Below are positions 1-48,657 of a DNA stretch of 48,657 nucleotides, piece after piece. The notes under the pieces are model-generated. The model had not been told where the DNA came from. It ran no database searches and saw nothing but the letters and a program-made list of their open reading frames with translations. The stretch is taken from assembly GCA_946804195.1 (NCBI GenBank), contig CAMPEU010000010.1, positions 1 through 48,657 on the forward strand. Direction: 5' to 3'. The position numbers and the translations under genes are program-made. Source of the stretch: an uncultured Candidatus Saccharibacteria bacterium. GTDB lineage: Bacteria; Patescibacteriota; Saccharimonadia; Saccharimonadales; Saccharimonadaceae. Each line of letters starts with the position of its first letter. Within the stretch, counting starts at the first letter, position 1.

Positions 1-73
1 TGCTATTACCAAATGCACGCAAAGGCGCACCATCACAAAAAGTTTTAAGCCTTGCCTCGCCAGAACTCTTCAT
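1..73 (-). CDS. Unknown protein, N-terminal fragment (runs off the window)
   Basis: An open frame on the minus strand starts with ATG at 73 and stays open to the window edge (24 codons, beginning MKSSGEARLKTFCDG). The start is supported by a TATAAT box that ends 8 nt before the ATG, the same leaderless arrangement seen in many other genes here. I do not recognise the product from so short a piece. It diverges from the DUF2419 gene at 175. Confidence 0.5.
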   Translation of the reverse strand, partial: MKSSGEARLKTFCDGAPLRAFGNS

Positions 74-81
74 TGATAGTA

Positions 82-87
82 ATTATA
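82..87 (-). promoter_or_regulatory. -10 box (TATAAT) of the leaderless gene at 73
   Basis: On the minus strand the sequence reads TG-TATAAT, then 8 nt, then ATG. Transcription would begin at or next to the start codon. Confidence 0.5.
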
Positions 88-174
88 CAATGAATAGCGG
101 ACATACGCAAAGTGTATATGCTTGCATGCATCATGTCGTCAATCATAAAATGGTATGAATAAACAAGGAGCGAT

Positions 175-1236
175 ATGTCTGAGTCAATAAAAATCACGCC
201 CGAAAACGCACCACGTCACGTCATTGAATCATGGAACGAACTTGAAAAGCGCGGTGATAATCAATTTGTAACTGTTAACTACGATGTCTTGGACACATTG
301 GCCGAACAAAACCCCGACCTAGAACAACCTGACTGGCGCATTCCAGGAATGCATCCCCAAAATGACTGGGCATTTGCAACACAAATCGATCTAGCGGACA
401 CCATTAACTACATGTTCCTAAACCGCGACATAAAAAAGGACGGCGAAGGCTGGACTATGACGGACCCAGAAAATGGCAAAATCATATCTGGATCAAACGC
501 ATTGATGGTACGTACTTATCAGCACTTTGGTGAAGCCGAAGACATCACCGCAGACCAAATCGAAGCACTCGCAGACGAACATAATTTTGCCAAATTCTTG
601 CCTGGCATACCAATGGCAGAGTCACGCCGAGAACAATTCGTTAAATATGCACAAGGCTTACGTAACGTCTACGGTGGATCAATTCGAAATCTTATCGAAG
701 CTTCTATCGATGAAAAAGGCGACTTGCGCCTCATTAACAACGGACGAGGTATGATCGAACGACGACTAGATGAAGAATTCGAAGGTGTATTTACAGATGA
801 CAATACTATCAATGATTTAGTATTCCCGCATAACAAGCGAGTCAACCTGACTCCAATTTTGATCGATGGACGCGCACAAACATCGACGACACTTCCACGA
901 GTGTCGGACCTACATAAATCCGGTGCAGTGCCCGACTACCGCATTCCACAAGCTCAACGAGCGACAGGGGAGATTATCTACATGCCAGCGCTAGCCGAAA
1001 CAGTCGATAGCTGGACACCCATCGAAGCAAATTCTCGCAAGGAAGCCGAGATCCGCGGAGCATGTGCAAAAGCAGTATTTTACTTACTGGAAAAAACGAA
1101 TGAAGTTCGTGCAAATCTAAACCAAGCACCATACAATATGGCGCATATAGACTTTTGGAAATGGCAGATGGGACGAGAGCTCAAGAAAACAAGTGATGTA
1201 TCGTTACCGCATTTCACCGAAACAACCGCATACTAG
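175..1236 (+). CDS. Queuosine salvage protein family (DUF2419), putative queuosine 5'-phosphate N-glycosylase
   Basis: This 353-residue protein matches the pattern of the DUF2419/Q_salvage family, whose studied members release queuine from queuosine 5'-monophosphate so the base can be put back into tRNA. Visible hallmarks are a DTINYMF segment near residue 75 (family pattern resembling D-x-N-F-x-F-W), the DYRIPQ motif at about 254-259, and AEIRGACAKAV at about 290-300, equivalent to the EIRG stretch of eukaryotic members. Length fits the family. The start follows an AAGGAG site 6 nt upstream of the ATG, so this gene has a leader. No tgt or queuine transporter gene is in the window. The family call rests on motif memory; the reaction is inferred from the family. 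Confidence 0.7.
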   Translation: MSESIKITPENAPRHVIESWNELEKRGDNQFVTVNYDVLDTLAEQNPDLEQPDWRIPGMHPQNDWAFATQIDLADTINYMFLNRDIKKDGEGWTMTDPENGKIISGSNALMVRTYQHFGEAEDITADQIEALADEHNFAKFLPGIPMAESRREQFVKYAQGLRNVYGGSIRNLIEASIDEKGDLRLINNGRGMIERRLDEEFEGVFTDDNTINDLVFPHNKRVNLTPILIDGRAQTSTTLPRVSDLHKSGAVPDYRIPQAQRATGEIIYMPALAETVDSWTPIEANSRKEAEIRGACAKAVFYLLEKTNEVRANLNQAPYNMAHIDFWKWQMGRELKKTSDVSLPHFTETTAY

Positions 1237-1350
1237 CAGGGAGTGCTTGTGTTAGAGTAATTGTCTAACAAATGTTAACTCAAAAAATGCAATTACACAC
1301 CGAGAGAACAGTCATACCCTTACAGCGATAAACGCACATGACATAGCTGA

Positions 1351-1356
1351 TATAAT
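1351..1356 (+). promoter_or_regulatory. -10 box upstream of the GH63-like gene
   Basis: TATAAT lies about 47 nt before the ATG at 1404, implying a leader of about 40 nt. The 1237-1403 gap otherwise shows nothing I can name. Confidence 0.4.
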
Positions 1357-1403
1357 ATACGTAGAAAGAGGGTTGGTGAGTGCCGATTTTTTGTTAGAAA
1401 ATT

Positions 1404-2795
1404 ATGAGAGAACAATACCCATTTGCAAAAAAAGGTGCGGATAATTTACGCAAAAATCGCACCTGGCTCGCACGTGCCGAAAGCCTTGATGTCGAAGAAA
1501 CCGATCACAATCCACCGTCACAAGGACACTACAAGGCCGCCTACTATTGGGACGAAGTTGCAGCGGATGTTATCAGCGCAAATGCTGCGATGCTCGATAC
1601 TGCTGAGAGCAGCTACTATCTGTCCGCGGCAAAACGAGGGCTGAGAGTACTGACCGCAGGCGTACGCGAAGATGGTTTTTTGCCAAACTATCGCTATCTC
1701 GGTCAGCCACGACGCTTTGACCCAGAAATGATGCTGGCATTTGGACGCGGAGCCACATCCAGTAATTACACACAACCGCCCGTACTAGCACTCGGGGTGC
1801 ATGAAACATATCAAACAGCCAAGGCGCATGGTGATGGAGCCGTTGAATTCCTGGATGATATGTATCCACACTTAGCACGCCACTATAACTACCTACAGCG
1901 CGAGCTGAGCAATAGTTCATTCGACACATTAATCGGTGTGTACCATCCGCACATGACCGGCCGCGACTCTGACCCGACATTTGATTCTATCAAACCTAAA
2001 CGCCTAAAACGAAGAGGTGAGGACACGCCGAAAATAATAGACAAACTCAATATCCCAATCGATTACGCATCGATCCTACGACACGGAATACAGCTACGCA
2101 AAGCCGGCGAAAGCGTTGAGCAATGGCGTGATATTTACTGGATGAATGACGTTATGATGAATTGTATCTATGTTGACAACTTGCGTGAAATGGCAATACT
2201 AGCACGAGAAAAGCTGCTGATATTTGATGCAAAAAAATATGATGACTTGGCGAGTAAAACCGAGCAGCAAATCATAAATAAAATGTGGTTTCCGGAAGCG
2301 CGGAACGGCAGGGGACTTTTTGCCGGACTAGGCGATAGCGGTGAACCGATTGATGAAATATCAATCAGCAATCTCTTTCCACTGACACTTGGCAACTTGC
2401 AGACAGACCAGTTAGAATCGATTCTGAATCTGATGGATGATAGCTTTAATACTCCATTTCCATTGCCGAGCGTTGCAACCGACAGTCGAAATTATGACCC
2501 CCACAATCATGAATCATGGCGACTATGGCGAGGACCAAAGTGGATGATTACCGACTGGTACCTCGTCGAGCGGGGCTTGTGGCGACAAGTTGAACGTGAT
2601 GGCATAGCGCAACGACCAGACCTCATCGGTCGTTGCGTGCAATGGGCCAATCGTATTGCAAAAAAATCGTTAGAAGTTGTCGAACAAGAAGGTGCACGCG
2701 AACATTACAATCCGATTACCGGAGAAGGTCAACGAAAAGCCGTTGTAAACTTTGGCTGGTCAAACTTGGCGTATTTAATGCGCAACGAATCCTAA
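1404..2795 (+). CDS. GH63-like (alpha/alpha)6 glycoside hydrolase
   Basis: A 463-residue cytoplasmic protein without signal peptide. Its pattern fits the trehalase/GH63-like (alpha/alpha)6-barrel hydrolases that include bacterial mannosylglycerate/glucosylglycerate hydrolases: WDEVAADV near residue 49, QPPVLALGVHE near 130, YHPHMTGRDSDP near 185, the WRGPKW substrate-cleft motif near 376, and EHYNPITGEG near 433, where this fold usually carries a catalytic acid. The natural substrate cannot be read from sequence; a compatible-solute glycoside is a guess. In-frame codons upstream of 1404 run into a stop, so the ATG is the best start. Confidence 0.65.
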   Translation: MREQYPFAKKGADNLRKNRTWLARAESLDVEETDHNPPSQGHYKAAYYWDEVAADVISANAAMLDTAESSYYLSAAKRGLRVLTAGVREDGFLPNYRYLGQPRRFDPEMMLAFGRGATSSNYTQPPVLALGVHETYQTAKAHGDGAVEFLDDMYPHLARHYNYLQRELSNSSFDTLIGVYHPHMTGRDSDPTFDSIKPKRLKRRGEDTPKIIDKLNIPIDYASILRHGIQLRKAGESVEQWRDIYWMNDVMMNCIYVDNLREMAILAREKLLIFDAKKYDDLASKTEQQIINKMWFPEARNGRGLFAGLGDSGEPIDEISISNLFPLTLGNLQTDQLESILNLMDDSFNTPFPLPSVATDSRNYDPHNHESWRLWRGPKWMITDWYLVERGLWRQVERDGIAQRPDLIGRCVQWANRIAKKSLEVVEQEGAREHYNPITGEGQRKAVVNFGWSNLAYLMRNES

Positions 2796-2847
2796 AGATA
2801 TACGCCTATGCTTTGCCAATAAATATGAAACGAGTATTATAGCGTAG

Positions 2848-3765
2848 ATGTCAGAAACCCTTCCTCCAGAAATCGGCGAAAATATCCGCGAACCCTTCGA
2901 TGGGTTAAAAATATTGGGAAATTATAATTTTTTGGATATGTGTATGACTATGGAAAATGATGTCGCAATAACAAAAAGAGACAACCCAAACAATCTATAC
3001 AAATTGCTCGATAGAATTAATCTTTCCCTCAGTGAAAGATATGGAAAAGATCTAGAGTACCAACAAATAGTAGCAAGCGGCAAGGCATATCCGGTGCTAA
3101 GTACTGATACAGATGCGTTCTGCGCTAATAAAAAGCAACCCCTCAACGACACGACCCTACGATTTGCGCGCATTACGTTTGCGCCCGTAAATATCGATGG
3201 CAACCCGTCATACAAAGTTGCACTTCGCCTACTTCCCGACGAACAATCAGATGTTGACCATTACTTTATGCTACTGGAAGATGCCGAAAAACTCATCTTT
3301 ACCGAACGATTAGCCGAAGTACCCGATTCGGATCGACTACTCAAAATTTTCGCACATATCGCTCGCAAAGCAGATGATTTCGGCAAAAGTTCAGCATACA
3401 CCTCATTGGCGCGAATCGACAAAACCGACGCGCTCGACCAACTCGTTGCCACAGATACCGCGATGATTCAGCCCCTGGTCGAACAACAGATTCCGTTACT
3501 TATCAACGCTCACATGTACTCAAAGAGGAGAGGTATAACCGATGCCGCGTACCGTGGTACGTTTACTCAACATCGACAACCCGAAAAAGCTACCGAGATG
3601 CGCACTATCATTGCGGGTCGAACAAAGGGAATACTACACTCACCTGAACAATCACCAAAAGCGCCATTGTCTTCGGAGCTGCTCGTTATCGAAAATGGTA
3701 ATGATCGCCAAAAAAACATGTACCGAATACCGCTAAACCAGATCGTTTCAATACAAAGTCTATAA
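2848..3765 (+). CDS. Hypothetical protein, 305 aa
   Basis: I do not recognise this protein. It has no signal peptide or membrane segment, is mixed alpha/beta in character, and shows no repeats or catalytic motif I can name. The middle part (about residues 90-140) alternates hydrophobic residues like a beta-sheet domain; the end is basic and possibly disordered (about 240-280). A TATTAT box 7 nt before the ATG suggests a leaderless transcript separate from the glycosidase 52 nt upstream. The gene converges with gnd, leaving 11 nt between stops. Confidence 0.6.
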   Translation: MSETLPPEIGENIREPFDGLKILGNYNFLDMCMTMENDVAITKRDNPNNLYKLLDRINLSLSERYGKDLEYQQIVASGKAYPVLSTDTDAFCANKKQPLNDTTLRFARITFAPVNIDGNPSYKVALRLLPDEQSDVDHYFMLLEDAEKLIFTERLAEVPDSDRLLKIFAHIARKADDFGKSSAYTSLARIDKTDALDQLVATDTAMIQPLVEQQIPLLINAHMYSKRRGITDAAYRGTFTQHRQPEKATEMRTIIAGRTKGILHSPEQSPKAPLSSELLVIENGNDRQKNMYRIPLNQIVSIQSL

Positions 3766-3776
3766 ACTAAATTGAG

Positions 3777-4694
3777 CTATTGTTTACCGTCAACGTTATG
3801 ACCGCCGAATTTGCTCCGCATTGCTGCGAGAAGTTTGGTCGAAAAATCGACATCACCATTTTGCGAGGCCAGACGAACATCAAATGCCGCCTGGATGGCG
3901 GGCATAGGTATATTTAATTCATTTGCAGTCTCGAGTGTCCAGCGAGCCTCGCCAGATTCAGCAACGACACCGCTAATATCATTCATGTCTGGATTTTCAT
4001 GCAAAGCCTGACGCGTCAGGTCATTTAACCAACTCGTCACGACACTTGATTGTTGCCAGACGTCACCAGCCGCCGCAAGATCCAAATCAGGGTAAGGACC
4101 TTCGCGCAGCACTCGATATCCCTCGGCAAGCGATTGCATCATGCCATATTCGATTGCGTTATGTACCATTTTGACAAAATGTCCGGTACCGGATTCACCA
4201 AAATACTGATGACCTCCACGAGGTTTTGCAAGCGTGTCCAAAACAGGGGTAATAGTCTGATAAGCGAGTTTGTCACCCCCGACCATCATCGCAAAACCAT
4301 TTTCCAGGCCCCACACGCCCCCTGACGTACCGATATCGAGCAGTTGACTACCTCTAGCGCTAACACGCTCTGAACGCGCTTTATCACCCCGATAATCACT
4401 ATTGCCGCCGTCTATAACAATAGACCCTTCGGGCAATAAATCTAACCACTCATCTAATTTTGCATCAATAATACCTGCGGGCAACATCAACCATACAACT
4501 ACTTGATCGCCACCGAATGCGTCGATAACTTCTTTTTCAGAGTAAGCGGGTGTTGCACCATACGCTTTTGCCTCGTCTACTTTTTCGGCGCTACGGTTAT
4601 GAGCAATCACCGTGTGTCCATCATCATACAATTTTCGCGCAATTTGTCCGCCCATACGCCCAAGTCCCGAAATAGCAATTTTCATACGTTCCAT
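3777..4694 (-). CDS. gnd: 6-phosphogluconate dehydrogenase (decarboxylating), short form
   Basis: The enzyme oxidises and decarboxylates 6-phosphogluconate to ribulose 5-phosphate. The N-terminal Rossmann motif GLGRMGGQIARKL, the VIDGGNSDYR loop, the GTSGGVWG substrate loop and the catalytic GHFVKMVHNAIEYG segment (Lys and Asn retained) are all present. At 305 residues it belongs to the short form (about 300 aa) that lacks the C-terminal extension of the E. coli-type enzyme; short forms are often NAD-linked, but cofactor use here is inferred. Two possible starts (MERMKI or MKI) are three codons apart. No other pentose phosphate gene is in the window. Confidence 0.93.
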   Translation of the reverse strand: MERMKIAISGLGRMGGQIARKLYDDGHTVIAHNRSAEKVDEAKAYGATPAYSEKEVIDAFGGDQVVVWLMLPAGIIDAKLDEWLDLLPEGSIVIDGGNSDYRGDKARSERVSARGSQLLDIGTSGGVWGLENGFAMMVGGDKLAYQTITPVLDTLAKPRGGHQYFGESGTGHFVKMVHNAIEYGMMQSLAEGYRVLREGPYPDLDLAAAGDVWQQSSVVTSWLNDLTRQALHENPDMNDISGVVAESGEARWTLETANELNIPMPAIQAAFDVRLASQNGDVDFSTKLLAAMRSKFGGHNVDGKQ

Positions 4695-4734
4695 TGTAAC
4701 ACTTAACCGAGCGGTATTTATTGTCTACGCAAAA

Positions 4735-4762
4735 TTAAAACGCCGAATATTCGGCGTTTTAA
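4735..4762 (-). terminator. Palindromic terminator after the first PE-PPE gene
   Basis: A perfect 28-nt palindrome with a GC core (CGCCGA/TCGGCG) flanked by A- and T-rich arms. It ends transcription of the minus-strand gene at 4783 and could work on either strand. Confidence 0.75.
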
Positions 4763-4782
4763 TTTATAGAGCACGCTGTCTA

Positions 4783-5715
4783 CTAGCCTAAAAGACCGCC
4801 TAATCCAAGATCTTGCATGAGGCCAACGCCGTCGTCAATCGATCTAGGTGCTAAATTAGCCGGAGCGGGAACTGGAGCGGGGCCGCCCATCGTAATACCA
4901 CCTGGAGCAGGACCGCCTGTACCGGTTCCTGGATATTCGTGGTGGATTATACCGTCCTGACCAACCCATTCGTTGTGTGGAGCATTCGAATTTTGTACAG
5001 CATGTGCAGGACCCATAAATGTATCCTTACCCTGATTAATCAGCTCACCAAGATCTGAGCCTCCACCATTTGCCCAAACATCCTGCTCGCTGTGACTAAG
5101 AATTGTACCAGCTGGTGCACGATCATGCATAGGAATACCAAAGCTGTCGGCCATTATTGGCATAAACTCCTGCACTAATGATTCCTGGTTTTCAAATAGA
5201 CCCGTATCAGAAACAGGCGCACCATCAATTACAACCATTCCAGGCGTGACTGAACTACCATATAATTCCCTAGCTTTCCTAGCAGCAGCAATACCGCCCT
5301 CTGAATAACCAGAAATGACTAGCTTTTCACCAGGACCAACATTTCGCCTTGCTTCATCGATAACGGGATTGCTGTTTACCATAGCCTCGTTAATTGACTG
5401 CTCTAGCGTAACTGGACCAAGAGGAGCAATTGAAGCTGGATACTGCACAGGATAATACGTATCATCTGGTCCGAGCCGACCAGCCGCACGTAGCATATCA
5501 CCGTATGCTTGACCCGATGGATCGCCCATGCCACCAAAACCAACGACGTCATCAGCATTCGCGTTTGGCGCGAACAAGACCGCGGTAACGCCAAGAACGC
5601 CTGCGATAGCCGTTAGTTTACGGCGCCGAGTATTTTCTTTGCTTCGAAGATCCTCTAAAGTTACAGTTGATGTAGGTACATTCACCATGGCTTCACGCAT
5701 TTGCTTAAAACCCAT
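4783..5715 (-). CDS. PE-PPE-domain secreted serine hydrolase (1 of 3)
   Basis: A 310-residue exported protein. A basic N-terminus (ENTRRRKLTA) leads into one hydrophobic segment ending near ANANADD, a plausible signal peptide. The body fits the PE-PPE (alpha/beta hydrolase, cutinase-like) domain known from mycobacteria: VQYPASIAPLG, a GYSEGG nucleophile elbow (GxSxG with Ser), VVIDGAPVSDTGLF, and a late His near HAVQNS or EYPG. The tail is Gly/Pro/Ala-rich and ends MQDLGLGGLLG, almost the same as the end of the next paralog. Family members act as esterases or lipases; the substrate here is unknown. A GAGG site lies 5-8 nt before the ATG. Confidence 0.8.
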   Translation of the reverse strand: MGFKQMREAMVNVPTSTVTLEDLRSKENTRRRKLTAIAGVLGVTAVLFAPNANADDVVGFGGMGDPSGQAYGDMLRAAGRLGPDDTYYPVQYPASIAPLGPVTLEQSINEAMVNSNPVIDEARRNVGPGEKLVISGYSEGGIAAARKARELYGSSVTPGMVVIDGAPVSDTGLFENQESLVQEFMPIMADSFGIPMHDRAPAGTILSHSEQDVWANGGGSDLGELINQGKDTFMGPAHAVQNSNAPHNEWVGQDGIIHHEYPGTGTGGPAPGGITMGGPAPVPAPANLAPRSIDDGVGLMQDLGLGGLLG

Positions 5716-5950
5716 TACGTCCTCATTTCACCACCGACAATTAAGTTATGCCCTGAGCGTACTCCTGTCAGACATGAGAGTCAATAATAAATACGTCTTT
5801 GCTACTAGTGATAAACGTATTATTTACAGGGGTACGAAAAAACTATTTATCTCATATTTTTTCATATGCCGCAAAAGCGGAATGACCTCTGTAATAAATA
5901 GAAATAGTATTATTTACAACAGCTAAGCGATTTAACTACTATTTAACAAA

Positions 5951-5979
5951 CAAATATCCGCGTTAGCCGCGGATATTTG
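5951..5979 (-). terminator. Terminator after the second PE-PPE gene
   Basis: A 12-bp perfect stem (CAAATATCCGCG and its complement) with a 5-nt loop, followed on the minus strand by TTTGTT. The 5716-6000 gap otherwise holds the leader of the gene at 5715 and AT-rich sequence without a recognisable gene. Confidence 0.75.
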
Positions 5980-6000
5980 TCGATCTATTTTTTGCTTTTA

Positions 6001-7161
6001 CTAGCCCATGAGGCCATCTAGGCCAAGATCCTTCATGAAGTTGTTATCAACTACTGATCCAGGAGCGACGCTCACCGAAGGAGTGAAGTCTGGAACAACG
6101 TGTGTTACCAAATCATCGACAAGCTCTGCTCGTGTTATTTGGCGTGGTGCCGGAGCAGGGGCAGGGGCAGCTGGCGCCACCATAGCTCGAGCTAGTGTAG
6201 CTTGCTGCTGCGGAGTATTATAGCGTGGATTTTCCGCAGGATTCTGTGGTCCGTTCAGAATACCAAAGAACCATCGACCAATATCAGTTGGATCGCCACC
6301 GGCTTCGATAATCGCGCGACTAATCCCGTCTCGATTTTCGAGACCATACACCTCATAAGTAACACCCTTGTGTACGAATGACTGATGCGGTTCTGCTGGA
6401 TTCGGAATACGATGATCCTGAGGGATACGTGCCGCCATGCTAATCAATGCGCCTATATCAAAGCCTTGAGCACCACCATTACCCCAAAGGTCGTTGATAT
6501 CAAAACGAATCAGCGTACCAGGCGCTGGCTTGATTTCTGATGCAGGAGGAATTCCCATGAAATCAGTTACTATACGAGCTAGTGGGGCAAGCGGGTGATT
6601 CAAGATCCCTGGAGCGCCATAGCCATCACCATTGTTAATAATGTGCACATTCTCTGGCAATGGATGACGTCCACGATCGGTAATACGATTTCCGAATTCG
6701 TTAGCTACACCTGCACCTAGTGAAAATGATTCAACAAAAAAATGTTCACCCGGAGCGTTGTTTAGATATTCTCGCATCAACTGATCGGCGCCAACATTCA
6801 TCGATGTACGCATAGTGTCATTACCGCAAATAGGTGCGATTGATGCTGGATACACAATCTCGGGATGACGTGCATTTGGATTATAAAAGCCATTTTCTAT
6901 AGCTTGTTGGCGTACGAAATCACCATTAGGGTTACAGTTACCCCCGACGAAAACTTGTTCATCTGCTCGGGCTATTGGTCCTTGCACAACACCGTTTGGT
7001 GCAATACTCATAGCCATAAGTCCGCCCGTTAGTAACATCGCACCAGCACCGAGTGCTGCGCGTCGTCCACGACTCTTATTATTGTCGCTCTCGTACACTT
7101 GCTCTACGTCAACTGTTTTAGCAGCCGGCGCGAAATCCATTGTGTTACCTTTTTTACTCAT
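6001..7161 (-). CDS. PE-PPE-domain secreted protein with altered nucleophile elbow (2 of 3)
   Basis: A 386-residue paralog of the 310-aa neighbour. After a cytoplasmic stretch and basic RGRRAA comes a hydrophobic segment (about residues 35-55), read as a signal peptide or anchor. VYPASIAPICG and the downstream NDLWGNGGAQGFDIG block match the paralogs. The elbow reads ESFSLGAG, so the first Gly of GxSxG is Ser while the nucleophile Ser remains; activity may be lost or changed. A Pro/Ala-rich linker precedes the C-terminal MKDLGLDGLMG. A GAGGAG ribosome site lies 5 nt before the ATG. Confidence 0.8.
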   Translation of the reverse strand: MSKKGNTMDFAPAAKTVDVEQVYESDNNKSRGRRAALGAGAMLLTGGLMAMSIAPNGVVQGPIARADEQVFVGGNCNPNGDFVRQQAIENGFYNPNARHPEIVYPASIAPICGNDTMRTSMNVGADQLMREYLNNAPGEHFFVESFSLGAGVANEFGNRITDRGRHPLPENVHIINNGDGYGAPGILNHPLAPLARIVTDFMGIPPASEIKPAPGTLIRFDINDLWGNGGAQGFDIGALISMAARIPQDHRIPNPAEPHQSFVHKGVTYEVYGLENRDGISRAIIEAGGDPTDIGRWFFGILNGPQNPAENPRYNTPQQQATLARAMVAPAAPAPAPAPRQITRAELVDDLVTHVVPDFTPSVSVAPGSVVDNNFMKDLGLDGLMG

Positions 7162-7415
7162 AATAGCTCCTCATGCTTCCACGCGTTAATTGAGATGGAG
7201 TTAGTGTACTCCCGCAGAAATATTTATGTCAAAAAAAAATCGCATTATAGCTATAGAACGCGTAACAGATATCTATCATCTGTATAACACCAATTAGATA
7301 TCGCAAAGCAATTGTCACATCGAAACAGGGGTGATGATCGAGAGGATACTATCTTGAGTTTTATTTACAACAACATGAGCATTAGCATAATACTATCTGA
7401 AGAAATGCTGACATT

Positions 7416-9962
7416 TTATTCATTAGATGAGGAGCGCGAACCCTTGCGCGACTTTGGCGCCGACTCGGGTTTGTCTATGGGCGCAGGGGCACGATTCACG
7501 CCAGTAGGGGCGATGCGTTCAGGTGCTCGCGTTGGTGCAGGTGCATGAATGACCGGAGCTGGAGCAGGAGCAGGGGCGGGGGGAGTTGGAGTACGACGTG
7601 GGGCAGGTGCGGGAACAATCGGTGCCGGAGCGGGAGCGGGCGGTGAAATTCTCTCGACAGCTGCAGCAGGGCGCGGAAGTTGAATAATCGGGCGTGGTGG
7701 CTGTGGCGCTGCTGGCGCTCGGGGAGGTGCAGGTGCGTGAATAACAGGGGCCGGGGCCGGAGCTGGAGCCGGGGCCGGTCTTGGAGCGGGAGGAGAAATG
7801 ATAACACGTGGTGCCGCAGACGAAGGAATCTCTTCGGGTGGAGATGGAATGAATTGTTGAGGAACATTAACAGGTCCTGCCGGTTGCGTGTTTGGTCGCT
7901 CAGAAATGCTAGGGGGTTCACTTGCTCTACTAGGTGCCGCTACTGGTGCGATTCCAGCAGGCACATCGGCTACCTGAGGGGCTAACGTCTGTTGTTCGTC
8001 AATAGTGTTTTGCGTAGGCGTAATAACAGGCTCACTATGTTGCTCTCGTAAACGCTCGAGTGCGCTCTCAAGCCGTTGCGAGATACGAGTGTTCACTTCT
8101 TGCGCAGATGATAATGGATTGTTCTGACGATTTGTCGCCTGACCATCGGCGCGTTTTTGCAATACAGCCGCCTTGACCTTTTCAAGTACTGGTCTGATAT
8201 CTATTCCTGTGTAGCTCTGGAATTCACCCGCGATTGTACCTGCTGCCATATCCCGAACGGGCGTATAGCCTGCATCAGGGTTTGGAAGTGCACGCTGAAG
8301 ACTACCTAGAATAGTTGTCATTTCACCAGAAATAATCTGCATTCCAGTAAACGGATCGATTTCACCGGACATCATCTTACCCGCGGTGTCAGAAATCTTA
8401 TTAAATCCTTCTAGGCCGGTTTGCCCGAGATCCTTCCATTGCTCTGGCATTGCATCAACCATTGTCTCCATAAAGTGAACCGAGCCAGTAGGTAATCCTA
8501 GATCATGCTCAATTTGATCGTCAATCGCAACTGCAGATGCCATAAGACCCCTTCGAACATCGGGATGAAGCTCTTGGCCAGGACGCACAGCATGAGGAAA
8601 GAATGCGTCAATTGCTTCAATTGTTGCCTGTGTATTGTGTACCCGAATACCCAGTACCGACTGAATTGCATTAATGTAGACTTGATCACTCGAATAAACC
8701 TTGTGAACGCGACCTTCGCTATCGGTAAAGACATATTCTGGTTGCGTACGATTAACATCTGGCACGCTATGGGCACCGCCACCTACCATCATCATGTCAA
8801 AGATAAGAGTCGACGTTAGCTGATTGCCGCCGTTTGCGTATATATCACCCTCGTAATAAACGAATTCAACATTTGCACCAGGAGGTAATTCTTTGTTCGT
8901 CGGAATACCGGCAGCATTAACAAAAGGTGACACCCCGTTCACGATTGGATGATCAAAGAGACCACCTTCCTGATAGGGACCACCGACCATAGTGACCGTA
9001 ACATTCTGGGGCCATGTATTACCATTGTCACGATAAATCATCCATAGAGTGTCATATGTAACGCGAGTACCTTCAGAAAAGCCCATCAAGCGCACGTTTT
9101 TACCGTGTCCCGACAGCTCCTTGTATTGACGGAACATGACGTCTGCTCCCTGTTGCGCCGATACATCCATACGTTGAGTACCAACAAATGGACCGATTTC
9201 ACTAGAGTAGGGTGATGGTTGAACCGTATCGCTTCCGTCTACATATCCTTTTGCTTGGAATTCCTGAACAATGACAGTACCTTCGCCTTGGCCGGCACCA
9301 CCCGCAACTAATATTGATTCGTTCGCGGCTAGTGCATATTCAGCACTAATTGTTGTTTCTTGAGGCTTTTTGCCGTCTAGATCAAACAAATTATGTCCCA
9401 ACGTCAAAACCGCCACGCCGGCAATAGTAGCAGCAAGAGCTTTTGGTGCAGTCGTCACGGCTTTTTCGTGTAGCCACATTGCTGAACGGGTCAACGATTT
9501 CTTTGTCTTTGTACTCAGGCTATCGCCCGGTTTTAACTCGTGTTCCTTGCGTTTTTTTTCGCTCTTTTTGGCTGTTTTTGCAACATGCTCACTATAGTCG
9601 TGCCAACGATCGGTACCAGCGTAATATGCTTTTTGTGCTACGTCAGTCAAGCCTTTGCTGACTTTGACAGCGCGTTCGCGAACATGAGTCAAAGATTCGG
9701 CAACGCTTATAACCTCGACGGCCCTGTACTCATACAAATCGCGCAATTCTACGACATTATAACCCTCGCCGCGAAGCATGGCCTCAATGGGGCCAAGGAT
9801 AGAAGCACTAATCATCTTTTCAATTGATAGATCATCGTGCATGTCTTTTTCCAAGTCATCGGAGGAATTCAGGTAATTATGCATTTCCTGAGCATGTTGA
9901 TCAAGCGCCTCAAGTGAGGCAGGAATTACCGGTGTATTTACTACTGTTTCACCTCTAGCCAT
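7416..9962 (-). CDS. Large PE-PPE-domain protein with proline-rich tail (3 of 3)
   Basis: About 848 residues. Order: a charged N-terminal domain of about 170 residues; one transmembrane segment (TIAGVAVLTLGHNLF, near 180-195); the PE-PPE hydrolase domain with an intact GFSEGT elbow (GxSxG), MVGGPYQEGGLF and YEGDIYANGGNQ; a helical region; and a C-terminal third of PAPAP repeats. The topology suggests an envelope-anchored enzyme whose proline-rich stalk or tail lies outside. I chose MARGETVV (9962) because TTGACA-N17-TAATAT places transcription start close to that ATG; an upstream in-frame ATG at 9974 lies inside the promoter. The two smaller paralogs are downstream. Confidence 0.75.
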   Translation of the reverse strand: MARGETVVNTPVIPASLEALDQHAQEMHNYLNSSDDLEKDMHDDLSIEKMISASILGPIEAMLRGEGYNVVELRDLYEYRAVEVISVAESLTHVRERAVKVSKGLTDVAQKAYYAGTDRWHDYSEHVAKTAKKSEKKRKEHELKPGDSLSTKTKKSLTRSAMWLHEKAVTTAPKALAATIAGVAVLTLGHNLFDLDGKKPQETTISAEYALAANESILVAGGAGQGEGTVIVQEFQAKGYVDGSDTVQPSPYSSEIGPFVGTQRMDVSAQQGADVMFRQYKELSGHGKNVRLMGFSEGTRVTYDTLWMIYRDNGNTWPQNVTVTMVGGPYQEGGLFDHPIVNGVSPFVNAAGIPTNKELPPGANVEFVYYEGDIYANGGNQLTSTLIFDMMMVGGGAHSVPDVNRTQPEYVFTDSEGRVHKVYSSDQVYINAIQSVLGIRVHNTQATIEAIDAFFPHAVRPGQELHPDVRRGLMASAVAIDDQIEHDLGLPTGSVHFMETMVDAMPEQWKDLGQTGLEGFNKISDTAGKMMSGEIDPFTGMQIISGEMTTILGSLQRALPNPDAGYTPVRDMAAGTIAGEFQSYTGIDIRPVLEKVKAAVLQKRADGQATNRQNNPLSSAQEVNTRISQRLESALERLREQHSEPVITPTQNTIDEQQTLAPQVADVPAGIAPVAAPSRASEPPSISERPNTQPAGPVNVPQQFIPSPPEEIPSSAAPRVIISPPAPRPAPAPAPAPAPVIHAPAPPRAPAAPQPPRPIIQLPRPAAAVERISPPAPAPAPIVPAPAPRRTPTPPAPAPAPAPVIHAPAPTRAPERIAPTGVNRAPAPIDKPESAPKSRKGSRSSSNE

Positions 9963-10035
9963 ATTATTATACATATTACCATATACTTTTTAATTTGTCA
10001 ACTTTAGTACATCTGTTGTGGTATACTGTCAACAG

Positions 10036-11346
10036 ATGACAAAAAAAACTCTACCTCTATTAACCGTAAAACTCGACCGTATTATCGGTGGTGGTCAGAC
10101 TATAGGGACGCTGGAATCGGGCAAAAAATGCCTGGTATGGGGCGGATTACCTGGTGAAACGGTGGTAGTACAACAAACCAAAAAGAAATCATCGCATGTC
10201 GCAGGTGTCGTAACAGGGGTGACGAAGGAATCTAAACAACGAATCGCTCCTCTTGATCCTGATAGCTATCTGAGCACCAGCCCGTGGCAAATCATGCAAT
10301 TTGACGTAGAGCAACATTACAAATCGGCACTCATTGAGGAGGCATTTGAGCTGCATGATATCGTGCTTCCGAACATGATTGACGTCTATAGTAACGGTGT
10401 AGAATTCGGTTATCGCAACAAGGTTGAATTTAGCTTTTGGTACGACACGGACATAGAACGACTAGATCTAGCATTCTTTCGACGGGGCACTCATGGCAAA
10501 ATCGCCATTGAATACACCAGCCTAGCATCACGCGCTATTACAGAGGTGTCGCAAGCTGTGCTGAATGGATTAAGAGAGTTAAAGATAGATGGACGAAACC
10601 TCAAGACCCTACTGATTCGAAGTAATCATACAGGACAAGTCGCGTGGCAATTGTACGTCAAAAACGAAGAAATCGATGCAGATGCCATACTACACGCCAC
10701 CCACCACGAATCAACAATTTGCGCCGAAGTTATTTACTCTAACCCTCAAAGCCCCGCCAGTGTTATCACTAAAAAACTTGCATCAACGAGTGACAAAAAA
10801 CTAACAGACAATATCCTTGATATACCTTTTAGTTACGCGACGGAAGGGTTTTTCCAAATAAATCTACCGGTGTACGAGCAGGCACTCCAGGACATGCGTG
10901 AATGGCTTGAACCAAAAAAACCAGTCGTTGACTTGTACAGCGGAGTTGGTACAATCGGCCTGACTATCGGTGGCGACCACGTAACACTGGTCGAATCTAA
11001 CGAATCGGCTGTCCGCGAAATGGAACAAAACATCAAACAGCTCGGTAAAAAAGACGTAAGAGCCGTACTAGCTCCTAGCGAGAAAACATTAGAATGCATA
11101 ACATCAGATGCGACGATTATCGTTGATCCGCCGCGAGCCGGCCTACACCTAGACGTAATTAATCGACTGCTCGAGACGACGCCAAAACGAATTATTTACC
11201 TCAGTTGCAACCCTGTCACCCAAGCTCGCGACGTTGCACAATTGGCCGAAAAATATGGCATAAAACACCATCGAGGCTATAATTTCTTTCCGCGAACTCC
11301 GCACATTGAACACCTCGTTATTCTCGATATCATAAACACAAAATAG
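10036..11346 (+). CDS. RNA 5-methyluridine methyltransferase (TrmA/RlmCD/RlmD family)
   Basis: This SAM-dependent enzyme methylates C5 of a uridine in rRNA or tRNA. An N-terminal TRAM-like domain is followed by a middle domain, then the methyltransferase fold: DLYSGVGTIG (SAM motif I, near 298), IIVDPPRAG, catalytic LSCNPVTQARD (nucleophile Cys near 390), and the family-ending FPRTPHIEHL. The region where many relatives carry Fe-S cysteines (CxxC) reads YLSTSPWQ with no cysteines, so no Fe-S cluster is expected. The start at 10036 is chosen over the GTG at 10018 because a TATACT box ends 8 nt before it. Target uridine unknown. Confidence 0.88.
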   Translation: MTKKTLPLLTVKLDRIIGGGQTIGTLESGKKCLVWGGLPGETVVVQQTKKKSSHVAGVVTGVTKESKQRIAPLDPDSYLSTSPWQIMQFDVEQHYKSALIEEAFELHDIVLPNMIDVYSNGVEFGYRNKVEFSFWYDTDIERLDLAFFRRGTHGKIAIEYTSLASRAITEVSQAVLNGLRELKIDGRNLKTLLIRSNHTGQVAWQLYVKNEEIDADAILHATHHESTICAEVIYSNPQSPASVITKKLASTSDKKLTDNILDIPFSYATEGFFQINLPVYEQALQDMREWLEPKKPVVDLYSGVGTIGLTIGGDHVTLVESNESAVREMEQNIKQLGKKDVRAVLAPSEKTLECITSDATIIVDPPRAGLHLDVINRLLETTPKRIIYLSCNPVTQARDVAQLAEKYGIKHHRGYNFFPRTPHIEHLVILDIINTK

Positions 11347-11469
11347 TCTATTCACCATTCCTCCATACAAATACTTCAGCCAAAGAAGCGATTAAAGAGG
11401 TGATTTTTTTGCATTATATGTGAAATTACGCTATGTTATAAGTGTAACTAAGCATAAGAGGTATATTAT

Positions 11470-12129
11470 ATGAAACAATTCGTGAAACATGTACTAACAG
11501 GAGGGCTTGTTTTGACACTTGTCATGACGCCAGGTGCAGTCTTCGCTCATGACGGTGATGATAGCGACGCTACCACGACTAACTCGGAGGAATCTAGCAC
11601 TAGCTCCGAAGGAATTGCACAAAAAAGGCAAGAAGCGGTTCGTAAATTACAAGCACGCCTCGACCAAGCAAAAGAAAAGCGAACAGAAAAACTAGACGAA
11701 GCAAAATCTAATTTGCGAGAACGTTTGAGTAATGCAAAGAAGAAAATCTGTGAACGTCACCAATCACGGATCAATCAAATTATGAACAAAATGGATGATC
11801 GTAGGACAAAAGCGAACGAACGAATAACTCAGATTTACGAGGCGGTCACATCGTTTTATAGCGAAAAAGGGCTTACAGTAGAGAATTACTTAGATTTGAT
11901 TGCAGCAATTGATGCAGCAAAAAATGCCGCTCAAAGTGCTACCAAAGAACAACAAGATGTACCACAACTCAATTGTGAGGGTGATGGCCCAGAAGCCGAT
12001 GTCGCTGAATTCAAACAAAAGCGCCTCGACAGCATTGATGCAATGAAAGCCTACCGCGACTCAGTCAAAGACCTCGCGAAAGCCGTAAGAACAGCAGCGA
12101 AAGCTACTGGCACAGAAGGAGATGCATAA
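11470..12129 (+). CDS. Secreted coiled-coil protein, 219 aa
   Basis: A signal peptide (basic MKQFVKH, hydrophobic GGLVLTLVMT, then AVFAHD as a likely cleavage region) is followed by a Ser/Thr-rich acidic linker and a long charged helix (residues about 50-115, heptad-like, rich in Lys/Arg/Glu/Gln). Two cysteines (ICER and NCEG) could form a disulfide. Function unknown; an extracellular helical-bundle role is plausible. The stop is 1 nt from the pilin-like start, and the GGAG near its end serves as the ribosome site of the pilin gene, so the two are one operon. Confidence 0.75.
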   Translation: MKQFVKHVLTGGLVLTLVMTPGAVFAHDGDDSDATTTNSEESSTSSEGIAQKRQEAVRKLQARLDQAKEKRTEKLDEAKSNLRERLSNAKKKICERHQSRINQIMNKMDDRRTKANERITQIYEAVTSFYSEKGLTVENYLDLIAAIDAAKNAAQSATKEQQDVPQLNCEGDGPEADVAEFKQKRLDSIDAMKAYRDSVKDLAKAVRTAAKATGTEGDA

Positions 12130-12130
12130 T

Positions 12131-12409
12131 ATGAAAAACAATAAAGGCTTTTCAATCGTTGAAGGTATCTTAGTCCTTCTCGTCGTTGCGGTTATTGGAT
12201 TCGTTGGATATATGGCATATACTAACTTTTTCGCACCAGACTCGAATAAATCAACAACAGAGACATCAGAGGGAAATAACACCGAACCGGTTGTTGTCGA
12301 AGATTCTAGCGATTTAGACACGGCCATCGATGAACTCGATGGAGTGCCTATCGACGATAGTTCAGATGCTACGGAACTTGATTCCGCAGCCGATGAGTTC
12401 AGCGCTTAG
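12131..12409 (+). CDS. Minimal type IV pilin-like protein
   Basis: A 92-residue protein whose N-terminus is a class III prepilin signal: a short basic leader (MKNNKG), cleavage before FSIVE, the conserved Glu5, then about 20 hydrophobic residues (GILVLLVVAVIGFVGYMAY). The rest is only about 60 residues, strongly acidic (Asp/Glu/Ser/Thr), without cysteines, much shorter than a major pilin. It could be a minor pseudopilin or a processed membrane peptide. AAGGAG 9 nt upstream supports ATG 12131 over the ATG at 12122. Confidence 0.75.
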   Translation: MKNNKGFSIVEGILVLLVVAVIGFVGYMAYTNFFAPDSNKSTTETSEGNNTEPVVVEDSSDLDTAIDELDGVPIDDSSDATELDSAADEFSA

Positions 12410-12427
12410 ATAGGCATAGACTGAATT

Positions 12428-12916
12428 TTAGCTCGTCTTGATTCGACGGTAAGCAAACTTTGTTGCGGGGCGCCAGTAGCCACGCGCATCGGTGTCAAAC
12501 TGTCGAATCTCGCCGTGAGGAACTTCATTGATGAGGACAAGTGCGGGATTGTACGATGCAAGCGTTCGATAGTAGACCAAGTCTGCATCTGAAACAGAAC
12601 CAATCCCTGGGAAAACTCTACGGAAATGCTCACGACCAATATCATCAAAATAGTTTGGTCTGTTCTTTGGCGGTACGTACAATTCAGCCTTGAGCCCCAT
12701 GCGCATAATGATTTTTTTCACATCACCAAGCGAGAGCTTTGACTGTGCTGCAATGCAACAAAATAACTGTTTCTTTGTAGACAAAAAAACGGTCGCCTTT
12801 GCCGTATGGCTAACGGGCAAGCGACGTGAAATAACTCTATCGATTTCGATATCCATGCCGAATTGCTTTTTCGCAATTTGTTCGAGAGCCATGTCATCAT
12901 AAATACTGTCGTTCAT
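12428..12916 (-). CDS. Hypothetical protein, 162 aa
   Basis: I do not recognise this soluble protein. Notable stretches are VSHTAKATVFLSTKKQL (beta-like), a paired-Cys LFCCIAAQ, and a conserved-looking YFDDIGREHFRRVFPG helix. No signal peptide. The start at 12916 is preferred over 12964 because a TATACT box ends 9 nt before it, and the extra upstream codons would overlap that promoter. It converges with the pilin-like gene, leaving 18 nt. Confidence 0.65.
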   Translation of the reverse strand: MNDSIYDDMALEQIAKKQFGMDIEIDRVISRRLPVSHTAKATVFLSTKKQLFCCIAAQSKLSLGDVKKIIMRMGLKAELYVPPKNRPNYFDDIGREHFRRVFPGIGSVSDADLVYYRTLASYNPALVLINEVPHGEIRQFDTDARGYWRPATKFAYRRIKTS

Positions 12917-13008
12917 ATTGCAAGAAGTATAGCATATATAACAGATGAGGAATAGACAACGCATGGTAATTATGCTATAGTTTTGCCACTAATTACGAGG
13001 TAATCACG

Positions 13009-13860
13009 ATGCACTCTGGCGAATCTTATAACGACAACAACGGAGACCATCTACGCAAGAATAGCGAGGAAATTCTATCGGTTGCCCTGGGAGCTGGCGG
13101 TCCATTTGCTATCGCGTATGACTCTGGAATCTGCGTGGGATTAGGGCAGAAAGGAATTGATGTCCGAAAAGCCAATGGATTCATTGGTACTTCCGGCGGC
13201 GCCTGGGTTGAAGGATTTATTGTCACCGACATGACCGATGAAGAAGTTGATAATATTCCGAAGATCTCATTTCCTAATCGAAAACACGGTTACCTGCAAG
13301 AGATTGGCCGAGGTGTTTTTGATGACGCACGCTCTCCGCTGGTCCAAGCAGCTACAGTGAGATTGCCGTCACGCAAACACCTACTGCCAAGTGTCGAGAT
13401 ACTCAGCGGAGACAAACACGATCTAGCCGACATTATACCCGCTTCATCAGCCATACCTATTGGATATCGTCCTGTACGAATCAACAACGAACGCTACGTT
13501 GACGGAGGTGTTCGCTCCTTTACTCACGCAAACCGTGCATCGGGCGCCCAAAACCTGCTCGTTGTTGCAGCATTGGCGAAACACTTCAGACTTTCTGTTG
13601 GCCCACTGCGAAATCTACCCGTAGGACGGGCGCTAGAAACAATGGCAAATCACGAAATGAATCAATGGGAAGAACAGCATAAAGGACAGGCACATCTCAT
13701 TCGCCCCAACCGTGCTATTGGTGGACTCGTCGAAAGATTCACTGACTTATTCGACAAAAAAATCGCGCGCAGAGCCTACGACATGGCGATAGAACAATCG
13801 CATCAACTAGTGGAGAGCCGCCAGGATCTCGCTACGCTTGCGCTTCGCATGAGTGATTAA
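13009..13860 (+). CDS. Patatin-like phospholipase
   Basis: The protein is a Ser-Asp dyad lipid acyl hydrolase of the patatin family. The oxyanion loop reads GAGGPFAIAYDSGIC, the nucleophile elbow GTSGGAW lies at about residues 60-66, and the catalytic Asp is in VDGGVRS near 165. At 283 residues it has the usual bacterial size and no signal peptide, so it probably acts on cytoplasmic-side lipids; it could also be an effector. GAGG about 8 nt before the ATG acts as the ribosome site. The next gene, a helicase, starts 33 nt downstream with its own -10 box. Confidence 0.85.
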   Translation: MHSGESYNDNNGDHLRKNSEEILSVALGAGGPFAIAYDSGICVGLGQKGIDVRKANGFIGTSGGAWVEGFIVTDMTDEEVDNIPKISFPNRKHGYLQEIGRGVFDDARSPLVQAATVRLPSRKHLLPSVEILSGDKHDLADIIPASSAIPIGYRPVRINNERYVDGGVRSFTHANRASGAQNLLVVAALAKHFRLSVGPLRNLPVGRALETMANHEMNQWEEQHKGQAHLIRPNRAIGGLVERFTDLFDKKIARRAYDMAIEQSHQLVESRQDLATLALRMSD

Positions 13861-13893
13861 CTCGATATTCTATCTACGCTATAATAAGACGTA

Positions 13894-16800
13894 ATGGATT
13901 TTAATAGTCGCTACGCAAAACTAAACGATGCGCAGAAATCTGCTGTCGATGCTATCGATGGGCCAATAATGGTAATCGCCGGACCGGGCACTGGCAAGAC
14001 CGAGTTACTAAGCATGCGCGCGGCAAACATATTGAAAAAAACCGACGTACTACCCGAAAACATTTTGTGCCTGACATTCACCGACGCTGGCTCTATCGCT
14101 ATGCAAAAACGCCTTACGAGTATCATCGGTCGCGAAGCATACAACGTATCAATTCACACGTTTCATGCTTTTGGTTCAGAAATTATGAATCGCTATCGTG
14201 AGTATTTTTATAATGGCGCCGACTTCCAGCTAGCTGATGACCTCGCACGTCATCGAATCATCACCGAAATACTAGATTCACTAGAATACAATAATCCTTT
14301 GCGCAGCCAAATGAATGGTACATACACGGCGATGAATGATATCATGGCGGCGATCTCAGACCTCAAACGAGCTGGCTTGACGGACGAAGAATTTCGACAG
14401 TTATTAGACATAACTCAGGCCACTGCCGAGATAGCTGGGAAAAATCTCGGAAAGGTCTTTTCGCAACGAATCAGCAAGGGGACGCGTGATGCGCTCGCCG
14501 ACACCCTGACGGCTATCGAAGCAATCGAGGAAGATACGCCTATCCCGAGTATGATCCGACTGCGCGATGTCCTGGCGCGAAGTATTCATCACGCCGTCGA
14601 AGATGCCGATAACCATGAGAAGGTAACGCCCCCCATCACTGCCTGGAAGAATGAATGGATGACAACCGACGTTGATGGAGCGAAAGTGCTCAAAATCCAA
14701 AAAGCACTTCCAAAGCTTCGCGCCCTTAACCATATCTACAGCCTTTACCTCCAGACAATGTTAAAAGAGGAAATGATTGATTACGACGATATGATCATGC
14801 AGGTTGTTCATGCGATAGAAGTGCACGATGACTTACGCTACGATCTACACGAAAAATATCAATATATCATGGTCGATGAATTCCAAGATACAAACATGGC
14901 ACAAATGCGCATTCTGCATAATCTCATCAATAATCCTGTCGTGCAAGATACGCCAAATCTTCTCGTTGTCGGTGATGACGATCAAGCGATCTACGGTTTT
15001 CAAGGTGCCGAAATTAACAACATTCTTGGACTCAAAGAACTACTGCCAAAGACAGCTTTGATCACGCTCACCGATAATTATCGTAGTAACCAGCCCGTCC
15101 TCGACGGCGCACGCGAAGTGATTACTCAAGGAGAAAACCGTCTAGAAACACGCATTCCCGAGCTCGATAAAACCCTTGCGTCACATGTCTCGCACCAAAC
15201 GCCAACTACCGAGATCGTTAATTTTACGTCACCGCACGACGAAAGAAAATGGATAACAAAGTCTATCGATGACCTTATAAATAAAGGAACTAAACCAAGC
15301 GAAATTGCAGTTATCGCCCGAAAACACAAGGACCTTATCTCGCTGTTGAGCTACATGGCAAATAAAAATATTCCGATCAGTTACGATCGTCGCGACAATG
15401 TTTTAGAGGATGATGTTATCAAGCAGCTGGTACTTGTCGGCAATATCGTTCATGATTTGAGTGTCGGTAGACACAACGAAGCCAACATACATTTGTCGGA
15501 ACTCATTAGCCACCCAGCGTGGGGGATAGATCCTGCGACCATTTGGGAAATTAGCCTCAACGCATACAAAAATCGCCTTCAGTGGCTAGAGGTTATGCAA
15601 GAGCATGCGGCCACGAAGGAACTATTTGCATGGCTCGTCGCTACCGCAAAAGCATCTCAACACCTACCCCTCGAACGCATCATTGATATTCTGGTCGGAC
15701 ATACAGCACCTGATGGCGCAAAAGCATCACCACTCAAAGAATATTATTTCTCAGACAAAAAAATGCATGATGATTCAGCAAACTATGTCGTTCACCTAGA
15801 AAATCTCTCGGCTATTCGTCAGCGTCTCCGCGATCATGTTACTGGCACAATGTCGCCAAAGTTAGTTCATTTTCTGGAATTTATTGAGGAAAACCAACAA
15901 GCGGGCATTCAAATTACCAGCCTTCGGCATGTGGGGGAAGATAACAATGCCGTACAGCTACTGAGCGCACACGGTTCCAAAGGCCTGGAATTTAATCATG
16001 TATTTATTGTTAATGCTACGGACAAGATGTGGGGAGAGAAGGCGAGCGGTAGATCCTCTGTAATTTCATTCCCGCCACACCTACGTCTTCGACAAAACAA
16101 TAGTGATTATGATGAACGATTACGATTATTCTACGTTGCAATGACCCGAGCCAAATACGGACTACACATCTCATACGCAAACGAAAACGATACGGCAAAG
16201 GAAATGTTACAAGCCTCATTCCTTCTGAATAGTTCATTTCCACACGATCAGATCAACGAATCTTCGACCGATGCGACAACCAAAGAAGCGGCTGAACAAA
16301 TGTGGTATGCGCCAATAGTCAACATTCCGTCTGCGACAATGAAGGAGCATCTCGCTCCAATCCTCGAACATTACAAACTCAGCGCAACCCATGTGAATAG
16401 CTTTATCGATGTTACCAACGGCGGACCACAACAATTCCTCCTCAATACACTACTTCGGTTTCCGAGCGCGTCGAGTGCGGCCGCTAACTACGGTACAGCA
16501 ATCCATCGAGCACTTCAGCGTGCACACGAACACTTACGCGCAACTGGCTCACAGCAACCCGAAGAAGACATACTACATGAATTCGAAAAACAGCTCGACC
16601 AACTCACATTTTCCGATGATGAACGACGTCGTTATCTCCAGCAGGGCTGTGACGCCCTACGTACCTTCTTGCACGAACGATATGCCGGCTTTTCAAATAA
16701 ACAGCTGCCGGAACTAGACTTTGCACGACAAGACGTCGTGATTAACGATGTCCACCTAACGGGGAAATTGGATGTCGCCGAAATAGACGATGCATCACAC

Positions 16801-17178
16801 AGCATACGCGTTATCGATTACAAAACAGGGAGCGCACTCACTGACTGGAATAAGGGTGATGCGTACAAAAAGATGAAGGCACACAAATACCGCCAACAGT
16901 TGCTATTCTACAAGCTACTCATCGAACACTCCCGTGATTGGCGAAAATACACTATGAACGAAGGAGTTTTACAATTCGTCGAGCCAGACCAATCAAACCA
17001 AATTATTGATCTGCGGCTCGCAGATATTGACGCAACAGAGCTCGACCGTTTCACTCGATTAATCGATATCGTTTGGCGACACATTCAGGACCTTTCTTTT
17101 CCGGACACATCCACATACGAAAATACGATCGAAGGTATCCAGCAATTCGAAGAAGATTTACTGGCTGAAAAAATCTAG
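13894..17178 (+). CDS. UvrD/Rep-type DNA helicase fused to a RecB-like nuclease
   Basis: A 1094-residue SF1A helicase with C-terminal PD-(D/E)XK nuclease, probably for double-strand-break repair. Helicase motifs in order: GPGTGKT (30-36), VDEFQDT (about 327), GDDDQAIYGFQGAE (about 358-371), TDNYRS (about 393), SAHGSKGLEF (about 690), YVAMTRAK (about 746). The nuclease shows LTGKLDVAEID and the catalytic VIDYKTGS (about 970), matching RecB/AddA. One polypeptide carries both, as in AddA or AdnA/AdnB; no partner subunit is adjacent. TATAAT sits 8 nt before the ATG, so the transcript is probably leaderless. Confidence 0.9.
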   Translation: MDFNSRYAKLNDAQKSAVDAIDGPIMVIAGPGTGKTELLSMRAANILKKTDVLPENILCLTFTDAGSIAMQKRLTSIIGREAYNVSIHTFHAFGSEIMNRYREYFYNGADFQLADDLARHRIITEILDSLEYNNPLRSQMNGTYTAMNDIMAAISDLKRAGLTDEEFRQLLDITQATAEIAGKNLGKVFSQRISKGTRDALADTLTAIEAIEEDTPIPSMIRLRDVLARSIHHAVEDADNHEKVTPPITAWKNEWMTTDVDGAKVLKIQKALPKLRALNHIYSLYLQTMLKEEMIDYDDMIMQVVHAIEVHDDLRYDLHEKYQYIMVDEFQDTNMAQMRILHNLINNPVVQDTPNLLVVGDDDQAIYGFQGAEINNILGLKELLPKTALITLTDNYRSNQPVLDGAREVITQGENRLETRIPELDKTLASHVSHQTPTTEIVNFTSPHDERKWITKSIDDLINKGTKPSEIAVIARKHKDLISLLSYMANKNIPISYDRRDNVLEDDVIKQLVLVGNIVHDLSVGRHNEANIHLSELISHPAWGIDPATIWEISLNAYKNRLQWLEVMQEHAATKELFAWLVATAKASQHLPLERIIDILVGHTAPDGAKASPLKEYYFSDKKMHDDSANYVVHLENLSAIRQRLRDHVTGTMSPKLVHFLEFIEENQQAGIQITSLRHVGEDNNAVQLLSAHGSKGLEFNHVFIVNATDKMWGEKASGRSSVISFPPHLRLRQNNSDYDERLRLFYVAMTRAKYGLHISYANENDTAKEMLQASFLLNSSFPHDQINESSTDATTKEAAEQMWYAPIVNIPSATMKEHLAPILEHYKLSATHVNSFIDVTNGGPQQFLLNTLLRFPSASSAAANYGTAIHRALQRAHEHLRATGSQQPEEDILHEFEKQLDQLTFSDDERRRYLQQGCDALRTFLHERYAGFSNKQLPELDFARQDVVINDVHLTGKLDVAEIDDASHSIRVIDYKTGSALTDWNKGDAYKKMKAHKYRQQLLFYKLLIEHSRDWRKYTMNEGVLQFVEPDQSNQIIDLRLADIDATELDRFTRLIDIVWRHIQDLSFPDTSTYENTIEGIQQFEEDLLAEKI

Positions 17179-17212
17179 TCAATAAAAGCTTAAACAATAT
17201 TAAGATATATTA

Positions 17213-17241
17213 TTGACAAATATACTATGCTTGAGTATAAT
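17213..17241 (+). promoter_or_regulatory. Consensus sigma70-type promoter of the structured-RNA unit
   Basis: TTGACA (17213-17218), 17-nt spacer, TATAAT (17236-17241). Both hexamers are perfect, the strongest-looking promoter in the window; the start would be near 17248. No protein gene follows for 600 nt. Confidence 0.85.
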
Positions 17242-17260
17242 AATTCCTTGGTACAGAGGT

Positions 17261-17311
17261 GTATTCAGCGGAAATGATGAGAGTATGTATGTTATCATTT
17301 CCGCTGTATAC
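17261..17311 (+). repeat. Strong 5' hairpin of the structured RNA
   Basis: A 13-bp perfect stem (17266-17278 with 17294-17306), extended by GTAT/ATAC beyond one T-T mismatch, with a 15-nt loop. No U-tract follows, so it is not a simple terminator. It begins about 13 nt after the predicted transcription start. Confidence 0.7.
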
Positions 17312-17353
17312 TTTCCTGTTGCACATTTTTAATAACATGAAAGTTTCTGCAAG

Positions 17354-17481
17354 GCAGATGTAGCTCAGTGGTAGAGCGCCGTAGAACCCAGGTGGTCGAC
17401 TGTATAGTACGAGGGGCCCCTCTGCTATGCTACGCCACAGGCTCTTCTACGGGGTCGCGGGTTCGAACCCCGCCGTCTGCT
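17354..17481 (+). tRNA. Aberrant tRNA-like gene with an expanded anticodon arm
   Basis: A complete tRNA frame is visible: acceptor GCAGATG (17354-17360) pairs with CGTCTGC (17474-17480), D arm GCTC/GAGC (17363-17377), T arm GCGGG-TTCGAAC-CCCGC (17457-17473), U73, no encoded CCA. The anticodon stem CCGTA/TACGG is continued to 8 bp (CCGTAGAA/TTCTACGG), and the 7-nt loop is replaced by about 64 nt that fold into a long interrupted hairpin: GTGGT/GCCAC, then GTATAG/CTATGC, then GAGG-GGCC-CCTC at the tip. No placement of a 7-nt loop in the flanks gives U33. The insert is too short for a group I intron. It may be an unusual intron, or a non-decoding tRNA mimic. Confidence 0.6.
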
Positions 17482-17491
17482 CGTTTTTGTA

Positions 17492-17559
17492 CATGCGGGA
17501 AACCGCACATGAGGATGTGAAATTATCACCCTCGAATGGAGAGAGCATACCCCTCCATT
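17492..17559 (+). repeat. Three consecutive small hairpins between the tRNA-like genes
   Basis: Hairpin a (17492-17511) has GCGG-GAAA-CCGC with a GNRA tetraloop plus CAT/ATG below a bulge. Hairpin b (17511-17533) is GAGG/CCTC and GTGA/TCAC around AATTA. Hairpin c (17535-17559) is AATGGAG/CTCCATT with an 11-nt loop. They fill the entire spacer. Confidence 0.55.
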
Positions 17560-17563
17560 CATT

Positions 17564-17635
17564 GCGCGTGTAGCTCATTGGCAGAGCATCCGCCCATCAA
17601 GCGGAAGGTAGCGGGTTCAATTCCTGCCACGCGCA
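17564..17635 (+). tRNA. Atypical tRNA-like gene, anticodon position reads ATC
   Basis: A 72-nt cloverleaf: acceptor GCGCGTG/CACGCGC, D arm GCTC/GAGC, anticodon stem TCCGC/GCGGA, T arm GCGGG-TTCAATT-CCTGC, A73, no encoded CCA. The anticodon loop is CCATCAA, so position 33 is C rather than the near-universal U, and 34-36 reads AUC (nominally Asp GAU) with A34, which is rare in bacteria. Asp identity (G73, GUC) is absent. D and T arms closely resemble those of the tRNA-like gene at 17354, suggesting a common origin. Confidence 0.6.
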
Positions 17636-17656
17636 CTAACTTTCATGTAATAATCT

Positions 17657-17690
17657 TGTGATGACATCCGCCAGCCAGCGTGTCATCACA
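17657..17690 (+). repeat. 10-bp perfect hairpin in the structured RNA
   Basis: TGTGATGACA (17657-17666) pairs with TGTCATCACA (17681-17690) around a 14-nt loop rich in C and G. Confidence 0.6.
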
Positions 17691-17692
17691 GG

Positions 17693-17782
17693 CTAGTGAT
17701 CATGACGGAAAACCGGTCCCCCGCCGGATGAGTACTCATTCACTAGGGGTGGAGAGCGCTGTTCATTCAGCGCTCTCCACCC
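17693..17782 (+). repeat. Paired domain plus 14-bp perfect hairpin near the 3' end
   Basis: CTAGTGA (17693-17699) pairs with TCACTAG (17740-17746), enclosing CCGG/CCGG and an ATGAGTACTCAT palindrome. Directly after it, GGGTGGAGAGCGCT (17747-17760) pairs perfectly with 17769-17782 around 8 nt. The second hairpin is followed by AAAACAATTTTT and might be a first terminator. Confidence 0.6.
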
Positions 17783-17794
17783 AAAACAATTTTT

Positions 17795-17826
17795 CCGTTG
17801 CACAGTAAAAGCAACGGTTATTTTTT
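17795..17826 (+). terminator. Rho-independent terminator of the structured-RNA unit
   Basis: CCGTTGC/GCAACGG stem (17795-17801 with 17811-17817), 9-nt loop, then TTATTTTTT. Confidence 0.8.
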
Positions 17827-17846
17827 ATCACGATATAATAGATACT

Positions 17847-18794
17847 ATGACTAATTTTTGGCACAACCTACCACGCCCGTTTTTCGCACTCGCTCCTCTG
17901 GAGGCGGTTACTGATGTCGTCTTTCGTCATGTCGTAGCAGCCGCAGCACCACCCGATTTATTTTTCACCGAATTTACGAACGCAACCGGCTGGGTTCATG
18001 CTGGCGACAAGGCAATTGGTGGACGCTTAGTAAAAACAAGTGACGAACATCCCATTATTGCGCAGCTGTGGGGCGCCGACGCAGATGCAATGGAAAAAAT
18101 GGCAATGCATTGTGCCGAACTGGGCTACGATGGAATTGATATAAACATGGGCTGTCCCGACGCCAGCGCCGTGAAAAGTGGCGGTGGAGCCGGAATGATA
18201 CTCAATCCCGAGAATGCCGCAGCTATCATCGCAGCAGCAAAAAAATCAGGCCTGCCCGTTAGTGCTAAAACACGCCTAGGATACAGCAGGGTAGACGAGT
18301 GGCCGCAATGGCTAGAACATTTACTGCGTCAAGATATCGTTAACCTAACAATCCATCTACGGACCAAAAAAGAAATGAGCAAAGTTCCCGCGCACTTTGA
18401 ATTAATCCCCAAAATCAAAAAAATGCGTGACGAGGTTGCACCAAATACACTTCTCACAATCAACGGCGACATCAATAATCGCACGCACGGGCTTGAACTC
18501 GTGCAGCGATATGGTGTTGACGGAATTATGATTGGGCGAGGTGTTTTTTTGAATCCATATACATTCGAAGAAAATCCCAGGGAGCATACTCGCAAAGAAA
18601 TGCTTGATCTATTACGACTACAACTAGAGCTGTATGAAAAATATGCCGATCAAACAGGCAGGCCATTCGATACATTAAAACGATTCTTCAAGATTTACAT
18701 ACGTGATTTCGAGGGTGCAGCAGAACTCCGTGATAAATTAATGCACACAAAAGATACCGATGAAGTGCGCGCGCTCATTGCCAGGGTAGATTAA
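17847..18794 (+). CDS. dus: tRNA-dihydrouridine synthase
   Basis: The FMN-dependent enzyme reduces uridine to dihydrouridine in the tRNA D loop. The 315-residue TIM barrel shows LAPLEAVTDVVFR at the start, INMGCPDASAVKSGGGAGM with the catalytic Cys near 103, SAKTRLGY, NGDINN and IMIGRGVFLNPYTF. The usual GCPxxxxxxxGxG pattern is kept. The start is fixed by TATAAT 7 nt before the ATG (leaderless), directly after the terminator of the structured RNA. The last 4 nt overlap the end of the convergent secreted-protein gene. Which tRNA position it modifies is not visible. Confidence 0.92.
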   Translation: MTNFWHNLPRPFFALAPLEAVTDVVFRHVVAAAAPPDLFFTEFTNATGWVHAGDKAIGGRLVKTSDEHPIIAQLWGADADAMEKMAMHCAELGYDGIDINMGCPDASAVKSGGGAGMILNPENAAAIIAAAKKSGLPVSAKTRLGYSRVDEWPQWLEHLLRQDIVNLTIHLRTKKEMSKVPAHFELIPKIKKMRDEVAPNTLLTINGDINNRTHGLELVQRYGVDGIMIGRGVFLNPYTFEENPREHTRKEMLDLLRLQLELYEKYADQTGRPFDTLKRFFKIYIRDFEGAAELRDKLMHTKDTDEVRALIARVD

Positions 18795-19828
18795 ATACTA
18801 ACGTAACTCGTAAGGTTGCTCAGGAGTCCCTGTGCATTACCGGCCATGCCGTTTGCAACGCCAAGTTGTGAAGTAATGGCGCTAAATGAACCGAGCAGAC
18901 CGTTAAGACTACCACCATCGCCCAAAAGACCGTTCAAGCTATCGTCAGCATCCGATGTGCCGCCAAGAGCACTAGACAAACTACCTCCATCTAATAAGCT
19001 ACCTAGATTGCCCAAAGCATCAAGACTGCCGAGTCCATTCATAAGACTGCTCAGCGTTGTTACGAGGCTGGTAAGTAGCGCTACCGACGAGGCAAGGACC
19101 GATTTTATTATTGATGCCATCGTACTAATATTGGCCATTTGAGATTCAGCCGATACAATAACCTCCTCACTACTCAAATTAAAATCATCACAACTCGGGG
19201 TAGAAGCGCTAGTCGAAGTATCCTGATTGCTTGCACTGATACATTCCTTCATCTTATTTACCTGACTGCGCATGTTATCGTACGTCGTCTGGACCTTATC
19301 GACAACACCAGTCAAACCTTCGATTGCATTTGTCACGGCCGCCTGTACATCAACGAGTTGAGTTAGTTGAAGTTGTTCGTCTATGCCATCAGCGAGGGAT
19401 TGTAAATCCTCGAGTGATGAAGTTTCCTCGACCTTTACCCTGAGTTCCTTTAGTTTTTCAATGACCTTGTCGGAGAACTGTTTGATCTTGTCCTTTGTTT
19501 TATCCTGGAGCACAAACTTTCCAATCAGACCATCTTTGTTTGTCGTCAGAGGCGTATCGCTATTGTCACTCGTTGCAATGAAACTTGACTCCTTATTCAT
19601 GATTTTAATTTCGACATCCAAACTCCCTCGAGTTTTTTTGTAATTATCAAGACGTCGATCAAGCTCATGGAGGGCTTTTTCTTTCAAGTCCTTGAACTTT
19701 TGAGTATCTGCGGCGGCTTGCGCATTCGTCACAGATACCGGCCCATAAAGAGCCAGCAGCATGCTTAGCAACAGCAATATTGTTGCCGTTATTCGATTCC
19801 GCGCTACATAGAAAAATGTGATATTCAT
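18791..19828 (-). CDS. Secreted or membrane-anchored helical protein, 345 aa
   Basis: An N-terminal signal segment (basic ARNR, then ITATILLLLSMLLALYG, with AQAAA as a likely cleavage region) precedes charged coiled-coil sequence (residues about 40-190), a short stretch with two cysteines (MKECISAS and PSCDD), a hydrophobic helix near 235-265, and a Gly/Ser/Leu-rich C-terminal third (LGSLLDGGSLSSALGG). I do not know the family. It follows the 94-aa membrane protein by 1 nt, so the two form an operon and may form one envelope complex. Confidence 0.7.
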   Translation of the reverse strand: MNITFFYVARNRITATILLLLSMLLALYGPVSVTNAQAAADTQKFKDLKEKALHELDRRLDNYKKTRGSLDVEIKIMNKESSFIATSDNSDTPLTTNKDGLIGKFVLQDKTKDKIKQFSDKVIEKLKELRVKVEETSSLEDLQSLADGIDEQLQLTQLVDVQAAVTNAIEGLTGVVDKVQTTYDNMRSQVNKMKECISASNQDTSTSASTPSCDDFNLSSEEVIVSAESQMANISTMASIIKSVLASSVALLTSLVTTLSSLMNGLGSLDALGNLGSLLDGGSLSSALGGTSDADDSLNGLLGDGGSLNGLLGSFSAITSQLGVANGMAGNAQGLLSNLTSYVSI

Positions 19829-19829
19829 A

Positions 19830-20114
19830 TTAATTTCCCAATTTTACTTGATTGCTATCATCACGAAGGGCCGCCTGAGCCGCCTCTTGTCTTGAGACTG
19901 ATGTGTCTATACCATCTTTTAAATCAGTGAGATTACGGTCTACTTCATCCTTCGTCGCAACGGCTTTGCCAGACGCATCCTTTTGCGTCGAGGAATCGTC
20001 CTGAGCAGTACCGAGTAGTGCAAAAAATATCACAGTAGCCAGACCAAGTATAAGGACAATTACTCCGACAATTATCCATCTAAGACGGGTGGAGGGTACT
20101 TGTTTATCAACCAT
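19830..20114 (-). CDS. Small single-pass membrane protein, 94 aa
   Basis: About 12 cytoplasmic residues, one transmembrane helix (IIVGVIVLILGLATVIFFALLG, about 14-35), then an acidic, helix-prone outside part (DEVDRNLTDLKDGIDTS). No family recognised. GAGGAAAG about 4 nt before the ATG is the ribosome site. It is the first gene of a two-gene operon with the 345-aa secreted protein. Confidence 0.7.
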   Translation of the reverse strand: MVDKQVPSTRLRWIIVGVIVLILGLATVIFFALLGTAQDDSSTQKDASGKAVATKDEVDRNLTDLKDGIDTSVSRQEAAQAALRDDSNQVKLGN

Positions 20115-20250
20115 TGTCTTTCCTCGTTTTTATTTTTGATTATTTATATGCTTATACTAGCACGCACAATGTCGTTCCAGCAAGGTTGATGTCATTGCAT
20201 ACATTAGCTAAAAATTGTAGAATAGCGAAAGTTATTATAATGAGGATCTT

Positions 20251-21285
20251 ATGACACACCCAGAATATTATGGACTCGAAGCCCATGCATACGACGCAAG
20301 TGAAGAAACAGGAGATATTACAATGCACGAAACAGAGCAACCTATTACGGAAATCTCTAGGATTTCTAGCGAACTACTAGATACGTACGAGCAATACGTG
20401 CCAAACAAGAAATATTTTGTCTTTTGTAGCGACGATAGGCCACTCACCGTAGAGAGCGCCCGCGACCTTGACCAGCCGGACACATTTGCAAACCCAAATA
20501 ATGCCATTCGTACATTCGGCGCCGCACTTGGTTCAGCACGCGCAACTGCAGTTGCATTATTCGCAAGTACTGATGAATCGGCGCAAAAAACAATCGCTCC
20601 ATACAGGGGAAACTTTGTTGGGTGGACCAAAAAAACCACCGCAGATTCAATAGAAAATTCGAATCTTGTTCCTAGCGCACATAGTGCCGAAAAAAACGAA
20701 GGCAACCCAGAACACTTCAACCCCGATAGCGACAAAGGACCCGGTTGCGCCTATATGGCCAATGCCGAAGCTGTCACTGAAATTAACACATCTCCCGAAG
20801 TTATTGCTTTTGCGAATGACGTGATCCAAATGCTCGGAAGTAGTCCCTTGCATCTCGCAAAAATCGTTCAGGCAAATGAGCGTGTCAAAAATCATTTTAC
20901 GGTTAATGGCGGCAAGACCTTTAACCTCACTCGCGATGATGCGAAAGAGCTAGAGATGCCAATAGCAATCGTAGAAGGTGATCATGCCTCAGTCGAAAAG
21001 GCACGAATTGTCATTAATCTTGGAAACGATGTCGTCAGCAACCCTAGGGCTGCACTCGAACTAGATATGCCAACATACAACATTGATCCGGTTATTGAAT
21101 GTAGTTCTATCCTCAAATCAAATCCAGAGCTAGATCCACGTTTACTATTAGAATCCAAGATCCTCGATATTTGCGCAACTGCCGAAGCACTCGCATCAAG
21201 TGAAGGCAAGCATGCTTGGAATTTCCGCTACGAACGTATCGGTAACTTTGAAGATGCCGTCGCACTACTCAAACAAGAGCAATAA
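20251..21285 (+). CDS. Carbonic-anhydrase-like protein related to the cadmium (CDCA) family
   Basis: A 344-residue protein with FCSDDRP near residue 59, the C-x-D-x-R metal/dyad motif of beta-type and CDCA carbonic anhydrases, followed by AIRTFGAALGSARATAVA. Further on, EHFNPDSDKGPGCAYM (about 154-169) resembles the CDCA segment in which a His and, about ten residues later, a Cys complete the metal site. VEGDHASVEKARIVINLGND and ATAEAL also echo CDCA blocks. Predicted ligands are Cys59, His155 and Cys166. These alignments are from memory; CO2 hydration is an inference. A TATAAT box 9 nt before the ATG and a GAGG both lie upstream. Confidence 0.5.
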   Translation: MTHPEYYGLEAHAYDASEETGDITMHETEQPITEISRISSELLDTYEQYVPNKKYFVFCSDDRPLTVESARDLDQPDTFANPNNAIRTFGAALGSARATAVALFASTDESAQKTIAPYRGNFVGWTKKTTADSIENSNLVPSAHSAEKNEGNPEHFNPDSDKGPGCAYMANAEAVTEINTSPEVIAFANDVIQMLGSSPLHLAKIVQANERVKNHFTVNGGKTFNLTRDDAKELEMPIAIVEGDHASVEKARIVINLGNDVVSNPRAALELDMPTYNIDPVIECSSILKSNPELDPRLLLESKILDICATAEALASSEGKHAWNFRYERIGNFEDAVALLKQEQ

Positions 21286-21289
21286 CAGC

Positions 21290-21711
21290 CTAGCGACGAT
21301 GTCGTCGACGAAGATCGGCGACCTTGAGTCGTACTGCATGACGATCAACTAATTGATGAGCTTTTTCTAGTTCGACTTGGTCTTTTGCATTATCACGCAT
21401 CTTGAGTGCACGCTCTAACGCTGCCTTCGTTTCTGATTCAACTATATCGTCACCACTATCGGCCTCGTCAACGAGTACTTTGATATTCTCTGGCGTTACT
21501 TCAATAACACCACCACTCACGGCAAAATACTCCAGTTTATTATCTGCATCACTCTTTGCGTAACGCACGGCTATTGCACCAGGCATCGCGATACCTACTA
21601 ACGGTTCGTGTCCAGGGAATACTGCGATTTCACCAGCAGCGGTCGGCAAGATTACTTCGTAGACATCTTGATCGACTTTTGTACCAGTGAGTGTAACCAG
21701 TTGAAACTTCA

Positions 21712-21712
<1 letters not shown>
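21290..21712 (-). CDS. atpC: ATP synthase F1 subunit epsilon
   Basis: The central-stalk subunit that couples and regulates F1. The N-terminal beta-sandwich is clear (TPxGEIAVFPGHEPLVG-type block reading PTAAGEIAVFPGHEP; YFAVSGGVIEVTPENIKVL), followed by the helical hairpin (ETKAALERALKMRDNAK). At 140 residues it is full length. The start is GTG and overlaps the atpD stop by one base (TAGTG). It is the last gene of the operon. Confidence 0.93.
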
Positions 21713-23820
<2,108 letters not shown>

Positions 23821-23824
<4 letters not shown>

Positions 23825-24696
23825 TCCTTTAACGCCTCCACGCCACCGCTAATCTCGGCGAGTTCTTGCGTAATCGCACCCTGTCGAGCTTTGTTCATTG
23901 CCAACGTTAAATCATCAATCAAATCATTGGCATTATCAGTCGCATTCTTCATTGCCAACATCCGCATGATGTATTCGCTCGCTCGCGCCGTTAAAAGTGC
24001 AAAGTAGACCTGCGCCTCCACTAGACGATAGGTGACCGCCTCGAGCACTTCCTCTGCACTTGGCTCAAACTCAGCAGTTCGAACATCTTCACTCACTTCT
24101 TCTGTCTCTTCGAACCCTGCGGGCAAAATGCGTTTGACGATTGCTTGTTGATTAACACTATTAATGAATTCTGTATAGACAATGTCAACGACATCAATTT
24201 CGCCAGAATTAAATGCATTCAACGCCGTATCAACAATCGCACGAAGCTGGGAGCCACTTGGGTCATCAGGTAAGTCCTGGTAAGCCGCTGCGACGTTCAC
24301 GTTCTTTAGTCTAGAAACGAATCGATTCGTTCGTCGACCAATCGCAATTGTTTGATTCTTTACACCCGCTGCATCATCATCGATTAATTGTCGAGCGTAT
24401 AGCTTGAGAACATTCGCATCGTATGCGCCAGCCAAACCTTTGTCTGTTCCGATAACAATCAACATACGTGATGTAATCTTTTCTGGAGTACGGAATAGGG
24501 GATGGCGATCAGTCTCACCCTGTGCGGCCAAATGAGTCAATAGCTCACGAGCAGCGCTCGTATATGGTTCCATAGCTTTCTCGGCTTCCTGAGCTTTACG
24601 CATCTTGCTAGCAGCGACTAATTGCATCGCCTTTGTAATCTGCTTTGTCGATTTGACCGAGCGAATACGATTCTTAAGAGCACGTGTTGACGGCAT
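23821..24696 (-). CDS. atpG: ATP synthase F1 subunit gamma
   Basis: The rotor shaft inside F1. The N-terminal helix matches the family (NRIRSVKSTKQITKAMQLVAASKMRKAQ), the Rossmann-like part has VIGTDKGLAGAYDANVLK, and the C-terminal helix ends in NDLIDDLTLAMNKARQGAITQELAEISGG. It is full length at 291 residues. Its ATG overlaps the stop of the 84-aa gene (TAATG), and its own stop overlaps the next gene by 4 nt. Confidence 0.96.
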
Positions 24697-24950
24697 TATT
24701 CAATCTCCCAGTTTGGACCAAGCATCGCCTGAGCCTTCTGACTCAACACGACTGGTTCAATATCAATACAGGCATAGTCATGACGGCATCTCACGTCGAG
24801 CCTTGCATCATCAATAGAATGCCAGCTCTTGCTGCGTGATTTCTTGATGCTACGGAGTGATCGGATAGACAAATCTAACGAATCATCGTTCTCTTGTGGA
24901 GTCGCCGAGATCTCATGTGTCATAAAAATTGTCGCCTGTTCTAATGGCAT
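24696..24950 (-). CDS. Unrecognised 84-aa protein between atpA and atpG
   Basis: A small soluble protein with a Ser/Arg/Lys-rich middle (RSIKKSRSKSWHS) and a cysteine pair in DVRCRHDYACIDIE. It starts 2 nt after atpA and ends overlapping the atpG start, so it is kept in tight register inside the operon. No known ATP synthase subunit has this place or sequence. Function unknown. Confidence 0.65.
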   Translation of the reverse strand: MPLEQATIFMTHEISATPQENDDSLDLSIRSLRSIKKSRSKSWHSIDDARLDVRCRHDYACIDIEPVVLSQKAQAMLGPNWEIE

Positions 24951-24952
24951 CC

Positions 24953-26488
24953 TTATTCCTCGAAGCCTTTAGCTACAGCCACGGCAACTTTATCGAATAA
25001 CTTTGCGAACTTTGAATCTTCGGTGATTTTTTCGCCGCCTTCATTCAGCTCCTGCATATCCTTTTTGTGATCAGTCCATAAACGAGTCAATAGGGCAGTC
25101 TGCGCTTCTTTGATCTTGTTCACCGCAACTTTATCAAACGCACCGCTCGTCACTGCATAGATCGATGCAACCTGCTCCCATACACCAAGTGGCGTGTATT
25201 GATGTTGTTTTAGTAGTTCAGTCAAACGTTGACCGCGATCAATTTGCGATTTGGTTGCTTCGTCTAAGTCGCTACCAAATTGTGCAAATGATGCCAATTC
25301 ACGGAATTGCGATAGGCTCAACTTTAGTCCACCACCGACGGACTTAACGGCCTTTGTCTGCGCATCACCACCAACACGACTCACGGATAAACCAGCACTA
25401 ATCGCTGGGCGAATACCTTGGTTGAATAGATCAGTTTCCATAAAGATCTGACCATCCGTAATTGAAATCACGTTCGTTGGAATGTAGGCAGAGATGTCAC
25501 CAGCCTGCGTTTCAATAATTGGCAACGCAGTCAATGAACCGGCGCCCAATTTGTCAGACAGCTTCGCGCTTCGCTCTAGTAGGCGAGAGTGGAGATAGAA
25601 CACATCACCAGGAAATGCCTCACGTCCCGGTGGACGACGAAGAAGCAATGACATTTGACGATACGCAACAGCGTGCTTGGTTAAATCGTCATAAATAATC
25701 AACGCGTGCTTTTTATTGTCACGGAAATATTCACCCATGGCAGTTGCAGCATAAGGAGCGAGGTAGAGAAGTGATGCGGGATCGGACGGACTGGTTGCAA
25801 CAATAATTGTTTGCTCCATGACGCCTTCTTCTTTCAGGCGTTCAACCAAACGAGCAATCTTTGAAAGCTTTTGACCGATTGCAACATAGATATTGATAAC
25901 CCCAGTCTTTTGACGACCCTGGTTAATCATCGTATCGATCGCGATGGCAGTCTTGCCGGTCTGACGGTCACCAATGATCAGCTCACGTTGGCCGCGTCCG
26001 ATAGGGAACATAGCATCAATAGACATCACGCCGGTCATCATCGGCTCGTGAACATGTTTACGGCCAAGTACGCCAATTGCTTCACGCTCAACCAAGCCGC
26101 GCTGTTTTGTCTTGATAGCAGGGCCACCGTCCATTGGCTGTCCGAGAGGATCAACGACGCGACCAAGCATTTCAGGACCGACAGGTACGTCCAGAATCGT
26201 ACCCTTCAGTGTTACTTTTGCTCCAGCCACAACTTCTTCATCGCTACCCAGCAACACGGCACCGATTTCATCTTCATTGAGGTTCAGGGCAAATGCTTCG
26301 ACCGTACCACTTTTTGTTTCAATCAACAGTACTTCGCTTGCACCGGCTTTTCGCAAACCGTATACCCACGCGACACCATCGCCAACACGAGTGACGACAC
26401 CGACGCTTTCTAAATCGCCAGAAACATCCAACGATGCAATCGCATCACGGAGTTCCTTGCTGAGGTTATTAACTACTAATTCTGGCAT
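24953..26488 (-). CDS. atpA: ATP synthase F1 subunit alpha
   Basis: The non-catalytic nucleotide-binding subunit. [15 protein letters not shown] (Walker A, near 168-175), the [43 protein letters not shown] region and the [14 protein letters not shown] motif with the catalytic Arg finger are all intact. It is full length at 511 residues. AAGGAA lies upstream of the ATG. It sits in the usual place after atpH. Confidence 0.97.
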
Positions 26489-26501
26489 TGTATGATTCCT
26501 T

Positions 26502-26891
26502 CTATATCTTGGTTGCTGTTAATTGATTCAATCGGTGACGGATGGTTGCGTCTAAGCGTTCGCTCGGTGTTTCAACCAGAACGCCACCCAGTAGGTCGGT
26601 GTTAACGCTTGTTCGCAGTTGTATATCATGTGCGCCTGTCGTTTTTTTCAAATATGCCGTAATAGCATCTTTTGTCTCTGTTGCAAGTTCTCGGCTGCTG
26701 GCGACATCGGCGAGGAGTACGCCGCGATCAGCCAAAGCAACTTCGATATCACGCACGATCAGCACGGCTTCGCGAACTCGCTTGGTTTCGACTAAGTACG
26801 CGGCTAGCTGATTTGTGACATTACGTCCAGCTAACAGCTCGTCGGCAAAATATACCGCGATCTTGCGTCGAGGTAGGCGAGTTCCAGCCAC
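26502..26891 (-). CDS. atpH: ATP synthase F1 subunit delta, short form
   Basis: The peripheral-stalk cap joining F1 to the b subunits. The C-terminal block [28 protein letters not shown] matches the family, and position between atpF and atpA agrees. At 129 residues it is about 50 shorter than the usual 175-180, so part of the N-terminal helical domain that binds alpha is reduced. Its start directly abuts the atpF stop. Confidence 0.85.
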
Positions 26892-27434
26892 TTACACTTG
26901 CTCCTTAACGGCGCTTGCAATAACTTTTTTATCGACAGCTTCGCTAAATGACTTGCCGACAACCTTTTCAGTTGCGAGAGCGACGAGTTCTATTGTGTCA
27001 TTGTGCAAAGCTTTACGAGCAGCAATAACGTCTTTTTCTAACTGATCACGTGCGTCGGCAACGATTTTGTCAGCACGACTTTTGGCTTTTTCTTCGCCTG
27101 CATTAATCATTGCAGTTGCTTCATCCTTTGCGGTTGCAACGATATCCTTTGCTTCACCGCGTGCTTCCTTGAGCAACTTGGCAACCTCATCCTGAGCCTC
27201 GTTGGCTTTTGCTTCAGCGGCCGCTGCGGCTCGTTGACCAGCATCAATCTTTTCTTGACGCTCATCAACAGCTTTAATCAAAATCGGAAAAACAAACTTT
27301 CCCAACAAAAAGACCAAGATGATGAATGCAATCGCCTGGAAGGCAAGCATTTGCCCGTTGATGCCTAGTGAACTAAAAATATCACCGCCGGCCTCGTGCG
27401 TAGATGCTGCAAATTGTTGAAGTGGGCCTGTCAT
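26892..27434 (-). CDS. atpF: ATP synthase Fo subunit b
   Basis: The peripheral stalk. One N-terminal membrane helix (GQMLAFQAIAFIILVFLLGKFVFPILI, about 27-53) with the family KFVFPILIKAVDERQEKI junction is followed by a long charged, Ala-rich helix to the C-terminus. The 180 residues fit the family. Seven bases separate it from atpE. Confidence 0.93.
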   Translation of the reverse strand: MTGPLQQFAASTHEAGGDIFSSLGINGQMLAFQAIAFIILVFLLGKFVFPILIKAVDERQEKIDAGQRAAAAAEAKANEAQDEVAKLLKEARGEAKDIVATAKDEATAMINAGEEKAKSRADKIVADARDQLEKDVIAARKALHNDTIELVALATEKVVGKSFSEAVDKKVIASAVKEQV

Positions 27435-27441
27435 ATTCTTC

Positions 27442-27660
27442 TTATCCCGCTACAGCTCGTGCGATAAATGCAACGACGATACCGATGATGGCTAGTGAGT
27501 CGGCAAAGACGATCGCTGTGATCATCAATGTTCGAATCTCGCCAAGTTTTTCTGGATTACGACCGAATGCGCCTAACGCGCCACCACCAATAACACCGAT
27601 ACCTACAGCTGCACCAAGTGCAGGCAAGGCATAAGCTAACACGAATGCTAATTGTTCCAT
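27442..27660 (-). CDS. atpE: ATP synthase Fo subunit c
   Basis: The ring subunit, 72 residues with two membrane helices joined by the polar loop FGRNPEK. The ion-binding carboxylate is Asp54 in VFADSLAIIG, where many relatives have Glu. The helix-1 position that is Gln in Na+-type rings aligns with Ile, so proton coupling is the better inference. AAAGGAG lies 9 nt before the ATG, the best ribosome site in the operon, in keeping with the high copy number of c. Confidence 0.95.
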   Translation of the reverse strand: MEQLAFVLAYALPALGAAVGIGVIGGGALGAFGRNPEKLGEIRTLMITAIVFADSLAIIGIVVAFIARAVAG

Positions 27661-27700
27661 TTTATTTTTACTCCTTTAATTTATTAACTATATTATACCA

Positions 27701-28537
27701 TCATTCCGTCAGTACTGCAGGCTTGGTCGCATGAGTAGATGAATGATCGGTGATGTTTGGCTGGGCCTCGTCATGAGAGCCGTGACTCTCGACTGCCAGC
27801 GAGGTAAAGATAACTGTCAAAATAAAGAATACGTACGCCTGAACAAAGCCAATGAATAGCTCGAAAATGAGAAAGAACGGCAAGGCTACAACCGAAAAGT
27901 AACTCGTCATAACAGCAATAACAACAAGCAAGATTTCACCAGCAAAACAATTACCAAACATACGAACGCTCAGTGCTGCATAACGCGAGAACTCACCGAT
28001 AAATTCTAGCAAACCTTCGAACGCACCGATTGGATCCTTGATAGGGTTACGGAAGTATCGCTTGAGATTACCGATTGGACCATGCGCCTGTAGAGCGAAA
28101 TACTGTACGGTCAGCAATACTATAATTGCAACCGCAAACGTAAAGTTCAAATCAGCCGCAAGTGCACGAAGAACCGGTACCTCATTATAAAAAATCGAGT
28201 CGAGACCCGGTAAAACACTCATCCAATAGCCAAAAAGCATGACAAAGAAAATAGTCAGAGCAAGTGGGGCAATGCGTCGCGCCAACTTTTTATCAGGGAT
28301 GACACTGTCTACCTGTCCGAGCATTCCTTCAAATGTCCATTGAGTCAAACCGATAAATCGGTTGTACTTGTTATTCTTGACCATGTAAACAACGTAGGCA
28401 AAAACGCTAAACATGATGACCATACTGATAGCGCCAGTAAACAAAGAATTCGTTACCGCAAAATCACCAATATGAAACAACGACTGTGAAGCGACATGAA
28501 TTTCAAATCCAGCAGATGCAGCAAAATTACTCAGCAC
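27701..28537 (-). CDS. atpB: ATP synthase Fo subunit a
   Basis: The stator channel subunit, with five or so membrane helices and the essential Arg in YAALSVRMFGNCFAGEILL. I place the start at the GTG at 28537 (278 residues), one base after the atpI stop (TAACGTG) with AAAGGAAA upstream; the longer frame to 28597 would overlap atpI by about 59 nt. The C-terminal QAYVFFILTVIFTSLAVESH block matches the family ending, with a hydrophilic His/Asp-rich tail beyond it. Confidence 0.93.
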   Translation of the reverse strand: MLSNFAASAGFEIHVASQSLFHIGDFAVTNSLFTGAISMVIMFSVFAYVVYMVKNNKYNRFIGLTQWTFEGMLGQVDSVIPDKKLARRIAPLALTIFFVMLFGYWMSVLPGLDSIFYNEVPVLRALAADLNFTFAVAIIVLLTVQYFALQAHGPIGNLKRYFRNPIKDPIGAFEGLLEFIGEFSRYAALSVRMFGNCFAGEILLVVIAVMTSYFSVVALPFFLIFELFIGFVQAYVFFILTVIFTSLAVESHGSHDEAQPNITDHSSTHATKPAVLTE

Positions 28538-28538
28538 G

Positions 28539-28793
28539 TTAGTTGTTTCCTTTCTTGTATTGTTGTCGAACAAGGAGAGCAGTGATGATGACACCAACCG
28601 CTAAACCGCTCAGAGAATACATTGATTCTGTCCCGGATACACTGTCTACCCAGAGGCCCACGCCCGCACCGCCTAGTGTCGGTACGAACATACGCCAGGT
28701 CGTATCTGCAGCGATTGCAAACAATAAAACAACCGTCGACTTTTCCGGCGGTTGAGGCTTGTCTTCGCTATTTTTAGCTGCAGCAGCGCTCAT
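28539..28793 (-). CDS. atpI: ATP synthase protein I (AtpI/AtpZ-like)
   Basis: A small protein with two membrane helices, first in the operon, as usual for AtpI, which aids Fo assembly and may carry Mg2+/Ca2+. The Gly-rich GGAGVGLWVDS stretch between helices is typical of the AtpZ/F0F1-ATPase subunit group. A TATAGT box ends 9 nt before the ATG, so the operon mRNA probably starts at or near this codon. Confidence 0.8.
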   Translation of the reverse strand: MSAAAAKNSEDKPQPPEKSTVVLLFAIAADTTWRMFVPTLGGAGVGLWVDSVSGTESMYSLSGLAVGVIITALLVRQQYKKGNN

Positions 28794-28802
28794 TACTCGC
28801 TT

Positions 28803-28831
28803 ACTATAACAGAGATGAATACGAGTGACAA
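28803..28831 (-). promoter_or_regulatory. Promoter of the atp operon
   Basis: On the minus strand TTGTCA, 17-nt spacer ending TGT, then TATAGT, 9 nt, and the atpI ATG. Both the -35 and the TGT extension to the -10 are visible. The divergent gene at 28879 begins only 85 bp away. Confidence 0.65.
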
Positions 28832-28878
28832 GGGGTTAAGCTAGCGCACATTTTGCAAAGTCATTTACAATAAGTACT

Positions 28879-29079
28879 ATGCCGCGGCGAAATAAACCAA
28901 TCAAACATATCCCATATCAATCGCCAGAAAGCGAACGTCAAAAAACACGCTATCCAACCCAAAAGGCAGCCGAATCAGCCGCCGAAATACGCATGCTACA
29001 AATACCGAACTTAGAACTTGGCGTTTATCAGGGAGCCGACGGTGGCTGGTACTTAACATCTGCACCACAAAATAATTGA
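28879..29079 (+). CDS. Small hypothetical protein, 66 aa
   Basis: A basic soluble protein: an Arg/Lys-rich start (MPRRNKPIKHIPYQ), a short helix (TQKAAESAAEIRMLQ), then a beta-like end (LELGVYQGADGGWYLTS). The helix-strand arrangement ending in a GGWYLT strand recalls small AP2/Arm-type DNA-binding folds, but this is weak. TACAAT 7 nt before the ATG points to a leaderless transcript. Confidence 0.6.
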   Translation: MPRRNKPIKHIPYQSPESERQKTRYPTQKAAESAAEIRMLQIPNLELGVYQGADGGWYLTSAPQNN

Positions 29080-29110
29080 CTTATATTACACTAGCGCTTA
29101 TAAGTACATC

Positions 29111-30193
29111 ATGGAGAAACAGATTCCTAATCTGTACAATCCTCTTGATAGAGTCAAGCGGTATTCACTTGGTGCAAATTTTGTAGATAACTCACTCGAC
29201 CGCGGACAAATTGAACTTGGCATGACAGCTCTCAGTCGAAATGCAGGCTACGTCTTATCATCCGAACATCCCGACGATACACGGGCGGTAGAACGCATCT
29301 CTCAGTACTTCAAACACCGCGACTACGCAACAGCACACTCAGACCTAGAAGACACACTGACATATCCTATTGCAGCTGCATCGGGCAATATACTGGAGTG
29401 GGTTCGTGATGCAATGCCTAACGATCTAGAAAAATTCTGCCTGTGGAGTCTGGAACGAACACAAAACCTCACATCTGCGCTCACGCGTGATAAACAATAT
29501 TTTGACGACAAAGCATATCAATACACAAAGTCACTCGTTGGAATAAATTATTTTCCTAGTCAAGCAACTCGCATCGTAGAAAAGGAAGTTGCCGATACCG
29601 AATTAGTTGGTATGGATGCATTCTATAGTGGTGGCCGCGGATGGGGTGCCGTATTTTGGGGACCGCGAAAAATCGCCGTTCCTAATCACTACGAAAACCC
29701 ACGCGCAATCAAAACTATTGGTAAAGATTTAGACTGGTATTTCTATCACGAGAACCTTCATCGCGCTGGTCATGGACGATTACTATTTCCTGATGATTTC
29801 GATGATCAGGGGCTGATAAACGAAGCGTTCGTCGAGCATAGCAATGTTGTTGCACACGCTCATCGCTGGGCGCGACAATCAAATGTAGTAGCGCCAGGTA
29901 AGCGAACACGTCTAAATCCCGACATGGGAATTTACTCGAGTGAGCGTACATTTCTTGACTATGTCATTAATCACACGCGACTATCTATCGAACAGCTAGG
30001 CGACGCGTACTTTAGCAATCGCAATGTATGGAATGAGCGAAAACGCCGAGTCATCAAACGTGAAATTATCAAACTATTCGGATCGACAGAACAATGGTAT
30101 GAGTTGGTAGACGACTACGATGAAGCCAACTCGAATAAGCGTTCGGACATTCTAAAATCAAAGCTCGCAGAATTCCGAAAACGTACTATCTAA
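29111..30193 (+). CDS. Putative zinc metallopeptidase-like protein (HExxH)
   Basis: A 360-residue protein without signal peptide. Near residue 215 it has YFYHENLHRAGHG, an HExxH motif (HENLH), followed about 20 residues later by LINEAFVEHSN, where a Glu could be the third zinc ligand, as in gluzincins. Upstream is a Gly/Trp-rich segment (YSGGRGWGAVFWGP), which could form the substrate edge strand. The family is not recognised and peptidase activity is an inference. Possible leaderless start: TATAAG 6 nt before the ATG. Confidence 0.6.
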   Translation: MEKQIPNLYNPLDRVKRYSLGANFVDNSLDRGQIELGMTALSRNAGYVLSSEHPDDTRAVERISQYFKHRDYATAHSDLEDTLTYPIAAASGNILEWVRDAMPNDLEKFCLWSLERTQNLTSALTRDKQYFDDKAYQYTKSLVGINYFPSQATRIVEKEVADTELVGMDAFYSGGRGWGAVFWGPRKIAVPNHYENPRAIKTIGKDLDWYFYHENLHRAGHGRLLFPDDFDDQGLINEAFVEHSNVVAHAHRWARQSNVVAPGKRTRLNPDMGIYSSERTFLDYVINHTRLSIEQLGDAYFSNRNVWNERKRRVIKREIIKLFGSTEQWYELVDDYDEANSNKRSDILKSKLAEFRKRTI

Positions 30194-30327
30194 AAATGTA
30201 TCGCTAATACTCTCTTAGAAATATTCAACCACTGCACCTCTCTATATTTTTGTTATAATGCCTTAGAGATCATTGCGTATTAAAATGCAATTTGATATAC
30301 TAAGTATAGTAAACAAAGGGGTATTCT

Positions 30328-30603
30328 ATGAGCGATTCAACGAACCAACAAATCACAATCTACAGCACCACCTGGTGTGCGTTCTGTCACACCGAAGCAC
30401 AGTGGCTAGATCATCTAGGCATTCCTTACGTAAAAAAAGACATCGAAGAGGACAAATCGGCGTATGACGAATTAATGGAGAAAAGTGGCGGTAACTTCTC
30501 GGGCGTACCAATTACAGACGTTGGCGGTAAATTAATCGTCGGTTTTGATCGACCCAAGCTTACGGAAGCCATAGAAGCAATCGGACTCAAGCCAAAAAAA
30601 TAA
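30328..30603 (+). CDS. Glutaredoxin/mycoredoxin-like protein
   Basis: A 91-residue thioredoxin-fold protein. The redox site is STTWCAFC (CxxC, residues about 16-19), with the cis-Pro segment SGVPITDVGG and the family ending VGFDRPKL. The sequence resembles actinobacterial mycoredoxins, which reduce mixed disulfides. AAAGGGG lies upstream of the ATG. TATAAT-like boxes near 30252 and 30298 are probable promoters. No thiol-biosynthesis genes are nearby. Confidence 0.88.
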   Translation: MSDSTNQQITIYSTTWCAFCHTEAQWLDHLGIPYVKKDIEEDKSAYDELMEKSGGNFSGVPITDVGGKLIVGFDRPKLTEAIEAIGLKPKK

Positions 30604-30636
30604 TTAATATATCTCGCAACGTGGCCCCTTATACAG

Positions 30637-30665
30637 TTGACAATAGTCTATTTCTATGGTAAAAA
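30637..30665 (+). promoter_or_regulatory. Promoter of the 62-aa membrane protein
   Basis: TTGACA (30637-30642), 17-nt spacer ending TGG, then TAAAAA. The leader would be about 30 nt, ending in GAGAGGAGCGGGGTT before the ATG. Confidence 0.5.
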
Positions 30666-30700
30666 TAGGATAGTTCCATCAACACGAGAGGAGCGGGGTT

Positions 30701-30889
30701 ATGACCCCTGAAGGTGTTTACTGGGCACAGATGATGTTTGGGTGGACACTCGGACCATTATTCGGAATTGTCTTCCTTATCATCGTCCTGACGCTCATCG
30801 GAAATGGCTGGCAACGCTTGCGGCGCGCCATCGGGCGGCCAAAAAGCTCCGCCACGCACGACGACCAGCTGGACGTTCGGTCTACGTAA
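30701..30889 (+). CDS. Small membrane protein, 62 aa
   Basis: One transmembrane helix (LGPLFGIVFLIIVLTLIG, about 17-34) followed by a basic, Arg-rich cytoplasmic tail (WQRLRRAIGRPKSS). Unlike most neighbours it has its own -35/-10 promoter, a leader with a strong AGGAG site and its own terminator; it also looks richer in G and C. Function unknown. Confidence 0.65.
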   Translation: MTPEGVYWAQMMFGWTLGPLFGIVFLIIVLTLIGNGWQRLRRAIGRPKSSATHDDQLDVRST

Positions 30890-30896
30890 CACCAAC

Positions 30897-30939
30897 AATC
30901 CCGGCCCGTTACCCAGGTGGTAGCGCGGTCGGGATTTTT
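30897..30939 (+). terminator. Rho-independent terminator of the 62-aa gene
   Basis: AATCCCGGCC (30897-30906) pairs with GGTCGGGATT (30927-30936, one G-T pair), then TTT. The 20-nt loop contains ACCCAGGTGG. Confidence 0.8.
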
Positions 30940-30966
30940 GCATTAATCACGTATAATACGATATAG

Positions 30967-31809
30967 ATGACAAAACAGACTATTACACTTCCGAGTGGCT
31001 ATGAAATGGCCTACTGGACATATCACGACAACAAACGTCCAACCCTAATAATGGTGCATGGTTTTACTGGTTCACACGAAGGTTTTCAATATCTCGTACC
31101 TCTACTGGCGGATTTTCGCTTAATTGTCCCGGATCTGCCAGGGTTCGGCGAGAGCCCGCTACCGCATGAAAAACTCAACCTTAGCGAACTAGGCACACTC
31201 TTCGTTGATTTTGTCCAAGCACTCGATCTAGACGAAAAACCGTATCTCGTTGGCCACTCCATGGGCTCGTTGGTTGTCAGCGAAGCAATTCGTCAACATC
31301 CCGAAATTTTTGAAAAAAAGGTCGTCCTCGCAAGTCCAGTCCCATCTCCGGTTGGTATCCTTGACGCACGAAAAATCGGCGTACTACTGAGCAAGCTATA
31401 CTATGGCGCCAGCCATCGACTGCCACTTATAGGACCCCACTTGGCAACCAGTCGCAAACTAACACGCCTCAGCACCAAGATGATCATGACTACCAAAGAT
31501 AAACTGTTGAAACAAACGATATACTCTCACCACTTCAGAAATCTCGAATTTATCAGTAGTATTGGCTGGTACAAACGGCTCTATAAAGAAATTAACAAAA
31601 CGGGCATTAGCCGATATCGTCACGCGCTCAGGCCATTCACGACACTTATCATTGTTGGTAGTCGCGATTCTGTGACACCGCTCAAAAAACAAAAACAAAC
31701 ATCAAAAAAAATAAGGGCAAAGCTCGTCACGCTTCCCGGAGTAGGGCACTTGTCACACTACGAAAAACCCGCAGAACTCGCTAGTGCAATTGCTCGGTTT
31801 CTGAAATAA
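30967..31809 (+). CDS. Alpha/beta-hydrolase
   Basis: A 280-residue soluble hydrolase. MVHGFTGSHEGF forms the oxyanion loop, DLPGFGESP follows, VGHSMGS (Ser near 98) is the nucleophile elbow, GSRDSVTP carries the acid and GVGHLSHYEKP the His. This is the common esterase/acyltransferase-like subgroup; the substrate cannot be read. TATAAT 9 nt before the ATG indicates a leaderless mRNA. Its last 29 nt overlap the end of the convergent glycosyltransferase gene. Confidence 0.88.
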   Translation: MTKQTITLPSGYEMAYWTYHDNKRPTLIMVHGFTGSHEGFQYLVPLLADFRLIVPDLPGFGESPLPHEKLNLSELGTLFVDFVQALDLDEKPYLVGHSMGSLVVSEAIRQHPEIFEKKVVLASPVPSPVGILDARKIGVLLSKLYYGASHRLPLIGPHLATSRKLTRLSTKMIMTTKDKLLKQTIYSHHFRNLEFISSIGWYKRLYKEINKTGISRYRHALRPFTTLIIVGSRDSVTPLKKQKQTSKKIRAKLVTLPGVGHLSHYEKPAELASAIARFLK

Positions 31810-32962
31810 CTTCGTGATATAACTTTTCGAATCTCGGTATAACAACACGTACATCGTGTTTTTTTGCAATCTCAACGCTATTTTTTGAGTATTTTGCACG
31901 CTTCTTGGGATGATCCAATAAATCAACTAATGCCGTAGCCATCGCCTCCACGTCATCAACCGCTATCAAATGTCCATTTTTTCCAGTCAAACAAAGCTCG
32001 CCCAATGCGCCCGCATCAACGGCAACAACAGGCTTACCGCTCGCCATAGCTTCGAGCATCGCCAAGCATTGCAATTCAGTAGGTGATGGCATGACATAAA
32101 CATCGCCTACGCGATGCAACTGTATCAAATCCTCATCCGACACGAGTCCCGTGAATGTCACATAGTCACCCAGGTGGAGCGTATGGATCAGCTCTTCTAA
32201 TTGTTTTCGGGCGTTACCGGCACCAACAATAACTGCATGAAAATCCTTACCCGACCAACGCAACAACTCCAATGCCTGAATCAAAATGTGAATATGCTTT
32301 TCTTCATCAACACGCCCGATGTAAGTAATAAGTGTTTTATTACGCGGAATCTTGAATCTTGTGAACAGTTCGTTATCTGTTTTGCCGGGCTTGAAACGAT
32401 TCAAATTAATCCCGTTACTAATTGCTATAGCGGGTGCTTCGATACGGTCAGTGTTGAATAATCTAATTGCTGATTCGGTCGGCATCACGATTCGCTTTGC
32501 GCCCCGATAGAGTAGAGCCCCGTATTCAGTCAAAATATAACTAAATGGCCGCGACACAGGCGCCAAAATCTTGATATTTTTGACCATGTTATCAGGCATG
32601 ACATGATTAGTTGCAACGACTGGTATTCCACGGTGTACTGCTGCACGTAACATGCCTAGGCCCGTTGTCAATTGCGTGTGAACATGGACAACATCCGGCT
32701 GGAATTCATCCAAAATCCGTCGCATCTCACGGTCATATGTCACTGACACTCGCAAATTTTTACGAAATGCCAAGCCAAATGAACGAATTCGTGTGATCTC
32801 GTAATTTTCATCAATCTCTTTGTAACCCCTGCCAGTTTGCGAAGGCGCAACCACCATGACAGTATGTCCACTCGCCGAAAGTCCCTGAGCAAGCGTGCGA
32901 GCCGCCGTTGCGACACCACTCTTCATTGGCCAATGTTGGTCATTTGCGATTAAAATACGCAT
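31781..32962 (-). CDS. Family 4 (GT-B) glycosyltransferase, retaining
   Basis: A 393-residue glycosyltransferase. The N-terminal domain begins MRILIANDQHWPMKSGVATAA and contains PDVVHVHTQL; the C-terminal domain has YIGRVDEEKHIHILI and the nucleotide-sugar motif SPTELQCLAMLEAMASGKPVVA (E-x7-E pattern). It probably builds a cell-surface glycan or glycolipid; sugar unknown. I start at ATG 32962 (MRIL) rather than TTG 32971 because TATAAT ends 8 nt before the ATG and the TTG would lie directly beside the -10 box. Confidence 0.88.
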   Translation of the reverse strand: MRILIANDQHWPMKSGVATAARTLAQGLSASGHTVMVVAPSQTGRGYKEIDENYEITRIRSFGLAFRKNLRVSVTYDREMRRILDEFQPDVVHVHTQLTTGLGMLRAAVHRGIPVVATNHVMPDNMVKNIKILAPVSRPFSYILTEYGALLYRGAKRIVMPTESAIRLFNTDRIEAPAIAISNGINLNRFKPGKTDNELFTRFKIPRNKTLITYIGRVDEEKHIHILIQALELLRWSGKDFHAVIVGAGNARKQLEELIHTLHLGDYVTFTGLVSDEDLIQLHRVGDVYVMPSPTELQCLAMLEAMASGKPVVAVDAGALGELCLTGKNGHLIAVDDVEAMATALVDLLDHPKKRAKYSKNSVEIAKKHDVRVVIPRFEKLYHEVISETEQLH

Positions 32963-33006
32963 TAATGCCAATTATATCATGCAAGCATATGCTAAAATGA
33001 GGAGCA

Positions 33007-33303
33007 ATGGGCTACGGTAATCCTTTCGGCAAAGCTGTTTTATACACTATTGTTTTATTTGCAGTCACACATCTCGCGGTGAGTTTTTTTGCAGGCATGT
33101 GGAACGGCGACACGACATTAGCAAATATGTTCCATGTTCTAGGATTAGACTTGATATGGCCCGAACTAGGCAAGGGTGCGCTCAATTCAGTATTTGGTGT
33201 TATCCTCATTGTTGGTGCCTGGATTACTATCGGATGCACTCTGCACTGGCGTGATGTTACCGCCGACAAGAAACGCGCAGCCTCCAAACACAAAGGAAAA
33301 TAA
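33007..33303 (+). CDS. Two-helix membrane protein, 98 aa
   Basis: Hydrophobic segments lie at about 10-30 (VLYTIVLFAVTHLAVSFFAG) and 58-78 (SVFGVILIVGAWITIGC), with a basic cytoplasmic tail (DKKRAASKHKGK). Family not recognised. The start has GAGGAG 3 nt upstream, which also follows a TAAAAT -10 box. The stop overlaps the start of the next glycosyltransferase (TAATG), so it is probably part of the same glycan unit. Confidence 0.7.
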   Translation: MGYGNPFGKAVLYTIVLFAVTHLAVSFFAGMWNGDTTLANMFHVLGLDLIWPELGKGALNSVFGVILIVGAWITIGCTLHWRDVTADKKRAASKHKGK

Positions 33304-34382
33304 TGAAACTTTTTTTTGACGCACGCTATATCCGCACGGATTTTCACGACGGCATTAGTCGCTATACAACCGAACTCGGCAGTGCGCTTGCACGCCTGAC
33401 ACCAGTAACGTTTATTATTTCGGATCTCGCACAGCTAAAGCATCTACCTAAAAACGTCCAACATATTATCATTCATCCCGTCACATCACCCAAGGAACCA
33501 CTGACCGGGATAATTCTGAACAAATTCAAACCCGATGTCGTCATCTCACCGTTGCAAACAATGGGCTCACTTGGGCGCCGATTCAAATTAATTCTGACAC
33601 TCCATGATTTAATCTATTACAAACACCGAACGCCACCTCCGCAATATTCACAACTTTTACGCCTCGGCTGGCGCCTGTACCACCTGTCATACGCACCCCA
33701 ACGACTCACACTCAACGGTGCAGACGTGGTCGCAACGGTCAGTGAAACGAGTAAATCCGAAATTTTAGATGCAAAGCTAACCAAGCGTCCCGTTATCGTG
33801 GTGTCAAATGCCGCTCGTGATTTATCGCACTATCTAGATACGACACCGCGCATCATTAATCAACCAAACAATCTCATTTACATGGGCTCCTTCATACCAT
33901 ACAAAAATGTCGAAACGTTGATTCAGGCTATGGAATTCCTACCTGGTCGAACCCTGCATCTGCTCAGTCGTATTAGTCCTGAACGAAAAGCGCAGTTACG
34001 CAAACTCATCCCTGAACATGCCAAGGTCGTTTTTCACGGCGGCGTCAGTGACAAAGAGTATGCAACATTGCTTGCAAATGATGCAATCATGGTCAGTGCA
34101 AGTAGAGCCGAAGGTTATGGCCTGGGCCTCGCAGAGGCATTGATGCTAGGCGTACCAGCCGTCGTGAGTGACCTCGATATATTCCATGAAGTTGCCGGCA
34201 ACGGGGCTTTATACGCAGACCCTGACGATCCTCAAAGTTTTGCGGCACGCGTTGCACGATTGGATGATAAAAAATTTCGTGACGACACGATAGAAAAAGG
34301 CGTGCGTCACATACGTAAATTTAGCTGGAACGAATCTGCAAAAACTCTGCTTGATGCCGTTAATAAAATAAGCCAGAAATGA
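33303..34382 (+). CDS. Family 4 (GT-B) glycosyltransferase
   Basis: A 359-residue retaining glycosyltransferase, possibly mannosyl- or glucosyl-type. The start, MKLFFDARYIRTDFHDGISRY, fits the GT4 subgroup that opens with a DAR..GIGRY motif. It has LTLHDLIYY, the linker LIYMGSFIPYKNVETLI, and the nucleotide-sugar block SASRAEGYGLGLAEALMLGVPAVV. The start overlaps the upstream membrane-protein stop by one base. The end meets a bidirectional terminator. Confidence 0.9.
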   Translation: MKLFFDARYIRTDFHDGISRYTTELGSALARLTPVTFIISDLAQLKHLPKNVQHIIIHPVTSPKEPLTGIILNKFKPDVVISPLQTMGSLGRRFKLILTLHDLIYYKHRTPPPQYSQLLRLGWRLYHLSYAPQRLTLNGADVVATVSETSKSEILDAKLTKRPVIVVSNAARDLSHYLDTTPRIINQPNNLIYMGSFIPYKNVETLIQAMEFLPGRTLHLLSRISPERKAQLRKLIPEHAKVVFHGGVSDKEYATLLANDAIMVSASRAEGYGLGLAEALMLGVPAVVSDLDIFHEVAGNGALYADPDDPQSFAARVARLDDKKFRDDTIEKGVRHIRKFSWNESAKTLLDAVNKISQK

Positions 34383-34436
34383 AAACAGGGTGCCCAGACC
34401 ACGCATAATGCGTTAATCTGGACACCCCTTGTTTTC
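34381..34436. terminator. Bidirectional terminator
   Basis: GAAAACAGGGTG(C)CCAGA pairs with TCTGG(A)CACCCCTTGTTTTC, with an inner ACGCAT/ATGCGT hairpin. A-rich on the left and T-rich on the right, it can serve the plus-strand glycosyltransferase and the minus-strand gene at 34444. Confidence 0.7.
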
Positions 34437-34443
34437 CGTCTTG

Positions 34444-35037
34444 TCAGCTGGTGAGTTCTGGTCGAGTGAACCATTGATGACGCGATGCGCTGATTCCCAC
34501 GACGACAACAGCAAACGCTACCAGCCAGTAGAAGATATTTCCACCTGCATGTAGCCAAAGCACTTGTGCGCCACAGCACACCCAGATGAATCCAGTGAAC
34601 CAACCCTGGAGAACCTCGACAGTCTCACGGTGAACGGGATTCGGCAAATGAACGGGATTCTTGAACCAGTTGAACCACACAGTGGCCAGGAACATGAAGA
34701 TACCCAGACCGACCCAAAGCGCAAACGGGTGAGGTCGATCCCAGTCATTGTAGTGAGCCAGTCCGAAACTGATGATCAGTGCAATAGGCGGCATAACTGC
34801 CAACGATCCCGAAGCAAGTTCATTGAACTGCTTACCGGTCATCCCGAACCAACGTTTGGATGGTAAATCCAACATACGTGCGAGCCTGCCATCGAGTGGG
34901 TCACTGAGTGCTCCCACTACCATTAGTAGATAGGCAAACCCCCAATCGTGCTTGTAAACCGCCCACACGAAAAGAAACGCGCAGACGAGACGGAGTAAAG
35001 TAAGTGCGTCAGGCATCTGCTTGAGTAGGAACCGCAT
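34444..35037 (-). CDS. CDP-alcohol phosphatidyltransferase-like membrane protein
   Basis: A 197-residue polytopic membrane protein. SDPLDGRLAR (Asp46, Asp49) is the first half of the family motif DxxDGxxAR(x8)GxxxDxxxD. The second half reads GKQFNELAS: Asn72 replaces the third Asp (seen in some NEL-type relatives) and Ser76 the fourth, usually the catalytic base. It may therefore be inactive or have changed chemistry. Family members transfer phosphoalcohols in phospholipid synthesis. It has a near-perfect AAAGGAGGT ribosome site, 6 nt from the ATG, and a TGC-TATAAT promoter upstream, unlike its leaderless neighbours. Confidence 0.7.
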   Translation of the reverse strand: MRFLLKQMPDALTLLRLVCAFLFVWAVYKHDWGFAYLLMVVGALSDPLDGRLARMLDLPSKRWFGMTGKQFNELASGSLAVMPPIALIISFGLAHYNDWDRPHPFALWVGLGIFMFLATVWFNWFKNPVHLPNPVHRETVEVLQGWFTGFIWVCCGAQVLWLHAGGNIFYWLVAFAVVVVGISASRHQWFTRPELTS

Positions 35038-35104
35038 TGCGGTTACCTCCTTTCAAATAGTACAGATTATCCGATAAAAATATTATAGCATTTTTACTGT
35101 AATT

Positions 35105-35153
35105 AGGCAATGTAAAACCCCCGGTCATTCACCGGGGGAGTTACACCTTGCCT
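35105..35153 (-). terminator. Terminator of the hydrolase gene at 35152
   Basis: Core CCCCCGGT-GAATG-ACCGGGGG read on the minus strand, followed by TTTTACATT, inside a longer inverted repeat (AGGCAA...TTGCCT) that reaches the stop codon. Confidence 0.8.
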
Positions 35154-36003
35154 AGGAGGTGTGCCACGTATCGAAATACTCGCTCTGAAGCAACTGGACA
35201 AATTCCCAATTGTTCTGGCTGAACGCACAATGCGCCGCTTGAACATCGAGTAGAGTGAGATCGATCCAACTCTGCCAATCTCTTGCCGCGCTTGGCTTGA
35301 CGACCAAATTGTGCAATAAGCACTGAATATACGTCGTCCGAATACCATCATGCGACTGACATGCGCGCGCCAGCGAACCACTTCGTGATACATGAATCAT
35401 CCAGTGAATCTTTTCCGCCCAAAGCGAAATCGGAAAACCCGCCAAGCGCTGACGAGCCCCTCGCTGAACCTGCCACCGATAATTGTCATGATTAGTCGGC
35501 ATATCCGGCGGAACCGAGATATGATTCCATGGCGGTACAATAACGGGCGCCTTGATACATGATGGCAAAGCCGAAAATGCGTTCACCATCGCACTACTTC
35601 CCAATAGAAACGCCCGTGGATTCGCTATGCTTTTCAACCCACTAGGGGCATCGACGATAACCGCCTCGAGCAGATCAGGGTCATGATACTTGCGCAATTC
35701 CCTCATCAAAAACGGCGTCAACATTCCACCCTGCGATGCACCAAAAACTCGTATCGGTTCCCCGACGTGATCACGAACATCTGCCGTGGCTCGTGCAACA
35801 ATTAAATCAGGACGAAACCGACGACCATACGCATTGTATGCCCGAACCTGTCCTGGCAGACAGTATGCAATCGATGCAAACTGATCCACACCATGACTCT
35901 GCATACCAGCCAAACATATCGTTACACCCGGACCACCGAGGCTCCTGTGAGTCTTCGAAAACACGTGCTTTTCAACACCACTCGTGAACTTGTTCACGTT
36001 CAT
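35152..36003 (-). CDS. Alpha/beta-hydrolase-like protein
   Basis: About 283 residues with an RVFGASQGGMLTP nucleophile elbow (GxSxG) and AVIVDAPSGL after the next strand. The C-terminal acid and His are not certain (candidates in SHDGIRTT and WHTS). No signal peptide is evident. The ATG at 36003 is only 2 nt after AAGAGG; the in-frame GTG at 35997, 8 nt after it, may be the true start. Its strong private terminator sets it apart from most neighbours. Substrate unknown. Confidence 0.7.
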   Translation of the reverse strand: MNVNKFTSGVEKHVFSKTHRSLGGPGVTICLAGMQSHGVDQFASIAYCLPGQVRAYNAYGRRFRPDLIVARATADVRDHVGEPIRVFGASQGGMLTPFLMRELRKYHDPDLLEAVIVDAPSGLKSIANPRAFLLGSSAMVNAFSALPSCIKAPVIVPPWNHISVPPDMPTNHDNYRWQVQRGARQRLAGFPISLWAEKIHWMIHVSRSGSLARACQSHDGIRTTYIQCLLHNLVVKPSAARDWQSWIDLTLLDVQAAHCAFSQNNWEFVQLLQSEYFDTWHTS

Positions 36004-36063
36004 CACCTCTTAAAGTACGATCAAAAAAGATTGGATAGCAAGGTGCTACTAAACTAAATTATG

Positions 36064-36876
36064 TTATAAATCTGTACATTTTGCAAATACCTTAACGATA
36101 GGTTGAACCATCTGGTCCTTCGTCATATCTGCCGATGTATCGACAATTAACATATCACGCCCAGTATTGCGTGGCTCAAAATCAAGTGCAGGCAAGACAA
36201 AGATGGGTGCACCGGAAGGCGGAATAATAGGGTGAACCGCACGCTCGCTGTCCGAGCGATTGCGCTGGATAATCTGACCGGTCAAACTATCTACCTCTTG
36301 TTTTTCAGCATCAGATAACTCATCATATGATCGATCCGAAAATCCAAGCATCCGTCGTGCACCAACCGACGGTTCACAGATAAAATAAAAGCCAGCTCGG
36401 AAACGACATAATCCTTCACTCTCGAGCATGCCGCCAACTTCCTCTAGCGCGCGTCCATCGATCAATACAACCCGATAACCCTCAGTTGCAGCATCGTGTA
36501 ACCATTTACGCAACAGATTATCCTTGAACTCTTGCGCCTTTGGTCGAGCGCCTATCTTGGCACTATCAACGCCAACCTCTTGCGTGTATAACAACGCATC
36601 TCGATCGGCATGCTCCATGTGATATACCTGTTTAACAAAAATCCTTGTTTCTTCAAGCATCTGATCGTCCGCCAAAAATTCATCAATTGCATCAGCAGAA
36701 TCGACATCAACACCATGTCGTTGGGCCGACACAACCAAAACGCGGAACACTTGTCCCGCGTCAATGAGCATCGTTTTGATATTACGTAATTGCAGTGAAC
36801 GCTTGACCGCGTGCACAATCGTGCCTTTTCCGCTGCGTGCTTGTCCGTCAAAAGTAAATAGCAAGGGCAAAGTCAT
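36064..36876 (-). CDS. cmk: Cytidylate kinase-like protein
   Basis: A 270-residue P-loop kinase predicted to phosphorylate CMP/dCMP. FDGQARSGKGTI is the P-loop, LIDAGQVFRV the NMP-binding start, VLIDGRALEEV the second conserved block, and RNRSDSERAVHPIIPP with IVDTS the lid/C-terminal signature (family pattern R-D-x-x-DS-x-R...DT). It is longer than the usual 220-230 residues by an insert after the NMP region. A TGT-TATAGT box 8 nt before the ATG indicates a leaderless start, divergent from smpB across 47 bp. Confidence 0.8.
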   Translation of the reverse strand: MTLPLLFTFDGQARSGKGTIVHAVKRSLQLRNIKTMLIDAGQVFRVLVVSAQRHGVDVDSADAIDEFLADDQMLEETRIFVKQVYHMEHADRDALLYTQEVGVDSAKIGARPKAQEFKDNLLRKWLHDAATEGYRVVLIDGRALEEVGGMLESEGLCRFRAGFYFICEPSVGARRMLGFSDRSYDELSDAEKQEVDSLTGQIIQRNRSDSERAVHPIIPPSGAPIFVLPALDFEPRNTGRDMLIVDTSADMTKDQMVQPIVKVFAKCTDL

Positions 36877-36884
36877 TCTGAAAG

Positions 36885-36914
36885 ACTATAACAGATAGCA
36901 AAGGCTGTTACAAT
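36885..36914. promoter_or_regulatory. Back-to-back extended -10 boxes between cmk and smpB
   Basis: Minus strand: TGTTATAGT (box at 36885-36890). Plus strand: TGTTACAAT (box at 36909-36914). Each lies 8-9 nt from its ATG, and each -10 occupies the other promoter's -35 area, so simultaneous initiation may be hindered. Confidence 0.55.
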
Positions 36915-36923
36915 AAATAGAAT

Positions 36924-37391
36924 ATGGCAGGCAAAAAATCCATCAAAAAACCTCAAGCAATAATCAACCGTCGAGCACGGTTTGATTATGCGCTAGAAGA
37001 CGATTTGGTTGTTGGGTTAAGTCTCAGCGGACCAGAAGTCCGTTCTGCACGCGATGGTCACATACAACTAAAGGGTTCGTACGTCTCAATTCATAATGGT
37101 GAACTGTGGCTTAATAATGCTAGCTTTAGCATGAAACTCAACGAAAAAGGCCAACCCGGTGCGCGTACCATCGATACATCGCCACGTAAATTATTAGCGC
37201 ATCGTAAACAAATCGATGTTCTTGCATCGAGCAAACAAAATGGCATGTCGATTGTTCCAACAAAACTACTGACCGCTGGTCGTTATATAAAACTCGTCAT
37301 TGCCGTTGGTAAGGGCAAGAAACACTACGACAAACGTCAAACTATCAAAAAGCGTGATCAATCACGTGAAGCAAAAGATTATAAGTCCTAA
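36924..37391 (+). CDS. smpB: SsrA-binding protein SmpB
   Basis: SmpB carries tmRNA to stalled ribosomes. The 155-residue protein has INRRARFDYAL, GLSLSGPEVRSARDGHIQLKGSYV (family core G-x-x-L-x-G-x-E-V-K-S), the RKLLAHRKQI block and the basic tail KKHYDKRQTIKKRD that enters the mRNA channel. TACAAT 9 nt before the ATG implies a leaderless mRNA. No tmRNA gene was recognised in the window. Confidence 0.95.
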   Translation: MAGKKSIKKPQAIINRRARFDYALEDDLVVGLSLSGPEVRSARDGHIQLKGSYVSIHNGELWLNNASFSMKLNEKGQPGARTIDTSPRKLLAHRKQIDVLASSKQNGMSIVPTKLLTAGRYIKLVIAVGKGKKHYDKRQTIKKRDQSREAKDYKS

Positions 37392-37394
37392 ACC

Positions 37395-37423
37395 TTGTAC
37401 ATCACCGTGCGTAACCGTACAAT
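37395..37423 (+). promoter_or_regulatory. Promoter of the 69-aa gene
   Basis: TTGTAC, 17-nt spacer, TACAAT. The leader from about 37430 to 37471 is roughly 42 nt. Confidence 0.45.
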
Positions 37424-37471
37424 CAGAACAACTGCATCAGAAAGGTGGTGATTTCATTGAGCAGGAGACAT

Positions 37472-37681
37472 ATGTCGCCCGGCCAAGAAGCTCGATGTAT
37501 AAAGCGGATCGCGCGAATCCACGCGCTACAAAAGATACAGAAGTGTGACAACCATGACGGAATACCAGATCAATCGGATACGCTCGTCATTGTGAATGTC
37601 GGTGGTCACGACGTGCTAGATTGCACGCTCTGCATGGGCCGATGGCCTACTAGACACCTCTTCCAGATCAAACATCCGTAA
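37472..37681 (+). CDS. Small Cys-containing hypothetical protein, 69 aa
   Basis: ATG at 37472 follows AGGAGA by 4-5 nt. The product is basic at its N-terminus (QEARCIKRIARIHALQKIQK) and has four cysteines, including KCDNH and LDCTLC, which might bind a metal. A promoter and a strong hairpin frame it as a single-gene unit. No family recognised; as a short frame it could be chance, but the signals around it argue for a gene. Confidence 0.5.
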   Translation: MSPGQEARCIKRIARIHALQKIQKCDNHDGIPDQSDTLVIVNVGGHDVLDCTLCMGRWPTRHLFQIKHP

Positions 37682-37687
37682 TGTCTC

Positions 37688-37725
37688 GCCCTCGTTCGTT
37701 ATCATCACCGGTAACGAACGAGGGC
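37688..37725 (+). terminator. Strong hairpin after the 69-aa gene
   Basis: A 14-bp perfect stem (37688-37701 with 37712-37725) around 10 nt, followed by AACGTCATTT; only a weak T-tract. Confidence 0.65.
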
Positions 37726-37744
37726 AACGTCATTTCATGCTAAG

Positions 37745-38554
37745 ATGAAAAAGATGAAAATATATTCCTGGAACGTCAACGGTATTCGAGCCGTCATCAA
37801 CAAAGGTGAATTCGCCAAATTCATCACAAAGCATCAACCTGATATTTTGTGCCTACAAGAAACCAAAGCGCAACAGGGTCAGGCCGAAATAGATTTGCCC
37901 GACTACGAAGAATACTGGAACTCTGCTGAAAAAAAGGGCTATTCCGGCACAGCTATCTTTACCAAAGTCAAACCCCTTAATATTATCAACGGACTTGCCG
38001 ATGGTATTGCCGAAAAACATGGTTTAACCCATGACGGCTACGGCGATCCAGGCAAAGAAGGACGCGTTCTGTCGGCTGAATTCGAGGATTTTTGGCTCGT
38101 GACCGTGTACACGCCCAATTCAAAACGTGATTTATCCAGACTATCTCTGCGTGAGAACCAATGGGACCCCGCATTCCTCGAACACTGCGAGGAACTAGAA
38201 AAATCAAAACCAGTTCTATTTTGTGGAGACCTGAATGTTGCGCATACGGAAATCGACTTGGCACGTCCAAAAGAAAATGAAAAAAGCGCTGGCTATACTG
38301 TCGAGGAGCGTTCAGGCATGGACAAGATTCTCTCTGCTGGCTTCATCGATACATTCCGCACAAAACAGCCCGATGCCACCGAAGCCTACACGTGGTGGAC
38401 CGCCTGGGCAAATTCACGCGCCCGAAACGTTGGATGGCGTATCGATTATTTCTGCGCATCAAAATCACTGACAGATCGCATTGCATCAGCAGACATCCAT
38501 GCCGATCAAATGGGTTCAGACCATTGTCCGGTCAGCGTAACCCTTGACGTTTGA
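37745..38554 (+). CDS. xth: Exodeoxyribonuclease III / AP endonuclease
   Basis: A base-excision-repair endonuclease/exonuclease acting at abasic sites. The 269-residue protein shows YSWNVNGIRA, ILCLQETKA (catalytic Glu), YSGTAIFTK, CGDLNVAHTEIDLARPK, GWRIDYFCAS and the final GSDHCPVSV (catalytic Asp-His). All active-site residues of the ExoIII family are present. Two possible ATGs lie three codons apart (MKKMKIY). The next gene begins 22 nt downstream with its own -10 box. Confidence 0.95.
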   Translation: MKKMKIYSWNVNGIRAVINKGEFAKFITKHQPDILCLQETKAQQGQAEIDLPDYEEYWNSAEKKGYSGTAIFTKVKPLNIINGLADGIAEKHGLTHDGYGDPGKEGRVLSAEFEDFWLVTVYTPNSKRDLSRLSLRENQWDPAFLEHCEELEKSKPVLFCGDLNVAHTEIDLARPKENEKSAGYTVEERSGMDKILSAGFIDTFRTKQPDATEAYTWWTAWANSRARNVGWRIDYFCASKSLTDRIASADIHADQMGSDHCPVSVTLDV

Positions 38555-38575
38555 TAAGTTTGCTATACTAATACT

Positions 38576-39337
38576 ATGAATTTATCAGTGGAGTCACAGA
38601 GGCGACTTAATAGAGCAGTCGAGCAACGACATCTATATTATCCCGCAAGCAAATGTGAACTAAGTAAGCGAACAGCGACCGTCCTGTTGGGGCCGCCCGC
38701 AGTTGGCCGATCGGTGATCGTCAAAAATGTCGTTGAACTTGCCAAGTCCAGGGGGATATCAGCCACAGAAGCGGTACCACGATATACAACTGATTCCGAA
38801 AACATACAGCCAAATACACAATACGTTGATCCTGATTTTATGATCGATCAAATTCGGCACAGACAACTCGCCAGCTGGTCGCAAAACCATAGAACGGGTG
38901 AGTTATCTGGCGTCCCCATTGACGCTTTTTCTGCGAAACATAATTTTTTCATAGGTGACATACACGACGAAAATATATTACGTCGAGCAGGCTTCAAGAT
39001 GCCCTTTACGGCACTGACGATCGTGACGGACCCCAAACTTTGGGAAGAGCGGATGCAACGGATTAGCAAAGATGTTAGCGATAGACATTATACAAACCTG
39101 ATCGACCAAACTCTCGACACTCTGCACCACGGCAACAATACGCATCCACTGCAAAAAATCGTCATCCAACCCGACCCAGAACATCAAATCAAAGTTGCTG
39201 ATACGATTCTGGGACTCGTGACCCAAAAACCTAGCCCCCACTACCAAGAGATTGCTATCCGTAACTCATACTATCCATACAACAACCAAATGTACCGCAC
39301 AGCTCTGCAATTAGACATGTTGCGAGAATCTAACTAG
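38576..39337 (+). CDS. Guanylate-kinase-like P-loop protein
   Basis: A 253-residue protein with the layout of GMP kinases: VLLGPPAVGRSVI in the P-loop place (about 37-49), VPRYTTDSENIQPNTQYVDPDF where GMP kinases have S-x-TTR...Y-x-F, and FFIGDIHDENI then ALTIVTDP. The P-loop Lys is Arg (GxxGRS) and the TTR arginine is missing, so normal GMP phosphorylation is doubtful. It may be a diverged kinase or a nucleotide-sensing relative. TATACT 6 nt before the ATG suggests a leaderless mRNA. Confidence 0.55.
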   Translation: MNLSVESQRRLNRAVEQRHLYYPASKCELSKRTATVLLGPPAVGRSVIVKNVVELAKSRGISATEAVPRYTTDSENIQPNTQYVDPDFMIDQIRHRQLASWSQNHRTGELSGVPIDAFSAKHNFFIGDIHDENILRRAGFKMPFTALTIVTDPKLWEERMQRISKDVSDRHYTNLIDQTLDTLHHGNNTHPLQKIVIQPDPEHQIKVADTILGLVTQKPSPHYQEIAIRNSYYPYNNQMYRTALQLDMLRESN

Positions 39338-39340
39338 CAT

Positions 39341-40132
39341 ATGGAAAATCTCACTTATTGGCATCGCCAAGATATTAAAAAACCGCTTTACCCAGATATC
39401 GAATGGAACAAGCCCGAGCAACGCGCACAAACAGGCAAGCTAGGAATTGTTGGCGGCAACAAACTAGGCTTCGTAAGTGTTGGTGACGCCTACGTGACAG
39501 CAGGCAAAAGCGGAGTAGGGCAAGTACGCGTACTATTACCCGATGTTTTGAAAAAATCCGTCCCCCCTATGATTAGTGACGTCGTATATGGTGACACTAA
39601 TCCATCGGGTGGCTTGAGCCGAGAAGCATTAAACGAGATGAAAGCCCTTAGTAGTTGGAGTGAAGGAATGTTGCTAATCGGTGATACGGGGAGAAATAGC
39701 GAGACGGCAATTATGTACGAAGATTTCCTCCGACACTACAAAGGACCGCTGACAATTACACGCGACACGATTGATTTGTTATTAAATTCTCCAAACGTAA
39801 TCGTTGAACGCGACAACACGCTCCTCGTCGTATCCTTCGCACAATTGCAAAAAATATTTACAAAAGTCTACTATCCAAAAATCCTCACATTCAGCATGCA
39901 ACTGCAACAGCTCGTTGAAGCACTGCATAAATTCACGATTACGTATCCCGTCAGCATAGCGACATTTCACCAAGACCAAATTATCATTGCATCAGGCGGA
40001 CAAGTCACAACAACATCATGGGATAACCCGATGGCAATCTGGAAGGGAACAGTAGCAACAAATATGGCCGCCTACTGGCTATGGAGTCCGCAAAAACCAC
40101 TACAGGCAGCTACGGCAAGCTTGTTATCCTAA
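39341..40132 (+). CDS. YjeF C-terminal-like (NAD(P)H-hydrate dehydratase fold) protein
   Basis: A 263-residue ribokinase-fold protein. GKLGIVGGNKLGFVSVGDAYVTAGKSGVGQVRVLLP matches the start of ADP-dependent NAD(P)H-hydrate dehydratases, and LLIGDTGRNSETA the G-x-G-x-x motif. The C-terminal GTGD anion hole with catalytic Asp reads KGTVAT, and the GG-x-x-x-TPHP motif is not visible, so repair activity is doubtful. It starts 3 nt after the guanylate-kinase-like gene and is probably cotranscribed with it. Confidence 0.6.
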   Translation: MENLTYWHRQDIKKPLYPDIEWNKPEQRAQTGKLGIVGGNKLGFVSVGDAYVTAGKSGVGQVRVLLPDVLKKSVPPMISDVVYGDTNPSGGLSREALNEMKALSSWSEGMLLIGDTGRNSETAIMYEDFLRHYKGPLTITRDTIDLLLNSPNVIVERDNTLLVVSFAQLQKIFTKVYYPKILTFSMQLQQLVEALHKFTITYPVSIATFHQDQIIIASGGQVTTTSWDNPMAIWKGTVATNMAAYWLWSPQKPLQAATASLLS

Positions 40133-40172
40133 AATACAAAAGGATCCAACTAGTCCTTGATTGATTAGCTTC

Positions 40173-40259
40173 TGGTACCGCCGGCCGGACTTGAACCGGC
40201 ACGTCCCGAAGGACACAAGATTTTGAGTCTGGCGTGTCTACCAATTCCACCACAGCGGC
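40173..40259 (-). tRNA. tRNA-Leu (CAA)
   Basis: Minus-strand cloverleaf with acceptor GCCGCTG/CGGCGGT, D arm, anticodon loop CTCAAAA (CAA, reads UUG), long variable arm GTCCTTCGGGAC, T arm GCCGG-TTCAAGT-CCGGC, A73 and an encoded CCA (40175-40173). The long variable arm and A73 confirm Leu. One pair of the anticodon stem (28-42) is C-U. The encoded CCA contrasts with the tRNA-like pair at 17.4 kb. Confidence 0.93.
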
Positions 40260-40357
40260 ACAAGATGTTAATCAATCATTAGGTGAGTAACATAAGAGGT
40301 ATCTCTTCTTTGTTATCGCTCTATATTGTATACTATTATCTGTAAGGAAGCTAGCTC

Positions 40358-41407
40358 GTGCAGCCAAAAAAAGACACAAACGAACACCATGACAAACGCG
40401 ACGAAGCAACAGATCTCGTACGAGGTCAGTTAGACGCGCTTTACGGCAGACAAACGAATGATACGAAATCCGCGGAACACCAGCAACCTCAGGACGAAAA
40501 CGCCGCCCGCTACCACGCCGAATGGCAAGATTACTATCAGAAATACTACGAACGATACTACGTAGGGCACCTACACAAAGCAATCGAAGACGCAGAGAAG
40601 GGTAAGTTATCTCCTGAAGAGCTAAGGCAGGAAGAACTAACCGACCTGCGTGAAAAAATCACCGCACGCGCCAAAACATCGGCAAAAAAAGCGCGCAAGA
40701 GTCGCCACTTTATCCCAATCGCTAGTGCATTTTCAGTGGCATTAATCGTCGCATTCTTGCAATATAACCAAATGGTTATTTCAACCGTCACCGCATATGT
40801 CAGCCCTGGGGCAATCGATCCTCAAAACATCATCGTAGATCCATCCACCAACATACGCGTTGGTCCGGACCCAAAACTCATTATTCCAAAAATTAACGTG
40901 GACGTTCCTGTCGTATATGGTGCTGGGTACGACCAAGCATCCCAGCTAAATGCAATGAAAAAAGGAGTAGCACACTTTTCAATCCCCGGAGCCAATAGCG
41001 TTCCTGGTGAAGTGGGTAATACGGTCATATCTGGACATTCCAGTAACGACCTCTTCGATCCAGGTGATTATAAATTTATCTTTGCACAACTGGAAAAAAT
41101 GAAAAAAGGCGATAGTATCTATGTCAATTATGAATCAAAGCGATACACATACACAATTACAAAAATGGAAGTTGTCCTACCTTCGCAAGTCGATAAATTA
41201 ACATATGCGACCGACCAGCCCATACTGACCCTCATCACTTGTACGCCACTCGGAACCGCCCAAAAACGACTACTCGTTACAGCCGAGCAAGTTGCACCCG
41301 ATCCATCGGTTGCACAACGCCCAACAAACGATGCGACCGACAAGGGCACTGCGGTACTAACAGGGGATGCTCCGACACTACTCGAACAACTATTCGGTGC
41401 TCGATAA
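40358..41407 (+). CDS. Sortase family transpeptidase
   Basis: A 349-residue membrane-anchored sortase. A long charged, Tyr-rich cytoplasmic N-terminus (about 1-125) leads to one membrane helix (IPIASAFSVALIVAFLQY), then the sortase barrel: GHSSND with the catalytic His near 225, TLITCTPLG with the Cys near 293, and QKRLLV with the Arg near 304. No LPxTG-type substrate is encoded in the window. The GTG start follows AAGGAAG by 7 nt, with TATACT about 28 nt upstream. The unusually long cytoplasmic part is odd. Confidence 0.9.
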   Translation: MQPKKDTNEHHDKRDEATDLVRGQLDALYGRQTNDTKSAEHQQPQDENAARYHAEWQDYYQKYYERYYVGHLHKAIEDAEKGKLSPEELRQEELTDLREKITARAKTSAKKARKSRHFIPIASAFSVALIVAFLQYNQMVISTVTAYVSPGAIDPQNIIVDPSTNIRVGPDPKLIIPKINVDVPVVYGAGYDQASQLNAMKKGVAHFSIPGANSVPGEVGNTVISGHSSNDLFDPGDYKFIFAQLEKMKKGDSIYVNYESKRYTYTITKMEVVLPSQVDKLTYATDQPILTLITCTPLGTAQKRLLVTAEQVAPDPSVAQRPTNDATDKGTAVLTGDAPTLLEQLFGAR

Positions 41408-41429
41408 TCAAACCGAGTCGCTGATTAAT

Positions 41430-42878
41430 CTATAGAACCAATTGAACGCGGCGCAGTTCGTATCCTTTATCAGTCTGCAATAATCCGTAAACATACTTAC
41501 CGCCACCAGCAAGCACGGCCGAAAAGCCTTCGGTTACCTTCATGAGATCGTGCTGATTTGCTCCATCAAAGTCATATATCCTCAAATCACCACCATTGTC
41601 CGACCAGATAATATAATCGTCCAGCCACTGCGCCGCTTTCTGATTCGCTGTCTGATATGTCCACTGCGTCTGATGATAAACGCCCAGCTCGATATCATAT
41701 ACTGCAAATTTGTCAGCATACTCTAGCAGCACAAACCGCCCATTGGCGCTTATTGTCAGCTTTCGTACGCCACTTGGTATATCCTTTGCGAATACACGCC
41801 TTAGATCGGGGCTCGACGACGGCGTTGCAAACGAACCAGTATCAACAATCAACTGATTATCTCGAACGACTGCCGCATAGCGCTTATTGAAGTATGATGA
41901 CATTGCGACAAAAAATGGCTTGTCAGTGTTGTGATATGTACGAATAATTTGCTGTTTACGAAAATCTAGTTGAGAATAGCCCGCGACCCGTACGCCAAGC
42001 TCATTCGGCAATCCCGTATACGCAATCGTCGAGTCGTCATATGCCGAAAAGTCGTCAACACTCGTCGCAAGAGAAATCGAAGTACTTTTATCTGACGTGT
42101 TGAGTCTTTTTACGCTGTTATCAATGAGCGCAAAAAATAAACGATCACTCTTGCCGGCAAAGACAACCTTATCGGGACTAATTGCGAACGTTTTGTTGAT
42201 ATTGATCGATTTTTCTGGATGTTCGCGATCAATCACAACCCACTCCGTTTGATTACCAAAATCATTGCGTACAAGCACGAAGTTCTCATTGCTACTCCAG
42301 GCAACAACCTTCACCTTTTGCGCGCCTTTGGTTGGTACGCTCAAGCTACCGTCCGGCAAAGTAACTTCTGTCGTCCGTACATCGTCAGTCCGAACATCTA
42401 CAAACTGAAATGTCGATGACTCAGGTTTTTCATGCAGCAGCATATAGCTTCGGTTTGGCGAAGCAGACATACTGGCAACACTCGCAAATGTCTGAACCGT
42501 GGCAGGCACCAAGTTGATCGGTACTAATCGTGCATAGTTTATCCAAACTACTTGACCCGCACTCAAATTAACCGACTTTGACCACGGATGATATTTATCG
42601 AGAGCATAGGTTATCGTGTGCTCTCCCGTAGATACGGTTCTTTTCGTATTTGTCGTAGAACCAACATCGGTACCGTCAATCGATACCTCGGCGCCACTCG
42701 GCCTAGATGTTAATTGCAACAAACTACCTTGCTCGATCTTGCCGTCGTTTTGATTGATCGTATAACCCAACACAATGAGCATCATCACCAATACCAACAA
42801 CGAAACAACGAGAGTCATAAATACATATATCAGTGTTCTACGTATGGGTTGTCTGATTTCCGAAACATAATGCTTCAT
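41430..42878 (-). CDS. PEGA-domain membrane protein with a beta-propeller-like region
   Basis: A 482-residue protein anchored by one helix near the N-terminus (TLIYVFMTLVVSLLVLVMMLIVLGY). A PEGA domain follows (RPSGAEVSIDGTDVG...GEHTITYALDKYHPWSKSV), a beta-sandwich common in surface proteins, then WD40/YVTN-like repeats to the end. It probably acts outside the membrane in binding or envelope organisation. The start is set at MKHYV (42878), with TATACT 9 nt upstream; a longer frame to 42965 would run through that promoter and a poor, Cys-rich sequence. Confidence 0.8.
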   Translation of the reverse strand: MKHYVSEIRQPIRRTLIYVFMTLVVSLLVLVMMLIVLGYTINQNDGKIEQGSLLQLTSRPSGAEVSIDGTDVGSTTNTKRTVSTGEHTITYALDKYHPWSKSVNLSAGQVVWINYARLVPINLVPATVQTFASVASMSASPNRSYMLLHEKPESSTFQFVDVRTDDVRTTEVTLPDGSLSVPTKGAQKVKVVAWSSNENFVLVRNDFGNQTEWVVIDREHPEKSININKTFAISPDKVVFAGKSDRLFFALIDNSVKRLNTSDKSTSISLATSVDDFSAYDDSTIAYTGLPNELGVRVAGYSQLDFRKQQIIRTYHNTDKPFFVAMSSYFNKRYAAVVRDNQLIVDTGSFATPSSSPDLRRVFAKDIPSGVRKLTISANGRFVLLEYADKFAVYDIELGVYHQTQWTYQTANQKAAQWLDDYIIWSDNGGDLRIYDFDGANQHDLMKVTEGFSAVLAGGGKYVYGLLQTDKGYELRRVQLVL

Positions 42879-42958
42879 ATGCCTACTAGTATACCAACTA
42901 TTGCAAAATTCTTCCCCTAAGCATAAGATGAATATACATATAGACATAAGGGGATAGG

Positions 42959-43939
42959 ATGTCAAAGGAAACCACCACTGTAAACCTAAACGGTCAGCTG
43001 TATGACGCAGTGACCGGCTTGCCCGTTAGCGACAATCAACAGACGGCTCGACAGGCTAGTCATGTGCCACATACCAACAGGTCAACTTCTATAGATTTCC
43101 ACGCTCGACCACAAAGGTCAGTGACGCTGCACCGCAAAGTAACTCATCGTCCCACACCCGCCAAGCATCAAATTATCAATAATCATGTACGCACACGCGT
43201 ATCAGCGGTTAACACACATCCCCAGATAAAAAAGTTTGCGCCTCATCCAGCAGGTGCCATCAAGCCAAATGTCCCGACGCAAAAGACCGCACAACGTAGT
43301 CCACGCATGATGGATATAGGACCATCCGTCCATCCTCATGTAGCCAAGGCGCATACATTAGCGGCAAAGAAATCTCAGCCTCAAAAAGCACCCACAGCAG
43401 TCAGTATCAAAGAACGCGCAATCAAAAATGCGATAGAGAAGACACACAAGAAACCGCCTCTACATAGCAGATGGCTACCTCGCCAAAAACTCGCTGGCGT
43501 ACTCAGCGCGCTGATCGCACTCGTACTCTTTGGCGGATACCTCACATACCTCAATATGCCCAATCTTTCCGTTCGCGTCGCCGCCATCCAAGCGGGAATA
43601 GACGCCGACTTTCCATCGTATAATCCCGATGGCTATAGCCTGAACGGACCGGTGAAATACACAGACGGTAGCGTTACACTCAGCTACAAGGCAAACGGCG
43701 GACCACACAAATACTCGGTCAACCAAAGCCGCAGTAGCTGGAATAGCGATGCCGTCCTAGACAATTACGTCTCTCCACGAGCAGGCACAAATTACATTCC
43801 CTATACCGAGCGTGGGCTGGTCATCTATACATACGGCAACAACGCAGCCTGGGTGAACGGTGGCGTCTTTTACACAATCGAAGGCGATGCTCCACTATCG
43901 AGTGAACAAATTCGTCGCATTGCGACAAGCCTCCTATAG
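42959..43939 (+). CDS. Membrane protein with basic disordered N-terminus, 326 aa
   Basis: Residues 1-170 are His/Pro/Lys/Arg/Gln-rich and low in hydrophobics, probably a disordered cytoplasmic part that could bind nucleic acid or wall polymers. One membrane helix follows (LAGVLSALIALVLFGGYLTYL, about 180-200), then an extracellular domain of about 125 residues (SLNGPVKYTDGSVTLSY, WVNGGVFYTIEGD), somewhat like DUF4367-type domains. Function unknown. AAGGGGATAGG precedes the ATG. It diverges from the PEGA gene across 80 bp. Confidence 0.7.
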   Translation: MSKETTTVNLNGQLYDAVTGLPVSDNQQTARQASHVPHTNRSTSIDFHARPQRSVTLHRKVTHRPTPAKHQIINNHVRTRVSAVNTHPQIKKFAPHPAGAIKPNVPTQKTAQRSPRMMDIGPSVHPHVAKAHTLAAKKSQPQKAPTAVSIKERAIKNAIEKTHKKPPLHSRWLPRQKLAGVLSALIALVLFGGYLTYLNMPNLSVRVAAIQAGIDADFPSYNPDGYSLNGPVKYTDGSVTLSYKANGGPHKYSVNQSRSSWNSDAVLDNYVSPRAGTNYIPYTERGLVIYTYGNNAAWVNGGVFYTIEGDAPLSSEQIRRIATSLL

Positions 43940-43967
43940 TCAATCGTAATCTGTTATACTACTGCTA

Positions 43968-45401
43968 ATGACTAACATTCGTACTCGTTTTGCACCCAGC
44001 CCAACAGGATTTATGCATGTTGGCGGTATTCGTACCGCACTCTTTGCGTGGCTACTTGCGCGCCAATCGAATGGCCGGTTCGTTCTACGACTAGAAGACA
44101 CCGACAAAAACAGAGAAGTCGAAGGTTCAGGCGAGCACATCATACAATGTCTTGATTTATTGGGACTCAATCGCGACGAAGGCGTTGACGTAGGTGGCGA
44201 GTATTCACCATACCTGCAAAGTGAGCGCCTGGACATTTACCGCGAATGGGCGCAAAAACTCATTAATACGGGTAGGGCATATGCCGATCCATATACCACA
44301 CAGGAAGTCCAAAAATTTCGTGAACAAGCCCAGGCCGAAAAGCGACCATTCCTATACCGCAATCATCGTCCGGAATCAGCCGAGCAGGTAACTACCTGGG
44401 ATGGCAGCACGCCGCTCCGGTTCAAATCAGAGCCAAAGGAATACAACTGGCACGACGAAGTCATGGGCGATCTACATAGCGGGCCAGAAGTCATCGATGA
44501 TTTTATTCTAATAAAATCAGATGGCTACCCGACCTACAATTTCGCACATATTGTCGACGATTATCTCATGAAGATCAGTCACGTCATTCGTGGTCAAGAA
44601 TTCCTGTCTAGCATGCCAAACTACCTCAATTTATACGAGGCACTCTCTATCGAGCACCCGGCATTCGCAACAATGCCACACATTATGAACGAGCAAGGGA
44701 ACAAAAAACTTGGCAAACGCGATGGTGCGAAGGATTTGCTGGATTATGCTCGTGAGGGATTTTTGCCCGAAACACTCCTCAGCTTTATTGCCACACTCGG
44801 CTGGAATGACGGTACCGAACAAGAAGTATTTACTCGTGATGAACTAATCGAAAAATTTAGCTTGGACCGCGTTCAACATAGTGGAGCACGCTTCGATGAA
44901 AAACGTCTGCTCTGGATGAACGGACAATTCATTCGCCAACTATCAGCTGATGATTTATGGGACCGCGTGGCTGACTTTTGGCCAGATACTGCCAATACGG
45001 CCGACCACGAATTCAAACAACGCGTGCTGTCGCTGGCACAGGATCGCTTAAAAACTTTGTGTGACCTCCCAACACTCACCAGTTATTTCTTTGCCGAACC
45101 AGAACCAAACTGGCAAATGATTAGCGACAACAAACAACTAGGCAAATTAGACCATGCACGTCATATCGAATTGCTCGGCCTAGCAAAGACGGTGTTAGAA
45201 ACAACTGATTTTTCGGCGGACGCATTACAAGAATCATTGAATAATTTACTGGAACAAACAGGCGAAAAACCCGGCACACTCTTTAGCCTGATTCGTTTTG
45301 CTATCACATGGGCACCCTTTAGTCCCGCTCTGCCTGAAACCATGGAAGTCCTCGGACGCGAACACACTCTACAGCGACTACAAAAAGCTATCGACTCCTA
45401 A
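43968..45401 (+). CDS. gltX: Glutamyl-tRNA synthetase
   Basis: A class I synthetase of 477 residues. APSPTGFMHVGGIRTALF holds the HIGH-type signature (HVGG), RLEDTD follows, and the second signature is KLGKRDGA (usual KLSKR). Zinc-binding cysteines are not apparent, as in many GluRS. The C-terminal anticodon-binding helices are present. It may be non-discriminating if a GatCAB pathway makes Gln-tRNA, but nothing here decides this. TGT-TATACT ends 7 nt before the ATG (leaderless). A tRNA-Glu gene lies 3.2 kb downstream. Confidence 0.95.
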   Translation: MTNIRTRFAPSPTGFMHVGGIRTALFAWLLARQSNGRFVLRLEDTDKNREVEGSGEHIIQCLDLLGLNRDEGVDVGGEYSPYLQSERLDIYREWAQKLINTGRAYADPYTTQEVQKFREQAQAEKRPFLYRNHRPESAEQVTTWDGSTPLRFKSEPKEYNWHDEVMGDLHSGPEVIDDFILIKSDGYPTYNFAHIVDDYLMKISHVIRGQEFLSSMPNYLNLYEALSIEHPAFATMPHIMNEQGNKKLGKRDGAKDLLDYAREGFLPETLLSFIATLGWNDGTEQEVFTRDELIEKFSLDRVQHSGARFDEKRLLWMNGQFIRQLSADDLWDRVADFWPDTANTADHEFKQRVLSLAQDRLKTLCDLPTLTSYFFAEPEPNWQMISDNKQLGKLDHARHIELLGLAKTVLETTDFSADALQESLNNLLEQTGEKPGTLFSLIRFAITWAPFSPALPETMEVLGREHTLQRLQKAIDS

Positions 45402-45428
45402 CGCTATCTGTTACAATAATGCTTACGT

Positions 45429-46517
45429 ATGGAGGCGATTCATCGGCGGGTCATTGACCGAATAAAAGGATGGGCAAAGGCGCATCCCAGACGAACAAAA
45501 CTACTCCTTGGAGTAGGTATACTTATTTTTGTTTCTATCGTCATATTTGTATCACTCCTTTTGTCTGCAAAACCAGCATCCGCCCCTGTAGCTACCGTCG
45601 TAGAAGAACCCCCTGAACCAGTTATTTATTACTCTCCATTAACTGGTGTCGAGGTAAAGGACGAAAAAGCCACCCAACAAGCTGTTACTGCTATCATGAT
45701 CGAAAACAGTCCCGATGCACGACCTCAATCCGGCCTCAAACAGGCAGGTGTTGTATACGAGGCAATCGCAGAAGGTGGCATAACACGCTTTTTGGCACTC
45801 TACCAAGAAAGCAAACCAACCCTCGTCGGACCAGTGCGAAGTGTTCGCATGTACTACGTCGATTGGCTCACCCCATTCAATGCATCAGTTGCTCACGTTG
45901 GTGGCAGCGCTAAGGCGTTACAGGTTGTCCGGAACGGTAGTTATCGTGACATCGACCAGTTCTTTAATCCAAACACCTACTGGCGAGCAACGGATCGCTG
46001 GGCCCCACACAATGTATACACCAATTTCAAAAACCTCGACGCACTCAACAAAGCAAAGGGCTATAAAACATCAAAATTCACTGCGTGGCCACGCACTGAT
46101 GGCGAACCTGCCAAAAAACCAAAAGCAACAAAAATCGACGTGACTATCAGTGGACCACTTTTTAACAGCGCCTATACGTACGACAAAACAACGAACACCT
46201 ACAAACGTTCGCAGGCAGGAGCCTCGCATATCGACCGCGAAAAGGGAAAAATCACACCATCGGTGGTGATCGTTATGAACACTACCGAAGAGACTGTCTT
46301 TGAAGATGGATACCGTGAAAGTATAAAGACGACGGGCAGTGGCGTTGCATATATATTCCAAGGCGGTACTGTCGTCAAAGGAAAATGGATAAAGAAAGAC
46401 CGAAAAAGCCAAGTCGAGTTTGTTGACAGCGAAGGTGAAGCAATCGAGTTATTCCGTGGACAGACGTGGATTACAGCAGTACCGACAAATAGGGGTGGGA
46501 AGGTGACATGGCAGTAG
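45429..46517 (+). CDS. DUF3048 (YerB-like) membrane-anchored protein
   Basis: A 362-residue protein with an N-terminal membrane helix (LLLGVGILIFVSIVIFVSLLLSA, about 25-47) and an extracellular DUF3048 domain: YYSPLTGVEV, MIENSPDARPQSGL, VYEAIAEGGITRFLALYQ, VGPVRSVRMYYVDWL, HVGGSAKAL. The molecular role of YerB relatives is not well known. Its end overlaps the start of the histidine kinase gene by 10 nt, so the two are cotranscribed; it might serve as, or modulate, the sensory input. TACAAT 11 nt before the ATG. Confidence 0.88.
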   Translation: MEAIHRRVIDRIKGWAKAHPRRTKLLLGVGILIFVSIVIFVSLLLSAKPASAPVATVVEEPPEPVIYYSPLTGVEVKDEKATQQAVTAIMIENSPDARPQSGLKQAGVVYEAIAEGGITRFLALYQESKPTLVGPVRSVRMYYVDWLTPFNASVAHVGGSAKALQVVRNGSYRDIDQFFNPNTYWRATDRWAPHNVYTNFKNLDALNKAKGYKTSKFTAWPRTDGEPAKKPKATKIDVTISGPLFNSAYTYDKTTNTYKRSQAGASHIDREKGKITPSVVIVMNTTEETVFEDGYRESIKTTGSGVAYIFQGGTVVKGKWIKKDRKSQVEFVDSEGEAIELFRGQTWITAVPTNRGGKVTWQ

Positions 46518-47956
46518 CAAAAGAGCCAACAGTAGACAATCACGGTTCATCCAATAGTGACCCACGAACAGGGTATGGTATTCGTGTATATATCCTCATC
46601 GCAATTGTACAGTTCGCTTTTTTCCTCGTTAGCTACGGCGTGCTCGAACTACTAGGAATCACTTCTATTGGCTGGCTGGCTTACTTTGGCCTGTCGCTCA
46701 TCAGTGCTACGTGGCTCAGCCTTGTTACTACGACCATCATCTATATTCATAATAAATCCCCACACCATCCAGTACAGAGCACTATTCCGGCCGTCACCGA
46801 AACACCAGTCGCACGCTTGGACACGGCTGACGCAGACGTTGTTTATGATGGAATTAAAAACATGTCTTCTGGCCTCGTTATCCTCGATCGAAGAGGGCAT
46901 ATACTTTACTCTAATGCCAGCGTACCCACCACCGAAGACGCCGAGGGAAAGCCACGGCTCAATCTGCATTTTCCAGAACACGATAGCCTAAAGACATGGT
47001 TACACAAAGTCCGCAAAAATGAATTAAAAGCCGACAAAAGCTGGACGAGAGTTGCGAACAAATTACCTAGAGAGAAAGACCGAAAAATTTATGATGTGAC
47101 AGCAAGCTTTCGCAAAAACAGTACAGCCGAAGTAATCCTGATGATATTTGACCGCACCAACGCTTACAACCCAGAAGAGGACGACCTAGACTTTATCTCG
47201 TTCGCCGCACACGAACTACGCGGCCCCATAACTGTCATACGTGGATATTTAGATGTCCTACAGGACGAACTCGACCTCAAGCTCACTGACGACCAAAGGG
47301 AACTCCTAAGCCGACTCATCGTCAGTACGAATCGATTAACCAGCTATGTCAACAATATCCTCAACACGTCACGTTATGATCGTCGCCATCTAAAGCTACG
47401 ACTAGTCGAAGAAAAAGTCAGTTCTATATACGATCTCATTTCGGACGATATGCATATGCGAGCAAAGACACAAAACCGCTTGCTCGTCACCGAAATTCCG
47501 CATACTCTACCGACCGTAGCCGCCGACATCAACGCCGTGAGCGAAGTGATATCGAATCTGATAGACAATGCAATCAAGTATTCAAACGAAGGTGGACTCG
47601 TCCATGTCACCGCAAAAGCTATTCCAAAGTATATTGAAATATCGGTAACAGACCGAGGCATTGGCATGCCCGAAAATGTACTACCCAATCTGTTTCACAA
47701 ATTCTACAGGTCGCACCGTAGTCGCGAAACAGTTGCAGGTACTGGCATCGGTTTGTACATCTGCAAAGCAATCGTTAACTCGCACGGCGGTACCATCACA
47801 GCGCGCAGTATCGTAAATGAAGGCTCGACATTCAGCTTTACCCTCCCGATCTATGACACGGTTGCCGAAAAGATCGGTGCGCACAATAACAGCAACGAAT
47901 CACTCATCGAACACGGCAGTGGCTGGATTCGAAATCATTCAATGTTCAGAGGATAA
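46508..47956 (+). CDS. PAS-containing sensor histidine kinase
   Basis: A 482-residue membrane sensor: two membrane helices (about 25-75) with a very short outside loop, a PAS-like domain (about 110-205), the dimerisation/phosphoacceptor segment FAAHELRGPITVIRGYL (His near 234), and the ATPase with NLIDNAIKYS (N box), VTDRGIGMP (G1) and GTGIGLYICKAIV (G2). The start, within the end of the DUF3048 gene, is preceded by GGGAAGGTGAC. A receiver-only regulator follows. The signal is probably membrane-linked or sensed inside by PAS. Confidence 0.93.
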   Translation: MAVAKEPTVDNHGSSNSDPRTGYGIRVYILIAIVQFAFFLVSYGVLELLGITSIGWLAYFGLSLISATWLSLVTTTIIYIHNKSPHHPVQSTIPAVTETPVARLDTADADVVYDGIKNMSSGLVILDRRGHILYSNASVPTTEDAEGKPRLNLHFPEHDSLKTWLHKVRKNELKADKSWTRVANKLPREKDRKIYDVTASFRKNSTAEVILMIFDRTNAYNPEEDDLDFISFAAHELRGPITVIRGYLDVLQDELDLKLTDDQRELLSRLIVSTNRLTSYVNNILNTSRYDRRHLKLRLVEEKVSSIYDLISDDMHMRAKTQNRLLVTEIPHTLPTVAADINAVSEVISNLIDNAIKYSNEGGLVHVTAKAIPKYIEISVTDRGIGMPENVLPNLFHKFYRSHRSRETVAGTGIGLYICKAIVNSHGGTITARSIVNEGSTFSFTLPIYDTVAEKIGAHNNSNESLIEHGSGWIRNHSMFRG

Positions 47957-48000
47957 GCATGAGCTGGATATAATACCAGTTATGTATTACGATAGGGTAT

Positions 48001-48372
48001 ATGACAAAGACAATTCTAGTAATCGAAGACGATAGATTCATAGGCGAGATGTATGTTCGTAGCCTGAAAAAGGCTGGATACGCCGTTGATTGGATGGTTG
48101 GCGGCAATGATGGACTGATTGCAGCCCGCAACAAAAAGTACGACCTGATTCTGCTAGACGTCATGCTGCCCGAGCGCCGTGGTAATGAAATCATGGAAGC
48201 CCTCCGTGGCAAAGAAGATCTGATACCAGATACACGAGTAATCGTTATTACGAATTTTGAACAAGACGAAGAATCTCGCATGGCCATGGAACACAATGCC
48301 GATGCATATTTGATAAAAGCAGAGATCACACCAAAAAAACTCATCGACGTCATCGAAAAAATCTTCGAGTAA
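48001..48372 (+). CDS. Single-domain response regulator (receiver only)
   Basis: A 123-residue CheY-like receiver with acidic pocket IEDD (9-11), phosphoacceptor Asp53 in LLLDVMLP, the switch Thr in VIVITN and Lys in AYLIKAEI. It has no output domain, so it must act by protein contact or in a relay. It lies 44 nt after the kinase gene. A TACGAT box ends 7 nt before the ATG, and a TATAAT near 47971 is another possible promoter. Confidence 0.92.
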   Translation: MTKTILVIEDDRFIGEMYVRSLKKAGYAVDWMVGGNDGLIAARNKKYDLILLDVMLPERRGNEIMEALRGKEDLIPDTRVIVITNFEQDEESRMAMEHNADAYLIKAEITPKKLIDVIEKIFE

Positions 48373-48375
48373 CAG

Positions 48376-48404
48376 TAGACAACCTCTGTTAAATTTGGTA
48401 GAAT
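48376..48404 (+). promoter_or_regulatory. Promoter of the 48.4 kb RNA / tRNA-Glu unit
   Basis: TAGACA (48376-48381), 17-nt spacer, TAGAAT (48399-48404); start near 48411. No coding frame follows. Confidence 0.55.
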
Positions 48405-48410
48405 AGCCCA

Positions 48411-48589
48411 GCGTTATAGCCCTGTGAATTTGCATTCGGATGCAGCACAAGGCGACCGTGAAGCACGCAGCAAACCGTACATATGGTACGGTGAAGCGAG
48501 TACTGGAACAGGTCAACGCAGGGATGCGCCGAAAGGCCACCGGACGACTGGCTCCGCCTGGCGACAGGGTGGCTGGTGCAGATACACAG
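48411..48589 (+). ncRNA. Unidentified structured RNA upstream of tRNA-Glu
   Basis: About 180 nt with no open frame. CCCTGTG (48420-48426) can pair perfectly with CACAGGG (48585-48591), which would close the whole element; it can also pair imperfectly with CACAAGG (48446-48452). Inside are TGCAT-TCGG-ATGCA (48431-48444), ACCGTAC/GTACGGT (48474-48492) and a GCC-GAAA-GGC hairpin near 48527-48537. I could not match it to SRP RNA, 6S RNA, RNase P or tmRNA signatures. The 3' end merges with the tRNA start, so it may be a leader cut off by RNase P. Confidence 0.5.
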
Positions 48590-48657
48590 GGTCTCATCGT
48601 CTAACGGTTAGGACATCAGGTTCTCATCCTGGCAATCCGGGTTCGATTCCCGGTGAG
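48590..48657 (+). tRNA. tRNA-Glu (CTC), truncated by the window end
   Basis: The 5' acceptor GGTCTCA, D arm, anticodon loop TTCTCAT (anticodon CTC, reads GAG) and T arm CCGGG-TTCGATT-CCCGG are present. The 3' acceptor strand stops after TGAG at the window edge. Confidence 0.9.

Follow-up and report, generated by a model that had tools for sequence, protein, structure and literature searches.

A predicted, strongly folded RNA with tRNA-shaped modules between the helicase and dus genes of Candidatus Saccharibacteria: an apparently undescribed family of unassigned function

The gap between a DNA-repair helicase gene and dus in the genome of a Candidatus Saccharibacteria bacterium, from a group of ultra-small parasites, probably encodes one transcribed, strongly folded RNA, which bears tRNA folds as structural modules and belongs to a lineage-specific family found at this locus in the Saccharibacteria. 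Its conservation, its position, its fold with pairing and covariation, and its loss of tRNA function are established by comparison, at the level of sequence alone. Co-transcription of the parts is only inferred—from promoter, terminator, and pairing—because there are no expression data. The family appears to be undescribed and has no assigned function; no description of such an RNA was found in the literature, which was searched in open-access papers only. The window, that is, the whole stretch of DNA that was analysed, has a length of 48,657 nucleotides, and the unit occupies positions 17213–17826. Features are on the plus strand unless noted otherwise. The unit is chromosomal and is flanked by two housekeeping genes, both supported by synteny: upstream, the gene of a UvrD/PD-(D/E)XK helicase-nuclease (13894–17178; Pfam UvrD-helicase, UvrD_C, and PDDEXK_1) and, downstream, dus (17847–18794; Pfam Dus, 155 bits). 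The latter encodes a tRNA-dihydrouridine synthase, which acts on the D loops of tRNAs. Ordinary tRNAs, Asp-GTC among them, are encoded elsewhere in the window's own genome, which is G000 of the comparison set. A phage origin was considered and rejected, the only phage matches, which span 10% of the query, being to Streptomyces phage genes for tRNA-Asp; a plasmid origin was rejected as well, with no plasmid matches. The pattern of the 5′ domain matched nothing in viral contigs. A preliminary description of the window had held every other gap to be shorter than about 300 bp, which is contradicted by a stretch of 363 nt without any ORF of at least 80 aa (30604–30966). This stretch comes after a glutaredoxin-like gene.

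The unit begins with a promoter of the form TTGACA-N17-TATAAT (17213–17241), with TTGACA at 17213–17218 and TATAAT at 17236–17241. It is followed by a 5′ hairpin (17252–17320, z −6.6) that features an outer UACAG...CUGU pairing, a 15-bp inner stem, and an inverted repeat at 17261–17278/17294–17311. The GCACATT box (17321–17327) is located between this hairpin and a long-range closing helix. In many relatives the box reads GYACWTT; in both cases it was read from the sequences without a statistical test. Beyond the closing helix, three hairpins are predicted at 17655–17692 (outer stem of 12 bp, z −5.4), 17693–17746 (CUAGUGA...UCACUAG, z −2.0), and 17747–17782 (15 perfect pairs, z −9.0). The unit ends in an intrinsic terminator (17796–17826), in whose predicted fold CGUUGC pairs with GCAACG ahead of UUAUUUUUU. 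It was missed by an automatic scan because its loop measures 9 nt. Most of what the preliminary description had stated about these linear parts is borne out: The promoter is perfect, with 12 of 12 consensus matches and a spacer of 17 nt; the terminator is clear, with CGTTGC/GCAACG and then TTATTTTTT in the DNA; and the strong hairpins, for which stems of 13, 10, and 14 pairs had been given, come close to this with 15 bp (17747–17782), 12 bp (17655–17692), and 15 bp (5′ hairpin). The claimed lack of a credible protein gene stands as well, the longest open frame in 17213–17826 having at most 62 codons and no plausible ORF led by a Shine–Dalgarno (SD) site being present.

The 581 nt of 17246–17826 fold with −248.5 kcal/mol, compared with a mean of −176 kcal/mol (sd 6.7) for shuffled sequences. 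This corresponds to a z of −10.8, and none of 100 shuffles folds as well. The fold lies 4.7 sd below a G+C-corrected background of 314 other segments taken from both strands of the contig, and none of these sampled segments folds as well. The second-lowest energy among the scanned segments, −217 kcal/mol, occurs at 35101–35681 on the minus strand, largely over an ORF. Taken separately, the hairpins of the unit have z values from −2.0 to −9.0. The minimum free energy (MFE) and centroid folds of the unit concur: A closing helix of 11 bp encloses tRNA-like fold 1, three hairpins (17494–17561), and tRNA-like fold 2, while the three further hairpins and then the terminator lie outside of it on the 3′ side. 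The stretch between the two tRNA-like folds (17482–17564) folds with a z of −3.7. In an Rfam scan of 17213–17826, a check proposed at the outset, tRNA is the sole family reaching its cut-off; GOLLD, ROOL, OLE, and all remaining Rfam families give no covariance-model match at the locus.

The closing helix is formed by ACAUGAAAGUU (17335–17345) and AACUUUCAUGU (17638–17648), which pair in both the MFE and the centroid fold. With only 11 bp, it is not significant when searched alone (p = 0.27), and its support comes from comparison rather than from a search of the single sequence. In a partner-swap test over 14 units, swapped 5′ and 3′ parts pair far less well than those of the same unit (p = 5e-5), and the result is retained when the test is restricted to the genus (p = 1e-4). 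Searches of wide regions in single sequences are mostly not significant, G003 has no clear closing helix, and there is no second copy of the same helix elsewhere in the window. In related genera, an ACAG...CTGT helix of at least 13 bp occurs in 10 of 28 further gaps, with 0.07 expected. Over 16 distinct units of these genera, 96% of the closing-helix cells are paired, compared with 30–48% in slid-partner controls, and both partners change in 8 of 12 pairs, a count that 0 of 500 shuffles reach. Since these 16 units were selected for having the helix, more weight falls on the covariation of the inner pairs and on the shuffle count in the 28-gap test. The helix of the other genera, GACAGnnAUAGUG...CACUAUnnCUGUC, lies directly 5′ of the terminator hairpin. 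Its GACAG...CUGUC sequence is lacking in the window's clade, which has ACAUGAAAGUU/AACUUUCAUGU there. Two copies of ACUUUC and one of GAAAGU are present in this clade (17310–17315, 17339–17344, and 17639–17644). The extra ACUUUC stands right behind the 5′ hairpin in the three closest genomes and could compete for the same GAAAGU; that this competition constitutes a co-transcriptional switch is speculation.

In relatives, the gap was located by following helicase and dus. Comparable units are present in all nine genus members in which the gap is readable and, beyond the genus, in several genera and a second family; the gap of G001 runs off the end of its contig. The common plan consists of a promoter, a 5′ hairpin, a GYACWTT box, the 5′ strand of the closing helix, tRNA-like folds and/or an ORF of 45–60 aa, the 3′ strand of the closing helix, and a terminator. 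The unit of the window fits this plan by its helicase–dus position, promoter, 5′ hairpin, closing helix, and terminator. Most relatives feature a TTGAC...TATAAT-like promoter immediately 3′ of the helicase stop, and many of their units likewise end in a hairpin plus a U-rich tail. The 5′ domain of the window's unit is present in two other species of the genus, and its hairpin is kept, with compensating changes, in G009 and G006. Among the nine genus members, the gap carries a single tRNA fold except in G000 and G009, with two each, and in G006, with three. The fold of G007, whose insert exceeds the length that the Rfam search can accommodate, was assigned by eye. Of the other genera, a part features a tRNA fold (g9, g14, g16, g34, g43, g51, g53, and g63). 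G026, from another family, combines a tRNA fold, a Cys-rich ORF, and GACAGACGCG/CGCGUCUGUC in a unit read across two contigs that overlap at their ends. The helicase–dus gap is nearly empty in G014 and G023. Tandem pairs of closed units occur in one gap in G048 (L107, reverse, 1070–2230), G022 (L052, 160–1020), and G094 (L198, reverse, 440–1180). Because related units diverge so much, position and plan are the grounds on which their interiors are taken as homologous.

Most relatives have an SD site and a start codon of their own for the ORF of 45–60 aa. Within the genus, an SD-led small ORF follows the tRNA fold in six of nine members; it is missing from the window's genome and from the two others with the same 5′ domain. 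Two types of ORF, alpha-helical and Cys-rich, occupy the same slot. Several ORFs of the helical type are 35–54% identical across genera, and six have the motif Q...QxV[KR]NxD in common. One small ORF of G048 carries an apparent signal peptide. The small ORFs have no Pfam or NCBIfam match above cut-off and one weak PHROG match. The main rival reading builds on this ORF: The RNA would chiefly be the structured mRNA of a small-protein gene, with tRNA folds and closing helix tuning or protecting translation, and the version of the window, whose clade would have lost the ORF, would be a remnant. It draws on the presence of the helical or Cys-rich frame in most relatives and on the ORFs of G001 and G013, which are 46% identical although they come from different genera. 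Three related genomes, however, have lost the ORF, yet their RNA folds very strongly and carries two or three tRNA-likes, and there are helix-closed units with little or no coding room—the first tandem units of G022 and G094. In addition, since the ORF is missing in the window's clade, the RNA cannot act there through the protein of the ORF. We regard this reading as unlikely but as one that still has to be reckoned with.

The tRNA-like fold 1 (17354–17481) features intact acceptor, D, and T arms and U73. Its anticodon arm is extended (17379–17452), and, as judged by alignment and fold, a structured insert of 58 nt (17387–17444), or 64 nt by a second count, replaces the anticodon loop; the junction at this insert leaves neither U33 nor a 7-nt loop. 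The tRNA-like fold 2 (17564–17635) is a perfect cloverleaf with A73. Its anticodon loop, CCAUCAA, has C33 and no U33, and ARAGORN assigns it to Asp-ATC. The Rfam tRNA scores of 49.2 bits (fold 1) and 64.4 bits (fold 2) exceed the RF00005 cut-off of 29, in agreement with the two noncanonical tRNA-like folds described earlier. A 7-nt anticodon loop with U33 is absent in both folds, and a 3′ CCA is not encoded in either, with CGU and CUA following position 73. Over 23 tRNA-likes, pairing extends to 98.2% of the acceptor and T-stem cells, with covariation in 11 of 12 pairs, and every T loop reads UUCRA. The anticodon arm, by contrast, is not kept. As assigned by eye from folds and alignments, it carries long inserts in G000, G009, G002, and G007, tetraloops in G114 and G003, loops of 5 or 6 nt in the second tRNA-like of G009 and in G001, and 7-nt loops without U33 in the second of G000, the first of G006, and G005. 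A normal 7-nt loop with U33 is retained in the second and third of G006, in G004, and in G094. CCA is missing in 25 of 27 tRNA-likes, all but those of G024 and G132b from genus g16, and is encoded in all 61 other distinct tRNAs of the loci examined. The class II CCA-adding enzyme, PF01743—the sole enzyme family tested for CCA addition—was found in 0 of 13 genomes (the window's own and 12 relatives), whereas 10 of 10 bacterial controls were positive. Lacking CCA, this enzyme, and for the most part a usable anticodon arm, the tRNA-likes should, as far as can be predicted from sequence, not be charged and would hence be neither working nor decaying tRNAs. In view of the retained normal loops and the two encoded CCAs, it remains possible that a few function as tRNAs.

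The two CCA-encoding tRNA-likes of genus g16 both lie in the gap: That of G024 (L047, reverse strand, 1311–1406) has a long variable arm, and that of G132 (L176, 1351–1421) is an odd Cys-GCA-like one. Another odd tRNA-like, with an insert in the anticodon arm and without CCA, is found at L155 2407–2511 (G000 contig C18:3606–3710) amid small hypothetical genes and not at the helicase–dus locus. A role as aminoacyl donor for Fem-type ligases or similar was considered and is unlikely without CCA.

An ordinary tRNA cluster with decaying pseudo-tRNAs and chance structure in the spacers would account for the tRNA labels given by ARAGORN and Rfam and for the likeness of some tRNA-likes to known types, such as those of G004 and G114, which resemble tRNA-Pro; a tRNA-Pro-like group was the only one that a comparison with the nearest ordinary tRNAs singled out. 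Decay should strike all arms, however, whereas here the acceptor and T stems are 98% paired and covary, anticodon and CCA are lost selectively next to these intact stems, and CCA is missing almost only at the helicase–dus locus; the z of the fold and the covariation of the closing helix stand against chance structure. This explanation is very improbable. More improbable still are working tRNAs that have introns or unusual shapes and undergo splicing or repair, a reading suggested by the long anticodon-arm inserts of fold 1 and of its counterparts in G009, G002, and G007: Removal of the insert yields no 7-nt loop with U33 in G000 or G009, CCA is not encoded, the PF01743 enzyme was not found, and ordinary isoacceptors are present. 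Least credible is a tmRNA-like rescue RNA with tRNA-like domain and reading frame in one closed molecule, for although tRNA fold, short ORF, and paired ends do occur together in several relatives, including G026, an ordinary tmRNA is matched by Rfam on another contig of the G000 genome (C17:853–1251), the ORFs of the relatives have their own start and SD site, charging is precluded without CCA, and the unit of the window has no ORF.

The preferred reading remains that of a single folded RNA with tRNA folds as structural modules. Pairing of the 5′ and 3′ parts would close the molecule, and the enclosed tRNA-shaped domains would serve as structural modules, not as tRNAs. RNase P should cleave them poorly, and they would therefore stay in the long RNA. 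The same frame of RNA would in most relatives hold a short ORF with its own SD site; in the window's clade, this ORF would have been lost, with two or three tRNA folds instead. As the most likely action, it is inferred that closing helix and tRNA folds form a scaffold that resists nucleases, as a natural equivalent of the engineered tRNA scaffold, and that the tRNA elbow may dock tRNA-binding proteins such as Dus, TruB, or EF-Tu. The single transcript, its stability and resistance to processing, and the docking are all inferences. The preliminary description had suggested either a single ornate RNA or a precursor with special processing, and it had looked to conservation and covariation for a decision. 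The units at the same gap in relatives support this proposal, as do the partner-swap result and the covarying pairs of the closing helix and the tRNA folds, which covary in the absence of CCA; a full-length transcript has not been demonstrated. The small-protein ORF predicted in the RNA of most relatives and the tRNA folds that should be unchargeable go beyond that description.

Put forward only tentatively is a broader reading, by which the units are an undescribed, Saccharibacteria-specific class of bacterial RNA. Complete but unchargeable tRNA folds would have been recruited repeatedly, as building blocks, into a closed RNA that also harbours rapidly changing genes of small proteins, and the class would amount to a naturally occurring tRNA scaffold and to a tmRNA counterpart of independent standing. 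If true, a phylum whose members are tiny epibionts with few genes spends at least 0.6 kb on an RNA family that takes up tRNA folds time and again and deprives them of their part in translation. This would make the locus, next to dus, one of the rare instances in which nature has converted tRNAs into structural elements more than once. Because ordinary tRNAs encode CCA and the PF01743 enzyme is apparently absent, a tRNA that has lost CCA would stand out clearly as non-translational. In the phylum, the lack of CCA may mark such tRNAs, which would make tRNA exaptation directly testable across many genomes.

Of the known systems compared, tmRNA, YrlA, GOLLD/ROOL, and the engineered tRNA scaffold each resemble the helicase–dus RNA in individual features, but the defining features that were tested fail. 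Like tmRNA (RF00023), it unites, in relatives, a tRNA-like part and a reading frame in one RNA with joined ends. In tmRNA, the two ends of the molecule itself come together as the tRNA-like part, which can be charged, whereas the helicase–dus RNA carries complete tRNA folds, without CCA, inside a separate closing helix. The tmRNA model has no match at the locus, and a tmRNA-type tag frame without its own start is absent, both from the ORF-less window and from the relatives, whose frames are initiated by themselves. YrlA, the bacterial Y RNA (RF02553), features a helix of its two ends around a tRNA-like module, and a helix of the ends enclosing one or more such modules is what both RNAs have in common. 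In the Rfam search, YrlA gave no match in the window and a weak one in G006, of 32.8 bits with a cut-off of 69. Identity with a Y RNA was rejected on this score and because the partner, TROVE/Ro60, was not found in 21 of 21 genomes, with a positive control. GOLLD, ROOL, and OLE are large, highly folded RNAs of poorly understood function, and the linker region of GOLLD sometimes contains tRNAs (PMC12286853). The helicase–dus RNA differs from them in having no Rfam match to these families and in being chromosomal and not part of a phage tRNA array. In the engineered tRNA scaffold, a tRNA fold that is intact elsewhere has an RNA in the position of its anticodon loop (PMC3753655), like the insert in tRNA-like fold 1; the former is man-made, and the latter is natural and without CCA. 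The nearest precedent is the pseudo-tRNA tRNAOther of B. cereus. According to the accessible part of its description, it is a single tRNA fold of normal size that is iron-regulated, poorly aminoacylated in vitro, non-translational, and transcribed within a larger RNA ending at an intrinsic terminator, and that part reports no closing helix, no ORF, and no recurrent recruitment (PMC3399842). What tRNAOther and the helicase–dus RNA would have in common is, within a larger RNA with an intrinsic terminator, a tRNA-like element that does not serve translation.
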